DNA of 64,000 bases from positions 62,001 to 126,000 of the forward strand of contig DAIDHV010000004.1 in NCBI GenBank assembly GCA_027451905.1. The letters run 5' to 3'. The notes beneath the pieces were generated by a model. That model ran no database searches. It saw only the letters and a list, made by a program, of their open reading frames with translations, and was not told where the DNA came from. The position numbers were made by a program, and so were the translations under genes. The stretch comes from Armatimonadota bacterium. GTDB lineage: Bacteria > Armatimonadota > Fimbriimonadia > Fimbriimonadales > Fimbriimonadaceae. Within the stretch, counting starts at the first letter, position 1, and each line of letters begins with the position of its first letter. Positions 1-64,000 of this stretch are shown here, in pieces.

Positions 1-81
1 GAATCTCTCGGCGGGGTCATGCGTCAATAAGAGATAGTTTAACGTGAATCACACAAATCTAACACAACTCTGGGTGACGAT

Positions 82-798
82 ATGATCGCAGCCTTTCTGT
101 ATCCAACGCTATTGGCTGCGGCGCCAAGGCTTGCGCCTCCCGAACTCCAAGATTTAGTTCCTCATCGCCTCTCCTCTATCAGTTTTACGGCTAAGGTTCT
201 GATGGGTAACCAAGCCGAACTCAGGAAAATTAGCGAGGATTTTGGGAAGGCTTATCGGTTTGATCATGCTCAAATTGACATGGAAACACCCTTCAAGGTC
301 CGAGTCACTTCGATTGTGCAAAACGAGAGCATTATTGAAATCGGAAACGGAAATCGGGTTGAGTATCGGATTCCTAGGGCAGGAGTCCACACGGTGCAAA
401 ACATCGTCAACCAGCCGGGTCGGCGACTGACCTTCTTGGATTACGGATTGGTTTCTAAGGGGTTTGAGACTTTCTTTGATTCAAGATTCGTTCGGGTCGA
501 TCGCGCCACGCACGATGATGTTTTTGATCTCACTTATGCCAATAAGGAAGCCAAGGATACAAGCCGATTCCGAATCTGGATCAATCCCAGCCGCCAAATG
601 GTGGATCGTAAAGAGTGGTACGGGCAAGGTGGCCAGTTAAGGGCAACGTTTTACTACAAGAACCCATCGGAATATGATCACATTTGGGTGCCAACAATGT
701 TGGTTGTTAGAAACGCAGAAGATCGGCTCGCTGGCGAAATGAAGTTCGAAAAAATTAAAGTCAATCCGTACTTAAAGCCGTCCTTATTTGGAATCTAG
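82..798 (+). CDS. LolA-like outer-membrane lipoprotein carrier-fold protein
   Basis: A 238-residue protein with a short hydrophobic N-terminus (MIAAFLYPTLLAAAP) that can act as a signal peptide. The body alternates short beta strands and ends with a stretch (TFYYKNPSEYDHIWVPTMLVV) that resembles the family of outer-membrane lipoprotein-sorting proteins, where a half-barrel binds lipid or lipoprotein. The start is chosen because GGGTGA lies about 5 bases upstream of ATG 82. The gene stands alone: the next gene runs the other way. The family assignment rests on overall pattern, with no diagnostic motif, so a generic periplasmic beta-sandwich protein is possible. True LolA function is an inference. 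Confidence 0.55.
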   Translation: MIAAFLYPTLLAAAPRLAPPELQDLVPHRLSSISFTAKVLMGNQAELRKISEDFGKAYRFDHAQIDMETPFKVRVTSIVQNESIIEIGNGNRVEYRIPRAGVHTVQNIVNQPGRRLTFLDYGLVSKGFETFFDSRFVRVDRATHDDVFDLTYANKEAKDTSRFRIWINPSRQMVDRKEWYGQGGQLRATFYYKNPSEYDHIWVPTMLVVRNAEDRLAGEMKFEKIKVNPYLKPSLFGI

Positions 799-853
799 CT
801 CTGGCTCAAGTCTGAAGTTGGACTAGGTTTAAGAAATGCTGTCAAGCAGAAAG

Positions 854-1273
854 CTAATCGTCGTGGCTAGAAGACCAGACGATCTTGGTTCCCGATAGTC
901 GGCTTTTTTCCCAAGCGTCGTGTTCTACTGCCGTCCATTTTGTGCTAAGGAACTCATGCAGTCCGAGCAGTCGGTGATCATTGGGCATATGGGTCAGCAA
1001 CTCTTTCACAAGGTCCATGGCGTCCTTATAGCGGCTTAGTTTTTCTAGGCATTGGGCACGCATCACGGCTGCTTCTGTTTGAGTTTCATCGAGTGTATGG
1101 GCTCTCATCAAGGATGGTTCGGCTTCATCAAAGCGATGAAGCTGATACATTCCATAGCCTCGGTAGTAGTGAAACCTTCCGACATGAGGAGACAACTGGA
1201 TCCTCTTGTCGGATTCAAAGATAATATCTTCCCACTTGGCCTCAGACTTAAGTTGCTCAAACAGTTCGTGCAT
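854..1273 (-). CDS. Tetratricopeptide-repeat protein
   Basis: About 139 residues. At least two TPR-like helical hairpins are visible: one around FHYYRGYGMYQLHRFDEAEP and one around AAVMRAQCLEKLSRYKDAMD, spaced as in TPR arrays. Such repeats normally bind peptides or partner proteins; no enzyme motif is present. The reading frame stays open 34 codons upstream to a TTG, but an excellent Shine-Dalgarno (TTGGAGG, 8 bases before ATG) sits directly upstream of position 1273, so the shorter start is preferred. The gene is divergent from flhA, with about 190 bases between the two starts. Partner and process are unknown. Confidence 0.7.
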   Translation of the reverse strand: MHELFEQLKSEAKWEDIIFESDKRIQLSPHVGRFHYYRGYGMYQLHRFDEAEPSLMRAHTLDETQTEAAVMRAQCLEKLSRYKDAMDLVKELLTHMPNDHRLLGLHEFLSTKWTAVEHDAWEKSRLSGTKIVWSSSHDD

Positions 1274-1432
1274 TTTTTGGGCCTCCAATACTAAGGTGTA
1301 ACGCCCATTCGGCAAAAAAGTGTTCCTCCTCGTCAAATTCTTAACGAAATTAGGAACGATTCGGTTTTCACTCAACCCTATTTTAAGCTAGAAACCTAAG
1401 AATTAAGCCCAAATCGGCCAATGATTTCCAAT

Positions 1433-1455
1433 AAGCCCGTATTTTTTATGGGCTT
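1433..1455. promoter_or_regulatory. Hairpin immediately upstream of flhA
   Basis: A 9-bp stem with one G-T pair (AAGCCCGTA / TATGGGCTT) and a TTTTT loop ends six bases before the flhA ATG. It occupies the place where a Shine-Dalgarno would be, and none is recognisable there. It could limit translation initiation; that is inference. Confidence 0.4.
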
Positions 1456-1461
1456 TCAGAC

Positions 1462-3534
1462 ATGTCCATTTTAAACAAGCTGCTCAAGCAAACCGATCTG
1501 ATTATTGGAATTGGATTGATTTTGATCGTAGCGATGCTGATCATCCCTCTTCCATCCTTTATTTTGGATGCTGGACTTGTTTGCGCTATCGCCTCGGGAG
1601 TTATTATCCTCCTGAGCGCGGTGAACGTGAAGGATCCCCTTGAATTCAGTGTTTTTCCAAGCCTACTTTTAATCACAACGCTGTTTAGGCTGGCGCTAAG
1701 CATCTCTGCTACCAAACTCATTCTAGGCACTGGTCAGGCAGGAGAAGTCATTGCGACTTTTGGCAACTTCGTGATGGGTGGCGATGCGGTTGTTGGATTT
1801 GTTGCCTTCTTGATTTTGGTAATTGTCCAATTTATTGTCATTACAAATGGTGCGGGACGCGTGGCTGAAGTCGTAGCTCGATTCACGTTGGATGCGATGC
1901 CAGGCAAGCAGATGGCAATTGATGCCGACCTTGCAGCCGGACTCATCGATGAAGATCAGGCTAGGTCGAGGCGAAAGCAGATCAAGCGCGAAGCTGACTT
2001 CTACGGATCGATGGATGGTGCCTCCAAATTTGTAAAGGGAGACGCAATTGCGGCGATCTTAATCATTGCCATCAATATCATCGGAGGCTTTGCGGTCGGC
2101 TTTATGCGCGGCAACGGCGACCCGATGACAATCCTGAAAACCTATTCGCTCCTATCGGTGGGTGAGGGACTTGTCAGCCAAATTCCGGCCCTAATGATTT
2201 CCACCGCAAGTGGCTTGATGGTCACGAGAGTCGGTCAAGACCGAAGCATGGGTGGGGAAGTTGCATCCCAAATTTTTGGTCAACCAAGGGCCATTTTAAT
2301 TGGAGGCATTGCCCTTATCGGCCTGGGTCTAGTCCCTGGTTTCCCAACTTTGATTTTCATGGCAGTGGGTGGAGCATGCATCGGCATTTACCGCTTTTTG
2401 CTCAAGACTCCCAATGCAGCTCAGCTTGCGGGCGGCCAAACTTCAATCGAAGCAAAGAAGAAGGTTTTAGATAAGCCGGCGCCAAGCGGACCCGAGGCGG
2501 TCTTGCCTTTGCTTACCGTTGATCCGCTTGAAATTGAAGTTGGATATGGCCTTACAAAGTTAGCAGACCCCCGACAAGGGGGAGATTTAACGGAGCGGAT
2601 TTCCGCGACTCGTCGGCAAATAGCCCTCGAGCTTGGTTACGTTATGCCTAGCGTTCGGATTCGAGACAGCGTTTCCTTGAATTCTAGCGATTATGCGATC
2701 AAAGTTCGAGGCGAAGAAGTCGCCCATGCTACCGTGATGCCAGGCCAATATTTAGCGGTCAGTAGCGGACTTGTAACCGGTTCTATTCCAGGCACTCCTG
2801 CCAAGGATCCTGTCTTTGGACTTGACGCCCTGTGGATTGATCCTGGTATGAAAGACGCAGCGGAAAGATCGGGCTATACGGTCATCGAAGCTTCCGCGGT
2901 GATCTCAACCCACCTTTCAGAAATTGTCAAAAACTACTCTCACGAGATTCTGAGCCGTCAAGATGTTATGGCCCTCATCGAAAATGCTCGGCAAACCAAT
3001 CGGGCGGTGGTGGAAGAGTTGTATCCCAACATCCTTCAACTTGGTGACATTCAAAAGGTGCTGCAGCACCTGCTACGAGAAAGGATTCCAATTCGAGACA
3101 TGGTTTCGATCTTAGAAACGATGTCTGATTTTGGAGGGCGAATTAAAGATCCAGACCAGCTTGGCGAGATTGTCAGATCGGCGATGTCTCGCACCATCAC
3201 AAGGCAGTATTTAGATGAGTCGAACAACCTTCACTGCATTACATTAGACCCCGCTTTAGAAAAGAAATTGGCAGATAAAGTTCAGCTTACCAGCGCTGGC
3301 ACTCTGCTGCTTCTAGATCCGGTTGAGTTGAATGAACTGACCAAAAGCATTCAATCGGAGGTGGATTCTGCCACCGCAAGGGGATCGCATCCCGTCCTCC
3401 TTTCGGGAACAACCTTGAGGTTGCCGTTGAGAAGAGTGCTGGAAAAGCCGTTTCCAAACCTCAGCGTGCTTGCCTACAATGAAGTAGCCTCTCAGGCCGA
3501 CGTTCAGTTTGTTGGTCAGGTGCGCGCCGCCTGA
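1462..3534 (+). CDS. flhA: Flagellar type III export gate protein FlhA
   Basis: 690 residues, the usual FlhA length. The N-terminal half holds about eight membrane helices (from LIIGIGLILIVAMLI onward), interrupted by the conserved FHIPEP-family signature RFTLDAMPGKQMAIDADL near residues 140-157. The C-terminal half (about 340-690) is the soluble domain that forms the nonameric ring and docks export chaperones and substrates. FlhA works in the inner membrane at the base of the flagellum and helps use the proton motive force for export. No other flagellar gene lies in the window, so the flagellar cluster is either dispersed or just upstream. InvA/YscV-type injectisome homologues are less likely, given the signature and the absence of secretion neighbours. 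Confidence 0.93.
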   Translation: MSILNKLLKQTDLIIGIGLILIVAMLIIPLPSFILDAGLVCAIASGVIILLSAVNVKDPLEFSVFPSLLLITTLFRLALSISATKLILGTGQAGEVIATFGNFVMGGDAVVGFVAFLILVIVQFIVITNGAGRVAEVVARFTLDAMPGKQMAIDADLAAGLIDEDQARSRRKQIKREADFYGSMDGASKFVKGDAIAAILIIAINIIGGFAVGFMRGNGDPMTILKTYSLLSVGEGLVSQIPALMISTASGLMVTRVGQDRSMGGEVASQIFGQPRAILIGGIALIGLGLVPGFPTLIFMAVGGACIGIYRFLLKTPNAAQLAGGQTSIEAKKKVLDKPAPSGPEAVLPLLTVDPLEIEVGYGLTKLADPRQGGDLTERISATRRQIALELGYVMPSVRIRDSVSLNSSDYAIKVRGEEVAHATVMPGQYLAVSSGLVTGSIPGTPAKDPVFGLDALWIDPGMKDAAERSGYTVIEASAVISTHLSEIVKNYSHEILSRQDVMALIENARQTNRAVVEELYPNILQLGDIQKVLQHLLRERIPIRDMVSILETMSDFGGRIKDPDQLGEIVRSAMSRTITRQYLDESNNLHCITLDPALEKKLADKVQLTSAGTLLLLDPVELNELTKSIQSEVDSATARGSHPVLLSGTTLRLPLRRVLEKPFPNLSVLAYNEVASQADVQFVGQVRAA

Positions 3535-3562
3535 AGTTTAGTAAATCCACTAGATTTCTGGT

Positions 3563-3826
3563 TTGAGTTGGTTCAATCTGGGCCCGATGCCAGTAGACTT
3601 AATCAGGAAAGTGGATCGAGTCAATTCAGAAGGGGTTTTGCGACAAGAACTTGCTTGGCATCTCAAAGAAGGGCGCTTTGTGAAACAAGCTCGACGGCAA
3701 GACAGTTGTTTGGTTTGTTGCGCAAGCAAAGTCAACGAAGCAGGCCTGTGCGATGTTTGTTACAGCAATCTCACTGAAGAAGAGTTGCTTCTTGCCACAC
3801 GATGGTTAGCAGGGCAGCAAGTTTAA
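3563..3826 (+). CDS. Small protein with a C-x2-C zinc-ribbon-like motif
   Basis: 87 residues, starting at TTG 3563, 28 bases after flhA; ATG 3587 is an alternative. It has the cysteine pattern CLVCC...GLCDVC in the second half, spaced like a small treble-clef or zinc ribbon, and a basic central segment. The stop codon overlaps the next start (TAATG), which argues for real translation and coupling. I do not recognise the family. Its position after flhA suggests co-transcription, but nothing in the sequence ties it to flagella. Confidence 0.6.
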   Translation: MSWFNLGPMPVDLIRKVDRVNSEGVLRQELAWHLKEGRFVKQARRQDSCLVCCASKVNEAGLCDVCYSNLTEEELLLATRWLAGQQV

Positions 3827-4638
3827 TGTATTGGTTTTTGCTAGCTGATCTTGGCTTGCTTTTCTTGCTTTTGGTTCAATTCAGAAGGCAAAAGAAGAAA
3901 ACGGATGCGGGTTCTGAATATTGGGTCTACTTAAAATCAGGTGACTTGCCCAACCAATCTCAATTAATGCAGGACCTATTTGCAAGAAAGGCAATTTCAA
4001 ACCAAGAGGCAATGCTTTTTAGTGATGTTCGATTGAACATCATCCACGTGTTGCGCTCTAAGAACCCTGCACTTTTTCATCCCGAACAATTTGAAGAGTC
4101 GGTCCCTGCTGCCGATCCAATCTGGATAGAATGCGCCGCCGCCCACTCACTTGCCATCGTAAAATTTACCCACGCCAAGCCCGATTCTGATACAAGGTAC
4201 TTGCGATTATTGCCAAACCTAGCCTACGCAATCGCCAAGTATTCCGATGGCATTGGCATCTTGGACGTAGATCAAAGGCAACTTTTTAGCACTTCCGAGT
4301 TCGAAAGACGGTTAGAAAAATCATCGGAAGCGGAAGGTTGCGATTTTAATGTCCGAATTCACTGGCAGGAGTTTCCCTTTTGCGAGGCGCACACATGGGG
4401 ACTTTCTAAAATCGGGATGAAGGAACTGACAACTGGCCCGATCGAAAGTGATTTTAGGACCTTGGCTGGGCATCTGCTTTTGCAGTCAGCTGAAGCAGTT
4501 TGGAAGAAGAAAGGTCTACCAGAAGTTATAGAACTCAATGAATATGGCTCCATGTACAAATTGATTCCCGATAAGGGCGGTAAAAAGTTGTTAGACGGCA
4601 GAATTAAGATGAGAATTTTTCAGGTGAAAGGACAATAA
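3826..4638 (+). CDS. Unknown protein with one N-terminal membrane helix
   Basis: 270 residues from ATG 3826, which overlaps the preceding stop by one base (TAATG); an earlier in-frame start at 3802 would run further into the upstream gene and is less likely. Residues 2-20 (YWFLLADLGLLFLLLVQF) form a membrane anchor followed by a basic stop-transfer RRQKKK. The remainder is a soluble cytoplasmic domain with a central segment (IWIECAAAHSLAIVKFTH ... GIGILDVDQRQLFS) that vaguely recalls DUF4261, but I cannot claim that. The stop overlaps the presumed ATA start of hisF, so the two are likely translationally coupled. Confidence 0.65.
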   Translation: MYWFLLADLGLLFLLLVQFRRQKKKTDAGSEYWVYLKSGDLPNQSQLMQDLFARKAISNQEAMLFSDVRLNIIHVLRSKNPALFHPEQFEESVPAADPIWIECAAAHSLAIVKFTHAKPDSDTRYLRLLPNLAYAIAKYSDGIGILDVDQRQLFSTSEFERRLEKSSEAEGCDFNVRIHWQEFPFCEAHTWGLSKIGMKELTTGPIESDFRTLAGHLLLQSAEAVWKKKGLPEVIELNEYGSMYKLIPDKGGKKLLDGRIKMRIFQVKGQ

Positions 4639-5432
4639 AGACAATTCGAATTATCCCTTGCCTCGACATCAAGGATGGCAGGGTGGTCAAAGGGACTCAG
4701 TTCTTAAATCTAAAAGATTCAGGAGATCCGGTTGAGCTGGGCAAAAAGTACTCAGAAGAAGGGGCTGATGAGCTTGTTTTCTTAGATATTTCTGCTTCTC
4801 AGGAAGTGAGGCCACCGGTTGTTGAGTTGGCAGAAAAAGTTGCCAAAGAAGTTTTTATTCCGTTTACGGTCGGAGGGGGAATGAATTCGGCGGAAGCAGT
4901 GAGAATGGCATTGCTCGCGGGGGCCGATAAAGTTAGTTTGAATACGGCGGCGCTGTCTCAGCCAGGGCTTATTTCTTTTTGCGCAGAACGGTTTGGCAGC
5001 CAGTGCATTGTCATTGCAATTGATGCCAGAAAAAGAGCAGAAGGTGGTTGGGATGTCTTTACCCACGGTGGCCGTCGAGCCACCGGAATTGACGCCGTGC
5101 AGTGGGCAAGGGAAGCAACCGAGCGGGGTGCCGGTGAAATATTGCTGACGAGTATGGATGGGGACGGGACCCGCACCGGATACGACCTCGATTTAACAAG
5201 GGCGATTTCCCAAGCGGTGGATGTTCCTGTTATTGCAAGCGGAGGAGCAGGCCGCCCTTCGGACCTGTGCGATGCGGTGCGCTATGGTCTGGCCGATGCG
5301 GTTCTTGTCGCCGGCATTTTGCATGAGGGGCACTACACGATTCAAGAGCTTAAAGTCGCAATGGAGCAAGATGGCTTTCCGATGCGGATGGTGTCTCCCG
5401 GGCTATCAACTTTGGTTCGGGAACTGGGCTAA
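4635..5432 (+). CDS. hisF: Imidazole glycerol phosphate synthase cyclase subunit HisF, probable ATA start
   Basis: A (beta/alpha)8 barrel that takes ammonia from HisH and converts PRFAR to imidazole glycerol phosphate and AICAR in histidine synthesis. The conserved N-terminal strand [15 protein letters not shown], carrying the catalytic Asp, lies upstream of the first normal start codon (GTG 4683). The frame is closed by TAA at 4605-4607, and no ATG, GTG or TTG occurs between there and 4683. Reading from ATA 4635 puts Asp at residue 11, exactly its position in Thermotoga HisF, gives 265 residues, and leaves AGGTGA about 7 bases upstream. Later motifs are intact: [31 protein letters not shown]. 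No other his gene is nearby. ATT 4644 is the main alternative start. Confidence 0.93.
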
Positions 5433-5996
5433 ATGTGGGCTAAGCACCTCTACAATTGGGATTATGAGGTTTTTAAATCCATTCATGTGGGCTGGAGCCA
5501 TCCGTGGCTCAATCCCCTTTTTATCGTCTTTACTTGGCTCGGCAGAGGAGAGCTACAAGGTGCGTTGATTCTTTTGGGGTTGATGCATCCTCTCGGCAAA
5601 AAGCTCTTTTGGCCACTTGCGGTTTCCTTCGGAGCCGGTGGCCTCATCGGTGCTCAGGTCATCAAACATTTAGTGCCAAGAGATCGCCCCTCTCAGCTTC
5701 CCATCTCTCATCCCCTCGAGCACATCTTTTATAACTCGTTCCCAAGCGGTCACACGACGTCTACCGCCGCCATCGCAATGCTGCTGACCTGGGCACTTTG
5801 GGGAAAAAAGAGTTTTTGGTTAGCCTATGCGGCGTGGATTGCCACGGCATTGGCGGGTTTGAGCAGGATTTATCTTGGTGTTCATTGGCCCACCGATGTC
5901 ATCGCCGGCATTTTTTCTGGCTCGCTATTTGGAACCTTGACATTTTTTGCTTTTCCGAGCTTGCGCAAAAATCAACGTCTTTCCGAGTTCAAATAG
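5433..5996 (+). CDS. PAP2-family membrane phosphatase
   Basis: 187 residues with about five membrane helices. The three PAP2 motifs are all present: K-x6-RP (KHLVPRDRP, near residue 84), PSGH (FPSGHTT, near 107) and SR-x5-H-x3-D (SRIYLGVHWPTD, near 147). These supply the catalytic histidines of lipid phosphate phosphatases such as undecaprenyl-diphosphate phosphatase (BcrC/PgpB type). The gene begins directly after the hisF stop with no gap. The substrate is not determined; recycling of undecaprenyl carrier is a reasonable inference because a 3D-domain cell-wall protein follows. Confidence 0.85.
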   Translation: MWAKHLYNWDYEVFKSIHVGWSHPWLNPLFIVFTWLGRGELQGALILLGLMHPLGKKLFWPLAVSFGAGGLIGAQVIKHLVPRDRPSQLPISHPLEHIFYNSFPSGHTTSTAAIAMLLTWALWGKKSFWLAYAAWIATALAGLSRIYLGVHWPTDVIAGIFSGSLFGTLTFFAFPSLRKNQRLSEFK

Positions 5997-6062
5997 GCCC
6001 TCTTTGAGGTTGATTGGGGTGGGTTAAGACACCTCTGAATCAGCGACTAAGACAAGTTATTG

Positions 6063-6091
6063 TTGACTTTTGGCAAAAACACTGCCATAAT
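6063..6091 (+). promoter_or_regulatory. Sigma-70-type promoter for the 3D-domain gene
   Basis: TTGACT (6063-6068) and CATAAT (6086-6091) are separated by exactly 17 bases. A strong Shine-Dalgarno AGGAGG follows at 6111-6116, six bases before ATG 6123. This is one of the clearest promoters in the window. Confidence 0.7.
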
Positions 6092-6122
6092 TTAAACTTG
6101 CAGTAAGCAGAGGAGGTACCAA

Positions 6123-6764
6123 ATGCGGAACTGCTCAACAAGAGCATTCGCTACTGTGATTTTTGCATTGAGCGCTGTTTTAGCGCTGGCAGGAACCACG
6201 AGCAAAAAAATAATAACCTATCATGTGGTGGAGCGAAAGCTGCCAGCCCATGTGGTTTATCAATTTAGTAGACGGGCCTATCGTGGCCGTCTTAAGCTTG
6301 TTCACGAAGGCAAGCCTGGTTTCATTAAAAAGGTGTTTGAGGCCGTATCCGTCCGAGGAAAAGTTATTTCTCGAAAGATGGTGCGAGAGGAAATTATCAA
6401 ACCCACCGACACCGTTTATTTGATGGCGGAGTCTCAGATGGGATTAACCAGCAGGCATCAGTTTGATAGGGGGCGTGTGCTCCACATGGTTGCAACCGGT
6501 TATGCAGCCCCTCCCGGAAGATTTCATCGAACTTGGGGAAGAACCTGTACCGGTATGAAAGCCAAATTTGGATTGGTTGCAGTGGATCCTAGAGTGATTC
6601 CGCTGGGGACTTTACTTTATGTAGAAGGATACGGCTTTGCCAAAGCTGAGGATACTGGAGGAGCAATTAAAGGTCATAGGATTGACCTATGCTTTGACAC
6701 CTACAGCGAAGCCGATCGCTACGGAATGAAGAAAATCACGGTGTACGAATTAAAAGGTCGGTGA
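6123..6764 (+). CDS. Secreted G5/3D-domain cell-wall protein
   Basis: 213 residues with a signal peptide (ATVIFALSAVLALAG). Residues about 35-105 resemble a G5-like linker (VRGKVISRKMVREEIIKP). Residues 120-210 form a 3D domain, named for its three aspartates: ATGYAAPPG, VDPRVIPLGTLLYVEGYG, AEDTGGAIKGHRIDLCFDTY. The arrangement matches YabE/YuiC/RpfB-like proteins, in which a lytic-transglycosylase-related double-psi beta barrel acts on peptidoglycan. A good promoter and AGGAGG precede it. The TGA stop overlaps the GTG start of rsmA (GTGA). It probably remodels the wall in the periplasm. Confidence 0.85.
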   Translation: MRNCSTRAFATVIFALSAVLALAGTTSKKIITYHVVERKLPAHVVYQFSRRAYRGRLKLVHEGKPGFIKKVFEAVSVRGKVISRKMVREEIIKPTDTVYLMAESQMGLTSRHQFDRGRVLHMVATGYAAPPGRFHRTWGRTCTGMKAKFGLVAVDPRVIPLGTLLYVEGYGFAKAEDTGGAIKGHRIDLCFDTYSEADRYGMKKITVYELKGR

Positions 6765-7576
6765 CCCTCAACTCAAAGTCAGAAATCAAGAGTTTTTTGA
6801 CTCAAAATGGGCTCAATCCTAATAAAGGATTGGGCCAACATTTTTTGTGCAGCACCGAGATCGTCCAAAAAATCGTAGCTGCCTGCGATGGTGCTCATGG
6901 CATCTTAGAAATTGGCCCAGGACCTGGGATTCTTACCCACCTTTTGGCTCGCGATTCAAGGGAAGTTTGGGCAATTGAAATTGACGAAAGAATGGATGCT
7001 TGTTTGCAAAAGTCGGCTCCAAGCGCGAGAATCCAATGGGGTGACGCCTTGGTTGTGGATTGGGCACTTCTCTTGCAGAAACTCCCTTCGCCAAAATGGA
7101 TTGTTTCGAACATGCCGTACTACTTAAGTGGGGCCCTGCTTCAAAAAACGGCTCAAATGGCAAAAAGCATTGACGGGGCTGTCCTTATGATGCAAACTGA
7201 AGTTGCGGAGAGAATCCTTGCTGCTCCTGGAAACAGGTTTCGCGGTTCTTTATCCGTTTACCTTCAGTCCCATTTTGAGATGACAATTGTCGCTGATGTG
7301 CCAAACAACTCCTTTATTCCGCCGCCCAATGTTGAAAGCAAGGTTGTGCAATTCATTCCTAATTCGCGGGGACCAATCAGTGATGACTTTTTCTTATTTG
7401 TTCAAGCGGGGTTTAAGCAGCCAAGAAAGACCTTGGCAAACAATTTAAGTTCAGGGCTTCAGCTTGATAAAGAAAGGGTTGAATCGGCCATTGCGGGCCA
7501 GCTCAGCGATAGGTCTGTACGTCCCCATTTTTTGACTTTAGAGCAGTGGCAGATGTTGTACCAAAGCCTTCATTGA
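6761..7576 (+). CDS. rsmA: 16S rRNA dimethyladenosine transferase RsmA/KsgA
   Basis: 271 residues from GTG 6761, coupled to the previous gene by a GTGA overlap. It methylates the two adjacent adenines in the loop near the 3' end of 16S rRNA, using S-adenosylmethionine, late in 30S assembly. Diagnostic motifs: LGQHFL at the N-terminus, SAM motif I ILEIGPGPGILT, the acidic motif II AIEID, and motif IV NMPYYLS (usually NLPY). The C-terminal helical domain includes FKQPRKTLANNL, a variant of the usual F-x2-RRKTL. Confidence 0.94.
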   Translation: MTLNSKSEIKSFLTQNGLNPNKGLGQHFLCSTEIVQKIVAACDGAHGILEIGPGPGILTHLLARDSREVWAIEIDERMDACLQKSAPSARIQWGDALVVDWALLLQKLPSPKWIVSNMPYYLSGALLQKTAQMAKSIDGAVLMMQTEVAERILAAPGNRFRGSLSVYLQSHFEMTIVADVPNNSFIPPPNVESKVVQFIPNSRGPISDDFFLFVQAGFKQPRKTLANNLSSGLQLDKERVESAIAGQLSDRSVRPHFLTLEQWQMLYQSLH

Positions 7577-7587
7577 CAGGGACCAAG

Positions 7588-8550
7588 ATGCATGGTCTCG
7601 AAGATAAAATCAAGGAGTTTTCCCACTCAGTAGGCTTTGATGCAGTCGGTTTTTGTCAGCCACAGCTAGAAACAAGCCTTTCCTATTACAAAAGTTGGCT
7701 TGAATCTGGCTATGGGGCAGAAATGGGCTATTTGCGTGACCATCTTAACCTGAAGGCTAGCCTTGAATCGCTGTTGCCTGACGCAAAATCCGTCATTGCG
7801 GTGAGGTTGAACTACAATCAACCGGTTTCAGAGAGTAAGGTGCCCAAGGTTGCCAGGTACGCATTGGGTAAGGACTACCACAAGGTCATGAGAAAGATGC
7901 TGAAGCAGCTTGCATCAGAAATCAGGGAACTTGTGCCAAACGCGAACTTTCGGCCTTGTGTGGACTCGGCACCAATTCTAGAGAGAACAATTGCTCAGCA
8001 AGCTGGCTTGGGGTGGTTTGGAAAGAACACCTGCCTAATCGACTCCAAAACTGGAAGTTGGTTTTTTATTGGCCTTCTTGTAACCAACCTCAATTTGGAA
8101 TCTTCGGCTCCTGCGGTCGGAGGATGCGGAACCTGCCAAGAGTGCATCAATCATTGCCCTACCGGAGCGATTGTTAGTCATGAGGGCCGGTGGGCAGTGG
8201 ACTCAAACCGATGCATCAGCTATCTTACTATTGAGAAGAAAGGAGAATTCAGCAGTAGAGAGGCAGACTCCATCCAAGACTGGCTCTTTGGATGCGATGT
8301 TTGCCAAGAGGTGTGTCCATTTAATAATCCCTCCCCAAGGCAGCCGCTGCGTGCCGCGTTGACTTCAATTGATTCGTTTAGGAACCGTGGTAATGGCGAA
8401 TGGTTGCAGGTTGGGCAAGAGCCAACTGAAGTTGAATGGGAAGCATGGGTGCGGGGCCGAGCCTTGCGTCGGACTGGATTTCAAGGCTTCCTCCGCAACC
8501 TCAAAGCCGTCCGCCGCAACCTTAACGCAGATCCTAGCAACAGACCCTAG
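7588..8550 (+). CDS. queG: Epoxyqueuosine reductase QueG
   Basis: 320 residues. It reduces epoxyqueuosine to queuosine in the anticodon wobble base of certain tRNAs, using cobalamin and two [4Fe-4S] clusters. Both ferredoxin-type cluster motifs are visible: CGTCQECINHCPTGAI (about residues 180-195) and CDVCQEVCPFN (about 236-246). The N-terminal part carries the DUF1730-type cobalamin domain (RYALGKDYHKVMRKML; RPCVDSAPILER). ATG 7588 is chosen over an in-frame ATG 42 bases earlier because it lies after the rsmA stop and follows ACAGGGA. Codons continue without a terminator from rsmA. Confidence 0.93.
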   Translation: MHGLEDKIKEFSHSVGFDAVGFCQPQLETSLSYYKSWLESGYGAEMGYLRDHLNLKASLESLLPDAKSVIAVRLNYNQPVSESKVPKVARYALGKDYHKVMRKMLKQLASEIRELVPNANFRPCVDSAPILERTIAQQAGLGWFGKNTCLIDSKTGSWFFIGLLVTNLNLESSAPAVGGCGTCQECINHCPTGAIVSHEGRWAVDSNRCISYLTIEKKGEFSSREADSIQDWLFGCDVCQEVCPFNNPSPRQPLRAALTSIDSFRNRGNGEWLQVGQEPTEVEWEAWVRGRALRRTGFQGFLRNLKAVRRNLNADPSNRP

Positions 8551-8579
8551 TTGTAAAAAGTCATTTAATATGCTACAAT
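8551..8579 (+). promoter_or_regulatory. Sigma-70-type promoter for the PEP-CTERM gene
   Basis: TTGTAA at 8551-8556 and TACAAT at 8574-8579 with a 17-base spacer, starting just after the queG stop. AGGGGAG at 8583-8589 is the ribosome-binding site for ATG 8599. Confidence 0.6.
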
Positions 8580-8598
8580 ATTAGGGGAGCTTTTATCA

Positions 8599-9096
8599 AT
8601 GAAGTGGTTAGTTTCTTTTATCGCAGTTTTCATCACGGGATTTGCTTGTGCTGATAACATTCAGACGTATGACTTTGTCAATGTCAGCTTTGCAAACGGA
8701 GCTGGTGGCATCCCCGCAACCGGGAACTTTCAGTGGGACTGGACGACAAATACTGTCGCAGGACTCACTTTGCAAGCCGATGGCATTAACTTTTACCTTG
8801 GAGGGTCCTATCCGGCCCACGTCACGACAAGTTCAATAGATGGTTCGTATGATTACCAAAATGTGAGCTATGACATTGCTTTGGTTTACACAAGCCCCGT
8901 CACACCAACATCCGGTTCAACAATTGATACGACTCAGTCACTGTTCACAATTGATCCCGGAAACCCCGCCACTTACTACGCATCTGGAGGTTCAGTTGTC
9001 CTTCAATCGGTTCCAGAGCCCTCGTCTTGGCTGTGCCTCTCTGCCTTTTCGATACCTTTGCTTGCATTGAAGAGGAAACGACTGGCCGCCAAGTAA
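8599..9096 (+). CDS. PEP-CTERM sorting-signal protein
   Basis: 165 residues with a signal peptide (LVSFIAVFITGFACAD) and a C-terminal PEP-CTERM cassette: VPEPSSW, a hydrophobic helix (LCLSAFSIPLLAL) and a basic tail KRKR. The exosortase pathway recognises such signals and cuts or attaches the protein at the cell surface, often together with exopolysaccharide. The middle 110 residues are Ser/Thr/Gly-rich with predicted beta strands and no known domain. It has its own promoter and a strong terminator, so it is monocistronic. No exosortase gene is present in this window. Confidence 0.85.
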   Translation: MKWLVSFIAVFITGFACADNIQTYDFVNVSFANGAGGIPATGNFQWDWTTNTVAGLTLQADGINFYLGGSYPAHVTTSSIDGSYDYQNVSYDIALVYTSPVTPTSGSTIDTTQSLFTIDPGNPATYYASGGSVVLQSVPEPSSWLCLSAFSIPLLALKRKRLAAK

Positions 9097-9133
9097 CAAT
9101 GTTCCAGTAGAATTGGTCTAGCTAGGTCAGAAG

Positions 9134-9166
9134 AAGGGGTTGTGTTTGCAATAAACACAACCCCTT
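9134..9166. terminator. Perfect 14-bp hairpin between convergent genes
   Basis: AAGGGGTTGTGTTT pairs perfectly with AAACACAACCCCTT around a GCAAT loop. It lies between the PEP-CTERM gene (plus) and glgA (minus). The tail is only moderately T-rich. Probable terminator for the plus-strand gene. Confidence 0.7.
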
Positions 9167-9345
9167 ACTTTGAATTCAGAAGGTCAACCTAGGTAATTGA
9201 GCGATTCTAAGCTCACAAAGGCTTTGGTATTCCTCAAACCTACTCTAGAGGCAATTCAGGAATTGAATCACTGATCATTTGATTGCGGCTAGGCAACTCT
9301 AGGGCAAGGTTCATACGCGATGATTGGGCTGAGATTAAAGCACGT

Positions 9346-10791
9346 TTACGCGATTTGGATGGATTCTGATTGTCTTTTTGCAAGCACTTGTTGGTAGAGC
9401 TTGACGGTGGTCAGCGCGCTTTTGTCCCAGCTCCAATCAACATTCATCACCGACTTCCGCATTTCGTTGAGTCGGTCCTTATCTTCATAGAGACTTAAAA
9501 AGCGGTCAATTGCCTTCAAGAAGGCCACAGCAGACTTTTCTTTAAATACAAAACCGGTTTTGCAATCTTCAACGGTGTCCTTTAACCCACCGGTTTGCCG
9601 GACTATGGGGATCGTGCCATATCGCATGGCAATCATCTGACCAAGCCCACAAGGCTCAAAGCTGCTCGGCATCAAGAATCCATCACAACCCGCGTAAATA
9701 AGGCTTGCCAGGGTTTCGTGATAGCCTTCAAAAAATTTGACTTGATGAGGATGGCGCCTTTCCACATGATGAAGTCCCTCCAAAATGGGAGGTTCTCCAG
9801 CTCCAAGAACCACTAACCTAGCATTCTTTTTAAGAAGGCGATCAGCAGCATCGATAAGAAGATCAAGACCCTTTTGAGTGCTCATGCGGCTTACGATTCC
9901 TAAAATTGGTTCGGGTCCTGGTAGAAATCCGGCAGTGCGGCAAAGCTCTTCTTTGCAAAGCGCCTTTCCCTGCGGTTGGCTGCTATTGTAGTGGCACGGA
10001 ATATTAGGGTCAGTCTCGGGATCAAAAACAGATTGATCAATTCCATTGAGAACGCCTTCCAACCTACCAACTTTCGCTAGGTATTGCATCAGACCTTCAA
10101 GCCGCGCTCCATACTCAGGAGTCTGGATTTCTCGGGCATAATTTGGGCTGACAGTAGTGACAAGGTCTGCAAACGCGGCCCCTGCCTTTAGAAAATTGAC
10201 CCTTCCGTAGGCTTCTACAAAATCAGGACTAAACAGCCAATGGCCCATTCCAAGTCGGTCAAGAATATCAAGGTCGAACTCCCCTTGATAAGCTAGGTTG
10301 TGAATGGTAAATACAGACGCCATTTCATTCCATTGGTGGAAGGGTGAGTGCTTCATCATGACGGGAATGAACCCCGTGTGCCAGTCATGGCAGTGCACAA
10401 TCTGAGGGTTCCAGCCAACGTGCTTGCCCAACTGAAGGACGGCTGAGGAGAAAAAGAGATATTGGTCTATTCCTGGCCTGTAAATCGTTTCGCTACGATC
10501 GGCATCCTGAAACCATTCATCAGTCCCGATGAGATAAGTCGTAAGTCCATCCTTTTGAATCGAGCGAATGTAGGCTTGTTTAGACCAAGTTTCGTTGATT
10601 CGAACTGGAAACTCGCAAAGAATCGGGGAGATGTTTTCTGCCTGATCTTCTACCATCCGGTAAGCAGGCAACACGATCCTTGCGTCTACGCCTAACTTGT
10701 TCAGCGCTTTTGGCAAAGACCCTACAACGTCTGCCAATCCACCAACTTTTGCATACGGCGCGACTTCCGCCGACGCCATGAGCACCTTCAT
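9346..10791 (-). CDS. glgA: Glycogen synthase (ADP-glucose), GT5 family
   Basis: 481 residues. It transfers glucose from ADP-glucose to the non-reducing end of an alpha-1,4-glucan. The N-terminal KVGGLADVV (about residue 15) is the ADP-glucose-binding K-x-G-G-L motif. Further landmarks are HCHDWHTG, TIHNLAYQG, the GT-B C-terminal segment GIVSRMSTQKGLDLL, and SSFEPCGLGQ followed by RQTGGLKDTV. The start is ATG 10791 rather than one six codons upstream, because GGGGGTGGA lies about 9 bases before it and MKVLMASAEVAPYAK is the classic N-terminus. No other glg gene is adjacent. Confidence 0.95.
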   Translation of the reverse strand: MKVLMASAEVAPYAKVGGLADVVGSLPKALNKLGVDARIVLPAYRMVEDQAENISPILCEFPVRINETWSKQAYIRSIQKDGLTTYLIGTDEWFQDADRSETIYRPGIDQYLFFSSAVLQLGKHVGWNPQIVHCHDWHTGFIPVMMKHSPFHQWNEMASVFTIHNLAYQGEFDLDILDRLGMGHWLFSPDFVEAYGRVNFLKAGAAFADLVTTVSPNYAREIQTPEYGARLEGLMQYLAKVGRLEGVLNGIDQSVFDPETDPNIPCHYNSSQPQGKALCKEELCRTAGFLPGPEPILGIVSRMSTQKGLDLLIDAADRLLKKNARLVVLGAGEPPILEGLHHVERRHPHQVKFFEGYHETLASLIYAGCDGFLMPSSFEPCGLGQMIAMRYGTIPIVRQTGGLKDTVEDCKTGFVFKEKSAVAFLKAIDRFLSLYEDKDRLNEMRKSVMNVDWSWDKSALTTVKLYQQVLAKRQSESIQIA

Positions 10792-10911
10792 CCTTGAATC
10801 CACCCCCAACTTGACTCGCTCTCTAGTCTCATCGTTCCATGAGACATAGGACCAAACTCCTGTTATTATGACTTGGTTGGAGTGAGATCTGCTGAAGCAA
10901 AAAAGTAGAGA

Positions 10912-12090
10912 TTAACAACGCTCGATCAAGATCGCGGTGGCTTCGCCACCGCCAATACAGGGCGTGCAGACCGCATATTTCTTTCCGGTTTCCACCAGTT
11001 GATAGCTTGCGCTTAGGACTAATCTTGCTCCTGTCATGCCAATCGGGTGGCCCAATGCGACGGCGCCGCCGTTGACATTGAGCTTGTCGGTGCTAATTCC
11101 AACCTCGCTGGCTGCAATCATAGCCACTACCGCAAATGCTTCATTCACTTCAAAGAAATCGATGTCTTGAGGCTTTAAGTTCTGCTTTTGAAGCAGCTTT
11201 TGGACAGCTTTGATCGGGGCAGAAGTAAACCACTCCGGTTCTTGGGCATGTTGAGAGTAGTCTACAATCCGCGCCAATGGTTTGAGATTATGGTTTTTGA
11301 CTGCCGATTCAGACGCAATGACCAAAGCCGCGGCACCATCATTGATGGAACTAGAGTTTCCTGCCGTGGTCACGCCGGTGCTAGAAAATGCAGGCCGCAG
11401 GGAGGGAAGTTTGCTTGGATTGGCTCTTTGAGGCTGCTCGTCAGCATCAACAATTGTAACTTCACCCTTTTTCCCGCAGATTTCTACGGCAATAATTTCT
11501 TTGGAGAATCGGCCGCTTGCTTGGGCGGTCTGAGCTTTACTTACGGATTCTGCCGAAAAAGAATCCAATTGCTCTCGAGAGATATGAAAATGCTCAGCGG
11601 CTTTGTCGCCGCAGTTACCCATGTGACACTGATTGTAGGGATCCCAGAGTCCGTCGTGGATCATCAAATCTAGTAAAGTCCCATTGCCCATCCGATATCC
11701 GGTTCTGGCTTTGTCTAATCCGTATGGGGCGTTGGACATTGATTCCATGCCTCCCGCAACCACGATGCTGGCGTCACTGGCCTTTATTGCCTGAGCCGCC
11801 ATCATAATGGTTTTCATCCCTGAACCACAGACTTTGTTCACGGTAGTGCAGGGGATTGAGTTGCTCAGTCCGGCTCCTAGGCTAGCTTGCCTTGCAGGAG
11901 CTTGACCAACCCCACCGGTTAGCACGCAGCCCATGAGTACTTCCTCAACTAAACTCGCATCAACCGCACCCCTTAACAACGCCTCTTTGATAGCAATCGA
12001 GCCAAGTTGGGGGGCCGAGAGTGAACTCAGCGATCCGAGAAATGAGCCGATCGGGGTTCTTGCTCCCGAAACGATGTAAACCTTTTCCAT
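10912..12090 (-). CDS. Acetyl-CoA acetyltransferase (thiolase II)
   Basis: 392 residues, typical for biosynthetic or degradative thiolases that condense or cleave acetoacetyl-CoA. The acylated cysteine sits in VNKVCGSGMK (about residue 88), the catalytic His in ALGHPIGMTGAR (about 345) and the second Cys in CIGGGEATA (about 377). NEAFAVVA is the conserved oxyanion region. Chain-length specificity (AtoB/PhaA versus FadA) cannot be set from sequence alone; the overall pattern is closest to acetyl-CoA C-acetyltransferase. It is transcribed in the same direction as glgA, about 120 bases upstream. Confidence 0.92.
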   Translation of the reverse strand: MEKVYIVSGARTPIGSFLGSLSSLSAPQLGSIAIKEALLRGAVDASLVEEVLMGCVLTGGVGQAPARQASLGAGLSNSIPCTTVNKVCGSGMKTIMMAAQAIKASDASIVVAGGMESMSNAPYGLDKARTGYRMGNGTLLDLMIHDGLWDPYNQCHMGNCGDKAAEHFHISREQLDSFSAESVSKAQTAQASGRFSKEIIAVEICGKKGEVTIVDADEQPQRANPSKLPSLRPAFSSTGVTTAGNSSSINDGAAALVIASESAVKNHNLKPLARIVDYSQHAQEPEWFTSAPIKAVQKLLQKQNLKPQDIDFFEVNEAFAVVAMIAASEVGISTDKLNVNGGAVALGHPIGMTGARLVLSASYQLVETGKKYAVCTPCIGGGEATAILIERC

Positions 12091-12184
12091 AAATGTGACG
12101 CCGTCGTCAACAGGAAAGATTACCTTGCTTGTGCTGGGTGCCAGGCGTGATTTGAACCTAAAACAAAGACCTTACGCAATACGC

Positions 12185-13834
12185 TTAGTTGACAGAGGGT
12201 GCCTTTTTGAACTTTGCTTTGAATCGATCGAGCCCGCGGTCTACGGTTTCAACTTCCTCCATTTTCAATAGCCTTCCTAGCGATGTATAGATTGCGGCGC
12301 ATAGCAGCAAAATGAATAAAAAGGCTAGTGAAAGTGGAATTTTATGGAGTCCACTTGGCAGAATCTTGCCAAGCCCGTAGGCCACTAGGCCCATTAAGCT
12401 CGCGGCGGCAAGACTTTTTATCAGAGTTGTGACAATCGGTGTGAACTTCATTTCTTTGACCTCGAACTTGACAGAAATAGAGAGGATTAAGATCAACAAG
12501 ATGATGGCAAGAGAGCCGGAAATTGGCATGGATTTGTACCCCAGCCCAAGACTGCGAAGCCCAATAATCATTCCCACAAAAAGGACAGTTGTTGCGGTTC
12601 CCAGCGCGATGGGTTTGAGAGGCATTTGCCTCGAGAAATAGGCTCTCATGAGGATCGGGTGGAGGCACCAAGCCGGCACACCAATTGAGAAAAGTCGAAT
12701 GCAATTGACCAAAATTTCTGGATCTTCATGAGCCGCCTTTCCGTAACCATAAAAAACCTGAATGATCTGAGGCGCCAAGGCAAACATGATCATAGCGGCA
12801 GGGATACTCAGAAACAAGATGGTTTTCATAGATCGCGTAAGTTGGTTGGCGAAATAATCGAACCTTCCCTGAGCGGCAAACTGAGATAGGACCGGAAAAG
12901 CAGCAAGGGCAAGAGAAGTGCCAAAAATTCCAAGAGGTGCCTGCATCACGCGGTTAGACAACTCAATGACGGTGTTGACGCTTGCTGAGTCCAGCGAAGC
13001 AAATTTCTGCATAATTGTTGCGTAAACTCCAGGCAAAGACAGTCCTAAAACCACCGGCAGGATAAGCAAAAAGACCTTTCTGACGCCATCAGCCCTCAAA
13101 TTGAGGCTTGGTCGGAATTTGATGCCAATGGACCGCAGTCCAAAGGCAGGAACAATAATGTTTCCAACATAGGCGCCAATGGTCGCGCCAATTGTCATGC
13201 CAATGATTCCCGGTGAAACCCAATGCGAGATAAAGATGGCTCCTGTAATGAATCCAACATTGTAAAGAACAGAGCTCAAGCCAGGGATAACATAGTGGCC
13301 CTTGACATAAAAGACTCCAAACATGATTCCTCCGACAAAAAAGGCAAGCTGGGCGGGAAGCAGAATCCGGCTCATTGTCACAATCCACCCCACCATTTCT
13401 GGATGGAGATTGGCTTTTTTGCCGGCTGACATAAAGGCGGCTAACGGGTGAGCGAAACCAAAGGCGATCACCACAAAAACAAAAACAATCAGAAAGACTG
13501 CGGTGATGATGACGTTAAAGAGTTCCCAAGCTTTATCTTCTTCTCCTTTCGCCATAAACTCGCTAAAAACGGGGATGAATGCAGAGCTAAACGCACCTCC
13601 AGCGACTCCGTAGTAAATGAAATCAGGAATCGTAAACGATATCCGGTAGGCATCGGTGTGAAGCCCCCATCCAAACTTGTAAGACATGGCGGTGTCTCGG
13701 AGAATTGCAAGGACTCTGCTGGCTATGATGGAAGCCATCATAATCCCTCCTGCCGTTCGTACACTTGATGATGCTTTCGCTAAATGCTCATCAGGGTTAA
13801 CAGAATCTTGGGTTGGAGGGTTAGTTTCGGGCAT
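12185..13834 (-). CDS. murJ: Lipid II flippase MurJ (MviN)
   Basis: 549 residues with about 14 hydrophobic helices, as expected for the MOP-superfamily flippase that moves lipid II across the inner membrane for peptidoglycan synthesis. Conserved MurJ features: ASRVLAILRDTAMSYKFG near the N-terminus, DAYRISFTIPDF, and GAFSSAFIPVFSEF. A 28-residue hydrophilic, Pro/Asn-rich N-terminal extension precedes the first helix. ATG 13834 has no obvious Shine-Dalgarno, whereas an ATG about 30 codons in follows AGGAGGGATT, so a shorter product is possible. A terminator separates it from upstream trxA. Confidence 0.92.
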   Translation of the reverse strand: MPETNPPTQDSVNPDEHLAKASSSVRTAGGIMMASIIASRVLAILRDTAMSYKFGWGLHTDAYRISFTIPDFIYYGVAGGAFSSAFIPVFSEFMAKGEEDKAWELFNVIITAVFLIVFVFVVIAFGFAHPLAAFMSAGKKANLHPEMVGWIVTMSRILLPAQLAFFVGGIMFGVFYVKGHYVIPGLSSVLYNVGFITGAIFISHWVSPGIIGMTIGATIGAYVGNIIVPAFGLRSIGIKFRPSLNLRADGVRKVFLLILPVVLGLSLPGVYATIMQKFASLDSASVNTVIELSNRVMQAPLGIFGTSLALAAFPVLSQFAAQGRFDYFANQLTRSMKTILFLSIPAAMIMFALAPQIIQVFYGYGKAAHEDPEILVNCIRLFSIGVPAWCLHPILMRAYFSRQMPLKPIALGTATTVLFVGMIIGLRSLGLGYKSMPISGSLAIILLILILSISVKFEVKEMKFTPIVTTLIKSLAAASLMGLVAYGLGKILPSGLHKIPLSLAFLFILLLCAAIYTSLGRLLKMEEVETVDRGLDRFKAKFKKAPSVN

Positions 13835-13846
13835 TTATAATGAGAA

Positions 13847-13874
13847 GAGCCTGATCCGGCACAGGACCAGGCTC
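13847..13874 (-). terminator. Hairpin after trxA
   Basis: GAGCCTGATCC and GGACCAGGCTC pair over 11 positions with one weak pair and a GGCACA loop. It lies between the end of trxA and the start of murJ on the minus strand, with a T-rich stretch beyond. Probable trxA terminator. Confidence 0.6.
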
Positions 13875-13895
13875 GCATACTGGGTCGTAATAGGT

Positions 13896-14219
13896 TTAGA
13901 CAGCGCGGTCAATCAAGGCTGCAATTTCGGCCTTTGGCTTGGCACCAACAACCCGATCGAACACCTTACCGTCCTTGAAAACAATCAAGGCGGGGATGCT
14001 CATAATGCCGTACTTGGTTGCTAATTCCTGATCTTTATCAACATCAACTTTGTACACGCTTGCCTTGCTCTTATATTCTGAAGCCAATTCTTCAATATAG
14101 GGAGCGATGGCGCGGCACGGACCGCACCAGCTTGCCCAAAAATCCACGAGGACGGGCACCGACGAGTTAAGGACTTTATCATCAAAGTCCGAAGCAGTGA
14201 CTTGAATTCCTTCTGCCAT
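13896..14219 (-). CDS. trxA: Thioredoxin
   Basis: 107 residues, the standard thioredoxin length. The redox-active motif is WCGPC in [15 protein letters not shown] (about residues 31-35), and the cis-proline loop is SIPALIVF (about 75). It reduces cytoplasmic protein disulfides with electrons from thioredoxin reductase, which is not in the window. AAGGA lies about 7 bases before ATG 14219. It is divergent from the Gly-rich gene and ends at a hairpin. Confidence 0.96.
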
Positions 14220-14400
14220 ATTTTTTCCTTAAGTTTAGCGATTGAATCGCTTTTGACTCTTTATACCACGTGGGCATACCTTTCCTCTCATTAAATTTCT
14301 GATAACTTGAATACAAGCATTAAAAACTCTTGTGACCATTTCATTTGCAAATGCGTCATTATTAGAGGTAATAGCAGATTTGCCTGCTCCGCAAAGAATC

Positions 14401-15228
14401 ATGCTCAGCAAAAAGAATTCAACCATCGCATTAACCGCCTTGACGGTTGTTGCCTGTTCCAGTCAGGCCATGGCAGCCAAGGTTGCCAATATCGAAACCG
14501 GCCTCATTGGGGTCAAGCTTTACAGTACAGGTTTAACGGTTGTAGAGAAGTTTGGTTCTCCAGATTCTATTGAACCGGTCAACATTGGAACATCATCCGC
14601 GAATGGGGGTGGTGGACCATCGGGAGGCCCCGCTGGCGGTCCTGGTTTTCAGGGAAAAGGCGGCGGTCGTCCAACCATGGGTGGCGGCGGCGGTGGTGCT
14701 GCAGCTGGGCCACAATCAAATACGGGTCCATTGTCCTTTGGAGATGGTTTGCTACAGATGAGACCAGGAGGTGGCCCAATGGGTGGACCGATGGGCGGCC
14801 CTGGTGGCGGTGGTCCTGCTGGTCCAGTTGGCGGCCCTGCTGGTCCCGGAAAAGGTGCAGCCGGCGGAGCCGGTGGTCAGGGTACTGCGGTTGACTTTAC
14901 AAGGTGGGTTTACAATCGAAACGGCTCTGAGTACTCCTTTGTCTTTGATAAATACAACCGAGTCGTTCAGATTGAGGCGATTGGCCTCCACAATGGCTCA
15001 GTTCGAACAAAGCGCGGCGTCACGTTTGGTGCGTCTTTGGCTGAAGTCATCAAGAAGTACGCCAAGAACCCAGACGGACACTACGATCCACCGGCCTACG
15101 AAATTAACGGCAACACGATCGTTCTTAAGTTTCTTGTCAAGAATCACGTGGCTTTCCGATTCTCAAAGCTAGAAAAGAATGGTCCTGAAGTTGTCACAGG
15201 TATCGCCGTCGCTGGCGGAAAATACTGA
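14401..15228 (+). CDS. Secreted Gly/Pro/Met-rich protein with two BamE-like segments
   Basis: 275 residues from ATG 14401; an in-frame ATG at 14332 would place 23 extra residues before a normal signal peptide (MLSKKNSTIALTALTVVACSSQAMAA). Two similar segments flank a low-complexity insert. The first is GLIGVKLYSTGLTVVEKFGSPDS (split here: GVKLYSTGL, VVEKFGSPDS). The second is RGVTFGASLAEVIKKYAKNPDG (RGVTFGASL, EVIKKYAKNPDG). Each looks like the SmpA/BamE-type 'G-V...S...V...G-P' unit. Between them, about 120 residues are mostly Gly, Pro, Ala and Met, including GGGPMGGPMGGPGGGG. Likely periplasmic or outer-membrane associated. Function is unknown, and the BamE resemblance is only a pattern. 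Confidence 0.75.
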   Translation: MLSKKNSTIALTALTVVACSSQAMAAKVANIETGLIGVKLYSTGLTVVEKFGSPDSIEPVNIGTSSANGGGGPSGGPAGGPGFQGKGGGRPTMGGGGGGAAAGPQSNTGPLSFGDGLLQMRPGGGPMGGPMGGPGGGGPAGPVGGPAGPGKGAAGGAGGQGTAVDFTRWVYNRNGSEYSFVFDKYNRVVQIEAIGLHNGSVRTKRGVTFGASLAEVIKKYAKNPDGHYDPPAYEINGNTIVLKFLVKNHVAFRFSKLEKNGPEVVTGIAVAGGKY

Positions 15229-15237
15229 GGCTTCATC

Positions 15238-16971
15238 TTGGCCGATGAACTCGGCGAAATAAGAGCTAAGGTCTCAATTTTGGAGTTGGCGGAAGCCAGC
15301 GGGGTTCGCCTCAAGAAGTCCGGGAAGTCTTTTCTCGGACTTTGTCCATTTCACCCCGACAAAACTCCCTCCCTTCATATTAATCCCGAATTTGGGACCT
15401 ACAGATGCTTTGCTTGTGGGGCTAAAGGTTCCATCTTTGATTGGGTCATGCACACCCAAAATCTTGACTTTAAAGAAGCGGTTAAGCTCTTGGCGGAAAA
15501 GGCAGGAGTTCAGTTAAGGGGAACCGCATCAAGTTCAGAAGAGAGCAAGTCAGCCCAGCGTAAGTGGCTGGACATGATGGAGTCTGCCACCGCCTTTTTC
15601 CGACGAGAATTGCAGAAGTCAAAACCTGCCGCCGCCTACTGTCAACAAAGGGGCTTAGACCAGGCCCTCATCGACAAATGGCAAATCGGATACGGGCCAG
15701 ACCACGGTGAGGCTCTTTCTGCATACCTGCAGCGCAATGGGTTCACCCTAAAGATGGCTTGTGAATTAGGATTGGTGGAAGGAGATGATTCGATAGGGTA
15801 TCGTGACCGATTTCGAGACCGGCTCATGTTTCCTATTCGAAATGATCGTGGCCAAATTATTGCCTTCGGAGGGCGCGCCATCGCCAACGTTAACCCAAAG
15901 TACATTAATTCATCGGAAACCCCCCTTTTCACGAAGGGCAAGACTTTGTATGGCCTCTTTGACAGCATTGGCAGTCTGAAAACGGGAAAAAGAGCGGTAT
16001 TGGTAGAGGGCTACCTCGATGTGATAGCCTGCCATGCCTGCCAAGTTGATACGGCGATGGCCAGCTTAGGGACTTCCTTAACCGAAGACCAAGCCAAACT
16101 GATTAAACGCTGGGCAGACCAAGTGACGGTTGGATATGATGGAGATTCAGCAGGGATTTCTGCCGCAAAAAAAGCGGCCAAGATTCTGGCTGACGTCGGT
16201 CTTGGGGTTTCAATTGCCCTCATGCCTGAAGGGCAAGATCCTTTTTCCATATTCCAAGAGTCTGGGCAGGAACGCGTTCAAGACATTCTATCGAAGGGGC
16301 AATCTCCCTTGAGTTTTGCCTTGGATAAGCTTTTCGAAACCCATTCTGTCGAGGATTCTGTCTTATGGAAGGAATGCGTTCAGGAACTAGCTGATTGGGG
16401 CAATGACCTAGAGGTCATGAGCGAGATTGATAGAATTGCTGCGAGGTACCCAGGAGTGCAAGACGTTGCTGCCGCTCGTAAGGCCCTGCGAGGGTTAGTC
16501 GGCAAATCGAGGAAAAACCAAGGAAAGCCTCTGCCAAGCCAACGGGCTGAACCCGTGGCACAAGAGGCAGAAGTCATCGTTCCCACTATGCATGTGGCAG
16601 AACAGGGGCTAATCTTTGCCTATTTGCAAGGGGACTGGAGGCAGTGGCTTCATGCTCACCTCGATGCAAAAATACTAATTAGCTTGCCAGCAGTTGCATT
16701 TTTTTCGGAAAGTAGAAGGCATTTTGCGGGCACCGCACCAAGCGGACCTCCTGCAAACTGGCTTGCTGATCTTGGCTCTGAATTTGAGTGGATGGAATGG
16801 GCCAAGTTGGACCGATTTGGTGTGCCAAACGAAGACTTTGTCATGGATTGCGTTGAGACGCTGTCTAGGCTGCACAAGGCGCGATCAATGGTGCCCTCGG
16901 ATGATAACGCCGACCCCTTGAAAGCGGCTATGGAACGCCTAAAAATCCTTAAAAGGGCAGAAGAGAGCTAG
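15238..16971 (+). CDS. dnaG: DNA primase DnaG
   Basis: 577 residues. It makes RNA primers for the replication fork. The N-terminal zinc finger is visible (CPFHPDKTPS ... YRCFACGAKG, about residues 37-66). The catalytic core follows: FRDRLMFPIRNDRGQIIAFGGR, then the Toprim domain with VLVEGYLDVIACH (Glu about 260) and GYDGDSAG. The C-terminal helicase-binding region is less conserved. The start is TTG 15238, with GAGG about 7 bases upstream and only nine bases after the previous stop. It is followed by a sigma factor gene, echoing the classical dnaG-rpoD order. Confidence 0.95.
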   Translation: MADELGEIRAKVSILELAEASGVRLKKSGKSFLGLCPFHPDKTPSLHINPEFGTYRCFACGAKGSIFDWVMHTQNLDFKEAVKLLAEKAGVQLRGTASSSEESKSAQRKWLDMMESATAFFRRELQKSKPAAAYCQQRGLDQALIDKWQIGYGPDHGEALSAYLQRNGFTLKMACELGLVEGDDSIGYRDRFRDRLMFPIRNDRGQIIAFGGRAIANVNPKYINSSETPLFTKGKTLYGLFDSIGSLKTGKRAVLVEGYLDVIACHACQVDTAMASLGTSLTEDQAKLIKRWADQVTVGYDGDSAGISAAKKAAKILADVGLGVSIALMPEGQDPFSIFQESGQERVQDILSKGQSPLSFALDKLFETHSVEDSVLWKECVQELADWGNDLEVMSEIDRIAARYPGVQDVAAARKALRGLVGKSRKNQGKPLPSQRAEPVAQEAEVIVPTMHVAEQGLIFAYLQGDWRQWLHAHLDAKILISLPAVAFFSESRRHFAGTAPSGPPANWLADLGSEFEWMEWAKLDRFGVPNEDFVMDCVETLSRLHKARSMVPSDDNADPLKAAMERLKILKRAEES

Positions 16972-17040
16972 GAAGCATAGATTTTCTAAAAAAAGTCCGG
17001 TATTTCTGTCGGAATTGCAAAAAGGTTTGTTATATTTATC

Positions 17041-18039
17041 TTGGTGTCTTCACTTAGTTCTTTTCTTGATGCGACTTCGCCCTTGGCAGTACCTAAACGA
17101 TTACCCTCTTCTCATGTTCAATCCTCTCAGGATTGCATTGCGAGAACCTTCAGAAGAGGGGAAGATTCTGAACACTCGCCGCTTGTCATAACTTCGGATG
17201 CTTTAGATCCTGAAGATTCTTTGGGAGCCTGGATGAAGCAGATTGGCCGAATACGGCTACTGAATGCCGATCAGGAGCGCAGAGCCGCCGTCCATGCCAA
17301 ACATGGCTGCCTAGATTGCAAGTGGCTTCTTGTAGAGGCCAATTTAAGGTTAGTGGTTAGCCTTGCAAAAAGGTACGTCAAAAAGGGGATGACCCTGCAA
17401 GACTTGATCCAAGAAGGAAACCTTGGCCTGATCCATGCAGTGGAAAAGTTTGATGTTGATCGTGGATTTCGATTTACAACATACGCGACGTTTTGGATTC
17501 GGCAAAGCATCATCAGGGCTGTTTCCAATCAATCGAGGACGATTAGAGTCCCTGTCCACACTCTGGATGCTGCCAATCGGCTTACCAAGGAAGCGGTTCA
17601 GTTTGAGCAAATGCTTGGCAGATCAGCCACAGTCTATGAGATTGCTCAGGCTCTCAAAACGACTCCTGACAAAATTGAGCAATGTTTTAGGATTACATCC
17701 GATCCCTTGTCGTTGGATAACAACGTCAGCGAGACAAGCGAGGCTTCGCTGCTAGAGTTCATCGAGGATGTTGGCATCGAGCCACCTCCCCATGCGGCAG
17801 CACGGTCTGAGATCCGAAACAAAGTTGAGCAAGTGTTAGCCTTTTTGAACCCCAAGGAAAGGGCAGTTATTGAGCTGCGCTATGGGATTTTAGATGGCAC
17901 ACCTAGGACCCTTTCTGATGTTGCAACTGAGCTCAATGTCACCAGAGAGCGGGTTAGGCAAATTGAGCAGGCCGGTTTAACCAAGCTGAAAAATCCGGAT
18001 GTCAGCAGGCGGCTGGCTGATTTGGACATTGATCTTTAG
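17041..18039 (+). CDS. RNA polymerase sigma-70 factor (RpoD/SigA type)
   Basis: 332 residues, lacking the long region 1.1 of E. coli RpoD. Region 1.2 is [21 protein letters not shown]. Region 2 includes [18 protein letters not shown] and the -10-recognising helix [19 protein letters not shown] (core-binding and 2.3-2.4). Region 3 follows, and region 4.2 is [21 protein letters not shown] for -35 contact. The first 55 residues are Ser/Thr-rich and unassigned. The start is TTG 17041 or GTG 17044; neither has a clear Shine-Dalgarno. Whether this is the housekeeping factor or an RpoS-like paralogue cannot be told from this window. Its position after dnaG favours a principal-sigma lineage. Confidence 0.9.
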
Positions 18040-18070
18040 GTAGTTCCTCAGGCCGCTGCCAAAAAGTCAG

Positions 18071-18113
18071 AAAGGGAGGGCGTGCCAGAGAGGCACGCCC
18101 TCCCTTTCTTTTT
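18071..18113 (+). terminator. Strong intrinsic terminator after the sigma factor gene
   Basis: A perfect 16-bp stem (18071-18086 with 18092-18107), loop AGAGA, followed by CTTTTT. It also abuts the end of the convergent SRPBCC gene at 18116. Confidence 0.92.
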
Positions 18114-18115
18114 GA

Positions 18116-18562
18116 CTACATGTGCTCCAACGGCAATTTGACTCCGGTTTCCAGCAAAGATTTGAGTCCAGAAAGGATCGCAGGCCAGCCCTGAGAAACA
18201 GCACCGATTAGCTTCGAATTGGGCCGCTCCATTTCGTGAAGGACTGTCATTTTAACGGTTGAATCAACATCCTCTAGTGTGATTTTGCAAGTGGCGTACC
18301 CCTCCTCTTTCAACTCGGGCCTAAATTCATTTTGCCAGGACAAAGTTAACAAGTTTGGCTTATCAATTTCTGAAACGACTCCAGTGTCGGCAATGGTGCC
18401 GTCGTCAAAGTAGAGTTTCCACTCTGCCCCTTGCGCCCAAGTGCATTCGAAATGGCAGCCATACCAGTACTGGCTTTGAAAGGCTGGGCTTGTGAGAGCT
18501 TCCCATAGCTTTTCTTTGGTGGTTTTGATGTAGGTAACGTAAACGAAGGTGCTTTTATTCAT
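18116..18562 (-). CDS. SRPBCC (AHSA1-like) family protein
   Basis: 148 residues. An N-terminal strand VYVTYIKTTKEKLWEALTSP starts the helix-grip fold typical of the activator-of-Hsp90-ATPase-1-like domain, and the C-terminal long helix covers SQGWPAILSGLKSLLE. The fold has a hydrophobic cavity, but the ligand is unknown. The gene overlaps the upstream ArsR-type regulator by eight bases. This ArsR-SRPBCC pairing is common in bacteria and suggests that the regulator controls the pair. A Hsp90-related role is not implied. Confidence 0.85.
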   Translation of the reverse strand: MNKSTFVYVTYIKTTKEKLWEALTSPAFQSQYWYGCHFECTWAQGAEWKLYFDDGTIADTGVVSEIDKPNLLTLSWQNEFRPELKEEGYATCKITLEDVDSTVKMTVLHEMERPNSKLIGAVSQGWPAILSGLKSLLETGVKLPLEHM

Positions 18563-18881
18563 GATTTGGTTTTTCCTGGGATTCTAAAGATTGTTTGAAA
18601 TTTGAAAGGGCTTCTAATTGTCCAGTTTGGAACTTGGCAATCCACCGTGTGGCGATTTCATGGATTGGGACTGGATTTAGGTAATGAAGTTTTTCTCTAC
18701 CTTTCCAAACAACGGCAACCAAGTTAGCTTCCTCCAAAATTCGGAGATGGTTTGAGACCGCTTGGCGACTCATGCCATGCCCTTCAATAAGATCATTTAA
18801 TCTTTGTCCTCCTTTGCAGAACAGGGAATCAAGAATAGCCCTCCTTACGGGATCAGCTAGTGCTTTAAAGACCGGTTCCAC
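18555..18881 (-). CDS. ArsR-family winged-helix transcriptional regulator
   Basis: 108 residues from GTG 18881; the frame stays open to a TTG at 18962, but family members begin just before VFKALADPVRRAILDSL, which this start gives. The recognition helix is in HGMSRQAVSNHLRILEEANL, and the wing is VVWKGREKLHYL. No metal-binding ELCVCDL cysteine motif is present, so metal sensing is unlikely. Coupled to the downstream SRPBCC gene by overlap. Probably a repressor of its own operon, as is usual for this pair. Confidence 0.85.
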   Translation of the reverse strand: MEPVFKALADPVRRAILDSLFCKGGQRLNDLIEGHGMSRQAVSNHLRILEEANLVAVVWKGREKLHYLNPVPIHEIATRWIAKFQTGQLEALSNFKQSLESQEKPNHE

Positions 18882-19047
18882 TCTTTTATTATGCAACCAT
18901 TTGATTGCATATTGCCACTTGAACTGACGATTTTGCAAAAAATAGGAGTTGCCTAGTATCAATGTCTTAACCGAAGGCTAGCCGGAGGAGACAGATATCC
19001 GCTGATGAGACGGGAGGACCGATGGACTTGCTGAATGGGCTTGGTGC

Positions 19048-20034
19048 TTAATGGATAGCCATGACGCCAAGATTTCGGAATCGGTTAGCGCGATCATTAA
19101 GCAACTCTGGGCCCGAAAGGGAGCTTAGCTCGGCTAAATTGGAAAGCAGGCTCACCTTCAGGGATTGAGCCGCCGAGGCGGGATCTCGGTGCGCTCCGCC
19201 GGTAGGCTCGGGGATAATTTGGTCAATAAGTTGAAAGCTGAGTACAGATTCGGCGGTCACTTTGAGAGCCTCGGCGGCTTGAGGACCCATTTCTGGCTTG
19301 CGCCAGAGAATTGCCGCGCACCCTTCTGGCGCAATGACACTGTAGATGCTGTGCTCGAACATCAAAACACGGTTGGCAATCGCAATTCCAATCGCACCGC
19401 CGCTACCTCCTTCACCAATAATGACGGAGATAATAGGAACGGTAAGGGAAAACATTTTGAGCATGCTTGCGGCAATGGCTTCTGAAATACCTCGGCTTTC
19501 AGCTTCTAAACCGGCATCCGCGCCAGGTGTGTCAACAAGAGTAACCACTGGCATCGAAAAACGTTGGGCAAGTTCAAAAAGGCGGATCGCTTTTCGATAA
19601 CCTTCCGGTCTTGCATAGCCAAAGTTTCGAAGTTGCCGCTCTTGTATTGTTCGACCCTTTTGGTGGCCAACAACCATAACAGGAGATCCGTTTAGCTTGG
19701 CTGGCCCTCCGATGATGGCATGATCTTGGCCATACCGCCGATCTCCTTGGAGTTCAACAAACCCTTCGAAAACCTGATTGACATAATCAAGCATGTAGGG
19801 CCGATTAGGAGCGCGAGCAACTAAAACCTTCTCCCAAGGGCCAAGCTGGCTGTACATGACTTCCAAATAGTTGTCATGCCGCCGCTGCAGTTCTTGGATT
19901 CGGTACTTGAGGTCCGCAGCTCTTGAATCGTCCTTTTCTTTAACGGCAACCGCTTTTAACTTCGTGATGCCATCTTCTAAGTCTCGAAGGGGCTTTTCCC
20001 ACTCATCCAAGGTTCTTGGCACTGCGTTTGCCAT
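19048..20034 (-). CDS. accA: Acetyl-CoA carboxylase carboxyltransferase subunit alpha
   Basis: 328 residues. Together with AccD it transfers the carboxyl group from carboxybiotin to acetyl-CoA, making malonyl-CoA for fatty acids. Crotonase-fold landmarks are GDRRYGQDHAIIGG, VVGHQKGR, NFGYARPEGYRKAIRL, VDTPGADAGLEAE, GEGGSGGAIGIA and YSVIAPEGCAAILWR. It starts immediately after accD on the same strand with no gap, giving equal expression of the two subunits. The biotin carrier and carboxylase (accB, accC) are elsewhere. Confidence 0.96.
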   Translation of the reverse strand: MANAVPRTLDEWEKPLRDLEDGITKLKAVAVKEKDDSRAADLKYRIQELQRRHDNYLEVMYSQLGPWEKVLVARAPNRPYMLDYVNQVFEGFVELQGDRRYGQDHAIIGGPAKLNGSPVMVVGHQKGRTIQERQLRNFGYARPEGYRKAIRLFELAQRFSMPVVTLVDTPGADAGLEAESRGISEAIAASMLKMFSLTVPIISVIIGEGGSGGAIGIAIANRVLMFEHSIYSVIAPEGCAAILWRKPEMGPQAAEALKVTAESVLSFQLIDQIIPEPTGGAHRDPASAAQSLKVSLLSNLAELSSLSGPELLNDRANRFRNLGVMAIH

Positions 20035-20883
20035 TTACTTTTTTGCCCCTCTGGTTGTCAATTTGTCGCCTTCCTGCTGCTCAAGCAAGTGACCACCCAA
20101 AAGCTGCACAAGCTGAGATAGAGTGGATTTTAGATCTTTTCGCTCTACAATTTTGTCAATCATGCCGTGATTGTAGGCAAACTCTGCACTTTGGAAGTCA
20201 TCCGGCACCTTACTGACCCCAGCTTGCTTGCTGACTCTCAACCCCGCAAATCCGACCATAGATTTAGGTTCAGCAAGAATCACGTCGGCTACGCTCGCAT
20301 AGCTAGCTAAGACTCCCGCCATTGTTGGGTCGGTAAAAACGCAAATATAAGGGATTGATGCTCGGTTGCATCTTTCTGCGGCTGATGTCGTTTTTGCCAT
20401 CTGCATTAAAGAAAGTAAGCCTTCCTGCATTCTAGCGCCGCCAGTTGCACAAAAAACGATGGCAGGGCACTTCTTTTCCAAGCCGCGCTCTAAAGTCCTT
20501 GTGACCTTTTCTCCGGCAACCGAACCCATGGAGCCACCCATAAAAGAAAAATCTGCAACCGCGAGGCTAACCCGATTTCCGTCAATGCGCCCTATGCCGG
20601 TAACAATGGAATCTAAGAGCCCCGTTTTGTCTTCTGCGCCAACCCTTTTCTCATCATAGTCTGGGAAGTCCAAAGGATTGCCAGACTTCAGATCTTGATC
20701 TAATTCCTCAAAAGAGTTGGCGTCGCAGGTGATTTCAATCCTGCGTTGAGCGGATATGCGATGGTGCCATCCGCACGAAGAGCAGACCCTTAAGTTCTCT
20801 TCAAACTCATTTGCAAAGTGAATCTTCTTGCACTTTGCGCACTGAATGAAGGCCCCCTCACCTAGCTTGCCTGGCTTGCTCAA
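20035..20883 (-). CDS. accD: Acetyl-CoA carboxylase carboxyltransferase subunit beta
   Basis: 282 residues with the N-terminal four-cysteine zinc ribbon CAKCKK ... CSSCGWH (about residues 15-38) that marks AccD. The crotonase-fold core includes AVADFSFMGGSMGSVAGEK, CATGGARMQEG, and FTDPTMAGVLASYASVADVI. The start is TTG 20883. It forms a two-gene operon with accA downstream. Confidence 0.96.
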   Translation of the reverse strand: MSKPGKLGEGAFIQCAKCKKIHFANEFEENLRVCSSCGWHHRISAQRRIEITCDANSFEELDQDLKSGNPLDFPDYDEKRVGAEDKTGLLDSIVTGIGRIDGNRVSLAVADFSFMGGSMGSVAGEKVTRTLERGLEKKCPAIVFCATGGARMQEGLLSLMQMAKTTSAAERCNRASIPYICVFTDPTMAGVLASYASVADVILAEPKSMVGFAGLRVSKQAGVSKVPDDFQSAEFAYNHGMIDKIVERKDLKSTLSQLVQLLGGHLLEQQEGDKLTTRGAKK

Positions 20884-20961
20884 GACTTTAGATTACCCCT
20901 TCGTAACCCAATCATTAAGCAAACCAGATCAATTCCAACTCAGTTTTTCGGCATTAGCTGT

Positions 20962-22458
20962 TTAGCGCAATGCCGGTTCAAGCTCGTACAACTCAGCGTA
21001 TTTTTTGGTGATCCCTTCTAAATAGTCCTTGGCCGAAATCGACTTGCCGGTTACTTTCATGACCAGCTCTTTGGGAGTGAACTCTTTGCCTTTGCTGTAG
21101 ATTTTGTCTTTTAGCCAGCCGTGAATTTCCTTGAACTGACCTTTGCCGATCAATTCTTCGGCTTCGGGGATGTCCTTCTTAAGCGCGGCCCAAAACTGGT
21201 AGCTCAGCAAATTTCCCATCGAGTAGGTTGGGAAGTATCCGATCATTCCGCCTGACCAATGAACATCTTGCAAACATCCGGTTGAATCATCTGGAGGCGT
21301 GATCCCAAGATACTCGCTGTATTTTGCATTCCAAGCCTCTGGCAAATCTCGCACCCGGATGGCCCCTGTAAGGAGGTCAGATTCTAGTTCAAACCGAATC
21401 ATTACGTGCAGATTGTATGTGAGCTCATCGGCTTCTACCCGGATCAGGGACGGCTTGACTTTATTCAGGGCCTTGTAGAATTGGTCGATGGACACATTTC
21501 CAATCTGAGGGAAAGCAGATTTAAGTTCCGGCAGATAAACAGACCAGAACCCTTTGCTTCGGCCAACCACGTTTTCCCAGAAGCGGCTTTGACTTTCGTG
21601 AATACCCAAGGAAACCCCACCGGATAAGGGAAGGCGGTCCCATTTCAGAGGTGATCCCTGTTCGTACATGCCATGACCGGCCTCGTGCATTGAGCCCATA
21701 ACCGAGCTCATGAGATAGTCTTTGTACCGCGTCGTTAAGCGAACATCGGTGATAGACCAGCCTGTACAAAAGGGATGAGGCGCGGTATCTTGGCGTCCTC
21801 GATTTAAATCAAAACCAATGTCAGAAATGATTCGATGAGTCAATTCGGATTGCTTTGCCTCGCTAAAAGTGCCATAGAGGAAGCTATCATCGGTTTCTGG
21901 CAGCTCCGAGATTTGTTTAACTAGCCGTGATTGGGGACCCTTGAGCTCATCAAACATAGCCTTGGCATCGGCATGTGTTGCGCCTTCCTCGTAATTGTCA
22001 AGAAGCGCATCGTAGATGTGGTCTTTGTATCCAAAAAGTTCGGCTTCTTCACGCGCAATGTCAAACATTTCGGTGAGGATAGGTTCAAACAGCGAGAAAT
22101 TGTTAGTTTTTCTTGCTTCAACCCAAACTTCGTGACCCTTGGCCGCTAGCAAGGTTTTTCGTCCAACTAGTTCTGTGGGAAGCTTGGTTGCGATTTCATA
22201 GTCTCGCTTGGCAACCCTAACCAAGGCCGCGTCTTCTCCTTCCGCGGTTTTGGCGGCTTCTTCAAGGGCTTTGCCGTGCTCATCAGAGGTCATCAGCTCG
22301 TGATACATCTTGTGAAGCAAGGCCATGTGCTCGCCTCGAGCCCCCGCGCTACCAGACGGCATGTAGGTTTGTTGGTCCCAAGCCATGATGGCTAGGGCCG
22401 CACCAATCGCATCGGCATCATATAACTGGCTTTTCAACTTTGAAACTGAGTCGGACAT
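20962..22458 (-). CDS. Carboxypeptidase Taq (M32 family) metallopeptidase
   Basis: About 498 residues, the family length. The zinc site is HEAGH in SMHEAGHGMYEQG (about residue 262), followed by the family signature HESQSRFWENVVGRS (about 292). A further conserved region is IRVEADELTYNLHV. M32 enzymes remove C-terminal amino acids with broad specificity in the cytoplasm. ATG 22458 is used; a TTG two codons upstream has better spacing to AAAGG and could be the true start. Divergent from the DUF2089 gene. Confidence 0.94.
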   Translation of the reverse strand: MSDSVSKLKSQLYDADAIGAALAIMAWDQQTYMPSGSAGARGEHMALLHKMYHELMTSDEHGKALEEAAKTAEGEDAALVRVAKRDYEIATKLPTELVGRKTLLAAKGHEVWVEARKTNNFSLFEPILTEMFDIAREEAELFGYKDHIYDALLDNYEEGATHADAKAMFDELKGPQSRLVKQISELPETDDSFLYGTFSEAKQSELTHRIISDIGFDLNRGRQDTAPHPFCTGWSITDVRLTTRYKDYLMSSVMGSMHEAGHGMYEQGSPLKWDRLPLSGGVSLGIHESQSRFWENVVGRSKGFWSVYLPELKSAFPQIGNVSIDQFYKALNKVKPSLIRVEADELTYNLHVMIRFELESDLLTGAIRVRDLPEAWNAKYSEYLGITPPDDSTGCLQDVHWSGGMIGYFPTYSMGNLLSYQFWAALKKDIPEAEELIGKGQFKEIHGWLKDKIYSKGKEFTPKELVMKVTGKSISAKDYLEGITKKYAELYELEPALR

Positions 22459-22592
22459 TTCCAAAGGTTACCTTTGCCATGGGCCAGTCAATAAATTCCA
22501 CTGAGGGATTAACTGCTTATAATAGGAAATTTCGATGACGGCTAAAGGGCGGCCAATCTTACTAAAACAATGATTTATTAGCGATTTTGATC

Positions 22593-22609
22593 CATTTTTT
22601 TAAAAAATG
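22593..22609. repeat. AT-rich palindrome upstream of the DUF2089 gene
   Basis: CATTTTTT and AAAAAATG are symmetric about a single T, roughly 40 bases before ATG 22646. It could be an operator in the divergent region with the M32 gene. It is A/T-simple, so chance cannot be excluded. Confidence 0.3.
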
Positions 22610-22645
22610 CGATGAAATCAAGAGAAAATCTGTAATATAACTATC

Positions 22646-23056
22646 ATGGCCTCAGACAAACTCAGAGGGCTGCCGTCAGTTGATCCGATCTCTCTCGAGC
22701 CGCTCCATATCACTGAACTTTCCAATAAGTCAGGGACCATTTCCATTCGCGGTGCCTTTGAGCTTCCAAGATACGCCAGGTTAGACGACGACATGGCTTA
22801 TTTCTTAGAAATCTTTCTTCGATGCAGGGGCATTTTAAGCTCAGTAGAGAAGGAGTTAGGCATAAGCTACCCGACAGTGAGGACGAGACTGGACCAGCTT
22901 TTAGCGGCTTTAGACCTTTCTCCAATCCGAGAAGCGGGACGGAACTCTGCCAATGGCAAAGCTAGTGAAGAGCGAGAAAGGCTGATTACTCGTTTGGAAG
23001 CAGGGGAAATTAGCGCAGAAGAAGCCAAAACCAAATTAAGAGAGTTAGGAAATTAA
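22646..23056 (+). CDS. DUF2089 domain protein, probable DNA-binding regulator
   Basis: 136 residues. Residues 30-95 match the DUF2089 pattern: IRGAFELPRYARLDDDMAYFLEIFLRC, then a helix-turn-helix-like SSVEKELGISYPTVRTRLDQLL. The C-terminal 30 residues (LITRLEAGEISAEEAKTKL) form a SHOCT-like helical hairpin. The ATG of the DUF4097 gene follows the TAA after two bases, so the two are one operon. The related zinc ribbon found at the N-terminus of some DUF2089 proteins is absent. Likely a transcriptional regulator of its own operon; targets are unknown. Confidence 0.8.
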   Translation: MASDKLRGLPSVDPISLEPLHITELSNKSGTISIRGAFELPRYARLDDDMAYFLEIFLRCRGILSSVEKELGISYPTVRTRLDQLLAALDLSPIREAGRNSANGKASEERERLITRLEAGEISAEEAKTKLRELGN

Positions 23057-23058
23057 CA

Positions 23059-24288
23059 ATGAAAGAAGAAGTTAGCAGAATTATGAAGATGGTTCAGGAT
23101 GGTCGTTTAAGTCCTGAGGATGCAACTGAGCTTATTGAAGCCCTTCACCAGTCTGATGAAGGCGAAACTCACGCCAAAACTCAAACCGCCGGTAACGCTG
23201 AAGAGAATGCCAACAACTCAGGTCCTACCTCAAGCCAGTCTGGGCAACGAGAATCTAGCGCGGGGAAGGATCCTTTTAAGGCGTTGATTGATGTTATCGA
23301 GAGTTTTGGAAAAGAAGCAAGCCAATCAATTGATTTCAAAACCCTTTCCTCAAAAATCAAGGACTCCGCCAAAGAAGGAGCCAAAGCGGCCATGGATGCT
23401 TTGAAGGAAGCGACCGAGCACGGATTTACCTTTGGACTTATCGAATCGCGCAATATTGAGTTACCGCTGCCATCTTTAGAAGGCAAGTCCCTTGTGGTGG
23501 AAAATCACTGCGGAAATATTGAAGTTAGCGGCGGAGCAGAAATTGCCGAAGTCTGTGCAATGGTCAAGGTGCGGGGCGGCACCGAGATTCGAAGAAAAGA
23601 ACAAATCGCGGAATATGTTTTGCACATCGAAGAAACCGAGACTGAAGTCATCATCCGCCAGGCTTATGTTCCCAATTTGCAATTGAATCTGCAGATTCAT
23701 GCGTCGGGAAGCCCCAATTGCATTGCCAAGACGGATAGCTCTAATATTAAGGCAACCGAACTTGGAGCCAGCAAGTTGGAATCTAGGTCCGGAAATCTAA
23801 GTGCATGCCAAATGAAGGGAGCGACTGAACTTTCAACCGTGTCTGGAGACATTTACGGCAGCGGACTAGAGGGCTCTGCGGTGGTGGAATCAAAGTCGGG
23901 GAACGTTGTCTTAGAACAGGTCTTTAACACCCTTGCCGCAAGATCAACCAGTGGTGACTTGACTATTTCTAATTTCAAAGGAAACACGGCAAGTTTGGAA
24001 GCGGTCAGCGGAAACATTTCCGCCTCTGAATTTGGGCCGATTGTGGGGGCAGCCAATCTTCGATCCGTAAGTGGAGACATATCGCTGACTCTAACCGAAG
24101 GAAGCGATTGTATGGTCGCTTTAAGCTCGGTGAGCGGTGAGTTCAACCTCGATGCCAACGCTACCGACGTGGTTCGATCTGGACAAAGAGTCACTGGCAA
24201 AATTGGGGACGGACGAGGAACCCTCGACCTTTCTACCGTAAGCGGCAACATCGAAGTCTTGAGCCCTGTCAGGCAAGCTCAAGCCTAG
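23059..24288 (+). CDS. DUF4097 (adhesin-like beta-repeat) protein with N-terminal SHOCT-like hairpin
   Basis: 409 residues. Residues 1-32 (MKMVQDGRLSPEDATELIEAL) form a helical hairpin resembling the C-terminus of the preceding DUF2089 protein. Residues 45-75 are low complexity. From about 140 on, short beta repeats recur about every 20 residues with a V-S-G-[DNE] turn: TVSGDIYG, STSGDLTI, AVSGNISA, SVSGDISL, SVSGEFNL, TVSGNIEV. This is the DUF4097 parallel-beta pattern. No signal peptide or membrane helix is present, so it may be cytoplasmic in spite of the 'adhesin' label. Confidence 0.82.
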   Translation: MKEEVSRIMKMVQDGRLSPEDATELIEALHQSDEGETHAKTQTAGNAEENANNSGPTSSQSGQRESSAGKDPFKALIDVIESFGKEASQSIDFKTLSSKIKDSAKEGAKAAMDALKEATEHGFTFGLIESRNIELPLPSLEGKSLVVENHCGNIEVSGGAEIAEVCAMVKVRGGTEIRRKEQIAEYVLHIEETETEVIIRQAYVPNLQLNLQIHASGSPNCIAKTDSSNIKATELGASKLESRSGNLSACQMKGATELSTVSGDIYGSGLEGSAVVESKSGNVVLEQVFNTLAARSTSGDLTISNFKGNTASLEAVSGNISASEFGPIVGAANLRSVSGDISLTLTEGSDCMVALSSVSGEFNLDANATDVVRSGQRVTGKIGDGRGTLDLSTVSGNIEVLSPVRQAQA

Positions 24289-24291
24289 GTG

Positions 24292-24314
24292 TTTACCAGA
24301 CAAGTTTTGGTAAA
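24292..24314. terminator. Weak hairpin between DUF4097 and EVE genes
   Basis: TTTACCA and TGGTAAA pair over 7 bp around a 9-base loop. It may attenuate read-through into the EVE gene, which begins 11 bases later. No T-run follows. Confidence 0.35.
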
Positions 24315-24325
24315 TTGAATCAGTC

Positions 24326-24790
24326 ATGTATTGGCTGATGAAGTCTGAGCCGGATGTGTATTCCATTGACGATTTGGCAAGGTCATCCGGCCCTGCCATG
24401 TGGGAAGGTTGCCGCAACTACACAGTTCGGAACTTTATGAGAGACCGAATGGCAGATGGCGATTTGGCATTTTTTTACCACTCAAATTCTGATCCTTCCG
24501 GAATTGTAGGGGTGATGAAGATTGTTGGCGAGGCCTTTCCCGACCCCACTCAGTTTGATGCGACAAGTGAGTATTTTGATCCGAAGGCTCCCGCCGACGG
24601 ATCGCGGTGGCTGGCAAGAAATGTTGTATTTGTTCAAAAATTCAATCGAGTCATTCCCCTCAATGAACTTCGTGAGACTCCTGGCCTTGAAGAAATGCTG
24701 GTCACCAAACGGGGACAACGTCTTAGCGTGATGCCAGTCACCGAATCGGAATGGGCGATTGTTCTTGCCCTTGGCCAATCTAGTTTGTAA
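24326..24790 (+). CDS. EVE-domain protein
   Basis: 154 residues, the size of a free-standing EVE domain. It has the hallmark N-terminus YWLMKSEPDVYSIDDL, then WEGCRNYTVRNFMRD and GDLAFFYHSNSDPSGIVGVMKIV. EVE domains belong to the PUA-like fold and are thought to bind modified bases in nucleic acids. No restriction or modification enzyme is beside it, so its substrate remains open. Confidence 0.92.
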   Translation: MYWLMKSEPDVYSIDDLARSSGPAMWEGCRNYTVRNFMRDRMADGDLAFFYHSNSDPSGIVGVMKIVGEAFPDPTQFDATSEYFDPKAPADGSRWLARNVVFVQKFNRVIPLNELRETPGLEEMLVTKRGQRLSVMPVTESEWAIVLALGQSSL

Positions 24791-24800
24791 TTTGCCAAAC

Positions 24801-24818
24801 TTGACTTGATAAAGTCAA
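24801..24818. terminator. Hairpin between convergent EVE and GT39 genes
   Basis: TTGACTT pairs with AAGTCAA around a GATA loop, overlapping the 3' end of the minus-strand gene. Small bidirectional terminator candidate. Confidence 0.4.
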
Positions 24819-26296
24819 TTTGAAGCCGGATTTAATAAAATCAAATCAAAGTTTTTAGATTTTGTTCCCGCATTGATAAACTTCATCCTGTTTTTGAGGG
24901 CAGGGCTTGGGTCCGTCACAAGCCTGTTGTCAGCTCGTGCGATGATCCAAGCTGGCTGTTGTAAATCCTCAAGCTGGGATTCATGATCAAGGAAAAGGCA
25001 GTTTCTGCCCGCATACAAAAGCAATGAAGGCAAGGCGGTGCGGTTGACAGGAATGGGGCCAGGAGCGTCAACCGCTTTCTTGAATGAGATTGATTTTGGC
25101 CTTGGGCCAGACATGTCGTACTCCACAAAAAGATCGGATGGTGCCGCATGGATGGCAATATAATTTGCCATTGTCTGTGCTTCGGCTTGGCCCGACGCTT
25201 TCCAATACCATCGAAACCCAAGGGTTAAGAAGATTCCTACAAAGGCGCAGCCTACCGTGTAGCCTAGCAATCGTGATGAGTTCAATTCCCCCTTTTTCTC
25301 GGTGATCGCAAGTCCCGCCAAAATGGCCAACGGCGGAAATGCGGGCAACGCGTAAGTGGGAAGCTTGCTTCCCGCAATTGTAAAAAAGATCACAACAGTA
25401 AGAAGCCAAGCGCATGCATAACGTTTGAGTGCGGAAGTTTCGATGTCGGCTGACTTTCGGGTTGGCCACGCCCTAAGGGCAGAAATTGACCAAGGCAGCG
25501 CACCCACAAGAATTACAAGCGGATAATAGATCAGGCCAAGAGGACCGGTAACCTTATGGGCCGCGTCTCCACCTTTGAAGCGGTTGATGTTTTGGTCAAT
25601 CAAGAACCCTTGAACAAAGGCATGGCCCGCTTTAAGATAAGCGGGTACATACCAAGAAGCAACAACCGTCGAGAAAACAGCGATTGAAGCTAGCCAATAC
25701 CCTTTGAACGCTGCTCGCAACTGCTTTTCCCGCCAAAATGTGTATCCAGCAAGTGCCACAAACAGGGCGCATCCGACGGGCCCTTTGGCAAGGACCGATA
25801 AGCCAAGGAAAAAGGCAGCTGCGATGCGCCACCGTTTGTCTGAATGGAGAGATTCCCAAAACGCCAGAAAGCAAGCGGTTAAAGAAAAAACAAGCAGGGG
25901 ATCACAAAGCAGGTATCTGCCGACAGCGGCAAAGAAGAGGGAAGTTGCCAAAACAAGGATGCAGGTCAGGGCTGCCATCTCTCCTTGTCGCTTCTTCAGA
26001 AAGGCGTAAATAACAATTAATGTTCCAAGTGAAGCAAGAACAGAAGGAAGCCTAGGTCCCCATGCAGTTCCAAAAAACAAGATGGCAGGCTTGGCAAGCC
26101 AGTAGATCAAAATTGGTTTTTCGAACCAAGGATGCCCGTTGTAAAGGGGAATCAGCCATTCATTACGGCGATTCATCTCGGCCGCAATCGAACCGTAGAA
26201 GCCTTCATCTAAGTCCATCAGACCAGAAAGCCCCCATCCTAAAAAGGGAAGGATCACAATGATCCAGGTCCAGAGCCTTGTTGCCTTTGAATTCAC
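24815..26296 (-). CDS. GT39/ArnT-like membrane glycosyltransferase
   Basis: 493 residues with about 10-12 membrane helices. The first periplasmic loop has the acidic motif LMDLDEGFYGSIAAEM (about residue 28) that supplies the catalytic aspartate in the GT-C fold, followed by PWFEKPILIYWLAKP. Such enzymes move a sugar from a polyprenyl-phosphate donor to lipid A, protein or another acceptor outside the inner membrane. The start is GTG. It lies 37 bases downstream of gmhA on the same strand, which fits a role in envelope sugar assembly; donor and acceptor are not known. Confidence 0.88.
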   Translation of the reverse strand: MNSKATRLWTWIIVILPFLGWGLSGLMDLDEGFYGSIAAEMNRRNEWLIPLYNGHPWFEKPILIYWLAKPAILFFGTAWGPRLPSVLASLGTLIVIYAFLKKRQGEMAALTCILVLATSLFFAAVGRYLLCDPLLVFSLTACFLAFWESLHSDKRWRIAAAFFLGLSVLAKGPVGCALFVALAGYTFWREKQLRAAFKGYWLASIAVFSTVVASWYVPAYLKAGHAFVQGFLIDQNINRFKGGDAAHKVTGPLGLIYYPLVILVGALPWSISALRAWPTRKSADIETSALKRYACAWLLTVVIFFTIAGSKLPTYALPAFPPLAILAGLAITEKKGELNSSRLLGYTVGCAFVGIFLTLGFRWYWKASGQAEAQTMANYIAIHAAPSDLFVEYDMSGPRPKSISFKKAVDAPGPIPVNRTALPSLLLYAGRNCLFLDHESQLEDLQQPAWIIARADNRLVTDPSPALKNRMKFINAGTKSKNFDLILLNPASN

Positions 26297-26333
26297 TGGA
26301 TTCAGGGTACCAATAGGAAGCTTGATAGGGTTA

Positions 26334-26909
26334 TCACGAGCAAAATCCCATGAGCCTTTCTATTTCGGCAGTGATCGCATGGAGGGCTAACATTTGAAGC
26401 TCTTGAATTCGGTCTGATGTGTCTCCTGGGAAGTCAATGGAGATGTCAACCATTTTGGAAAGCTGACCTCCGCCACGACCGGTTAAGGCAATTGCTGTGG
26501 CACCCATTGACCGTGCCGCTTCTGCCGCCTTAACCAAGTTCCGGCTGTTGCCACTTGTAGTGAGCAAAAGGACAATGTCGGACTCACTGCAAAAGGCGGT
26601 CACCAACCTTGCAAAGATTTCATCAAATCCAAAATCATTACCTACACAAGTTATGTGAGAGGCATCTGTAAAGGCAATGGCTGGCAAGGGGGCTCGCGCC
26701 ACCGAAAATTTTCCAGAGAGTTCTTCGGCAAAGTGTGAGGCATCGGCAAGGCTTCCGCCATTTCCCATGCAATAAACTTTTCCTCCTTTTTGGAAAGTGG
26801 CAGCGAGCAGGCTAGCAAGGTCGTCTAGCCTGTCCATGCCTTCGACGGACTGGCACCACGAGTCTAAAAGATCGGCTGCGGCTTGGATGGAATGCTTGAC
26901 GCTCACCAT
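26334..26909 (-). CDS. gmhA: Phosphoheptose isomerase GmhA-like SIS-domain protein
   Basis: 191 residues, as in GmhA, which converts sedoheptulose 7-phosphate to D-glycero-D-manno-heptose 7-phosphate at the start of ADP-heptose synthesis. The family motifs are present: CMGNGGSLADASHFAEEL (about residues 47-64), TDASHITCVGNDFGFDEIF, LTTSGNSRNLVKA, and SDRIQELQMLALHA with the catalytic Glu and His region. Transcribed together with a GT39 glycosyltransferase. A DiaA-type (replication) relative is possible but shares fewer of these motifs. Confidence 0.85.
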   Translation of the reverse strand: MVSVKHSIQAAADLLDSWCQSVEGMDRLDDLASLLAATFQKGGKVYCMGNGGSLADASHFAEELSGKFSVARAPLPAIAFTDASHITCVGNDFGFDEIFARLVTAFCSESDIVLLLTTSGNSRNLVKAAEAARSMGATAIALTGRGGGQLSKMVDISIDFPGDTSDRIQELQMLALHAITAEIERLMGFCS

Positions 26910-27018
26910 TGGAACTGTACCAGCGCGATCAAATTTCCGCAGGCATGAATCTTACTGCCGCCATTATTCCAAAGGTTCGCAATCGGTGGTTCAGAATTTG
27001 GTACTCTCTCTTCGTTAC

Positions 27019-27032
27019 GTGCATTGATGCAC
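27019..27032. promoter_or_regulatory. GTGCAT-TG-ATGCAC palindrome upstream of the polysaccharide co-polymerase gene
   Basis: A perfect 6-bp inverted repeat 46 bases before ATG 27079, in the divergent region with gmhA. Possible operator. No known regulator site is matched. Confidence 0.35.
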
Positions 27033-27078
27033 TTCAGGTAAGTTAGGCAGAGAAATTGGGTACGAGAGGAGTAACTGA

Positions 27079-28407
27079 ATGAAAGTCAAACCGATTTTCG
27101 TAAAGTTAGCAATCAGTTTAGGAGCGGCACTTCTTGCCCTCATCATTTGTTTTCTTATTAAGCCCACTTGGGAAGCGACGTCGGCGTACTACTTTCCCTT
27201 AAAAACTCCTTCTGCCGGCGGACTTTCGGCCCTAAAAATTGGGGTTTCTCAAGGCGATCCTGGCAGTGTTGGGCTCCTTGGCAATACTTTAGAAACTCCC
27301 TTGCCAGGTTCGGCGCCGTCCACCGCAACCGCTATTTTAACTAGCTACTCGTCGATTACTTCCATCGTCCAAGACTTGGATCTAACTTCAAAGTGGAACG
27401 TTTCCAAGAAGCGGGCCTTTTTGAGGGTGCGAAAGTGTCTTGCCGCAAATGTTGACGATTCCGGCAACATTCTCAACATCAGCTACTTCGATTCTGATAA
27501 GCAACTGGCAACTCAGATTGTCCAATTGGTAGGGAAGATTCTCAAATCTAAATCTAGGAGCCTATCGATGAACATTGGTCGCTCCAACCGCATCTTTATC
27601 GGAGAGCGGCTGAAGGATGCTGAAATGAAGCTGACTGAAGCATCCAAGCAGTTGGAAGCCGCAACATCGCAAGGGACTTCTACCAGTTCCAATGATCTCT
27701 TCAAGGCGTACCTTGCCCAAAGGACTCAATTAACAACCGTTCAAGGCGAGTACAACGGCCTCTCTGCCAAATTAGACGCGGTTGCAAAAGGTCTAGAAAC
27801 TTACTATGCAGAAGGTGGGCCCGAATTAATGTCTGGCTCGTCCAGCTTGGGGGCAATGAATGGTGAGCTAGGCATTATTTCATCAGAACTTGGCCAGCGC
27901 AAGGTTGATTTAGAAGACACTTTGCAGAAGTACCAAAAAGGAACCGGCCAAGTTGCCAATGCCAAAAGGAACTACAAAACCATTCAATCTTTGGCAAACC
28001 AAACCAATGGTCGACTGTTGGCAGGGGTTGCCGGCAAATATGACCCGAAAATCATTGACGTCTATTCTCAGAAATTGGCCCTTGCCGCTACCTTAAAAGA
28101 GTATCAGGCCTCGACCGACGCTCTCTACGCTGAACTGGCGAAGTCGCCAGCATCTAGTGTTCAATTTGAGTCTAAATTGGCAGACTATAAGAGATCAGAG
28201 GCAGACGTTACCAGCCTAAGCGAGCAGTACGAGCTTGCCAAAATTGCCGAGCAAAGAGATCCGTCGCGTTTTGAACTGTTGGATGCTCCACATATTGATC
28301 CAACTTATGTCTTTCCTCGGAAAGGGCTCATCGCAGGAACGGTTTTTGTGCTTGTTCTCGTTTTGTCTTATTTGCCCAGCCTCAGACGGTTGGTTGTTGT
28401 TGAATAA
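27079..28407 (+). CDS. Polysaccharide co-polymerase (Wzz/GumC-like)
   Basis: 442 residues. The topology is typical: membrane helix at residues 9-27 (LAISLGAALLALIICFLI), a long periplasmic part with coiled-coil stretches (about 170-400), and a second helix at 415-432 (GLIAGTVFVLVLVLSYL). A proline-rich segment just before the second helix (PHIDPTYVFPRKG) is characteristic. Proteins of this class set the chain length of exported polysaccharide. It lacks a fused tyrosine kinase. GAGGAG lies 7 bases before ATG. No polymerase or flippase of a Wzy system is nearby. Confidence 0.85.
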   Translation: MKVKPIFVKLAISLGAALLALIICFLIKPTWEATSAYYFPLKTPSAGGLSALKIGVSQGDPGSVGLLGNTLETPLPGSAPSTATAILTSYSSITSIVQDLDLTSKWNVSKKRAFLRVRKCLAANVDDSGNILNISYFDSDKQLATQIVQLVGKILKSKSRSLSMNIGRSNRIFIGERLKDAEMKLTEASKQLEAATSQGTSTSSNDLFKAYLAQRTQLTTVQGEYNGLSAKLDAVAKGLETYYAEGGPELMSGSSSLGAMNGELGIISSELGQRKVDLEDTLQKYQKGTGQVANAKRNYKTIQSLANQTNGRLLAGVAGKYDPKIIDVYSQKLALAATLKEYQASTDALYAELAKSPASSVQFESKLADYKRSEADVTSLSEQYELAKIAEQRDPSRFELLDAPHIDPTYVFPRKGLIAGTVFVLVLVLSYLPSLRRLVVVE

Positions 28408-28460
28408 GCTGCGGATTAAATACTTTGCTCTTGGGCGCAAGTTTAGCGAGCCTTGGTTGA

Positions 28461-28694
28461 TTACGCGTGCATCAGCTTTATGTTTGGCTTTACAGTAGGC
28501 ATGGCTTGGATCAGGGCCTTGTTCAGCAAACTGTGCTGGACAAGGGCCTCTCTGCACTCCCCGCATGCTCCCAAGTGACTGACAACCAAAGACAGATCAT
28601 CTCCCTCTAGATCGCCAATTACGAACAGATAGAGAAGATCTTGAACTTCTGAGCAGACGGCCTGGGCGCCATTCGAATCGATATTTTGCGCCAT
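28461..28694 (-). CDS. Small zinc-finger anti-sigma factor candidate
   Basis: 77 residues. The zf-HC2 pattern is visible: an upstream Cys (AVCSEVQDLLYLFVIGDL), then H-x3-C-x2-C in VSHLGACGECREAL. This matches the ZAS zinc-binding anti-sigma domain that binds ECF sigma factors. There is no membrane helix, so it would be cytoplasmic. It is divergent from the ECF sigma factor gene at 28956 and convergent with the co-polymerase gene. Pairing of the two is inferred from proximity and family habit. Confidence 0.75.
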   Translation of the reverse strand: MAQNIDSNGAQAVCSEVQDLLYLFVIGDLEGDDLSLVVSHLGACGECREALVQHSLLNKALIQAMPTVKPNIKLMHA

Positions 28695-28823
28695 GATTCT
28701 TTAAAAACTCATTAACTTCTGAGGGAAGATTTGTGACATTTAAGGTGTGATTGAAATACTGCAATTGCAGGTTTCGGTCAAATTGAATTTGTAACAATTA
28801 TTTACCCGCAAAATTACCAGTTT

Positions 28824-28852
28824 TTGTCACATTTTTAGTAAACCGGGTTAAT
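28824..28852 (+). promoter_or_regulatory. Possible promoter for the ECF sigma factor gene
   Basis: TTGTCA at 28824-28829 and GTTAAT at 28847-28852 with a 17-base spacer. The -10 is imperfect. Autoregulation by the ECF factor itself could use another site that I cannot define. Confidence 0.35.
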
Positions 28853-28919
28853 AAGTTATTTGAGGGATTCCTTTGTTGTTTAAACTAAAGAGTCAGTACG
28901 CAGAGTTGCGTTTGTTTTT

Positions 28920-28940
28920 ACGGCAAAATCCCTTTGCCGT
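28920..28940 (+). promoter_or_regulatory. Hairpin in the 5' leader of the ECF sigma factor gene
   Basis: ACGGCAAA pairs perfectly with TTTGCCGT around ATCCC, ending two bases before the GAGAGGAG ribosome-binding site. It could shield or space the site; no T-run follows, so it is not a terminator. Confidence 0.45.
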
Positions 28941-28955
28941 TGAGAGGAGTCGATA

Positions 28956-29510
28956 ATGAGTCAACATACTTACCAGCGCATGAGTCAGCTTGCGCAAAAG
29001 TTTCAGTTGGGAGATGCCGATGCAGGGAACACACTTGCAGAAAAGCTTCGATCTCAACTTCTAGTTCGGTTTGCCTGCGCGGGGATCAGCCCCACAGATG
29101 TAGAGGATTTGGTCCAGAACTGCGTCATGGATGTCTTGGGTTCTCTTGAGCGCTTTGATGAGTCAAGAGCCACAATAGAAACTTGGACGGCAGGAATTGC
29201 CAGAAACAACCTTAGAAACCACTACCGAAAAAAGTCAATCCAAAGCCGATTTGAGATTTCCAGTGAAAGCGCTCAGGATCTCAGCGCAATTGATAGCGAG
29301 ATGATTGATACTTCTGCCGCGATCGGTGAGGCGGTCAGTAGTCTTAGTTTGATTGATCAAGAACTGCTGAGAATGAGGTTTTCGATGGGTCTCTCTTTTA
29401 CCGAAATCGCAGAAGCGTCTAACTTAACAGAAGCCAATGCCAGAAAGCGAGTTTCTAGAGCGGTTGAGCAGTTGCGTCGAAAACCAGAAATTATTTCCAT
29501 ACTTGTTTAG
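28956..29510 (+). CDS. ECF-type sigma-70 factor
   Basis: 184 residues with region 2 (ISPTDVEDLVQNCVMDVLGSLERFD; TWTAGIARNNLRNHYRKK) and region 4 (LSLIDQELLRMRFSMGLSFTEIAEASNL ... KRVSRAVEQLRR). Regions 1 and 3 are absent, as in all ECF factors. It directs RNA polymerase to a stress or envelope regulon. GAGAGGAG precedes ATG 28956 by 7 bases. The small zinc-finger protein on the other strand is the likely anti-sigma. Confidence 0.92.
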   Translation: MSQHTYQRMSQLAQKFQLGDADAGNTLAEKLRSQLLVRFACAGISPTDVEDLVQNCVMDVLGSLERFDESRATIETWTAGIARNNLRNHYRKKSIQSRFEISSESAQDLSAIDSEMIDTSAAIGEAVSSLSLIDQELLRMRFSMGLSFTEIAEASNLTEANARKRVSRAVEQLRRKPEIISILV

Positions 29511-29522
29511 CTTTAGCTAAAC
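29505..29522 (+). repeat. Short hairpin spanning the sigma factor stop codon
   Basis: GTTTAGC and GCTAAAC pair around TTTA, with the TAG stop inside the stem. It precedes the main terminator by 20 bases. Confidence 0.4.
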
Positions 29523-29541
29523 CGCCTAGAAATTATTGAAA

Positions 29542-29573
29542 AGTCCCGAAATGCAGTCTTGCATCTCGGGACT
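29542..29573 (+). terminator. Terminator after the ECF sigma factor gene
   Basis: AGTCCCGAAATGCA and TGCATCTCGGGACT pair over 14 positions with one mismatch and a GTCT loop, followed by ATTGCTTTA. Confidence 0.75.
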
Positions 29574-29628
29574 ATTGCTTTATGGGGGCATAGTCTGAAT
29601 TCCTGTAAGACCGGTACTCTCTATTCTC

Positions 29629-30303
29629 ATGAGCAAGACAAAGTCTGCCCTGATCGTTTGGGGTGGTTGGGACGGCCATGAACCCAAGCAAGTTGCCGAC
29701 CTTTTTACTGACATTTTAATCAAAGAAGGATTTCAAGTAGAGGTTTCTGATTCGCTGGACGCGTTTTTGGACGAATCGAAGTTGATGGAACTCAATCTGA
29801 TTGTTCCCATTGTGACGATGAGCAAGATTACGCCGGAGCAAAGAACTCCGGTCACCAATGCGGTTTCCTTTGGAGGAGTGGGGCTAGCCGGCTGCCACGG
29901 CGGGATGTGTGATGCCTTCCGCGAAGATACAGAATGGCAATTTATGACCGGCGGGCAGTGGGTGGCTCATCCTGGAAATGACGGGGTTCATTATAAGGTT
30001 CGCATTTGCACTGACGCTCCCCATGAAATCACCGAAGGTCTTGAGGATTTTGAAGTGGAAAGTGAGCAGTATTATTTGCACACCGATCCTGGCAACAAAG
30101 TGTTGGCCTATACTGAGTTCCCCCATCCAGCCGTAAAAGGCGTCCACGAGCAAAATCCTTGCAAGATGCCTCAGGTGTGGACTAAGATGTATGGCAAGGG
30201 CCGCGTATTTTACAATGCCTTGGGTCATCACCGCGACGTCTTAGAAAAGCCGGAGCCATACGAACTGATGAGGCGCGGCTTCTTGTGGGCAGCTAAGAGT
30301 TAA
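29629..30303 (+). CDS. ThuA-like domain protein
   Basis: 224 residues. Class I glutamine-amidotransferase-like fold of the ThuA family: ALIVWGGWDGHEPKQVADLF at the N-terminus, GVGLAGCHGGMCDAF in the middle (nucleophile-elbow position), and KMYGKGRVFYNALGHHRDV near the end. ThuA proteins are linked to trehalose and other sugar use, but the reaction is not well established. It has its own small region between two hairpins, so it is likely monocistronic. Confidence 0.88.
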   Translation: MSKTKSALIVWGGWDGHEPKQVADLFTDILIKEGFQVEVSDSLDAFLDESKLMELNLIVPIVTMSKITPEQRTPVTNAVSFGGVGLAGCHGGMCDAFREDTEWQFMTGGQWVAHPGNDGVHYKVRICTDAPHEITEGLEDFEVESEQYYLHTDPGNKVLAYTEFPHPAVKGVHEQNPCKMPQVWTKMYGKGRVFYNALGHHRDVLEKPEPYELMRRGFLWAAKS

Positions 30304-30317
30304 TTGCCGCTTTGGTG

Positions 30318-30351
30318 AATTGGGAAGGCAATGGTGCTCACCTTCCCAATT
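30318..30351. terminator. Bidirectional hairpin between ThuA-like gene and the convergent unknown gene
   Basis: AATTGGGAAGG pairs with CCTTCCCAATT (11 bp) around a 12-base loop that contains the stop codon of the minus-strand gene. Confidence 0.65.
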
Positions 30352-30913
30352 TGGCTTGGTGAATAAAGTTTGTCGATTGTTCCTGCTTGCCGCCGATGTC
30401 CAATCTGGCAATATCCTCGGTTCTAACAAGGGCAAAACCATTGGATTGACCGTCGGGCAGGATTTGTTCTATTTGCACCCAATCCGATCCTACTTCCGTC
30501 ACAAAGCCAGCCGTTCGCCCTTTATAGTCATCCAAAATAGAGACAAGCAATCGGTTTTCTCTTGCGTAGTTCATAGCGTCCAGAGGATCGGCTAAGCCAT
30601 GATCTTGAGAGGGAAGCAGCTCTTCTGTAAAGACCTTTCCGCGGTTTTCATAAAGAATGCGGATGTTGTCTAATAACTTTCCGCCGACCTGAAGCCTTAC
30701 GATCTCATCGAGCCTTACGTTGATAATGCCATCCGGCTCGCCGTAACCGTTAAGTAGGCAAAGGCTCAACTGAAGGTCATTAACCGACTCAACAAAGCCA
30801 CATTGGCACACGGGAAAATCAGAAACATCAGTTTCCACATAGCATTCAACCAAATCACCAACTGCTTTGCAGTGGGCAAGTACGGCTCGAAATTTGTCCT
30901 GAGTCTCTCCCAT
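30338..30913 (-). CDS. Unknown protein with a duplicated Sm/SH3-like unit
   Basis: 191 residues, no signal peptide. Two segments are alike: CGFVESVNDLQLSLCLLN ... DEIVRLQVGGK (about residues 38-79) and AGFVTEVGSDWVQIEQILP ... EDIARLDIGGK (about 134-175). Each runs 'GFV-x-V ... L/I ... [DE]I-R-L-x-[VI]GGK', as in small five-strand beta barrels. I do not recognise the family. It follows the HAD phosphatase by nine bases on the same strand, so the two form an operon. Confidence 0.7.
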   Translation of the reverse strand: MGETQDKFRAVLAHCKAVGDLVECYVETDVSDFPVCQCGFVESVNDLQLSLCLLNGYGEPDGIINVRLDEIVRLQVGGKLLDNIRILYENRGKVFTEELLPSQDHGLADPLDAMNYARENRLLVSILDDYKGRTAGFVTEVGSDWVQIEQILPDGQSNGFALVRTEDIARLDIGGKQEQSTNFIHQAKLGR

Positions 30914-30922
30914 ATTTCAAGT

Positions 30923-31594
30923 TTACTGTAAAATACGCGCTAAATCGGCAGGTTGCTTGCCGCTTAAGCTGCTCCAGATTTCTTGAACAGGAGGGAACTG
31001 CATTGTGGACGTCAACCTGTTTGGCACGGCAATGACTCTTAATCCAGCTGCTAATGCCGATTGGCACCCGGCAGGTGAGTCTTCGAGGGCTAAGCCGTTC
31101 TCGGGTTGACAATCAAGGTCTTCTAGGGCTTTTAGGTAAAGATCGGGTGAAGGTTTTGTGAGTTTCACATCTTCTGCGCAGGCTATTGCTGCAAAGTAGT
31201 GGATGAGATCGAGCCTTTTGAGATGGCCCTTAACCCAATTTTGAGAAGAACTGCTTGCAAGTCCGATTCGAATTTGTGAAGATCGCAGGGCTTCTAACAG
31301 ATCGCTGACTCCGGCTAGCGGGGCTTCTTTTTCCACCAACTCGCGGCGTCTATCCCAACGCTCGGCAATGACTTCATTTTTGTCCAGGGTTTGTCTAATA
31401 TCCGGGGGGATGAACTCAAAAGGGTGCTTTGGGTCTTGATCCGGTCCACGCCCAATGCCAAAGGTCCACCACTGAGGATCAACATCAATTTGAAGGTTTT
31501 GATAAAGCTCACTCCAGGCTTGAACTTCGGGCCATTCGGTGTCTAAAATCAGTCCATCAAAATCAAAAATGACCGATTTTAAGAAATTTCCCAT
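30923..31594 (-). CDS. HAD-superfamily phosphatase (beta-phosphoglucomutase-like)
   Basis: 223 residues. Motif I is IFDFDGLILDTEW (residues 9-21, nucleophile and acid Asp), motif II is GLASSSSQNWV, and motifs III/IV are KLTKPSPDLYLKAL and LALEDSPAGCQSALAAG. A helical cap lies between motifs I and II, as in subfamily IA. The substrate is probably a small phosphosugar or related metabolite but is not identifiable. AGAGG lies 5 bases before ATG 31594. Confidence 0.9.
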   Translation of the reverse strand: MGNFLKSVIFDFDGLILDTEWPEVQAWSELYQNLQIDVDPQWWTFGIGRGPDQDPKHPFEFIPPDIRQTLDKNEVIAERWDRRRELVEKEAPLAGVSDLLEALRSSQIRIGLASSSSQNWVKGHLKRLDLIHYFAAIACAEDVKLTKPSPDLYLKALEDLDCQPENGLALEDSPAGCQSALAAGLRVIAVPNRLTSTMQFPPVQEIWSSLSGKQPADLARILQ

Positions 31595-31628
31595 AAATAC
31601 CTCTGAAAGTGTACAAGCAAAACAAAAT

Positions 31629-31646
31629 TGAACTATAATAGGTTCA
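31629..31646 (+). promoter_or_regulatory. Possible -10 box inside an inverted repeat, S53 peptidase gene
   Basis: TATAAT at 31634-31639 is flanked by TGAAC (31629) and GTTCA (31642). No good -35 lies 17 bases upstream. This may be a regulated promoter for the gene at 31683. Confidence 0.35.
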
Positions 31647-31682
31647 GGTAAGAAGACTAGGCAAAACTCTTCTTGTGCTCAA

Positions 31683-33428
31683 ATGAACTATCCAGGCAAA
31701 TTCTTGATCACGGTTGCAGCTACGATGCTGGCAGCCTGTGCTTTATCGCAAACTTTTTTTCAGGGAGACCCAAACATTATTCAGCCGAAGTCTGACTTTG
31801 CTGGACAAGGTCACTTTCACACCAATTACCTGATCAACGTCAGTCAAACTAGGAAAGCTCAGCTTTATACATTTTTGCATGAACACCAGGCGCCACGAAT
31901 GTTCTATGTCAGAAACGGCAAGATTCAGCCAATGGGTTTTGGTCCCGGACCTCAATCCGGCGTTCCTGGTTATGCTCCGGCCGACATTAGGGCCGCGTAT
32001 AATATTCCCGGAAATCTTGGATCTAATGCCATTGCCATTGTTGATGCCTTTGATGATCCAACCGCTCTTTCGGACTTCAACGCATTTAGTCAGCAATTCG
32101 GATTGCCATCCGAGCCTTCAACCAATCCAACTTCACCATCCAATAACGTTTTTCAGGTTGTTTATCAGAATGGGGTCGAGCCGACAGCTGACCCAGGTTG
32201 GGCTGGAGAAATCAGCCTTGACATTGAGTGGGCCCACGCCATGGCGCCGAGAGCAAAGATTTACTTAGTCGAAGCTCAAGACAACAGCAACAACCTTTAC
32301 AGTGCGGTTCAAATAGCCCAAGGGCTACCCAATGTGCGGGAAGTTTCGATGAGTTGGGGTGGTGGTGAATTCCCTGGAGAAAACTCTAGCGATAGCCTTT
32401 TCACTGGCAACAATATCGTCTATTTTGCTTCTTCGGGTGATGGCGGTTCCGGCACCATCTACCCAGCCGTTTCTCCTAACGTAGTGGGCGTTGGCGGAAC
32501 TTCCTTGGTGCTTGGTAGCAATGACTCATTTATCAGCGAAACGGCTTGGATTGGAAGCGGCGGAGGTCCCAGTTTCTACGAGCCGATACCTACCTATCAG
32601 AGCGTGGTTTCTGGTACCGTTGGTGCCTCCCGTGGTTGCCCCGATATTTCTGGTCCTGCCGACCCCTACGAAGGATGCGCCGTCTTTGGAATCTATGCCT
32701 TCGGCGGTTGGGCAGTCATTGGTGGAACAAGTTGGGCTAGCCCAACCGAGGCCGGTATCGCTAACGCAAGAGGAAAGTTCTCCACAAGTACCAACGCAGA
32801 ACTGACTCGCCTCTATCAGGAGTATTCGGTTGCAGGAACTTACGTTTCCTTGTATCGAGACATTACGGTAGGAAATACCGGAATCTTCAATGCTGGTCCT
32901 GGGTATGACTTCACGACCGGAGTTGGTTCCGCAACAAATCTATACCAAACAACACCGCCAAATCAGAATTTTGGGCCGCTTACGGTGACCCCAGAATTTG
33001 GAACGGTTGTATCTGGAAATGTTTCGAGCCTTCAGACGATCGACAATAATTCCTATGTAATGAAATGGGCACCCTTCTTTAAGATTGGGTCTGCCAGTGG
33101 CTACCAAACAACCTATCAGTTGCCTCTGCCTCTAAGCCAATACAAAGAACTGTACATTACATTTAATGCGCAGTCCTCAACCTTGGAGACTTATCAGCTG
33201 TATGCTTGGAATTACACCACCGGTAAGTTTGATAATCTGATACAACTGCACGGATCAAATGCATTCACAACTTACACTTACCAGTTCCCGCAAGCATCGT
33301 GGCAAAACTACGTTGATCCGAACGGTAACGCTAAAGTCGAGATCATATCTGAACTGAGTCGAAGATTGATTCAGCCGGTCAATCAAAACACAAGTACAGA
33401 CATGATTAATTTGCAGGTTGGATTCTAA
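31683..33428 (+). CDS. Secreted S53-family (sedolisin/kumamolisin-like) serine peptidase
   Basis: 581 residues with a signal peptide (FLITVAATMLAACALSQ). Sedolisin hallmarks: Glu and Asp spaced by three in GEISLDIEWAHAMAP (about residues 179-183), the oxyanion Asp in FASSGDGGSG, and the nucleophile in GGTSWASP (about 358). C-terminal calcium-site remnant: GYDFTTGVGS. Residues from 425 onward form an extra beta domain. Only about 60 residues lie between the signal peptide and the catalytic domain, far fewer than the usual inhibitory prodomain. Family members cleave proteins at acid pH; whether this one needs processing is unknown. Confidence 0.9.
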   Translation: MNYPGKFLITVAATMLAACALSQTFFQGDPNIIQPKSDFAGQGHFHTNYLINVSQTRKAQLYTFLHEHQAPRMFYVRNGKIQPMGFGPGPQSGVPGYAPADIRAAYNIPGNLGSNAIAIVDAFDDPTALSDFNAFSQQFGLPSEPSTNPTSPSNNVFQVVYQNGVEPTADPGWAGEISLDIEWAHAMAPRAKIYLVEAQDNSNNLYSAVQIAQGLPNVREVSMSWGGGEFPGENSSDSLFTGNNIVYFASSGDGGSGTIYPAVSPNVVGVGGTSLVLGSNDSFISETAWIGSGGGPSFYEPIPTYQSVVSGTVGASRGCPDISGPADPYEGCAVFGIYAFGGWAVIGGTSWASPTEAGIANARGKFSTSTNAELTRLYQEYSVAGTYVSLYRDITVGNTGIFNAGPGYDFTTGVGSATNLYQTTPPNQNFGPLTVTPEFGTVVSGNVSSLQTIDNNSYVMKWAPFFKIGSASGYQTTYQLPLPLSQYKELYITFNAQSSTLETYQLYAWNYTTGKFDNLIQLHGSNAFTTYTYQFPQASWQNYVDPNGNAKVEIISELSRRLIQPVNQNTSTDMINLQVGF

Positions 33429-33446
33429 CCTAGTCTGAAGCAGATA

Positions 33447-33487
33447 GGTAATCAGTCGAACTTTTGGTTCGGCTGATTACCTTTTTT
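33447..33487 (+). terminator. Strong intrinsic terminator after the S53 peptidase gene
   Basis: A 15-bp stem with one G-T pair (33447-33461 with 33467-33481), five-base loop, and a TTTTTT tail. Confidence 0.92.
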
Positions 33488-33548
33488 ATAGGGCAACTGA
33501 CCCGGCGTCCGATCGGACTCCTAGAAGGACATTCATAATGATAAAGAA

Positions 33549-35189
33549 ATGGTAAAGGTTATTCCGCTTGGCGGAGTTGGAGAAATTGGGAAGAACTGCA
33601 CATTAGTTGAGGATGGCAATGAAATCCTTATTATTGACTGCGGCTTGAGCTTTCCGAACGAGGAAATGCCAGGGGTTGATATCGTTGTTCCCGATTTCAC
33701 TTACCTGGTTCAGAACAGCCGCAAGGTTCTTGGCGTCATCATAACCCATGCCCACGAAGATCATATTGGTGGGTTGCCATACTTGCTTCAAAAACTTAAT
33801 GTGCCAATTTATGCAACCGCGTTTACCCACGCGATGATGAAGCACAAATTGGAGGAAAAAGTCGGTAATAAATCCCTCCAACTCAAGACTTTTAAACCCG
33901 GAGAAGGGATTAAGGTTGGATCTTTCGAAGTAGAGACCATCCGCGTGACTCACTCAATTCCAGATAGCTGTGCGATTGCGGTCATGACAAGTGCAGGCGC
34001 GCTGCTGTTTACCGGTGATTTTAAGCTTGACTTTACTCCGGTTGACGGAAACCTAACTGATCTTGCCAAACTCACTCAAATCGGAAAAGAAGGGGTCTTA
34101 TGCCTCTTTAGCGATTCGACAAATGTGGATAGACCAGGTTGGGGACCAAGCGAAAGAACGGTTCTGCCAGGAATCCGCTCTGCCTTCGAGCATGCCCAAG
34201 GAAGAATCCTCATGACCACCTTTGCCAGCAACGTTCACCGAATGCAGCAGTTCATTGAGGTTGCCGCTGAACAGGGCAGGAAGGTTGGAGTTGTTGGGAG
34301 GCGCATGGAGCAGTCCATGGATATTTGTGAAAACCTTGGCTACATTAGGCTGCCCAAAGGGGTAAGGGTATCACTGGATGAGGTCAAGCAGATGCCAGAT
34401 CATCAGGCTGCCATTTTAACAACTGGCAGCCAAGGAGAACCGATGAGCGCACTTGTACAGATGTCTCGAGGCTCCTACGGACGTATGCAAATCAAAGAAG
34501 GCGACACCCTCATTTATTCCGCCCGCACTATCCCCGGCAACGAGGGCGCCATCTGGAGAACAATTAATCGGCTGTTTAAGCAGGGGTGCGAAGTCATTTA
34601 TGATGCGCCGACACCCGTGCACGTTTCTGGTCACGGTTATCAACAGGAGTTAATGATGATGGTGAATTTAGTTAAGCCCCACTTCATAGCTCCTGTCCAT
34701 GGAGAGCCAAGACACCAGCACCTCTATTCTAAACTGGTGCGAAGAATGGGATATCAAGATAACCGAATCTTCACAATGGAGGATGGCCGGCCCTTGGTTT
34801 TTGACGGCAAAAAGGCTTATCTTGATGAACCAGTTCCCCACGGAAGGGTGCTGATCGACAATAGCGGCTTGCCGGGGGTTACCGATGAAGTTTTACGAGA
34901 CCGATACAATGCAGCGAACGAAGGAATGGTTATTGTCACGGTTGTTATTGATGTTGATGAGGGCGAAGTTATTGGCGATCCCGTGGTGCAAGGCAAAGGA
35001 TTGCATGCCAACTCCAGCCTTTTAGACACCGTCCAATCGATGGTGACGGATGGCTTGTATTCTTTAAGCAAAGAAGAACTTTGTGACTTGAATCGAGTTC
35101 AATTAGAAGTTGTGGATATTGCAAAACGGACACTCCAAAAAAGAGGGCAAATTCGTCCATTGGTCATACCGTCGATCGTCAGTGTTTAA
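33549..35189 (+). CDS. rnj: Ribonuclease J
   Basis: 546 residues. A metallo-beta-lactamase/beta-CASP nuclease with 5'-exonuclease and endonuclease activity in mRNA decay and rRNA maturation. The zinc motif is THAHEDHIGG (about residues 76-85), with LFTGDFKLD, FSDSTNVDRPG, and the beta-CASP motifs ILTTGSQGEPMSAL and FIAPVHGEPRHQ. The C-terminal domain (VIPSIVSV end) is complete. The start is ATG 33549 after a short out-of-frame ATG. A single copy is seen here. Confidence 0.96.
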   Translation: MVKVIPLGGVGEIGKNCTLVEDGNEILIIDCGLSFPNEEMPGVDIVVPDFTYLVQNSRKVLGVIITHAHEDHIGGLPYLLQKLNVPIYATAFTHAMMKHKLEEKVGNKSLQLKTFKPGEGIKVGSFEVETIRVTHSIPDSCAIAVMTSAGALLFTGDFKLDFTPVDGNLTDLAKLTQIGKEGVLCLFSDSTNVDRPGWGPSERTVLPGIRSAFEHAQGRILMTTFASNVHRMQQFIEVAAEQGRKVGVVGRRMEQSMDICENLGYIRLPKGVRVSLDEVKQMPDHQAAILTTGSQGEPMSALVQMSRGSYGRMQIKEGDTLIYSARTIPGNEGAIWRTINRLFKQGCEVIYDAPTPVHVSGHGYQQELMMMVNLVKPHFIAPVHGEPRHQHLYSKLVRRMGYQDNRIFTMEDGRPLVFDGKKAYLDEPVPHGRVLIDNSGLPGVTDEVLRDRYNAANEGMVIVTVVIDVDEGEVIGDPVVQGKGLHANSSLLDTVQSMVTDGLYSLSKEELCDLNRVQLEVVDIAKRTLQKRGQIRPLVIPSIVSV

Positions 35190-35196
35190 TTTATCG

Positions 35197-36345
35197 TTGC
35201 CGCCATATAAAAGTCTGTGGTCTCTATTCAAAATTACTGGGCTTTTCTTGGGCTTTTTGGGAATTGCCGCTTCTTGCCATGCCCAAGTGGCCTATCTTAG
35301 CGTAGAGTCAGGGATTATTACGGTAGAAGCCAAGTTAAATAACAAGTACAATGCTGCATTTATCCTAGATCTCAACCGTTGCGATAGCGTCATAGATCCC
35401 TCGTTGTTAACCAGTGCCTCGGCGGCTAGAGATTTCATTGACCTGGCTGGCAAAAACCTAGGGGTTTTTAAGACCCTTAAAACCGGAATTGTCAAAGGAT
35501 CAATTGATGACAAAGGCGCAGTTGTTATCGGTTACTTAGGCAGGGATGTCTTGAAGGGCCAAACTGTAAAGCTAGATTTCGTTAATGGTGAGATGAAAAT
35601 CTCTAATTTGCCGATCACCATTCAGTCATCTTCAGCTCAGGTTTCGGAGCAGTTTACAGAGCACCTTTCTTGGTCCAAGGATGGCAAAGCCACCGTTGGT
35701 GGGGGCCAGTTAGGCAGCGTAGCCACTACAATCGTTCTGAGTTGGATTGATCGCGGTTGGTACGGGACGGTCCTCAGTACCACGCAGCTCACCAATAAGG
35801 TTAAGGTCACTCCAACTTTAGCAGCGCAGGGAAGCCTTCAATTGGGTTCCTATCGACTGGCGCCCAAGCCAATGAAGCTTTCCATTGGAACTTCTCAAAT
35901 TATCCATGCGCCGATTGTCGACCTTGACGCCAATTCGGTGGAATTCAACCTGAGCCAAAATGTGATTTCATTCCAGTTTCCAAGCCAATCCAGAGAATTT
36001 GCAGATTGGATTGGGCTGGCAACCCCATTTGAGGTTGATCCTCAACTCGATTCAAGTGGCAAAATGCAACTCACTGCGAGCCTAGACTCGCTTGGAGATT
36101 CCGGCCTTCCCGACGCCTTAAAAAGAATGTTGCATAGCAACCCGATCGTTGCTGTGGGAGGACATTCAGTTGACCATCTTTGGAAGTGGTGGAACGGGAC
36201 CGATCAAGCCGGACAAATCAAATTATGCCAATTTGCTGGCCAGTATATTGATCAAGTGGGAGTCCACGGCATCCGGTTTCCAATGAGCGTCCAGACCCCC
36301 TACGGCCTTGAGGAGTTCAATCTCTTTTATACTGCAAAATCATGA
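35197..36345 (+). CDS. Secreted protein with decayed aspartic-protease-like fold, copy 1
   Basis: About 382 residues from TTG 35197, just after the rnj stop. The frame is open upstream inside rnj, but this start gives a clean signal peptide (LFKITGLFLGFLGIAASCHAQ). Residues about 45-60 read FILDLNRCDSVIDPSLL where retropepsin-like proteins have a D-T-G-A active site. Residues about 106-125 read GYLGRDVLKGQTVKLDF, the usual 'G-x-LG-x-[DN]-x-L...D' second landmark. The catalytic D-T-G is therefore replaced by D-L-N. A second half repeats similar strands. Its neighbour is a paralogue. Function unknown; likely periplasmic binding or scaffold rather than a protease. Confidence 0.7.
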   Translation: MPPYKSLWSLFKITGLFLGFLGIAASCHAQVAYLSVESGIITVEAKLNNKYNAAFILDLNRCDSVIDPSLLTSASAARDFIDLAGKNLGVFKTLKTGIVKGSIDDKGAVVIGYLGRDVLKGQTVKLDFVNGEMKISNLPITIQSSSAQVSEQFTEHLSWSKDGKATVGGGQLGSVATTIVLSWIDRGWYGTVLSTTQLTNKVKVTPTLAAQGSLQLGSYRLAPKPMKLSIGTSQIIHAPIVDLDANSVEFNLSQNVISFQFPSQSREFADWIGLATPFEVDPQLDSSGKMQLTASLDSLGDSGLPDALKRMLHSNPIVAVGGHSVDHLWKWWNGTDQAGQIKLCQFAGQYIDQVGVHGIRFPMSVQTPYGLEEFNLFYTAKS

Positions 36346-37457
36346 CAAAGTCTCTGGTTTTTTCCTTTTTAAGTTTGCTATTGCCTGCCGCAAGTTGCCA
36401 GGCTAGCGGGCCAATAAACTTAAAGCTAATCCGATTTCAACATCGCATTTTTGTTGATGCTAAAGTAGGTCAAAAGACGGTGCCGCTGGAGTTGGACCTT
36501 TCGATGGAAGACTCAAGGATTGACCCCTATATGTCGAACATCATGAGTTCTAACCCTGTTCAATTGTCGATTGGCGGGTTTTCACTTGAGGTGCCAGTGA
36601 AGGCGGCACTCGGGCCAATTGGATACTTTAAGGTAGGAGGAAAAGACGTCGAAGGGTATCTTGGTCAGAATGCCTTTGCCGGCAAAATCCTGTTGTTTTC
36701 TGGGGCGGATCGTCTCACCCTTTTTTCGGAAAGCCAATGGGGCCAATATAGGGACGAATCTGGTCTTTCAATCAAAGGTTCGGTTGAAACTGACCTAATC
36801 AAACTCCAGTCTGGTCTTTATGCGATTCCCATCCGCTCTAATCGGGGCAAAACCCTGTTTGCCGAGCTGCAAGTTAATGGAGACTACGTCCATTTAAAGA
36901 AAAGTGATTTGTCGGCGGTTTGGTTGGGACTTTCGCAAGAAAAGGCAGAAAGTGGAGATGGGGTTGCGGTTGTCGGAGGGCTGTCGATTGGCGCACAGAC
37001 ATTAATACCTTTTGGCATTGCTATCCAGGAATCTCCAATTGATCCATACCATCAGCACGTCAATTTAAAGATTCCGGACTCTTGCATCGTAGGAAATGAA
37101 TTTGCCATTGATTTTTCTCGACATCACTTTATCCAACCCAAAATGGAAGGAATCGACCTCCTTTGCTACCTTCTGGAGGGGCAAGATATCCTGAGTTGCC
37201 ACGTCAAGGATGGAAAACTCTATGCTGGTGATGATGATAATGTTGCCCCCAAGCAGCAGCCCTATCTCAGTCCAATTTCTAATATCGGTGCCTTGAGGAT
37301 TTCTGACCTTGCCAGTTGGATTACAGGAAAGTCAAAGGAAGCGGTTCTTAATTTCGAAAAGGCGTTCGATAGTATTTTAAACGCTCAGGCCAGCACTAAA
37401 ACCTTAGAAGTCACTTTTCAAACTCCGGACGGTCCCCGTCAGCTTCAGTTGAAGTAG
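36342..37457 (+). CDS. Secreted protein with decayed aspartic-protease-like fold, copy 2
   Basis: 371 residues, ATGA overlap with the upstream paralogue. Signal peptide SLVFSFLSLLLPAASCQA. Residues about 46-62 read VPLELDLSMEDSRIDPYM, matching the D-L-N-R site of copy 1 with D-L-S, again without a catalytic D-T-G. Residues about 104-120 read GYLGQNAFAGKILLFSG, matching the second landmark of copy 1. The C-terminus ends VTFQTPDGPRQLQLK, similar in style to the VQTPYGLEEFNL end of copy 1. Clearly paired by coupling and likeness; function unknown. Confidence 0.7.
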   Translation: MTKSLVFSFLSLLLPAASCQASGPINLKLIRFQHRIFVDAKVGQKTVPLELDLSMEDSRIDPYMSNIMSSNPVQLSIGGFSLEVPVKAALGPIGYFKVGGKDVEGYLGQNAFAGKILLFSGADRLTLFSESQWGQYRDESGLSIKGSVETDLIKLQSGLYAIPIRSNRGKTLFAELQVNGDYVHLKKSDLSAVWLGLSQEKAESGDGVAVVGGLSIGAQTLIPFGIAIQESPIDPYHQHVNLKIPDSCIVGNEFAIDFSRHHFIQPKMEGIDLLCYLLEGQDILSCHVKDGKLYAGDDDNVAPKQQPYLSPISNIGALRISDLASWITGKSKEAVLNFEKAFDSILNAQASTKTLEVTFQTPDGPRQLQLK

Positions 37458-37464
37458 AAATCCC

Positions 37465-37872
37465 TTACGGCTTAGCTTGCCTTTCAAGAAAGTTTTGCAT
37501 GGACTGGAGGGTGGATTGGCTAACATGATGTTCAATTCCTTCCGCATCCGTTTCTGCGGTTGCTTCATCAACCCCAATCGCAAGAAGAAAGTCATGGACT
37601 AACTTGTGCCGTTCTTGACAGCTTTTGGCCATGGCATGTCCTGCTTCTGTGAGAAAAATGCTTCGGTATGGCTGGGAAGAGATCAGACCTTCTTTCTGAA
37701 GCCGTTTTAATGTTTTGGTGACGGTGACCGAGCTGATGGCTAACGCGTTGGCCAAGTCGACGGTTCTCGCTTCACCAGATTCTTGGATCAGATTGCTGAT
37801 CAGCTCGACGTAGTCTTCTGCAGTTTCTCGACCATGAGCCTCACGCGTTGACCGAAATGGATTGGGGCGCAT
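37465..37872 (-). CDS. DtxR/MntR-family metal-dependent regulator
   Basis: 135 residues: a winged helix (VDLANALAISSVTVTKTLKRLQKEGLI, about 37-63) followed by the metal-binding dimerisation region with GHAMAKSCQERHKLVHDFLLAIGV and DAEGIEHHVSQSTLQ, which carry the conserved Cys/His/Glu ligands. Such regulators repress manganese or iron transporters when metal is bound. No metal transporter is adjacent; the gene is divergent from ftsE. Mn versus Fe specificity is not assigned. Confidence 0.88.
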   Translation of the reverse strand: MRPNPFRSTREAHGRETAEDYVELISNLIQESGEARTVDLANALAISSVTVTKTLKRLQKEGLISSQPYRSIFLTEAGHAMAKSCQERHKLVHDFLLAIGVDEATAETDAEGIEHHVSQSTLQSMQNFLERQAKP

Positions 37873-37945
37873 AAAAAAGTGAAAAGCATGGGTAGATTAC
37901 TCCACTCGAGGCATGGAATCAAAGGTACATTGAAAAGACTGCCTC

Positions 37946-38683
37946 ATGGAAGCGGAACAGCCTGTTCGCACTCCTTATATTGTTTTTGCCGATGTACAAG
38001 TTCGCTACACCGAGGAAATGCAAGGGCTTCGGGGTGTTTCTCTTTCTATTTACAAAGGAGATTTTGTCTTTTTACTCGGAGAGACCGGAGCTGGGAAAAG
38101 TACCTTGCTCAAGTGCCTGACAAGGGAAGTGCGCTATACGGGTGGCAAAGTGCTGCTTCACGGACGAAATATTGATACCTATAAGGATCGAGACATTCCG
38201 TACTTGCGTCGGGACATGGGAATTGTTCCTCAGGACTCATCCCTCCTGCCAAATAAGAACGTTTTCGAGAATGTTGCCTATGCGATGCGGGCAGCTGGTC
38301 ACACAAAAAATGCGGTTCTTAAGAAGGTGCCCGAGATCTTGGACAAATGCCAGTTAGGCAACAAGGTCAAATGTTTTCCAAATGAGCTGTCGGGAGGAGA
38401 AAAGCAAAGAGTTGCGATTGCAAGAGCACTAATCAATACTCCGCCTTTGCTGCTTGCCGATGAACCAACCGCAAATCTCAACTATGAGAGCGGTATTGAA
38501 ATTATGGATTTGCTGAAGTCTTTTAATCAAAGAGGGATGACAGTGCTGGTGGCGACTCACGACATGCCCATTGTGCAAAAGATGGGTCGCAGAATTGTAC
38601 GCCTTAAGAACGGGCTATTGCTGTCTGATGAGGCACCTGCTTTTGCGGTGATCGAAAGAGAAGGAGTTGCCGCCGATGTTTGA
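37946..38683 (+). CDS. ftsE: Cell-division ABC ATPase FtsE
   Basis: 245 residues. Walker A is GETGAGKST (about residues 47-55), Q-loop MGIVPQDSSLL, signature LSGGEKQR (about 147), Walker B LLLADEPTA, and the switch His in VATHDMPI. With FtsX it forms the FtsEX complex that controls peptidoglycan hydrolysis at the septum. FtsE has a C-terminal extension of about 20 residues beyond the core. It overlaps ftsX by eight bases. Confidence 0.95.
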   Translation: MEAEQPVRTPYIVFADVQVRYTEEMQGLRGVSLSIYKGDFVFLLGETGAGKSTLLKCLTREVRYTGGKVLLHGRNIDTYKDRDIPYLRRDMGIVPQDSSLLPNKNVFENVAYAMRAAGHTKNAVLKKVPEILDKCQLGNKVKCFPNELSGGEKQRVAIARALINTPPLLLADEPTANLNYESGIEIMDLLKSFNQRGMTVLVATHDMPIVQKMGRRIVRLKNGLLLSDEAPAFAVIEREGVAADV

Positions 38684-39545
38684 TCGAATTGAGTTTATTC
38701 TATCAGAAGCAGCCACTTCTCTTCGGAGGAATCCGCTGATGGTCATTGCGGCAACGGTTACGGTTGCCGTGTCCTTGATTTTGATAGGAGGATTTGGCTA
38801 CATTTATTATCGTGCAACTAAGTTTGCAGAAACGCTTCCTAATCAATTCGAAATGCGGGTCTACCTCAAGGATTCGGTAGAAGGGCCCGGCTTAGCCAAA
38901 GTACAATCCGATCTAACTGCTATTCCTGGGGTTGGCAAGGTCACCTTAATCCCCAAGGATCAAGCTTGGGCAAAAATGAGGGCCCAATATCCCGAAATAC
39001 CCTTTGATCTTTCCAATCCTTTGCCAAACGCATTTAATGTTCGATTTACAGACTTGAGATCGGCGGATGCGGCCGCGGGCCAAATCAAACAATTGCCAGG
39101 AGTCGATAAGGTTTTGTACCAAAGAGAAATTCTAAAGGCGATTAGGCAAGGTATCGGTCTGGTGCGTTACATTGGATACCTAGGGGTTTTGCTGTTTGCA
39201 ATCAGCGGAATCGTGGTTTACAATGCCATTCGGCTCACCGTTTACGCGCGGAGGGTTGAAATTAGAATCATGCAGTTGGTTGGAGCAACGAACGCCACAA
39301 TTCGGGTGCCTTTTATGCTTGAGGGGATGGTGCAGGGTGCTTTAGGCGGCATCATTGCCAGCCTTAGCTTAGAGGGAATCAGCGCCGCTTTTTCGAGGTT
39401 CACCAATGGCATGAATTTATCGGTGCCAACTTTTCCAATTATGCCGATTTTAGGCATTTTAGTGGCGATCGGGATTGTGTTTGGGTTGATCTGTTCAGGC
39501 TGGGCAATCCATGCCCCGCTCAAAACGGAGGGTAAAGCCATTTGA
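38676..39545 (+). CDS. ftsX: Cell-division permease FtsX
   Basis: 289 residues from ATG 38676; AAGGAG lies 9 bases upstream, and a TTG three codons earlier is not needed. Four membrane helices (first VIAATVTVAVSLILIGGFGYIY; the other three after residue 170). Between helix 1 and 2 lies an extracytoplasmic loop of about 120 residues that recruits hydrolase activators. The conserved EIRIMQLVGATNATIRVPFMLEG is the FtsX signature. TTGA overlap with the M23 gene. Confidence 0.94.
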   Translation: MFDRIEFILSEAATSLRRNPLMVIAATVTVAVSLILIGGFGYIYYRATKFAETLPNQFEMRVYLKDSVEGPGLAKVQSDLTAIPGVGKVTLIPKDQAWAKMRAQYPEIPFDLSNPLPNAFNVRFTDLRSADAAAGQIKQLPGVDKVLYQREILKAIRQGIGLVRYIGYLGVLLFAISGIVVYNAIRLTVYARRVEIRIMQLVGATNATIRVPFMLEGMVQGALGGIIASLSLEGISAAFSRFTNGMNLSVPTFPIMPILGILVAIGIVFGLICSGWAIHAPLKTEGKAI

Positions 39546-40714
39546 AAAAAGTTAGTTGGGCATTAGCCGTTGTTGTAAGCCTATTCGCGGTTCTGAGTCT
39601 CATGGCGTTTGGACCAAAGCATGGGCATGTCGCTCACCACCCAAATCTCAAACTAGTCCACAAACTCAGAGGAAAGCTCCATGATGTGCGGTCTCAGAGG
39701 ATTGCAGTTAGGCACGAGCTGGTAAAGACAATCCGACAAGCTGAAGGTGTTTCGGTGGATTTGTCTCAGGTTGATTCTCAGCTGTCCGATGCAGTTGCCA
39801 CTCTTGAAAACACCCAAGCTAGGTTAAACAGCCATAAGAAGCAGCAAAAAGTTCTTGCCAAGAGCCTTGTGCAAACTCAGTATTCACTTTCTTTGCAAGC
39901 GTCTGCGATGCGGAAAAGGCTGCGAGCCATGTATGAAGAAGGCAATACGCCTTTGGTTTCCGTTATCTTTGGCTCAGCTTCTTCTGGGGATATTGCAGAC
40001 CGAGTTTATTTGATCCAAAGGGTCGCCACTGCGGATAGCAGGAAGTTAAGCGATTTCCGAAAGCAGTACAACCAGTACCAAGCTCAAAAAGCCCAGCAGG
40101 ACGCACTGGTCGCTTCAATTTCTAGGGAGGAGCAAAATGAAATTGCCCAAAAGGAGTCTCTGAACCAAGCAAGGCAGGCGAAGCAAACTTCACTAGACGC
40201 ACTCTATCAAAAGAAGCAGTCTTTGCAGGGCGTTCTAGCCCAAATGAATCAAGACGAAGCGACAATTCAACAAGAAATTGTAGATTCGGAGTCAATCCCT
40301 AATCCCCAAGCCCCAGTTAAATTTTCTGGAAAGTTTATTTGGCCGTGCCACGGACCAATCACGAGCCCTTTTGGCATGAGGTATCACCCAATATTTCATG
40401 TTTACAGGATGCACACAGGGATTGATATTGGCGTTCCTATGGGCACGCCGATCCACGCCGCCGCCAGTGGAATTGTCATCGTTGCCAGGTACTTAAGGGG
40501 ATATGGCAATACGGTTATTATCAACCACGGAGGCGGTATATCAACCGTCTATGCTCATGCTTCTAAACTTATTGTTTCGGTGGGAGAGCATGTTCAGCAA
40601 GGTCAAGTTGTCTCTTTGGCGGGGATGACGGGATATGCAACTGGGCCCCACTGCCACTTTGAAGTCAGAATCAACGGAAAGCCTGAGAATCCACTTGGAT
40701 TTCTAAACCATTAA
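39542..40714 (+). CDS. M23-family peptidoglycan peptidase/activator with coiled coil (EnvC-like)
   Basis: 390 residues from TTG 39542, coupled to ftsX by a TTGA overlap. Signal-like N-terminus, then a long coiled coil (residues about 35-250, many Gln/Lys/Ala), then a LytM/M23 domain. The zinc ligands are all present: HTGIDIG (H and D, about 300) and the HxH pair in GPHCHFEV (about 375). E. coli EnvC, the classical FtsX partner, lacks functional ligands and only activates amidases; this protein should be able to cut peptidoglycan cross-links itself. Operon order ftsE-ftsX-M23 supports that FtsEX gates it. Confidence 0.9.
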   Translation: MKKVSWALAVVVSLFAVLSLMAFGPKHGHVAHHPNLKLVHKLRGKLHDVRSQRIAVRHELVKTIRQAEGVSVDLSQVDSQLSDAVATLENTQARLNSHKKQQKVLAKSLVQTQYSLSLQASAMRKRLRAMYEEGNTPLVSVIFGSASSGDIADRVYLIQRVATADSRKLSDFRKQYNQYQAQKAQQDALVASISREEQNEIAQKESLNQARQAKQTSLDALYQKKQSLQGVLAQMNQDEATIQQEIVDSESIPNPQAPVKFSGKFIWPCHGPITSPFGMRYHPIFHVYRMHTGIDIGVPMGTPIHAAASGIVIVARYLRGYGNTVIINHGGGISTVYAHASKLIVSVGEHVQQGQVVSLAGMTGYATGPHCHFEVRINGKPENPLGFLNH

Positions 40715-42030
40715 GAGACCGGCGTTGCTGATTCTGCAGCCGAGTCCTTGTGCAGGGGAGCAAAGATTGCTAGGGCCAGGGCTGGAATGTAAAGAAATCC
40801 CATATAGAAAATTGCCTTATTGGGTCCTCCCGCAGAGGCGGCAATAGCCCCTCCGATTAAGGTTCCGACCGCCGCGGTAAGCCTTCCTAAATTGTAGGTG
40901 AGGCCGCTTCCGGTTGTGCGGAGCAGGGTTGGGAACAATGGGGGAATGTAGAGAGGGAAAAGGGCAAAGACGCCAGAACCAAAAAACATGGTTGCGCTCA
41001 GCCAATTTTGGGTTGATTGAAGGGTCCCCGCAGAGTGAAATCCAATGGTATAAGTGAGAAATGAACCTAAAAACAGTAATGCAAAGGCAATCCGGTAATT
41101 GAGTTTAGACGCAATCCAACCCGCAAAATAGTTGCCAGCTATGTTCCATAAACTGTAAACAATAGTGACGTGCCGAACGATCGATGCTTTTTCGGCAGGA
41201 GCAAGATGTTTCACTTCGGCTAGCCCCAGCACAACTTGAGTACTGAAGAAAAGGAGTGCCCAAACGCTGGTTAAGGCAAGCCCCGCAAGCCCTAGCGCCA
41301 TCAGTGTGGAGAACAGAATCGGCTTTTGAAAGAGGGCTCGAACAGATGAAAAGGAAGCGTTTTCACCCTGAGCGGAACTGGTTGCTGAGGGCTCACTTTT
41401 TAGCTTCTTTTTTTCTTGCCACTCCGCAGATTCAGGCACCGTGCGCCGAATAAACAAGGTGAGGACAGCAGGGGCTACACCAACCAAAAAAACGTACCGT
41501 GGATCAAGCTTTCCCAGTGCACCAACGGTGAGAGCGGCCAGAATAATACCAACGATGTATCCGTTTTGAAGGGTTGCAGAAGCAAAGTGCTTGTACTTTC
41601 GGGGCAAGGTTTCGGCAACTAAAGCGCTTCCCGCCGCCCACTCTCCTCCGATTCCAAGGGCCGCTATAAATCGAAAAATAAGAAGGTGCCACCAAGCATG
41701 AGAGAAAAACGACAATCCGGTAAAAACGGCGTAGATTCCAATCGTCAAGTTCAGGGTTTTGGCCCGGCCTAAAACATCTCCTACTCGGCCAAAGATCGCA
41801 CCGCCAAGTGCCCATCCTGCCAAAAAGGCGGCTTGAATGAGGGCGGAAACCTTTATCGTGGTGGCAAGAGTAGCCCCCTTGCCAAGAAGTTCTCCAACAA
41901 ACGGTAGAGCGACTAGCGAGTACAAAAAACCATCAAGCCCATCAAAGGTCCAACCAAGCCAAGCGGCTCCGAAAGCAAAGAACTGGGCTGATGTTAATTT
42001 TGAGGATGATTCTGATTTGTCTGAGATCAT
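40711..42030 (-). CDS. MFS transporter
   Basis: 439 residues with 12 membrane helices. Loop 2-3 signature GRVGDVLGRAKTL (about 85-97) and the FFAFGAAWLGWTFDGLDGFLY N-terminus resemble carboxylate transporters of the SHS/AAHS type, though substrate is not assignable. A longer start at 42081 is open; ATG 42030 is preferred, being preceded by a GA-rich stretch and followed by a typical N-terminus. Convergent with the M23 gene, whose last codons it overlaps by four bases. Confidence 0.85.
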   Translation of the reverse strand: MISDKSESSSKLTSAQFFAFGAAWLGWTFDGLDGFLYSLVALPFVGELLGKGATLATTIKVSALIQAAFLAGWALGGAIFGRVGDVLGRAKTLNLTIGIYAVFTGLSFFSHAWWHLLIFRFIAALGIGGEWAAGSALVAETLPRKYKHFASATLQNGYIVGIILAALTVGALGKLDPRYVFLVGVAPAVLTLFIRRTVPESAEWQEKKKLKSEPSATSSAQGENASFSSVRALFQKPILFSTLMALGLAGLALTSVWALLFFSTQVVLGLAEVKHLAPAEKASIVRHVTIVYSLWNIAGNYFAGWIASKLNYRIAFALLFLGSFLTYTIGFHSAGTLQSTQNWLSATMFFGSGVFALFPLYIPPLFPTLLRTTGSGLTYNLGRLTAAVGTLIGGAIAASAGGPNKAIFYMGFLYIPALALAIFAPLHKDSAAESATPVS

Positions 42031-42148
42031 CGGCGATCTTTCTCTCGTTAAATCTATACTACTTTCAATGATTTTCATCAATGTTCTTGAGAAGTGAGTT
42101 CGATTCCACTTGGAAAGACGTTAAGAATATCAATTAGGAATCAAAATT

Positions 42149-42631
42149 ATGACGCCCTCAGAAAGACTCGCCCAGCTTGCGGATGGCAAAGATCAACTCT
42201 TAGTCATGAGGCTGAGAAGCGGATTTGCGGTCATGAGCCATACCCAATTTTTAAAGGGCTACTGCCTCTTGCTAGCCTTTCCCCAGGTTGAGACCCTCAA
42301 AGATTTGCCAATGGAACTAAGAATGGCTTTTCTGCATGATATGGCATTAATTGGTGAGGCAGTGCAGCGTGCAACGGCTTGCGATCGGGTGAATTATGGA
42401 ATCTACGGCAACCAAGACCGCTTTTTGCATGCCCATATCGTGCCCCGATTCGATACAGAAATGGCACCATTTAATACTTTTCCTCCGCTAAGTTATCCCG
42501 CAGAAATTCGCGACGCTGCCGAGCATCAGTACGATGTGAAAGTTCACCGTCATTTGCAGACGACAATTCGCCAGCACTTGCAAGACTTAGTCGATCATCA
42601 GCGCCATGTTGCCCATCACCTCAATAGCTGA
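42149..42631 (+). CDS. HIT-like histidine-triad protein
   Basis: 160 residues. The motif FLHAHIVPRF (about residues 91-100) corresponds to the HIT signature H-x-H-x-H, with Phe replacing the first His and the other two, including the usual nucleophile, kept. The N-terminal part has MSHTQFLKGYCLLLAFPQVETLKDL, similar to the strand-helix region before the motif in HIT enzymes (nucleotide hydrolases or transferases). The C-terminus has a His-rich tail (HQRHVAHHLNS) of unknown meaning. GGAAT lies upstream of ATG. Confidence 0.75.
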   Translation: MTPSERLAQLADGKDQLLVMRLRSGFAVMSHTQFLKGYCLLLAFPQVETLKDLPMELRMAFLHDMALIGEAVQRATACDRVNYGIYGNQDRFLHAHIVPRFDTEMAPFNTFPPLSYPAEIRDAAEHQYDVKVHRHLQTTIRQHLQDLVDHQRHVAHHLNS

Positions 42632-42654
42632 GGAACATTGGCAGACGGGGATGG

Positions 42655-43989
42655 CTAGGCTTCATCCACCGCAGGAAGAATAACCTGAAAGTGGGCTCCC
42701 TTTTTGGTTTTCAATGCCCGGATTGAACCATGGCGAGCCTCGACAAGACGTCTGCATACGGCAAGGCCGATACCAAAGCCACCTAGTTCTCGATTGCGGC
42801 TCTGATCGGCTCTTGCAAAGCGGTCAAAGATTTTTTCACGAAGTTCGTCAGGGATTCCAGGTCCTTCATCGATGCAGTCAATAATTGCTTCCTTTCCCCG
42901 CACCTTAAGCCTCACAAAAACCGATGTTTTAGGCGGGGCGTAGCGAAGGCAGTTGCTAAAGAGGTTGTCTAGGATCGAGTCAATCTCCTCGGGAAGAATG
43001 GAGGCAAAAACAGGCTCCGTTTCCATTTCGATCCTGACCCCTCGGTGGGTAAACCGATCAATCCATTTGGCTTCCGCGTTGAGGCAAGCCTGTTCCAACG
43101 AAATCGGCAAAGCGCCTTCTTCGACATTGCTAGCCGATAGCAGCAAGAGATCCACAAGCCGAGACAACCGCTCTGACTCGTCAAGAACCGTTTTTAGAGC
43201 CGCTTGGTAATCAGAAACCTTTCGTTCTCTCAATAAAGTCGTTTCGATTTCCCCTCTCATAACGGTCAGAGGAGTTCTTAGCTCATGGGCAGCGTCGGCT
43301 ACAAACCTTTCCTGGGCTTCAACCGAGGCTCGAATACGCCCAATAAACCGGTTTAGCCGATCGGCAAATTCGGCGAACTCATCTTGACCTTGAACTTCAA
43401 GAATCTGATTTCGATTCACACTAGACATTTCTTCGGCTTGACGTGCCAGCCGATCAAGAGGAGTAAATGTCCGTTTGGCAGATAGGTAAGTAGCGGCACC
43501 TCCGGCTGCGACAAGAGGAAAGAAAATTGCGGCAAAGAACCATGCTATCCGATGGATAAACTCTTCTCGTTCTTGCCACAATTCCGCCACAACCACGCGG
43601 CCATCATCATGCCTTCCAGAATTGAACACAACTGCCTTTTGAATGCCAATGTATTGCAGACCATCCACCGAGTCTGGAGGCAGATTGCGGATAATACCGG
43701 CACTCGATAAAATGCGATTTTTCTCATCGTAAAAGGTGATGGAAACATTAGGAAAGCTTTCTAGGACTTCGTTGATCTCTGGTTTACGAGGATGATCATG
43801 AAGTTCGTCAAGAGCACTCAGGGTGGCTCGTCGGAGATGATGAGTCAGATAGAGTATTTCCTGGCGGCGAATAATCCACAACCCAGACAAAAAGAGAGCG
43901 GCAAGGATGGCTCCAAAAACAGCACTTGCGGTTAGGGCAAGTCGAAACCGGCGGAGGTGAAAAAACTTCATTAAATTGCCATCAGCCAC
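42655..43989 (-). CDS. Sensor histidine kinase
   Basis: 444 residues. Two membrane helices (about 12-35 and 148-170) enclose a short periplasmic sensor. HAMP linker, then HisKA with the phospho-acceptor in DAAHELRTPLTV (about 240), then HATPase motifs: N box DNLFSNCLRYAP, G1 DEGPGIP, F box FDRFARAD, G2 GFGIGLAVCRRL. It works with the regulator upstream, which it overlaps by eight bases. A start six codons later is possible. Signal unknown; divergence from an efflux operon suggests envelope or toxic-compound stress. Confidence 0.93.
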   Translation of the reverse strand: MADGNLMKFFHLRRFRLALTASAVFGAILAALFLSGLWIIRRQEILYLTHHLRRATLSALDELHDHPRKPEINEVLESFPNVSITFYDEKNRILSSAGIIRNLPPDSVDGLQYIGIQKAVVFNSGRHDDGRVVVAELWQEREEFIHRIAWFFAAIFFPLVAAGGAATYLSAKRTFTPLDRLARQAEEMSSVNRNQILEVQGQDEFAEFADRLNRFIGRIRASVEAQERFVADAAHELRTPLTVMRGEIETTLLRERKVSDYQAALKTVLDESERLSRLVDLLLLSASNVEEGALPISLEQACLNAEAKWIDRFTHRGVRIEMETEPVFASILPEEIDSILDNLFSNCLRYAPPKTSVFVRLKVRGKEAIIDCIDEGPGIPDELREKIFDRFARADQSRNRELGGFGIGLAVCRRLVEARHGSIRALKTKKGAHFQVILPAVDEA

Positions 43990-44665
43990 CTACTTCATCT
44001 TCTTCGGAGGCAAGCAGGTAGCCTTTGCCTCTTGCGGTATGAATGAGTCTTGACTTTTTGCCTTGCTCCGTTTTTTGGCGGAGGTAGTGAATGTAAACCT
44101 CAACCAAGTTTTCGGCTCTTTCGCCATCGTCCCAAATCCGCTCAAGCAAGGCTGCCTTAGAAACAGGGATTCCAACATTTCTTGCCAAGAGGTCAAGGAT
44201 TGCAAACTCGGTCTGAGATAAAAAGAGGGCTCGACCTGCTCGGCTGGCGCGCCGCTGACTTAAGTCAATCACCAAATCGCCGCACCGAACCTCGGAAGCG
44301 CCTTTATTGGCTCTTCTCAATAGGGCGCGCACTCGGGCAAGAAATTCTTCTAACTTAAATGGCTTGGCTAAATAGTCATCGGCCCCTAAATCTAATCCGT
44401 GGACTTTGTGCTTGGTTGTACTTAGCGCGGTTAGCATCAAAACCGGCAGATCGTGCTTCAATCTCAGCCGCTTAAGAAACTCAAAGCCGTCTAGGCCAGG
44501 AAGCATCGCGTCCAGAATAATGAGCTTGGGCGGATCACTCTCCACCAACAAAAGTCCTTCTTCGGCTCGATCAACGGCTTGGGCTTGATGACCGAGCTCA
44601 CTCAGGGCTCTAACCAGTACATTTGCAAGGCGTGATTCGTCTTCTATTATCAATATTTGCGACAT
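43982..44665 (-). CDS. OmpR-family response regulator
   Basis: 227 residues. Receiver domain: acidic pair IIEDESR, phospho-acceptor in LIILDAMLPGLDGFEFL (Asp about 52), conserved KPF in DDYLAKPFKLEEFLARV. The C-terminal winged helix covers about 130-220 (SQTEFAILDLLARNVGIPVSKAALLERIWD, and the recognition helix in VEVYIHYLRQKTEQ). Forms an operon with the sensor kinase and is divergent from the TolC/HlyD/RND genes, the likely targets. Confidence 0.94.
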   Translation of the reverse strand: MSQILIIEDESRLANVLVRALSELGHQAQAVDRAEEGLLLVESDPPKLIILDAMLPGLDGFEFLKRLRLKHDLPVLMLTALSTTKHKVHGLDLGADDYLAKPFKLEEFLARVRALLRRANKGASEVRCGDLVIDLSQRRASRAGRALFLSQTEFAILDLLARNVGIPVSKAALLERIWDDGERAENLVEVYIHYLRQKTEQGKKSRLIHTARGKGYLLASEEDEVGG

Positions 44666-44705
44666 TTGCGATTTTCGACTCTTTTTGGATTTTAACTGTT
44701 ATCGT

Positions 44706-44721
44706 CTTAGAAGTGTCTAAG
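44706..44721. promoter_or_regulatory. Inverted repeat in the region between regulator and efflux operon
   Basis: CTTAGA-AGTG-TCTAAG lies between the divergent response-regulator and efflux genes. Response regulators of the OmpR type usually bind direct repeats, so this symmetric site may serve another protein or be incidental. Confidence 0.35.
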
Positions 44722-44806
44722 AGAAGAACTATAAAGTCCTCTTTCAGAGTAGTTTTCCTTATATGCCGACGAAGCTGACGGTAGCTTAGGATATCTCAAG
44801 AAAAGA

Positions 44807-46021
44807 ATGATCAGAAAAGGACTGCGAACATCAACCCTTGCAATTTTGATTGCGATTGCCGGCACAAGCGTTGCCGCACGAGGGCAAGAATCTAACCAAT
44901 TATCTGTTACTAGCGCTTTAAAAATCGCCTCGAGTCATCGAAAATTGATTACCTCGGCCGTGCAAGCCTACCAATCGGCTTTGGCAAGTCGAAGCGCGTT
45001 GAGTGCTTACCCAGCAACAACTTTTTCTTTGGGTGATGCCACACAGCCGGATTTGCAGCAAGGTGAAGATTTACTAGTCACTCAACCGGTTGATCTCTTT
45101 GGAAAATTTCGATCTAATCGCAGGATTGGGAGCGCTGAAGTTAGTTCTGCTGCCGCAAAGCTCCACCTAGCAAAGCTCACCGTCCAAACTGAAGTCATTA
45201 ATGCGTATGCCCAGGCTTGCTCTGCCCAGTTGCTTGTTGCTTTGGGTCAGAAGGAGCTAGCGATCGCCCGGCAGCTTTACGATGGCACTATGAAAAGGGT
45301 TGATGCCGGTGAGCTGCCGCCTTCCCAGGGTCTAAGGGCTCAGCTGGGTTTGGATACAGCCAAGACCACCTTGGCCCTCAGAAAAAGTCAGGCAGAATCT
45401 GCTCTTGCAAATCTCAGCGGAGCTTTGGGAGTTCAAGTGCCTGCCAAAACCTTTCTGGCAATGCCTCATTTGCCAGCTCCATCTGTTCGATTAGAGAAGC
45501 GACCCGATTTAGAAAGCGCGCTGTCTTCAATCCAAGCCGCCCAAGCGCTACATTTGGCGGCCAAGCTATCTTCGCTGCCAGATTTCGAGATTCAAATGCG
45601 TCGTTCTTACTGGTCTTTGCCGGAGCAATATGGGATTCAGTTTCAGATGACATGGAATCTTTGGGATCACGGAGCAGCTCATAACAAGACTAAAAGTGCG
45701 TACCTTTCCATTCAATCTGCTCAATCCAATTATCAGGATTTGTTGACCAAGGCCCAGACCGAAGTGCAGGCGGCAATGGATCAGTATTCAGGGGCCAATG
45801 CAGCGGTTGAGCAGTACGACAAATTAAAGTCAACTGCTTCGACACTTTTAGCTCAAACCCAGAGGGCTTTTGAACTGGGCGGAGCGACTCTTTTGGATGT
45901 GCTCGACGCGGAGCAAGCTTATCAGTTGGTGCAAGAAAGCGAAGTCAGTGCCCAACTTACCGCGGCTCAAGCAGCTGCCTCTTACTATCAAGCAGGTGGA
46001 GACCTGATTTCCAATTCATGA
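44807..46021 (+). CDS. TolC-like outer-membrane efflux channel
   Basis: 404 residues with a signal peptide (TLAILIAIAGTSVAARG). Rich in Ala, Gln and Leu heptads, with the two-fold repeat of helical hairpins and beta strands of the OEP family, including LLVTQPVDLFGKFRSNRRIG and a second-half counterpart QFQMTWNLWDHGAAHNKTKSA. Near the C-terminus FELGGATLLDVLDAEQAYQLVQESEV is a very typical closing segment. It provides the outer-membrane exit for the RND pump. First gene of a three-gene operon (ATGA-type overlap with the next). Confidence 0.9.
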   Translation: MIRKGLRTSTLAILIAIAGTSVAARGQESNQLSVTSALKIASSHRKLITSAVQAYQSALASRSALSAYPATTFSLGDATQPDLQQGEDLLVTQPVDLFGKFRSNRRIGSAEVSSAAAKLHLAKLTVQTEVINAYAQACSAQLLVALGQKELAIARQLYDGTMKRVDAGELPPSQGLRAQLGLDTAKTTLALRKSQAESALANLSGALGVQVPAKTFLAMPHLPAPSVRLEKRPDLESALSSIQAAQALHLAAKLSSLPDFEIQMRRSYWSLPEQYGIQFQMTWNLWDHGAAHNKTKSAYLSIQSAQSNYQDLLTKAQTEVQAAMDQYSGANAAVEQYDKLKSTASTLLAQTQRAFELGGATLLDVLDAEQAYQLVQESEVSAQLTAAQAAASYYQAGGDLISNS

Positions 46022-47601
46022 AAAATAAACCATTCCTCATGCTGGGTGCCCTAGCCCTGATGTTGTCGGCCCTGGGCCTAAGCGGCTGCGGCAAGGCTGG
46101 CGCCGACCAGAGCGTTTCTCAAGACGTTTCTGCCGCTTCTTCGGTGGAAGTCACACCGGCAAAATTAATGTCAATTAGAGACATGATTTCCATGCCAGGC
46201 TCTTTTGTGGCAGCCCAAGGTGCTTCTGCCAACCTGACCGCGCCAACCACCGGCAGGATTTCAAAAGTCCTTGTCACCGAGGGTCAAAAAGTTGTAAAAG
46301 GGCAGCTCTTGGCTACATTGGATACCGGTGTTCAGGTGGCTCAGGCTCAAAGCGCAAACGCTGCCGCTCAAGCCGCAAGCGCAGAGGCGCGGCAAGCCCA
46401 AATCCGGGCGATGGCAACAAGGCAATCTCAAGATGCGGCCTTGCTGAGCGCTAAGGCGGCATTAAAGGCGGCAGAAGCTCAATCTGCGGCCGATATCACG
46501 ACGGCAGAGATCAACTTGACGTCTGCCCAAGCTGACAATGCAAAAATCCAGGCAGGAGCTCGACCCCAGGAATTGGCTCAGGCGCATGAGGCCGTTTTGG
46601 CGGCATTGGCGGCAGAAGTCAAATCGCAAAAAGACCTTGCAAGAGTGGAAGAACTTAGCAAGGTTGGGTATGCAAGCCATCAACAGCTAGATGACGCCAA
46701 GGCGGCTGAGCAAAGCGCGAAGGCTAATTACAATTCGGCAGTTGCTCAAGAAAGCCTTGTGAAAGCAGGGGCAAGGTCAGTAGATCGAGCCGCGGCAGAG
46801 GCCAAGGTCGTCGGTGCTCAAAAAGAGCTTGCCGCAACAAAGCAAATGGCAAGAGAGCGCATTTTGCAGGCACAGGCAGTTTTAAGCCAAGCTGAAGCAG
46901 GTGAGTTAACCGTTAAGCAAGAAGCCACGGCAGCCGCGGCTGCCCAATCCTTCTTAAAGCAAAAGCAAGCCGAAGCCGGAGCCGCCATCGCTGCTGCCGA
47001 CTTGAATCAGATTCGCGCCCCATTTTCTGGGGTCATTGTGCGCAGAATGTTGAACTCTGGTGACTTGGCTGACCCTTCAACAACCGTCTTGCAGCTGGTC
47101 TCAAGCAGCAAGACCGACTTCGTTGGCACCCTCACCGCTTCTCAGGCAAGAGAAGTCAAAGCAGGGATGAAGGCGGTCGTATCGCCAGACGGGGGAACGG
47201 CAAGTGATGGTCAGGTTCTTAGCATCTCCACCGCCGATCCGATGACCGGCGTGTGCAGAATCAGAATTGCCTGTTCCGCCGATGCGGTGGTCGGGGCAAC
47301 CGGCAATGCCAAAGTTATCCTAAAGGTGGACTCTGGCGTTGTCGCGGTTCCCAATAGCTGCATTATCCAACGGGATGGTAAATACATTGTTTTTGCCGAC
47401 GCCAGCAATGTTGCCAAACAAATTGTTGTTGATTTGGGCCCTGTTGATGGAGAATACACAGAGATCAAAGGTGGAGTTCAAGCCGGTGAGTTGATGATTG
47501 AGCTGGGGCAATTTGAACTTGATGATGGTACCAAGATCAAGGTCATTTCAAGCGGTTCTGATGGGTCCCTATCGGCAAATACTCAAGCTGGGGCAAATTA
47601 A
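46018..47601 (+). CDS. RND-type periplasmic adaptor lipoprotein (HlyD family)
   Basis: 527 residues, longer than the usual 350-400. Lipobox LSALGLSGC (Cys about 24) anchors it in the inner membrane. A lipoyl half (FVAAQGASANLTAPTTGRISKVLVTEGQKVVKGQ) precedes a very long Ala/Gln-rich alpha-helical hairpin (residues about 105-315). The second lipoyl half IRAPFSGVIVRRMLNSGDL and beta-barrel domain follow. The extended hairpin would reach further into the periplasm toward the TolC-like protein. Starts by ATGA overlap with the OEP gene. Confidence 0.9.
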   Translation: MKNKPFLMLGALALMLSALGLSGCGKAGADQSVSQDVSAASSVEVTPAKLMSIRDMISMPGSFVAAQGASANLTAPTTGRISKVLVTEGQKVVKGQLLATLDTGVQVAQAQSANAAAQAASAEARQAQIRAMATRQSQDAALLSAKAALKAAEAQSAADITTAEINLTSAQADNAKIQAGARPQELAQAHEAVLAALAAEVKSQKDLARVEELSKVGYASHQQLDDAKAAEQSAKANYNSAVAQESLVKAGARSVDRAAAEAKVVGAQKELAATKQMARERILQAQAVLSQAEAGELTVKQEATAAAAAQSFLKQKQAEAGAAIAAADLNQIRAPFSGVIVRRMLNSGDLADPSTTVLQLVSSSKTDFVGTLTASQAREVKAGMKAVVSPDGGTASDGQVLSISTADPMTGVCRIRIACSADAVVGATGNAKVILKVDSGVVAVPNSCIIQRDGKYIVFADASNVAKQIVVDLGPVDGEYTEIKGGVQAGELMIELGQFELDDGTKIKVISSGSDGSLSANTQAGAN

Positions 47602-50600
47602 GTGAAGCTTTCCGAAATTGCAACTCGGCAAGTCAAGCCGATCCTTTTTGCTGTCCTTATCCTTAGCCTCCTTGGTGTAGCCGCGTACACCACATTCCCG
47701 GTTTCGATTTTGCCCGACGTCACCTTTCCTCGAGTTGTTGTGGTTGCTCAGGCTGGAGACATGCCGGTCCGCATGATCGAGGCTTCCATTGAGCGGCCCC
47801 TCGAAAATGCGATCACGACGGTTCCTGGCGTTTCTCGAATTACAGCTCGGACCAAGAGAGGTTCTACCGAAATTTCGATTGACTTCCAGTGGGGAACTGA
47901 CATCCTTACGGCAGAGCAGATGGTGAATGCTAAGGTTGAGCAGGCACGAACGAGTTTTCCTCCCGGCGTTTCCACCGAAACCGAGCGGATGAATCCAACC
48001 GTATTTCCAGTCATAGGTCTCACCCTAGATTCCACTTCTCTTTCGCCCTCTCAGCTTTACGATTTAGCGCAGTTCACACTTCGACCACGATTATCGAGGG
48101 TTTACGGAGTGGCACGAGTGGTTGTCCAAGGAGGTCGGCAGCCAGAAGTAGAGGTTGTCTGCAATCCCGAGAGATTGGCAGCTCTCCATCTCTCGATAAA
48201 CGACGTGACGACGGCGGTTTCAAAGTCCAACACGGTGACCGCGGTTGGAAGAATGAACTACCGCTTCCTTCAATTCCAAGTTTTGGTTGATGGACTTTCC
48301 AATAACATTGATTCTCTTAAAAACATTGCAGTTGCAACTCGATCTGGCCAGCCAGTTTTGCTGAAAGATGTTGCCTCGGTGACCCTCAATGTGGCTGATC
48401 GCACAACGGTTGTTTCTGCCAATGGCAAAGAGTCGGTGCTTCTCAACATCATCCGTCAGCCAGAAGCCAATAGCGTTCTCATGGCTCAGGGGGTCAAAAA
48501 AGAGATGGCGGCCCTTAAGAACGTATTGCCGCCTAACACCAAGCTGGGCGTGTTTTATGACCAGTCCATCTTAGTTCAATCCGCAATCAAGAGCGTTAGC
48601 GATGCGGTTCTCATCGGTGCTCTTCTTGCAGTTGTTGTTTTGATTGCCTTTTTGCGGAATGTTCGGGCAACGATTCTTACCGCGTTGATCATTCCAACCA
48701 CCGTTCTCATTACATTCTTGCTGATGAGGCTATCGGGCCTGACTCTCAATTTAATGACCCTCGGAGCCCTTGCGGTGGCGATCGGACTGGTCATTGATGA
48801 TGCGATTGTTGTTGTCGAGAATGTATTCAAACATCTTGGCCCAGGGGTCAGTTTGCGCGAGGCAGTCAAGGCTGCGTCTAGCGAAATTGCCAAGCCAATG
48901 ATTTCCTCGACTCTGACAACGGTTGTGGTCTTCCTGCCACTATCGCTGCTGCAGGGAATTGCGGGTGCATTCTTTACCGCCCTTGCTTTGACACTCGCGA
49001 TTTCTTTGCTCGTAAGCCTTGGCCTAGCCCTGTTTGCTAGTCCATCGTTATGCGCTGCATTTCTTAAGCCCCAAACTGAACATCACAAAACCGGTGCCTT
49101 AGTTAGGGGATATGAAAAGGCGCTGGACTTCGTTCTGAAAAGAAGGATCTTGGTACCCATTGGAGCCGTGGTCCTTTTGTTGGGCACCGTCTTTATAGCG
49201 GGCCATCTCAAGACGGGATTTATGCCGGATATGGATGAGGGTGCCTTTATTTTGGACTATAAGATGCCGCCTGGCACCAAGCTTTCGGAGAGCAATCGAG
49301 TTCTCAATGAAGTGGACCACATCTTAGAAACGACGCCGGAAGTCAAGAGCTTTTCAAGAAGAACCGGCACCGAGCTTGGATTTTCTATTACTGAGCCGAA
49401 CACGGGAGACTACGCCGTCATGCTTCATAGCCGTCGCCATCGAGACATCAATGCAGTGATTTCGGATGTGCGCCATCGGATTGAACAAAATATCCCAAGT
49501 TTAGACATTGACTTTTCTCAGGTGCTGCAAGACTTGATCGGTGACCTATCCGGAAGCCCGGCTCCTATTGAAGTCAAAGTCTTTGGCAAAGATAAGAAAG
49601 TTGATGAATCGGCTGCCAAGATGCTTGCCAAAAAAATTGGCAAGATCAAAGGCATTGCAGATCTCAAGAATGGAATTCGGGAAGCGGGCCCCCAGTTTGT
49701 GCTTAAAGTCAACCCAACAATTGCGGGGCGATTGGGCCTGAATGCAGCAGATATTGCCGACCAAGCCAATAATGGTTTGCTGGGGTCAGTGGCGACCGAC
49801 TATTATCAAGGAGATCGTGTTGTTCCGGTACGGGTGCGCTATCCTCTGCAGTTTTGGAAGTCTCCAACAGCGGTTGCAAACATGCCGATTACCTTGAGCA
49901 ATGGTCAAATTGTGCCATTTGGAACTTTAGGAACCCTGATCAACATCCCAGGAAGCACAGAGGCTTTTCGTGAAAACCAGCAGCGACTGGTGCGGATCAC
50001 GGGCCGATTAGACAATACTGACCTCGGAACCGCGGTGAGGAACATCCAGCAAGTTCTAGCCAAAACTCCGCTGCCGCCAGGCGTCACCACAAAGCTAGGA
50101 GGCGCCTACAAAAGCCAACAGCAATCGTTTAACAATTTGATCCAGGTATTGGTCATCGCGATCTTATTGGTGTACATGGTGATGCTGTTCCAATTCGGAT
50201 CATTTACAGCTCCGACTGTCATCCTCTTAGTTATGCCACTCGGTCTATTTGGGGCAGTGCTCGCCTTGTGGATTACTGGCGTAGCCCTGAACGTATCTAG
50301 CTTCATGGGGGCCATTATGTTGGTGGGAATTGTCGTTAAAAATGGCATCCTGCTTTTAGACCGTGCTCAGGAAGCGGAACGGGACGGGCTTGGTCCTATT
50401 GAAGCGGTAAAGGACGCAGCAAGGCAAAGGCTGCGCCCCATCCTGATGACAACACTCACTGCAATCCTAGGGTTGGTACCTCTAGCTTTAGGGCTCGGTG
50501 CCGGTGCAGAAATGCAGCAGCCGCTGGCGATCACCGTCATTGGAGGCTTGACTTTTTCGACCTTGGTGACTTTAATCGCGGCTCCCACTCTTTATGCGTC

Positions 50601-50703
50601 GTTCAGGGTCACCCAACAGCGGTTTCATCGCGCCAAGAACAAGCATGATATTGAATTGGATGATCGCTCAGAGGGCTTAAGGCACGCACCGTTAGTGGAT
50701 TAA
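47602..50703 (+). CDS. RND-family efflux transporter permease
   Basis: 1033 residues, GTG start directly after the adaptor stop. Twelve-helix RND architecture: helix 1 (PILFAVLILSLLGVAAYTTFPV), large periplasmic loops, and the proton-relay pair of Asp in helix 4 (GLVIDDAIVVVENVF). The C-terminal half has GGAYKSQQQSF and GIVVKNGILLLDRAQEA with the conserved Lys-Asn replacing the Lys of AcrB helix 10. This places it in the hydrophobe/multi-compound (HAE-like) rather than metal-specific branch, though the substrate is not certain. Inner-membrane pump driven by protons. Confidence 0.93.
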   Translation: MKLSEIATRQVKPILFAVLILSLLGVAAYTTFPVSILPDVTFPRVVVVAQAGDMPVRMIEASIERPLENAITTVPGVSRITARTKRGSTEISIDFQWGTDILTAEQMVNAKVEQARTSFPPGVSTETERMNPTVFPVIGLTLDSTSLSPSQLYDLAQFTLRPRLSRVYGVARVVVQGGRQPEVEVVCNPERLAALHLSINDVTTAVSKSNTVTAVGRMNYRFLQFQVLVDGLSNNIDSLKNIAVATRSGQPVLLKDVASVTLNVADRTTVVSANGKESVLLNIIRQPEANSVLMAQGVKKEMAALKNVLPPNTKLGVFYDQSILVQSAIKSVSDAVLIGALLAVVVLIAFLRNVRATILTALIIPTTVLITFLLMRLSGLTLNLMTLGALAVAIGLVIDDAIVVVENVFKHLGPGVSLREAVKAASSEIAKPMISSTLTTVVVFLPLSLLQGIAGAFFTALALTLAISLLVSLGLALFASPSLCAAFLKPQTEHHKTGALVRGYEKALDFVLKRRILVPIGAVVLLLGTVFIAGHLKTGFMPDMDEGAFILDYKMPPGTKLSESNRVLNEVDHILETTPEVKSFSRRTGTELGFSITEPNTGDYAVMLHSRRHRDINAVISDVRHRIEQNIPSLDIDFSQVLQDLIGDLSGSPAPIEVKVFGKDKKVDESAAKMLAKKIGKIKGIADLKNGIREAGPQFVLKVNPTIAGRLGLNAADIADQANNGLLGSVATDYYQGDRVVPVRVRYPLQFWKSPTAVANMPITLSNGQIVPFGTLGTLINIPGSTEAFRENQQRLVRITGRLDNTDLGTAVRNIQQVLAKTPLPPGVTTKLGGAYKSQQQSFNNLIQVLVIAILLVYMVMLFQFGSFTAPTVILLVMPLGLFGAVLALWITGVALNVSSFMGAIMLVGIVVKNGILLLDRAQEAERDGLGPIEAVKDAARQRLRPILMTTLTAILGLVPLALGLGAGAEMQQPLAITVIGGLTFSTLVTLIAAPTLYASFRVTQQRFHRAKNKHDIELDDRSEGLRHAPLVD

Positions 50704-50838
50704 ACATCCTTAAGTGAGATCCAAACAAGGTGTTCGTCACTTGATGCCGCGTTTGAGTGATCGTGCCGATGGGGCGGGACTTGATCTCAGGAGATGGCTC
50801 GCCTCTGGATCGTTCATAATGATGAGGTTCCAAATTCT

Positions 50839-51885
50839 ATGAAAGCCGCGCTAATTGGATATTCTCAATCGGGAAAGACGACCATCTACCGGGCCGCTTC
50901 AAGAGGGCTTGCTAAGGGTGACGTTACGGCAGTGCCGGTTCCAGATTCTAGGTTTGATGCGATTGTTAGCCAAGTTCAGCCTAAAAAGCAAACTCCAGCT
51001 ACCGTCATTATCCACGACGATCTTGACTCCATATCGGGGACAGGTCGACCATTTAGCCAAAAGCTACTCGATGATGCCAAAAAGGTTGATTTGTTGATCC
51101 ATGTTGTTCGGGCGTTTGAAAACCCAATCGCTCCGTTTTATGCTGAAGTGAATCCAATTCGCGATCACGAAAATATAGAAGTCGAAATGGTCTTGGCTGA
51201 TTTGCAGATCATTGAGAACCGGCTTGAACGGCTCAAACGGTCTTTGACCGTTAAAAATCCGGGCTCTACTGACTATTTAGAAAAGGTGCTATTTGAGAGG
51301 GTCAAGCCAGAATTGGAATCGGGAAAGGCTCTGCGGCGGCTTGAGATTGAAGAAGAAGAAGCGCAAATCCTGCGCAATTATCAACTTCTGAGCATTAAAC
51401 CGGTCATCACTGTATTCAATACCGCTGAAAGCGGGAGCGCGTTCATCACCGATGCTAAGGTTGAAGAATTAAACCGGAATGGTGCGGTTGCGATCTCGAT
51501 TTGCGGAACGATTGAATCTGAGCTCGCAGAAATGGATGGTGCCGATCAAGCCGAGTTCTTAGCTTCCTTTGGACTTTCTGAACCAGCTAGCAATCGGCTC
51601 ATTAAGGCGGTTTATGATGCGCTGGGTCTGATCACTTTCTTTACCGCTGGTGAGAACGATACAAGGGCCTGGCCGCTTAGGGCGGGCTCCACAGCCCTCA
51701 AAGCAGCGGCGACGATTCATAATGACATCGCCAAGGGGTTCATCCGTGCCGAAGTTGTTCATTACCAAGATTATCAAGAATCAGGTTCCTTGGATGCCGC
51801 TTACTCAGCGGGGAAGATGAAACTGGAAGGCAAAGAGTACATCATTCAAGATGGCGACCTTCTTCATATTCGCAACAAAAGCTAA
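50839..51885 (+). CDS. Divergent YchF/OLA1-like GTPase
   Basis: 348 residues from ATG 50839; a start 15 codons upstream is open but would precede the first GTPase strand. The family C-terminus is clear: LITFFTAGENDTRAWPLRAGSTALKAAATIHNDIAKGFIRAEV, then TGS-like YIIQDGDLLHIR. The G1 loop reads GYSQSGKTT (usually GLPNVGKST). The G3 switch region reads IIHDDLDSISGTG in place of a normal D-x-x-G walker (DIAGLV in YchF). So nucleotide binding is plausible but catalysis is changed. Probably a paralogue alongside a canonical YchF elsewhere. Confidence 0.85.
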   Translation: MKAALIGYSQSGKTTIYRAASRGLAKGDVTAVPVPDSRFDAIVSQVQPKKQTPATVIIHDDLDSISGTGRPFSQKLLDDAKKVDLLIHVVRAFENPIAPFYAEVNPIRDHENIEVEMVLADLQIIENRLERLKRSLTVKNPGSTDYLEKVLFERVKPELESGKALRRLEIEEEEAQILRNYQLLSIKPVITVFNTAESGSAFITDAKVEELNRNGAVAISICGTIESELAEMDGADQAEFLASFGLSEPASNRLIKAVYDALGLITFFTAGENDTRAWPLRAGSTALKAAATIHNDIAKGFIRAEVVHYQDYQESGSLDAAYSAGKMKLEGKEYIIQDGDLLHIRNKS

Positions 51886-52205
51886 CTCTCTTCTAAGTAG
51901 TGAACTTGCGCCAATGAGGTTTGCTTGGGCCCAATTTCTAAGACAGAATGGCAACCAGACTGCCTAAACGGAGAGATCTGATTTAGTGAGTGGTCCGGCC
52001 TGTGCTGGAAGTGTCAGTAATCGGCTGTCTTTTAGCAATAAGCTGCTGTATTTAACGATTATCTATCAATTCTAATTAAAAATAGAAGAATGAGGGCAAA
52101 TTCTTTGGTTTTGATATGACGTCATATTATAATGAATGTCGCATGATATATCGTCTTATCACATCAAGGTGAGACTGTAAATCATGGCTCTGGAAGTCAA
52201 CGCAG
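51886..52205 (+). promoter_or_regulatory. 320-base intergenic region: LacI-operon promoter with operator and short leader ORF
   Basis: Holds no long gene. A promoter is recognisable at 52105-52133: TTGGTT (-35) and TATAAT (-10), 17-base spacer. A second, less perfect palindrome ATGATATATCGT lies at 52143-52154. A 15-codon ORF begins ATG 52184 ([15 protein letters not shown]) after AAGGTGAGA and overlaps the LacI start out of frame. Positions 51886-52080 show nothing I can name. Confidence 0.6.
52114..52127. promoter_or_regulatory. LacI-type operator between -35 and -10
   Basis: ATATGAC-GTCATAT is a perfect 14-bp palindrome with a central CG, the standard layout of LacI-family sites. It lies wholly within the promoter spacer, so a bound repressor would exclude RNA polymerase. 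The downstream LacI gene is the natural candidate for binding it. Confidence 0.65.
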
Positions 52206-53276
52206 ATGAACCAAGCCAATGGCCTGATTAAGAAAAAGGGAAGCAACATTACGATGAAGGATGTTGCAGCAAGAGCGGGCGTCACTTCCGTCGTCGTATC
52301 CAAAGTTTTGCATGGTAAGGCGAGCAATGTCCGGGTTAGCGCTGGCACCGCGGAAAGAGTTAAGATCGCGGCCGAAGAACTTGGCTATCGGGTAAACGTT
52401 TGGGCCCAAAACTTCCGCAATCAAGAAACAAAGACGATCGGCATTCTTCATGGCATCGGATTTGGACGGCCACTGTTCAGTAGTGGAAGCCACTATTTCA
52501 GCGTTCTTATGGATGGAATCGTCGAAGGGGCGTTTGCCTATGACCTTTCGGTAACCCTATGTCCTAAGCTTTTGCAAGATAATCCTGAAGTTGCCATCAA
52601 TGACGGCAGATTCGATGGATTGGTTTGGTACAGCACCACCCCCAACCCGGTCAACCATCGCTTGGTTTTAGAGTGCCAAATGCCGCTTGTTATCATTCAT
52701 GCCCACGCGGCTCAATACGAGTACCGTCATCCTACGATTATCTGTGACAACCGGCAGGGCATCAGAAACGGCCTCAACCATCTTGTTGAGTTGGGTCATG
52801 AAAAAATTGCCTTTATTAGCGTTCCATCGGATAGTGCCTTAGAGCTTCAAGAGCGTGCCCATGCGGTGCAAGCTGAATCGGAAACTCTCGGAATTGAAAA
52901 AGCAGAATGGGTGAAGTTAGCCGATTATGATCGGTCAATTGAAGAGTATTTGAGGTCAAATCGTCGCGCAACCGGCATTTTATTGCAGCATGACGGATTA
53001 GCACCTTATGTTTACCAAGCCGCAGCAAGGCTAGGAATCAGAATTCCCGAAGACGTTTCCGTAGTGGGGTTCGATTCCACTCCCTTCTGCGAGCAGCTCC
53101 GGCCGTCTTTAACTTCTATTTCTCAACCTCTTTCCCTGATGGGAGAAAAGGCAATTGACCTTCTCGTAGAGCGGATCAATAATCCTTCATCCTTGGCAAG
53201 AGAGCTCGTCATTCCGTGCGGCCTCGATGTTCGAGAAAGCACTTCGTCCAACGTTGCACAGGTTATTTATCAATGA
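52206..53276 (+). CDS. LacI-family transcriptional regulator
   Basis: 356 residues. N-terminal helix-turn-helix: [22 protein letters not shown] (about residues 16-37), then the hinge helix region [13 protein letters not shown]. Effector-binding domain with [29 protein letters not shown], and the [11 protein letters not shown]-type signature. Regulates a sugar-responsive operon and most likely itself. Its stop overlaps the start of the prepilin gene (ATGA). A later start (Met at codon 17) cannot be ruled out. Confidence 0.92.
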
Positions 53277-54124
53277 AGAAACAGGGATTTACCCTCATCG
53301 AACTTCTCGTCGTGATCGCTATTATTGCGATTCTCGCTGCAATTCTTTTCCCCGTCTTTGCCCAGGCAAAGGCAGCTGCAAAGAACGCAGTTGATCTTTC
53401 TAATACCAAAGAACTTGGTCTCGCCAACATCATGTATTCCACAGATGCAGACGATTACTTCCCATTTGCCCTTAGAGCGGATTGGGATGAAACATGGGCG
53501 GTTATTGACCAGCCCTACGTCAAAAACTGGGGAATCTTCCGCAGTCCTTTTGATAGCAACCAGAGCTTTAATCCTGCCGACGGCTGGCTGGCTGGCTGGA
53601 CGGGCATTACGTTCTCTTATGGCGCCAATGCCTACTACCATCCTGCTACGTCCAAAACTGGGACTAACTGCGGTTGCGGAAATCCATGCATTCTCGGCGG
53701 AGTCATGTCGCCAATGGCACAGCCAAACTCTTGTTCCGATGGATCCAGTTGGTTTACTTCTTGGGCTAAATCCACCACTGCTGTCACTCAGCCTGCTGGT
53801 ACGGTGATGATTTCCGACAAGTTCAACACTGATGCGGTGAAAGCCAACGGGTGGGGCAACCTGACTGCCTTCTTCGGGGCTAATTTCCTATGCTTGGACT
53901 GCTACGGTGCATGGGACTGGGGCAACCCGGTTGAGGTGCCAGATGGCACTCAAAACATCAACAATATCTATCCTCAGGGGCCCAATGGATCGGTTAGCAT
54001 TACAACCGCCAACCATTCCAACTTTGTGTTTACAGATGGGCACTCCAAGACGCTAAATCCGGCAAGCACGGATCCTGATCCGATCAATCTCCCCCAAGAC
54101 AACATGTGGGACGCTGATCGCTAA
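53273..54124 (+). CDS. Prepilin-type N-methylation protein (H-X9-DG style)
   Basis: 283 residues from ATG 53273, four-base overlap with the LacI gene. The class III leader and first helix are [18 protein letters not shown], with cleavage expected after Gly-5 and Glu-5 of the mature form, followed by [17 protein letters not shown]. The C-terminus has [13 protein letters not shown], the H...DG motif of the large prepilin family expanded in Planctomycetota and Armatimonadota. Extracytoplasmic domain rich in Trp, Asn and Gly. These proteins are thought to be pseudopilins or surface proteins; a role in sugar uptake is an inference from the LacI link. Confidence 0.9.
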
Positions 54125-54134
54125 ACTCAAAATC

Positions 54135-54162
54135 GGCCCGGTTTGGAACTTCAAATCGGGCC
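54135..54162 (+). terminator. Hairpin between prepilin and lipoprotein genes
   Basis: GGCCCGGTTTG and CAAATCGGGCC pair over 11 positions (one G-T) around GAACTT. No T-run follows, so it may act as a partial terminator or 3' stabiliser. Confidence 0.5.
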
Positions 54163-54172
54163 AAATATCAAA

Positions 54173-54409
54173 ATGAAAAACCAAGCCCTATCTCTTATCG
54201 TTATTGCAGCAGCGGCTCTTGTTCTGGTTGGCTGTAGTACATCGTCCCCGCCACTTACCTCAACTGATAAAGCCAACTTCAAAGGCGGCCCTCCACCCAA
54301 AGGGGTTAATGTTGGGCAAGAAATTGCGGCTAGTCAGGCGAAATGGGCAGCTTCCCATAAAGCAGCTAGCCCAGGTGGAGCCCCTCAGCCTGGGCCCTCT
54401 GGCAAATAA
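54173..54409 (+). CDS. Small lipoprotein
   Basis: 78 residues from ATG 54173; a start ten codons earlier lies inside the preceding hairpin and is less likely. Signal peptide with lipobox LVLVGC (Cys about 21). The mature part is 57 residues, Pro/Gly/Ser/Ala/Lys-rich (GGPPPKGVNVGQEIAASQAKW). Last gene of the LacI-prepilin group. No family recognised; possible partner of the prepilin. Confidence 0.75.
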   Translation: MKNQALSLIVIAAAALVLVGCSTSSPPLTSTDKANFKGGPPPKGVNVGQEIAASQAKWAASHKAASPGGAPQPGPSGK

Positions 54410-54459
54410 GGCTTTCCTGAATTGGTTTTCGTAGCTATTTAGCTAGCCAGTGAGACTGA

Positions 54460-54491
54460 GGTTGTAGCCGGACCGAGACCGAGCTACAACC
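54460..54491. terminator. Bidirectional terminator between lipoprotein gene and gdhA
   Basis: GGTTGTAGC pairs with GCTACAACC (9 bp) across a 14-base loop, followed on the plus strand by CACTTCTTTT. Confidence 0.6.
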
Positions 54492-54499
54492 CACTTCTT

Positions 54500-55753
54500 T
54501 TACGGGAAGATGCCGCGGGTCACGGTTGCGTCGGCGACCCGCCGAACTCCAATAATCAGGGCAGCGGTCCGCATATCGGTTTTGTGGGACCTCATCGTTT
54601 GCTCCACAGACGCAAATGAATTCCTCATGATTTTTGTTAGTTTGTTGTTGACCTCATTTTCTTCCCAGAAGAAATTTTGCAGGTCTTGAACCCATTCAAA
54701 ATAGCTGACAACCACGCCTCCACTGTTTGCCAAGATGTCGGGCACCACAAAAACCCCTTTGTCATCAAAGATTCGGTCTGCGTCGGGGGTACAGGGTCCG
54801 TTGGCGCCTTCAACAATGATTTTGGCTTGGATTCTATCCGCGTTTTCCTTCGTGATTTGGGCGGCAATTGCCGCTGGCACAAGGATATCGCATGGTAATT
54901 CAAGAAGGTCTGTATTCGATACCGGATCCGCATCTTTATACTCACGGATGCCTCCATCTCGGCCCGAATAGCGGTTAAAGAGTTCTTGAATTGGCAATCC
55001 TTTAGGATTATAAATTCCACCAAGCGCGTCTGAAATCCCCACGACTTTGGCGCCTGCTTCTTCCGCCAATTTGGCTGCTGTAGATCCTACATTCCCGAAT
55101 CCTTGAACCACGACCCGTGCATCACTCAGATTCAGATTCCTAATTTTAGCCGCCTCTTCCATAACCGTCACAACGCCCCGCCCGGTGGCTTCGGTGCGTC
55201 CCTCAGAGCCTCCAAGCGCGATTGGCTTTCCAGTTACAATGCCTGGTACCGTATGTCCCTGCTGCATTGAAATGGTGTCCATGATCCAAGCCATAACCTG
55301 GGCATCGGTCCCAATGTCGGGTGCAGGAATGTCGCTGCGCTCACCAAGCATGATATTGATTTCGGTTGCATAGCGTCTGGTCAGTTTTTCTAATTCCCGC
55401 CGACTCAGCTGCTTTCGATCAACCTTAACCGAACCCTTGGCGCCTCCATAGGGGATGTTGGCAACCGCACATTTCCACGTCATCCACATGGCAAGGGCGC
55501 TTGTTTCCCTCACATCAACATCTGGGTGGAATCTAACGCCACCTTTGGTGGGGCCGCGTGAGCTGTTGTGCTGAACTCGATAACCCTCAAAAACTTTGAC
55601 ACTCCCGTCATCTAGTACGACCGGAAAGTTGACAATGAGGGTCTTTTGAGGGGAGGCTAAAACTTGGTGAAGCCCATCGTCTAGGTCAAGGTAACGAGCG
55701 GCGATCGCCAGCTGCTGGCGTGCCATTTCAAATACGTCAATATGCTCACTCAT
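54500..55753 (-). CDS. gdhA: Glutamate dehydrogenase
   Basis: 417 residues, the hexameric type. Interconverts glutamate and 2-oxoglutarate plus ammonia. Substrate-site motif PYGGAKGSVKVD (catalytic-region Lys), coenzyme-domain GRGVVTVMEE, Rossmann motif VVVQGFGNVGSTAAKLAEEAG, and VEGANGPCTPDAD. NAD versus NADP preference cannot be fixed by inspection. Upstream of the mre operon, transcribed the same way, with about 20 bases between. Confidence 0.94.
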   Translation of the reverse strand: MSEHIDVFEMARQQLAIAARYLDLDDGLHQVLASPQKTLIVNFPVVLDDGSVKVFEGYRVQHNSSRGPTKGGVRFHPDVDVRETSALAMWMTWKCAVANIPYGGAKGSVKVDRKQLSRRELEKLTRRYATEINIMLGERSDIPAPDIGTDAQVMAWIMDTISMQQGHTVPGIVTGKPIALGGSEGRTEATGRGVVTVMEEAAKIRNLNLSDARVVVQGFGNVGSTAAKLAEEAGAKVVGISDALGGIYNPKGLPIQELFNRYSGRDGGIREYKDADPVSNTDLLELPCDILVPAAIAAQITKENADRIQAKIIVEGANGPCTPDADRIFDDKGVFVVPDILANSGGVVVSYFEWVQDLQNFFWEENEVNNKLTKIMRNSFASVEQTMRSHKTDMRTAALIIGVRRVADATVTRGIFP

Positions 55754-55773
55754 AGATTCAATTATTGGGAGCT

Positions 55774-56271
55774 TTACAGGCTAGACAGCTTTTGAGACGA
55801 TCCAACTCCTTTATGAAGGAGAGCATAGGCCGGCACTGCGAGAACTCCGTTGTACATCGCTCCTATCAGTGTATCTAATAATGCCCTTGATACATGAGGC
55901 GGTGGAGCGACAAGAACATGAACCAAAAGGCCAATCAAACTGGCAACAGTCGTAACAGACACGACGGCGAGAAGCGAGTATTCAAATCCGACCGTGCTGG
56001 CGGAGGCACAAATAAGGCCCCCGATCACCCCTCCTGCAATAAAGTGCTGGATATCAGAGCCGGCTAAAGACCCTTGAATGGTACCAATGAGAAAACCAAA
56101 CATCATGGCTTTTCCTCGGGTCATGGTCATCGTAAATTGGCCAATTAAAAGAAATAGGAAGCTTGGTGCTGCTCCAAGGATCGCCACTCTTTGCGCGAGG
56201 GTCGCGTCCAACACTGCGGCAATATAAACCGATAAAAGGATGATGATCCATCGGAAGTTTATGCCTTTCAT
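55774..56271 (-). CDS. mreD: Rod-shape determining protein MreD
   Basis: 165 residues from ATG 56271 with ATGA overlap with mreC; a start 14 codons earlier would lie within mreC. Five hydrophobic helices (IIILLSVYIAAVLDATLA; FLFLLIGQFTM; FLIGTIQGSL; LLAVVSVTTVASLIGLLVHVLV; MYNGVLAVPAYAL). The position at the end of mreBCD identifies it better than any motif, since MreD proteins are poorly conserved. Part of the elongasome. Confidence 0.88.
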   Translation of the reverse strand: MKGINFRWIIILLSVYIAAVLDATLAQRVAILGAAPSFLFLLIGQFTMTMTRGKAMMFGFLIGTIQGSLAGSDIQHFIAGGVIGGLICASASTVGFEYSLLAVVSVTTVASLIGLLVHVLVAPPPHVSRALLDTLIGAMYNGVLAVPAYALLHKGVGSSQKLSSL

Positions 56272-57077
56272 TCGATGACGTAAACCTCTCGAGTTGCCCC
56301 AACCGAAGCCCAAGGAAAGACCAAGGCGCTTCTGGTTCCAAAATCTGGGTTATCAATCACCCGGATTACCCTGCCGATTGGAATTCCGCGCGGGATGACT
56401 TTGGAATAGCCAGAAGTTGTAATGTCATCTCCCACTTGCACATTGGCTTTTGGGTTCAGAAAATCCAAATTAAGGGTTGTTGGGTCTTCTCCACGCAAAA
56501 GTCCCACGACCGGAGGATTTCTTAGAGCCATGGCTCCGATTTGGATAGCCGGTGAAGTGATGAGAACCACTTGGCTTTCATGTGCACTAACGGTTTGAAC
56601 GGTGCCGAGCAATCCCTGGCCAGTGATCACTGGCATATCGGGCTTGATCCCCTGGGTTGCGCCAGCATCGAGAGTCAAACGATTCTCGTAAGGGTACAAC
56701 GCGATAATATCGGCGGCAACTTTTTTGCGCCGAAGAGCAACGGGGAAGCCAGCTAGAGACTTTAACTGATTGATGGTGGATTGAAGCTGCGAGATTTGGT
56801 CCTTTTGCTGCTGATAAACCGAAGCTTCCGTTTGCAGGTTCTTTATTTGCCTTTCCAAGGCTGGTGCTCTGCCAATACCTGTAAAAAAGGCGCCGACAAG
56901 GCTAAACGTATTGGATGTCAGCCTGATGGTTGGGTCTGTAAGCCTACCAACCGCCATTGTGAGAGGGTCCATTTTCCCACGGTCACGAAAAGAAGACTGC
57001 ACCTTGCCAAGGATGACGGCAACGACAAGAAGGGAAATAAAAGTGACTAAATCACGAGGTTTCTGACGCGCGTTCAC
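56268..57077 (-). CDS. mreC: Rod-shape determining protein MreC
   Basis: 269 residues from GTG 57077 with GTGA overlap with mreB. N-terminal membrane helix LVTFISLLVVAVILG, then a coiled coil (QIKNLQTEASVYQQQKDQISQLQ), then two beta-barrel domains with ITGQGLLGTVQTVSAHESQVVLITSPA and TTSGYSKVIPRGIPIGRV. MreC links MreB filaments to periplasmic wall-synthesis enzymes. Confidence 0.94.
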   Translation of the reverse strand: MNARQKPRDLVTFISLLVVAVILGKVQSSFRDRGKMDPLTMAVGRLTDPTIRLTSNTFSLVGAFFTGIGRAPALERQIKNLQTEASVYQQQKDQISQLQSTINQLKSLAGFPVALRRKKVAADIIALYPYENRLTLDAGATQGIKPDMPVITGQGLLGTVQTVSAHESQVVLITSPAIQIGAMALRNPPVVGLLRGEDPTTLNLDFLNPKANVQVGDDITTSGYSKVIPRGIPIGRVIRVIDNPDFGTRSALVFPWASVGATREVYVIE

Positions 57078-58153
57078 CCTCTTGATGCCTTGTTAAGCAT
57101 TTCCCTAAATTTAGAATTCATATGCATCTCCTCTACAACGCGTCCAGTGCCTTTCACCACGCACGTCAGAGGGTCTTTTGCGATCTTTACTGGGATACCG
57201 GTTTCGTGAGAGATCAGTTTATCAATGCCCCTCAGCAAGGCTCCTCCCCCTGCCATCGTGATGCCGTTTTCAATGGCATCAGAAGCCAATTCAGGAGGGG
57301 TGGCTTCTAGGGTCAGTTTAACGGCTTCGACGATGCTATTCAGGGGTTCGGAAATGGCTAGCCGAACTTCTTCGCTCGTGATAGTGGCTTCTCGGGGCAG
57401 ACCTTGCTGCATGTCCATTCCTGCCACCTTCATCTGCATTTCTTGAGCCAGAGGGAAGGCAGAGCCAATCTGAATCTTTGCCGATTCACCGGTTCGGTCT
57501 CCGATCAAGAGGTTGTAAGCCCGTCTGACGTAGTTATTGATCGCCTCGTCAAGTTCATTTCCGGCAACCCGTATCGAGCGGCTATTCACAATTCCGCCTA
57601 AGGAGATAACCGCAACTTCGGTTGTGCCCCCGCCAATGTCAACAATCATGGAGCCACAGGGTTCTTCGACTGGCAGATCCGCACCAATGGCAGCAGCCAT
57701 AGGTTCTTCGATGACATAGGCGTGGGTTGCGCCTGCCTTTTTACTGGCTTCTAGCACTGCAAGCCTTTCGACTTCCGTCACGCCGCTGGGTATGCCGACA
57801 ACAACTGACTTTCTTAAAAGAAATTTGCTTGTTGTTTTGCCGATGAAGTGATCTAGCATTCTATAGGTCACCTCAAAATCGGCAATAACCCCATCTTTCA
57901 TTGGTCGATGGGCAATAATGTTGGCTGGCGTGCGCCCTAGCATTCTTTTGGCTTCTTCACCAACTGCCAAAGTTTCGCCGGTTTCCTTGTTCATGGCAAC
58001 CACGCTCGGCTCATTCAGAACAATGCCTTGCCCTCGCAAGTAAACAAGGGTGTTTGCAGTTCCGAGGTCAATCCCAATGTCGCGGGTCATGCCTGCAAAG
58101 ATGCGGTCAAAAAACGATTGAAGGGTGTTATTCAAGGTCTTCACCTTCTTCAT
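57074..58153 (-). CDS. mreB: Actin-like rod-shape protein MreB
   Basis: About 359 residues. Phosphate-1 loop DIGIDLGTANTLVYL, GQGIVLNEPSVVA, phosphate-2 VDIGGGTTEVAVISLGG, and adenosine motif GITMAGGGALLRGID. It forms membrane-bound filaments that direct cell-wall synthesis. Several starts are possible: ATG 58153 (used here, overlapping remA by 26 bases), TTG 58135 (AGGTGA about 5 bases upstream), or ATG 58090. The first two keep the amphipathic N-terminal segment FFDRIFAGM. Confidence 0.95.
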   Translation of the reverse strand: MKKVKTLNNTLQSFFDRIFAGMTRDIGIDLGTANTLVYLRGQGIVLNEPSVVAMNKETGETLAVGEEAKRMLGRTPANIIAHRPMKDGVIADFEVTYRMLDHFIGKTTSKFLLRKSVVVGIPSGVTEVERLAVLEASKKAGATHAYVIEEPMAAAIGADLPVEEPCGSMIVDIGGGTTEVAVISLGGIVNSRSIRVAGNELDEAINNYVRRAYNLLIGDRTGESAKIQIGSAFPLAQEMQMKVAGMDMQQGLPREATITSEEVRLAISEPLNSIVEAVKLTLEATPPELASDAIENGITMAGGGALLRGIDKLISHETGIPVKIAKDPLTCVVKGTGRVVEEMHMNSKFREMLNKASRG

Positions 58154-58421
58154 CAAGCCCAACTTCGGTTCCCAGGGCATCGGTTGTGAGCCGCTTAGCT
58201 AGAGTTTCTTGGGAAATTGCAGAAAGAATGATTGTGTTGCTGTCGGTAAAAATAACGCACTTTGTTCTTCTACCTTGGGTTGCATCGATGAGGGAACCTG
58301 ATTTGCGCATAGTTTGGATAAGTCTGCGCATTGGCGCTGATTCGCTTGAGACCATGGCCACGATTCTATCGGTCATAACATAGTTATAAAATCCGACATT
58401 GAGAGCGGGGGCATTGGACAA
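58128..58421 (-). CDS. RemA-like (DUF370) regulator
   Basis: 97 residues from TTG 58421, GGAG about 8 bases upstream. Family core: LNVGFYNYVMTDRIVAMVSSESAPMRRLIQ, GSLIDATQGRRTKCVIFTDSNTIILSAI. In Bacillus, RemA is a DNA-binding activator of biofilm-matrix and osmoprotection genes. Here it is the first gene of an operon with mreB, mreC and mreD. No membrane segment. The partner role in cell shape is an inference from position. Confidence 0.9.
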   Translation of the reverse strand: MSNAPALNVGFYNYVMTDRIVAMVSSESAPMRRLIQTMRKSGSLIDATQGRRTKCVIFTDSNTIILSAISQETLAKRLTTDALGTEVGLDEEGEDLE

Positions 58422-58514
58422 ATTAGAAACTCCGGTGCGTGATCACGAGGCGATTGTTTATCAACACCAAATGTTATTATAGATTCTGAACCGGCTTGGC
58501 TGCTTGATGGCAAT

Positions 58515-58562
58515 AAAGAAACTAAGCTCGGTTGAATAAGATCAACCGAGCTTAGTTTCTTT
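58515..58562. terminator. Perfect 21-bp terminator hairpin
   Basis: Positions 58515-58535 pair perfectly with 58542-58562 across an ATAAGA loop. It follows the minus-strand Gly/Met-rich gene, with T-rich sequence in that direction, and separates it from the remA-mre operon. Confidence 0.9.
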
Positions 58563-58620
58563 GCAGTAAGCAATTGCAGACCGCTTACCTGTTTGGTAGA
58601 CCCAAACGTATTGAAGTTGG

Positions 58621-58965
58621 CTAACCGCCTTTCATGCCGCTAGCCATTGGTCCTTTAGGACCACCGCCCATTGGACCACCCATTGGTCCGCCAGGCCCCA
58701 TTGGACCGCCTCGACCCATTGGGCCACCTCGACCCATCATGCCACCGCCGGCCTGACCGCTTCCGCTCCCTGGAAGGCTTGCCGCCATAACGACGCTGCC
58801 AGTGGGAAGTTGGGCAGGAGTGCTTACCGTAAAGCTAGGCGGACTGGTAGGATCATCAATCTGGGGACGGAGCAAAAACCAAAAGCCTGCGGTGACGATC
58901 AGCATCAGTACGAACGCGACAATCATAAAAATCAGGTCGGTTTGTGGGATGGAATTCTTTTTCAT
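58621..58965 (-). CDS. Small membrane protein with Gly/Met/Pro-rich tail
   Basis: 114 residues. Residues 10-31 (LIFMIVAFVLMLIVTAGFWFLL) are a single membrane helix; a short Pro/Ser/Thr-rich stretch follows; the last 45 residues are repeats of GRGGPMG and GGPMG. There is no recognisable domain. The tail resembles the low-complexity insert in the secreted protein at 14401-15228. Ends before a strong terminator. Confidence 0.7.
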   Translation of the reverse strand: MKKNSIPQTDLIFMIVAFVLMLIVTAGFWFLLRPQIDDPTSPPSFTVSTPAQLPTGSVVMAASLPGSGSGQAGGGMMGRGGPMGRGGPMGPGGPMGGPMGGGPKGPMASGMKGG

Positions 58966-59037
58966 CTAGCCTCAATAAAATTGGACGCGAAGTCTTGCCA
59001 AAATGTTACCTTTCAAACGATGCCCGCTTTAGAAAAT

Positions 59038-59892
59038 TTAAAGGATCGAGTTATCGGGTTTATGTATGAACTCTATCTGAGTTGATTGTTGTTGCCCGAT
59101 GCTGCATACCGCTTTGGAAGCAAGTCCATTTTTACAAAGGTCAGCCGCTACGGATTCTGCTTCTGCCTCGCTTCTAAAGATTCCAAAAACCGAAGATCCA
59201 GAACCACAAAGCCCGCCCGATACTGCGCCATGTTCAATCAGGGTTTGAATAGCGGATTTGCATTCATCTGGCATCACCAAATGAAAGTCATTGGTAATCC
59301 AATTGACGCCATATCCTGGTTGCGATCTTTGGTGTTCGCTCTCCGCCAATCGTGCCTCATCAAGTGCCTTGTAAGCGGCGGGAGTGCTACACTTGGCGTT
59401 TGGAAACGCAAGAACCAGCTGGATTTCCTTGTCTTCAAGCTGAGTTATCCTTTCTCCGTATCCGGTTCCTAAGGCGTGGCCTCCTCTCAAGAAGAAGGGA
59501 ACATCTGCCCCCACGCTTTTGGCAACCGACTCAAACTCAAAATCTGGCACGCTGGGTGGCACTATCTTGCGGATGATCCTCAGCAAACCGGCTGCGTCCG
59601 AGCTTCCGCCTCCCAACCCAGCCTGATCAGGGATCCCTTTTTTGAGATGAATACCAAGGGGCGGCAAACTAGCTGCTTCTCCAATGAGCCTTAGAGCTCT
59701 TGTCACCGTGTTGACTTCGGGAAGTTGCATACCCTCAACTGCAAATTTTGATTGACCAACCGTAACCAATAGCTCATCAAACAATGAAATGGTAATAAAT
59801 TCGGTCTCAATTGGATGAAAATGAGTTCGATCCGGCGGGTGTACGATCAGGCTAAGGTTGACCTTAGCGGGGCAAAGTGTTCGATAAACCAT
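59038..59892 (-). CDS. ispE: 4-diphosphocytidyl-2-C-methyl-D-erythritol kinase IspE
   Basis: 284 residues from ATG 59892 (AGGAA about 5 bases upstream; GTG 59907, overlapping the previous stop, is an alternative). A GHMP kinase: N-terminal CPAKVNLSL, ATP-loop PDQAGLGGGSSDAAG (about 85-100), motif III GGLCGSGSSVFGIF. Phosphorylates CDP-ME in the MEP isoprenoid pathway. Last gene of gatC-gatA-unknown-ispE. Confidence 0.93.
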   Translation of the reverse strand: MVYRTLCPAKVNLSLIVHPPDRTHFHPIETEFITISLFDELLVTVGQSKFAVEGMQLPEVNTVTRALRLIGEAASLPPLGIHLKKGIPDQAGLGGGSSDAAGLLRIIRKIVPPSVPDFEFESVAKSVGADVPFFLRGGHALGTGYGERITQLEDKEIQLVLAFPNAKCSTPAAYKALDEARLAESEHQRSQPGYGVNWITNDFHLVMPDECKSAIQTLIEHGAVSGGLCGSGSSVFGIFRSEAEAESVAADLCKNGLASKAVCSIGQQQSTQIEFIHKPDNSIL

Positions 59893-59903
59893 GTTATTCC
59901 TGA

Positions 59904-60839
59904 TCACTGGCCCGAAGGTAGATCTTCATTTTGCGGTCGAAAAGGAGGGGGTTGTTTTCTTGAGGCTGTCTGATCTTTATTGCCTTGATCAGCACCAGCC
60001 GGTTGATCTAATTTTTCATTCTCGTCCGAGTCGCTTGGAAGGATAGGATCAATGCCGGACCTGGTGCCATCCACCGCGACCAGAGTCGGATAAATCCCAA
60101 AATCAAGTTCGTCAAGGGCTGCCGAAATGGAAGCCATTTGCAGTTTAACTTCAGCAAGGCTTGTGAGGAGGGCATTACTGGATCCATCATCCTTCTTCTT
60201 GGTAAGTTTCAATCCCATCAAATTGAGTCTCAGAGCATCCATTGCGGTAATGAAGACTTCAACTTGGGCATCGCTCCTTACAATGCTCATTTGGACGCCT
60301 TGTAGCCGTTTTTTATATTCCGCCCGGTTTTTATCGGCAGCAACCCACAGCTCATTAGATTGCTGGTCTGGCACATATCCATGGGCTCGAATGGCAGTCG
60401 AATAAGAATTGGGATCGGTGTATTGAACACCCTCGCTTTTGTGCAACTCATGGGCGATAAGATCAGCCATCCGTAAGGTCTGGTACAACTCGTCACGAAC
60501 CCTTTCTATGGTTTTTGGGATTTCAGTAAGGGTGCCAGAGCGGGTTTGAGGCACCGTCTTCATCATTGCCGTAAACCGTTCGACTCGGTCCTTGCACTCC
60601 GTCCATCTCAGTTCAAAATACGGATTGTGAAACAGTTTGGACTGGGTAGATTTACGAGCTTTGTGAATTGCGACCCACGAAGTATAAGCAGCTAGCCCAA
60701 CAAAGATAAAAGGTATTGGAGCTTCTTGCCATCCGATTGCGGCTAAGAGCACAAAGACAGCGATGAGAACAAACCTCGGCCACTGACGCTTGAGTTCTTT
60801 TTCGTAGAGCTTCTTATCGATCTCTTCGAGATCATGCAC
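59904..60839 (-). CDS. Unknown protein with two N-terminal membrane helices
   Basis: 311 residues from GTG 60839, ten bases after gatA. Helices at about 22-38 and 43-58 (FVLIAVFVLLAAIGW; PFIFVGLAAYTSWVAI) are followed by about 200 mostly helical, charged residues suited to coiled coil (KTIERVRDELYQTLRMADLIAHEL; ALLTSLAEVKLQMASISAAL). The last 55 residues are hydrophilic, rich in Asp, Gln and Pro. I do not recognise the family. The stop overlaps the ispE region (GTGA). Confidence 0.65.
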   Translation of the reverse strand: MHDLEEIDKKLYEKELKRQWPRFVLIAVFVLLAAIGWQEAPIPFIFVGLAAYTSWVAIHKARKSTQSKLFHNPYFELRWTECKDRVERFTAMMKTVPQTRSGTLTEIPKTIERVRDELYQTLRMADLIAHELHKSEGVQYTDPNSYSTAIRAHGYVPDQQSNELWVAADKNRAEYKKRLQGVQMSIVRSDAQVEVFITAMDALRLNLMGLKLTKKKDDGSSNALLTSLAEVKLQMASISAALDELDFGIYPTLVAVDGTRSGIDPILPSDSDENEKLDQPAGADQGNKDQTASRKQPPPFRPQNEDLPSGQ

Positions 60840-60848
60840 GATTTCGTA

Positions 60849-62318
60849 TTACCCCAAGTCGGGCCAAGCCAAAATTGTGGGTAGAGTTTGCTCGAAGCAG
60901 TAAGCCATCTGAAGAAGCTTTTCGTCTTGGCATTGGGGGGCCAAGATTTGCATTCCAACCGGTAAACCGCTTGTAAAACCACAGTTAAGACTAATTCCAG
61001 GAATACCCGCCATATTGGCGGGGATCGTGCAAAAGTCAAGAACCTTGAGTGCCAGTGGGTCATCCATCAGAGATCCAAGCTTAAACGACGGGATCGGGCT
61101 TGTTGGGCTGATCAGCACATCGAAGCCGGAAAAGGCTTGATTGAGCTCCTGGGTCATTTTTGCCCTGACGGTCTGAGCCCGAACATAAAAGGCATCGTAA
61201 TAGCCAGCGCTCAAGGCATACGTTCCGATCATGATTCTGGTTTTTACTTCCTTTCCAAAACCTTCTGCCCGAGTTTTTTCGACCATGTGGACGTGGCCAG
61301 AACCTTCTGAGCGAGGGCCATATCGAATGCCGTCAAACCGTGCAAGGTTGGAACTTGCTTCAGCTGGTGCGATGATGTAATACGTCGTGACCCCATAATT
61401 GAGGGACGGTATAGAGACTTCCTCTATTTGGGCACCGGCTTGGCTCAATAACGAGACAGCGGACTCAAAAACACTTTTGACTGAGCCGTCAGTCCCTTCG
61501 CCCAGGGTCTCCTTGATAATCCCAACTTTGGTACCTTTCAAACTTCCGTTTTTGAGGTCTTTGGTACTTATTGGCCCAAGCTCTCTAGAAGTGCAATCCA
61601 TGGGATCGTAGCCGGTTACAACCTGCGCCAGCTCCGCGACATCTTCTACACTTCGCCCGAAGGGTCCGATTTGATCAAGGCTCGAAGCGAAAGCCACAAG
61701 ACCATATCTGGAGCAACGGCCATAAGTTGGCTTGAATCCCACCGTGCCGCAAAGTGATGCGGGCTGTCGAATAGATCCACCGGTGTCTGACCCTAACGAA
61801 ATCGGCGCAAGCCTAGCCGCAACCGATGCGGCTGAACCTCCGGAACTGCCTCCCGGAGAGCGTTCTAAGTCCCAAGGATTGTGAGCAATTTTGTAGGCAC
61901 TTGTTTCGGTAGAGGCGCCCATCGCAAACTCATCCATGTTTGTTTTGCCAAGGATTGGCATGCCACTGCGCCTGACAGCCTTGATCACGGTGGCATCAAA
62001 TGGCGGGATGTATCCTTTAAGGATTTTGCTGGCGCACGTCGTTTCCAGCCCCTTGGTTGAAATGTTATCTTTGACTGCTATCGGGACGCCGCAAAGCGCA
62101 CCGCCTTCACCAGAATCAATAAGCTGCTGAGCCTCCTTGGTAGCAGACATGCATTCTTCTTGGTTGAGTGCCAAGAAACTGCCGATTTTTGCATCATGGG
62201 CATTAATTCGATCCAAAAAAGCGGTTGTGACTTCTTGACACGAAACTTCCTTGGAACGGAGTTTGCGTCCAAGGTCAACCGCGCTCAGATCAACGAGCGA
62301 CTCAAGGTGACTAGACAT
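60849..62318 (-). CDS. gatA: Glu/Asp-tRNA amidotransferase subunit A
   Basis: 489 residues. Amidase-signature enzyme: the catalytic Lys in PIAVKDNIS (about 75), and the Ser-cisSer pair in PGGSSGGSAASVAARLAPISLGSDTGGSIRQPAS. It releases ammonia from glutamine for GatB to amidate misacylated tRNA-Gln or tRNA-Asn. Follows gatC by 11 bases. gatB is not in the window. Confidence 0.96.
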   Translation of the reverse strand: MSSHLESLVDLSAVDLGRKLRSKEVSCQEVTTAFLDRINAHDAKIGSFLALNQEECMSATKEAQQLIDSGEGGALCGVPIAVKDNISTKGLETTCASKILKGYIPPFDATVIKAVRRSGMPILGKTNMDEFAMGASTETSAYKIAHNPWDLERSPGGSSGGSAASVAARLAPISLGSDTGGSIRQPASLCGTVGFKPTYGRCSRYGLVAFASSLDQIGPFGRSVEDVAELAQVVTGYDPMDCTSRELGPISTKDLKNGSLKGTKVGIIKETLGEGTDGSVKSVFESAVSLLSQAGAQIEEVSIPSLNYGVTTYYIIAPAEASSNLARFDGIRYGPRSEGSGHVHMVEKTRAEGFGKEVKTRIMIGTYALSAGYYDAFYVRAQTVRAKMTQELNQAFSGFDVLISPTSPIPSFKLGSLMDDPLALKVLDFCTIPANMAGIPGISLNCGFTSGLPVGMQILAPQCQDEKLLQMAYCFEQTLPTILAWPDLG

Positions 62319-62329
62319 CTTGGATTAGA

Positions 62330-62620
62330 TTAGTCTTCAATGATAGTCGGCACAACAAACAGCCCAGCCTTCATAAGGGCTGCGTTTGAAAGAGCCTGCT
62401 CTCTGGAGAAGTCAACCGACACCAGGTCTTCGTCCCACACGTTTGTGCTGTCTACTGCGTGAGTAGCAGGCGTCATGGAACTCATGTCAATCCCTTGGAT
62501 GTCGGAAAAATGGCCAATTAGCGAATTCAATGCGCCTTGCAAAGCATAGACATCGTTATCATTGAGTTCAAGGCGAGCAAGCTTTGCCACGTGCCTCACT
62601 TCGTCGAGGGAAATTGACAT
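62330..62620 (-). CDS. gatC: Glu/Asp-tRNA amidotransferase subunit C
   Basis: 96 residues with the family pattern: SLDEVRHVAKLARLEL at the N-terminus and a central ALNSLIGHFSDIQGIDMSSMTPATHAV. It wraps around GatA and steadies the GatAB complex. First gene of gatC-gatA-unknown-ispE. Confidence 0.94.
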   Translation of the reverse strand: MSISLDEVRHVAKLARLELNDNDVYALQGALNSLIGHFSDIQGIDMSSMTPATHAVDSTNVWDEDLVSVDFSREQALSNAALMKAGLFVVPTIIED

Positions 62621-62737
62621 GATTTATAGTCTAGCACGAACTTTCCCAAATAGGACTTTTTTCGGCCCGCAATATTACTAGGTTTCGCGAATCCAAATTG
62701 GAAATTGTAAAGAGTTGCCAGTAATTTTCCTTGCATA

Positions 62738-64000
62738 ATGAGTAACAGATTGCCTACTCGCACTCGCAGTCATTACCCGGTACTTACCTTCACTGTTGTG
62801 ACCCTCGCCGTCTTTGGGCTGGTCAAGGTGATTCTTCACCCATACCTTCAGCCAGAAGCCATCAACGGCTTAAGTGGGCAAAGTGACTTGTTTTTGCAGC
62901 AAGGAGCAACGGAGCCGATCGACTGGAAACTCATGTCTAAAGACGCTCTGGCAACAGCCAAGCGCCAAGATAAATTAATTTTGCTTTACTTTGGGGTGAC
63001 GTGGAGCACATCGGCAAAGAGAATTGACAAAGAGATCTTTCACGACAACTCTGTGGCCAAGTACCTTACAAGGAACTTTGTTTGCATTCGAGCCGACCTC
63101 GATGATCACCCCAATCTCTTCAGCCTCTATCTGCCTGTTAGCCGCGCTTCACAGAGCATTAACCCAATCTGTCAACTGTACATCCTGAGTCCCAACGGAA
63201 AACTGCTTGCACCTGTCGAAAAAAACTCGGCTTGGTCCATGGGAGACTATAGCCATTTTCTTAGCGAACTTATCCAAGAAGAACATCAATACCAGAAGGA
63301 CGAGGTAGCTGAGTTTGCGGGCAGAATTGTGGAAACCACGCCGGGATTAGATCAAGAAGTTGATTTTAATTCTCTTGTGAATCCAAATTTGCCTCCCGTT
63401 TCCAACCACCATTTGCTAGATTTAGCAAGTCAAAGTGTGCGGGCAGTCCAAACAGCACCTCAAACCAATATCCGCTATGAATATATTGCTCCTGAGGCAT
63501 GGCAATTTACTTGCCTGGCGGCGGGTTCAATTCAGGCACAAAATTTGATCAATTCACTTTTGACTAGCCCAACGGTGGACTGGATTGATGGAGGGTTCTT
63601 TTACGGCTCATCGGGTGATAGGTGGGCGACTCCTGTTTATGATGAACCGGCCGCGTCAAACGCAGAAATGGCACTGCTTTTGGCCGAGCTGTCGGTCTTG
63701 AACCATAGCTCGATTGATCGATATTTGGCAATGGCAACCATTCATGTGCTGCTCAAACAATTTCCAGGGCAAGACGGGTTACTAAGATCAGCAAGGATCG
63801 CCCAGCCTTCTTTCCGAACGTTTCGAAGCAAGCGGTATTCCATGACCCCCGAATTGCTACGCCAAGTCTTTCCGAACTTACAAGACCGGCAATGGGTTTG
63901 GAATAACTTAGGATTGCGGGTGGAAACCAATCCCGACATGATTCCCGAAGTCACAAATCTCAGCCTCATTGATACTGATCTTCCTCAACTTCAAAAATCA
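62738..64000 (+). CDS. Thioredoxin-like DUF255/YyaL-related protein, 5' part (cut by window end)
   Basis: Open from ATG 62738 to the window edge (421 codons, no stop). One N-terminal membrane helix (VLTFTVVTLAVFGLVKVIL, about 15-33). Residues about 66-135 read as a thioredoxin-like domain of the DUF255 type: ALATAKRQDKLILLYFGVTW, then STSAKRIDKEIFHDNSVAKYL and NFVCIRADLDDHP. Where active members have C-x-x-C, this has S-T-S-A, so the redox pair is gone. A helical region resembling the six-hairpin part of YyaL-like proteins appears to follow. Not terminated here, so total length is unknown. Confidence 0.7.
   Translation, partial: MSNRLPTRTRSHYPVLTFTVVTLAVFGLVKVILHPYLQPEAINGLSGQSDLFLQQGATEPIDWKLMSKDALATAKRQDKLILLYFGVTWSTSAKRIDKEIFHDNSVAKYLTRNFVCIRADLDDHPNLFSLYLPVSRASQSINPICQLYILSPNGKLLAPVEKNSAWSMGDYSHFLSELIQEEHQYQKDEVAEFAGRIVETTPGLDQEVDFNSLVNPNLPPVSNHHLLDLASQSVRAVQTAPQTNIRYEYIAPEAWQFTCLAAGSIQAQNLINSLLTSPTVDWIDGGFFYGSSGDRWATPVYDEPAASNAEMALLLAELSVLNHSSIDRYLAMATIHVLLKQFPGQDGLLRSARIAQPSFRTFRSKRYSMTPELLRQVFPNLQDRQWVWNNLGLRVETNPDMIPEVTNLSLIDTDLPQLQKS

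Follow-up and report, generated by a model that had tools for sequence, protein, structure and literature searches.

Two adjacent genes, here named P1 and P2, follow the ribonuclease J gene (rnj) in the window, i.e., the whole 64,000-nucleotide stretch of Armatimonadota DNA that we analysed. Their products carry an LDL segment at the place where a retropepsin-like aspartic protease would have its catalytic D-T-G triplet, which raises the question of whether they descend from such proteases and, if so, what has become of the active site.

The P1-P2 gene pair

P1 starts 8 nt past the last base of rnj, leaving a gap of 7 nt, and the ATG of P2 overlaps the TGA of P1 (ATGA), in agreement with a sequence-only reading of this locus that had described the genes as coupled to each other and placed behind rnj (Table 1). 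For both genes, codon usage favours the annotated frame over the other five. The two proteins are paralogues: BLASTP aligned them with E 4e-4 and 30% identity across 105 aa, their overall identity is 22%, and both retain LDL..DS.IDP in lobe 1. We claim no constraint from the conservation between them, because its best 13-column window, which lies at the signal peptide, was reached by 506 of 5000 shuffles. As the same reading had stated, both N termini are signal-peptide-like when judged by eye, and they finish in AASC[HQ]A. We infer that both proteins are exported; since AASC occurs in both N termini, either the signal peptidase I or the lipoprotein route is possible.

The gene overlap suggests that P1 and P2 may function jointly. 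A terminator scan of the gap between rnj and P1 detected no terminator-like site and a strong hairpin precedes rnj; thus, rnj, P1 and P2 may form one transcript.

Table 1. Features of the rnj-P1-P2 region (positions in the window)
Feature	Positions	Strand	Description	Basis
Terminator-like hairpin	33446..33482	+	strong, 17 pairs, upstream of rnj	terminator scan
rnj	33549..35189	+	ribonuclease J, upstream gene	Pfam RNase_J_b_CASP
P1	35197..36345	+	382 aa, predicted secreted protein or lipoprotein; TTG start, TGA stop	ORF
P1 signal-peptide-like segment	35197..35283	+	MPPYKSLWSLFKITGLFLGFLGIAASCHA, then Q	judged by eye
P1 lobe-1 triplet	35368..35376	+	D-L-N (L-D-L-N) at the D-T-G position	12/12 alignment settings
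P1 GYLG	35530..35541	+	GYLGRDVL, retropepsin GxLGxDxL landmark	sequence, profile-profile alignment
P1 probable lobe-2 triplet	35749..35757	+	D-R-G (DRGWYGTVL)	10/12 alignment settings; region alone unrecognised by profiles
P1 C-terminal part	35998..36342	+	probable degenerate PDZ-like domain, NPIVAVGGHSVDHLW	colinear in profile-profile alignment; no Pfam match
P2	36342..37457	+	371 aa, predicted secreted protein or lipoprotein; ATG start	ORF
P2 signal-peptide-like segment	36342..36404	+	MTKSLVFSFLSLLLPAASCQA, then S	judged by eye
P2 lobe-1 triplet	36495..36503	+	D-L-S (L-D-L-S) at the D-T-G position	12/12 alignment settings
P2 GYLG	36654..36665	+	GYLGQNAF landmark	sequence, profile-profile alignment
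P2 probable lobe-2 position	36870..36878	+	Q-V-N (Asp probably lost)	8/12 alignment settings
dtxR	37465..37872	-	metal-dependent repressor of the DtxR type; converges on P2	Pfam Fe_dep_repress

Descent from retropepsin-like proteases

Direct searches did not connect the pair to any protease family. P1 and P2 matched no Pfam family at E values up to 10, PF13650, PF13975 and PF00077 included, and no PHROGs entry; a PDB sequence search with P1 as the query was empty, and scans of the genome contigs with P1 or with the pair yielded no relative. NCBIfam gave no retropepsin-type match for either protein; a flagellar hook assembly model hit P2 with E 0.0019, but its 17.9 bits fell far short of the cut-off (267), and we took the hit as chance.

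The relationship emerged through intermediate members. Based on a Pfam Asp_protease_2 (PF13650) search of 41 genomes, we identified a canonical family of secreted proteins in this order, A2, of approximately 390 aa, with a full-length match in 33 genomes, among them all 25 of the window's family and the present genome (locus L104). In 12 aligned members, lobe 1 carries DTG (DSG in one) and lobe 2 carries DTG, and the three members scanned have a clear PDZ domain. The pair shares with A2 its length, a signal-peptide-like N terminus and, probably, the succession of two lobes and a C-terminal domain; unlike P1 and P2, A2 has intact DTG/DSG triplets, a clear PDZ domain and full-length matches in most of the genomes searched. 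In profile-profile comparison, the pair matched A2 with a probability of 65.9 and E 5.7e-5, the LDL region falling on the DTG region.

A second profile, A4, was built from 13 divergent relatives of other genera, with P1 and P2 excluded. Searched against the whole genome, it recovered P1 (E 2.1e-6), P2 (E 1.7e-3) and a third gene, L177 (E 4.5e-4), which is an intact DSG/DTG member. By hhalign, the pair matched A4 with a probability of 96.9 and E 1.6e-10 over 302 columns; A4 matched A2 in turn (probability 98.5, E 2.8e-15), and its best PDB sequence matches were retropepsins, namely the retroviral protease 3nr6 (E 9e-4), Ddi1 and HIV-1 protease. Since two of the 13 A4 sequences had been picked through weak similarity to P1 and P2, the test was repeated with 10 other relatives, seven with both sites intact and three with one. 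This profile recovered P1 with E 4.9e-7 and P2 with E 0.021, and the values became 5.5e-4 and 9.9e-6 when eight canonical sequences were added; the best of 4000 shuffled controls reached 0.51 and 0.55. The hhalign comparison of the pair with the 10 relatives gave E 7.3e-7, and the best of 100 column-shuffled pairs gave 0.07. Most of the 10 relatives were reached from a single lead, L107, so full independence lies with the A2 comparison. Taken with their shuffled controls, these searches support the descent of P1 and P2 from retropepsin-like aspartic proteases, the ancestry proposed in the sequence-only reading, although the link runs through intermediates and not through a direct family match.

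L104 (DTG/DTG/PDZ) and L177 (DSG/DTG) are paralogues of the active type in the same genome. L177 (positions 316-2040 of that locus, contig C1) encodes 574 aa and has a long C-terminal extension.

Catalytic sites and domain plan

The LDL and GYLG segments pointed out earlier are present in both proteins. The DTG/DSG relatives of the active type align with LDL in all 12 settings, an outcome in favour of the sequence-only reading, which had named misalignment at this place as refuting, and GYLGRDVL (P1) and GYLGQNAF (P2) align with DGYLGMDVL and similar segments of the relatives. The canonical D-T/S-G is absent, the lobe-1 triplets being DLN and DLS and the lobe-2 triplets probably DRG and QVN. 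Both lobe-1 triplets have Leu in place of Thr and, in place of Gly, Asn (P1) or Ser (P2), and their aspartate, D58 of P1 and D52 of P2, is retained, so the statement that the catalytic triplet was lost holds for its second and third residues and not for its first. The further statement that the triplet was lost in a similar way in both copies is borne out in lobe 1 and probably fails in lobe 2: the aspartate there, D185, is probably kept in P1, as are two further residues of DTGxxxT, the Gly and the second Thr (10 of 12 settings), and it is probably lost in P2.

The second lobe and the PDZ domain, both seen in the relatives, had been overlooked. Lobe 1 is the only statistically secure part of the homology, and the profiles did not recognise the C-terminal two thirds of either protein in isolation, where the best E values by hhalign were 0.13 and 0.0025. 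Nevertheless, given the colinearity over 302 columns and the equal length of the relatives, the plan of P1 and P2 is probably two retropepsin lobes followed by a PDZ-like end. AlphaFold2 models had very low confidence, both for P1 with P2 as the single other row (pLDDT 29.3) and for lobe 1 alone (pLDDT 38.6).

Divergent relatives and loss of the motif

In searches of 113 genomes from the order and 291 from the phylum, the profile of the pair itself had the pair as its only strong match; no close relative was found in which co-occurrence of the two genes could be followed. Two weak matches were obtained (E 0.013 and 0.033), and one of them, L107, led to the very divergent group represented by A4. 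This group includes a tandem pair in genome G013, each protein of which carries DTG in its two lobes, members with DSG/DTG, and motif-less members. Several DTG members pass the Pfam cut-off and the motif-less ones have no Pfam match of this kind, forming a graded series. The pair resembles these proteins (L171 and L135 of G013, and L113-L116) in length, a GxLGxDxL-like landmark and, probably, plan and a degenerate PDZ-like end; many A4 members likewise have weak or no Pfam matches, and some are in tandem. Unlike P1 and P2, several keep DTG/DSG in both lobes, and others have lost the motif differently (TMI, SPL, ATY, EPL, GTN).

We tabulated 32 sequences, eight canonical (from the 33 genomes with full-length matches or from others) and 24 non-canonical, P1 and P2 included; the latter were picked from the best matches, and many partial A4-profile matches were left out. 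Within this selection of 24, D[T/S]G is found in both lobes of 8, in one lobe of 3 and in neither lobe of 13, the lobe-2 states of the motif-less sequences resting on a single alignment. On the poorly resolved tree of the 32 sequences, the fewest changes required are 5 for lobe 1 and 6 for lobe 2. The family is very fast-changing, some members keeping the motif and many being without it, and the gene has apparently persisted through several losses of the retropepsin motif. P1 and P2, which have very long branches, are not joined in this tree, and their sister relationship is not rejected (AU p 0.44). The motif may have been lost either before the duplication that gave P1 and P2 or in parallel after it.

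Among the other candidates, a 378-aa frame on contig C5 of this genome (L013), one of two weak matches there, was discarded because it lacks the retropepsin landmark by eye, and L005, L008, L009, L108 and L109 were judged by eye to be unrelated. Tandem pairs recur in this superfamily: the genes at L171:1937-4306 (G013) are both DTG/DTG, and those at L169:1611-3829 (G052) overlap and are DSG/DTG and DTG/DTG. In L113-L116, from four genomes of one genus (G059, G056, G057 and G054), the motif-less relative has as its neighbour a gene encoding an ATP:guanido phosphotransferase domain (a Pfam match checked on L113).

Genomic neighbourhood

Beyond dtxR lie ftsE, ftsX and an M23 peptidase gene. Judged by RNase J (62%), G006 is the nearest relative; there, rnj lies directly next to the dtxR homologue, which was located by tblastn, ftsE comes next, and neither P1 nor P2 is present. 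The pair, being absent between rnj and dtxR there, was either gained in the lineage of the window or lost in that of G006. The 85 genomes of the family that were searched include no other genome of the genus.

Proximity to rnj was rejected as a general rule. In G074, of a second genus, three tandem DTG genes of approximately 300 aa are followed by an HTH-like gene and rnj (L170:390-5001); they belong to another subfamily and lie on the other side of rnj. Since each genome has several such genes and 85 genomes of the family were searched, this proximity is likely due to chance.

Elsewhere in the window, positions 31683-33428 encode a secreted-looking protein of 581 aa with no Pfam match at E 1e-8 or better; its GGTSWASP segment is reminiscent of sedolisin-type peptidases. 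Positions 14332-15228 encode a protein that contains a long low-complexity stretch rich in Gly and Pro.

Possible function of P1 and P2

The reading that we consider probable takes P1 and P2 as exported pseudo-proteases, coupled in translation, that are relatives, now diverged, of a secreted protein with two retropepsin lobes and a PDZ domain. Each protein would adopt the fold of a single bilobal pseudo-dimer of the pepsin-like type, with a cleft that would no longer cut efficiently, the Thr and Gly of lobe 1 being replaced in both and the lobe-2 aspartate of P2 probably being lost. The old cleft, and perhaps also the PDZ-like end, would hold peptides or a partner protein, which might be a substrate of the active paralogues of the same genome or one of these paralogues. 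Binding instead of cleavage, which the sequence-only reading had also proposed, would be the likely role. Loss of all activity is likely as well, although some activity of P1 is possible because P1 probably keeps both aspartates.

This last point is what speaks for P1, alone or with P2, as a working aspartic protease of altered specificity or low activity with an unusual D-L-N and D-R-G site: the lobe-1 aspartate is firmly aligned in both proteins, and the lobe-2 Asp, Gly and later Thr of P1 are probable. The Thr and Gly of the triplet are structurally required in known retropepsins, however, and both are replaced in lobe 1 of P1 and P2; P2 lacks the lobe-2 aspartate in the likeliest alignment, and relatives have lost the motif outright, so we regard such a protease as unlikely. 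A still less likely variant is an obligate P1-P2 hetero-complex in which D-L-N/D-R-G of P1 and D-L-S of P2 would build a composite active site, i.e., a secreted aspartic peptidase free of D-T-G, or which would activate or inhibit the active paralogues. Convergence is disfavoured to a comparable extent: that P1 and P2 are secreted beta-rich proteins of non-homologous origin would explain the lack of direct family matches and the unrecognised C-terminal parts, but it is contradicted by the E values against the profiles of the relatives with their shuffled controls and by the correct spacing of the DTGxxxS/T and GxLGxDxL landmarks.

The strong matches limited to one genome, the absence from the rnj-dtxR interval of G006 and the very long branches would also fit remnants, i.e., duplicates that, once inserted behind rnj, have drifted without a function and are on the way to being lost. 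Against such drift, to which we give as little credence as to a working protease, both genes have kept signal-peptide-like ends, the ATGA overlap and LDL..DS.IDP of lobe 1; additionally, the full-length frames and in-frame codon usage despite 22% identity indicate that both outlived a long divergence. The nearby ftsE, ftsX, M23 peptidase and DtxR-type genes could instead point to ligand-binding envelope proteins with a role unrelated to proteases, which might, for example, work with an FtsEX-M23 cell-wall module or be controlled by the metal-dependent repressor. These neighbours are present in G006 without the pair, and the convergent orientation of dtxR places them on a separate transcription unit, which makes this explanation quite unlikely. 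Of the pseudo-protease reading, the data establish the lobe-1 homology, the altered triplets, the gene overlap, the active-type paralogues of this genome and the recurrent motif loss among relatives; export, the fold, the second lobe and PDZ-like end of P1 and P2, the loss of activity, the binding role and the partnership of P1 with P2 are inferred.

Some features of P1 and P2 have parallels in described systems. RloA of Pseudomonas (PMC12239564), a secreted retropepsin-like protease, resembles P1 and P2 in being bacterial, in its signal peptide and in its relationship to retropepsins; it differs in forming active homodimers with DTG at the dimer interface, for which cleavage of glutamate-rich peptides was shown, and the word PDZ is absent from the article. 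RC1339/APRc of Rickettsia (PMC4140852) is likewise bacterial and retropepsin-like, but it is reported as an aspartic protease with retropepsin-like properties. The tick pseudo-aspartic peptidase (PMC6345952) is described as without the second catalytic aspartate and resembles the pair as an aspartic-peptidase relative deprived of a catalytic Asp, although it is eukaryotic. In the open-licence literature, we found no paper on a bacterial group of secreted retropepsin-like proteins that lose the motif. P1 and P2 point to such a group, made up of secreted proteins of bacteria among which the catalytic motif of retropepsins has apparently been lost repeatedly, with intact paralogues present in the same genomes. 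The states observed (DTG, DSG, DTS, DLN, EPL and others) form a natural series in which the role of a pepsin-like cleft that does not cut may be asked.
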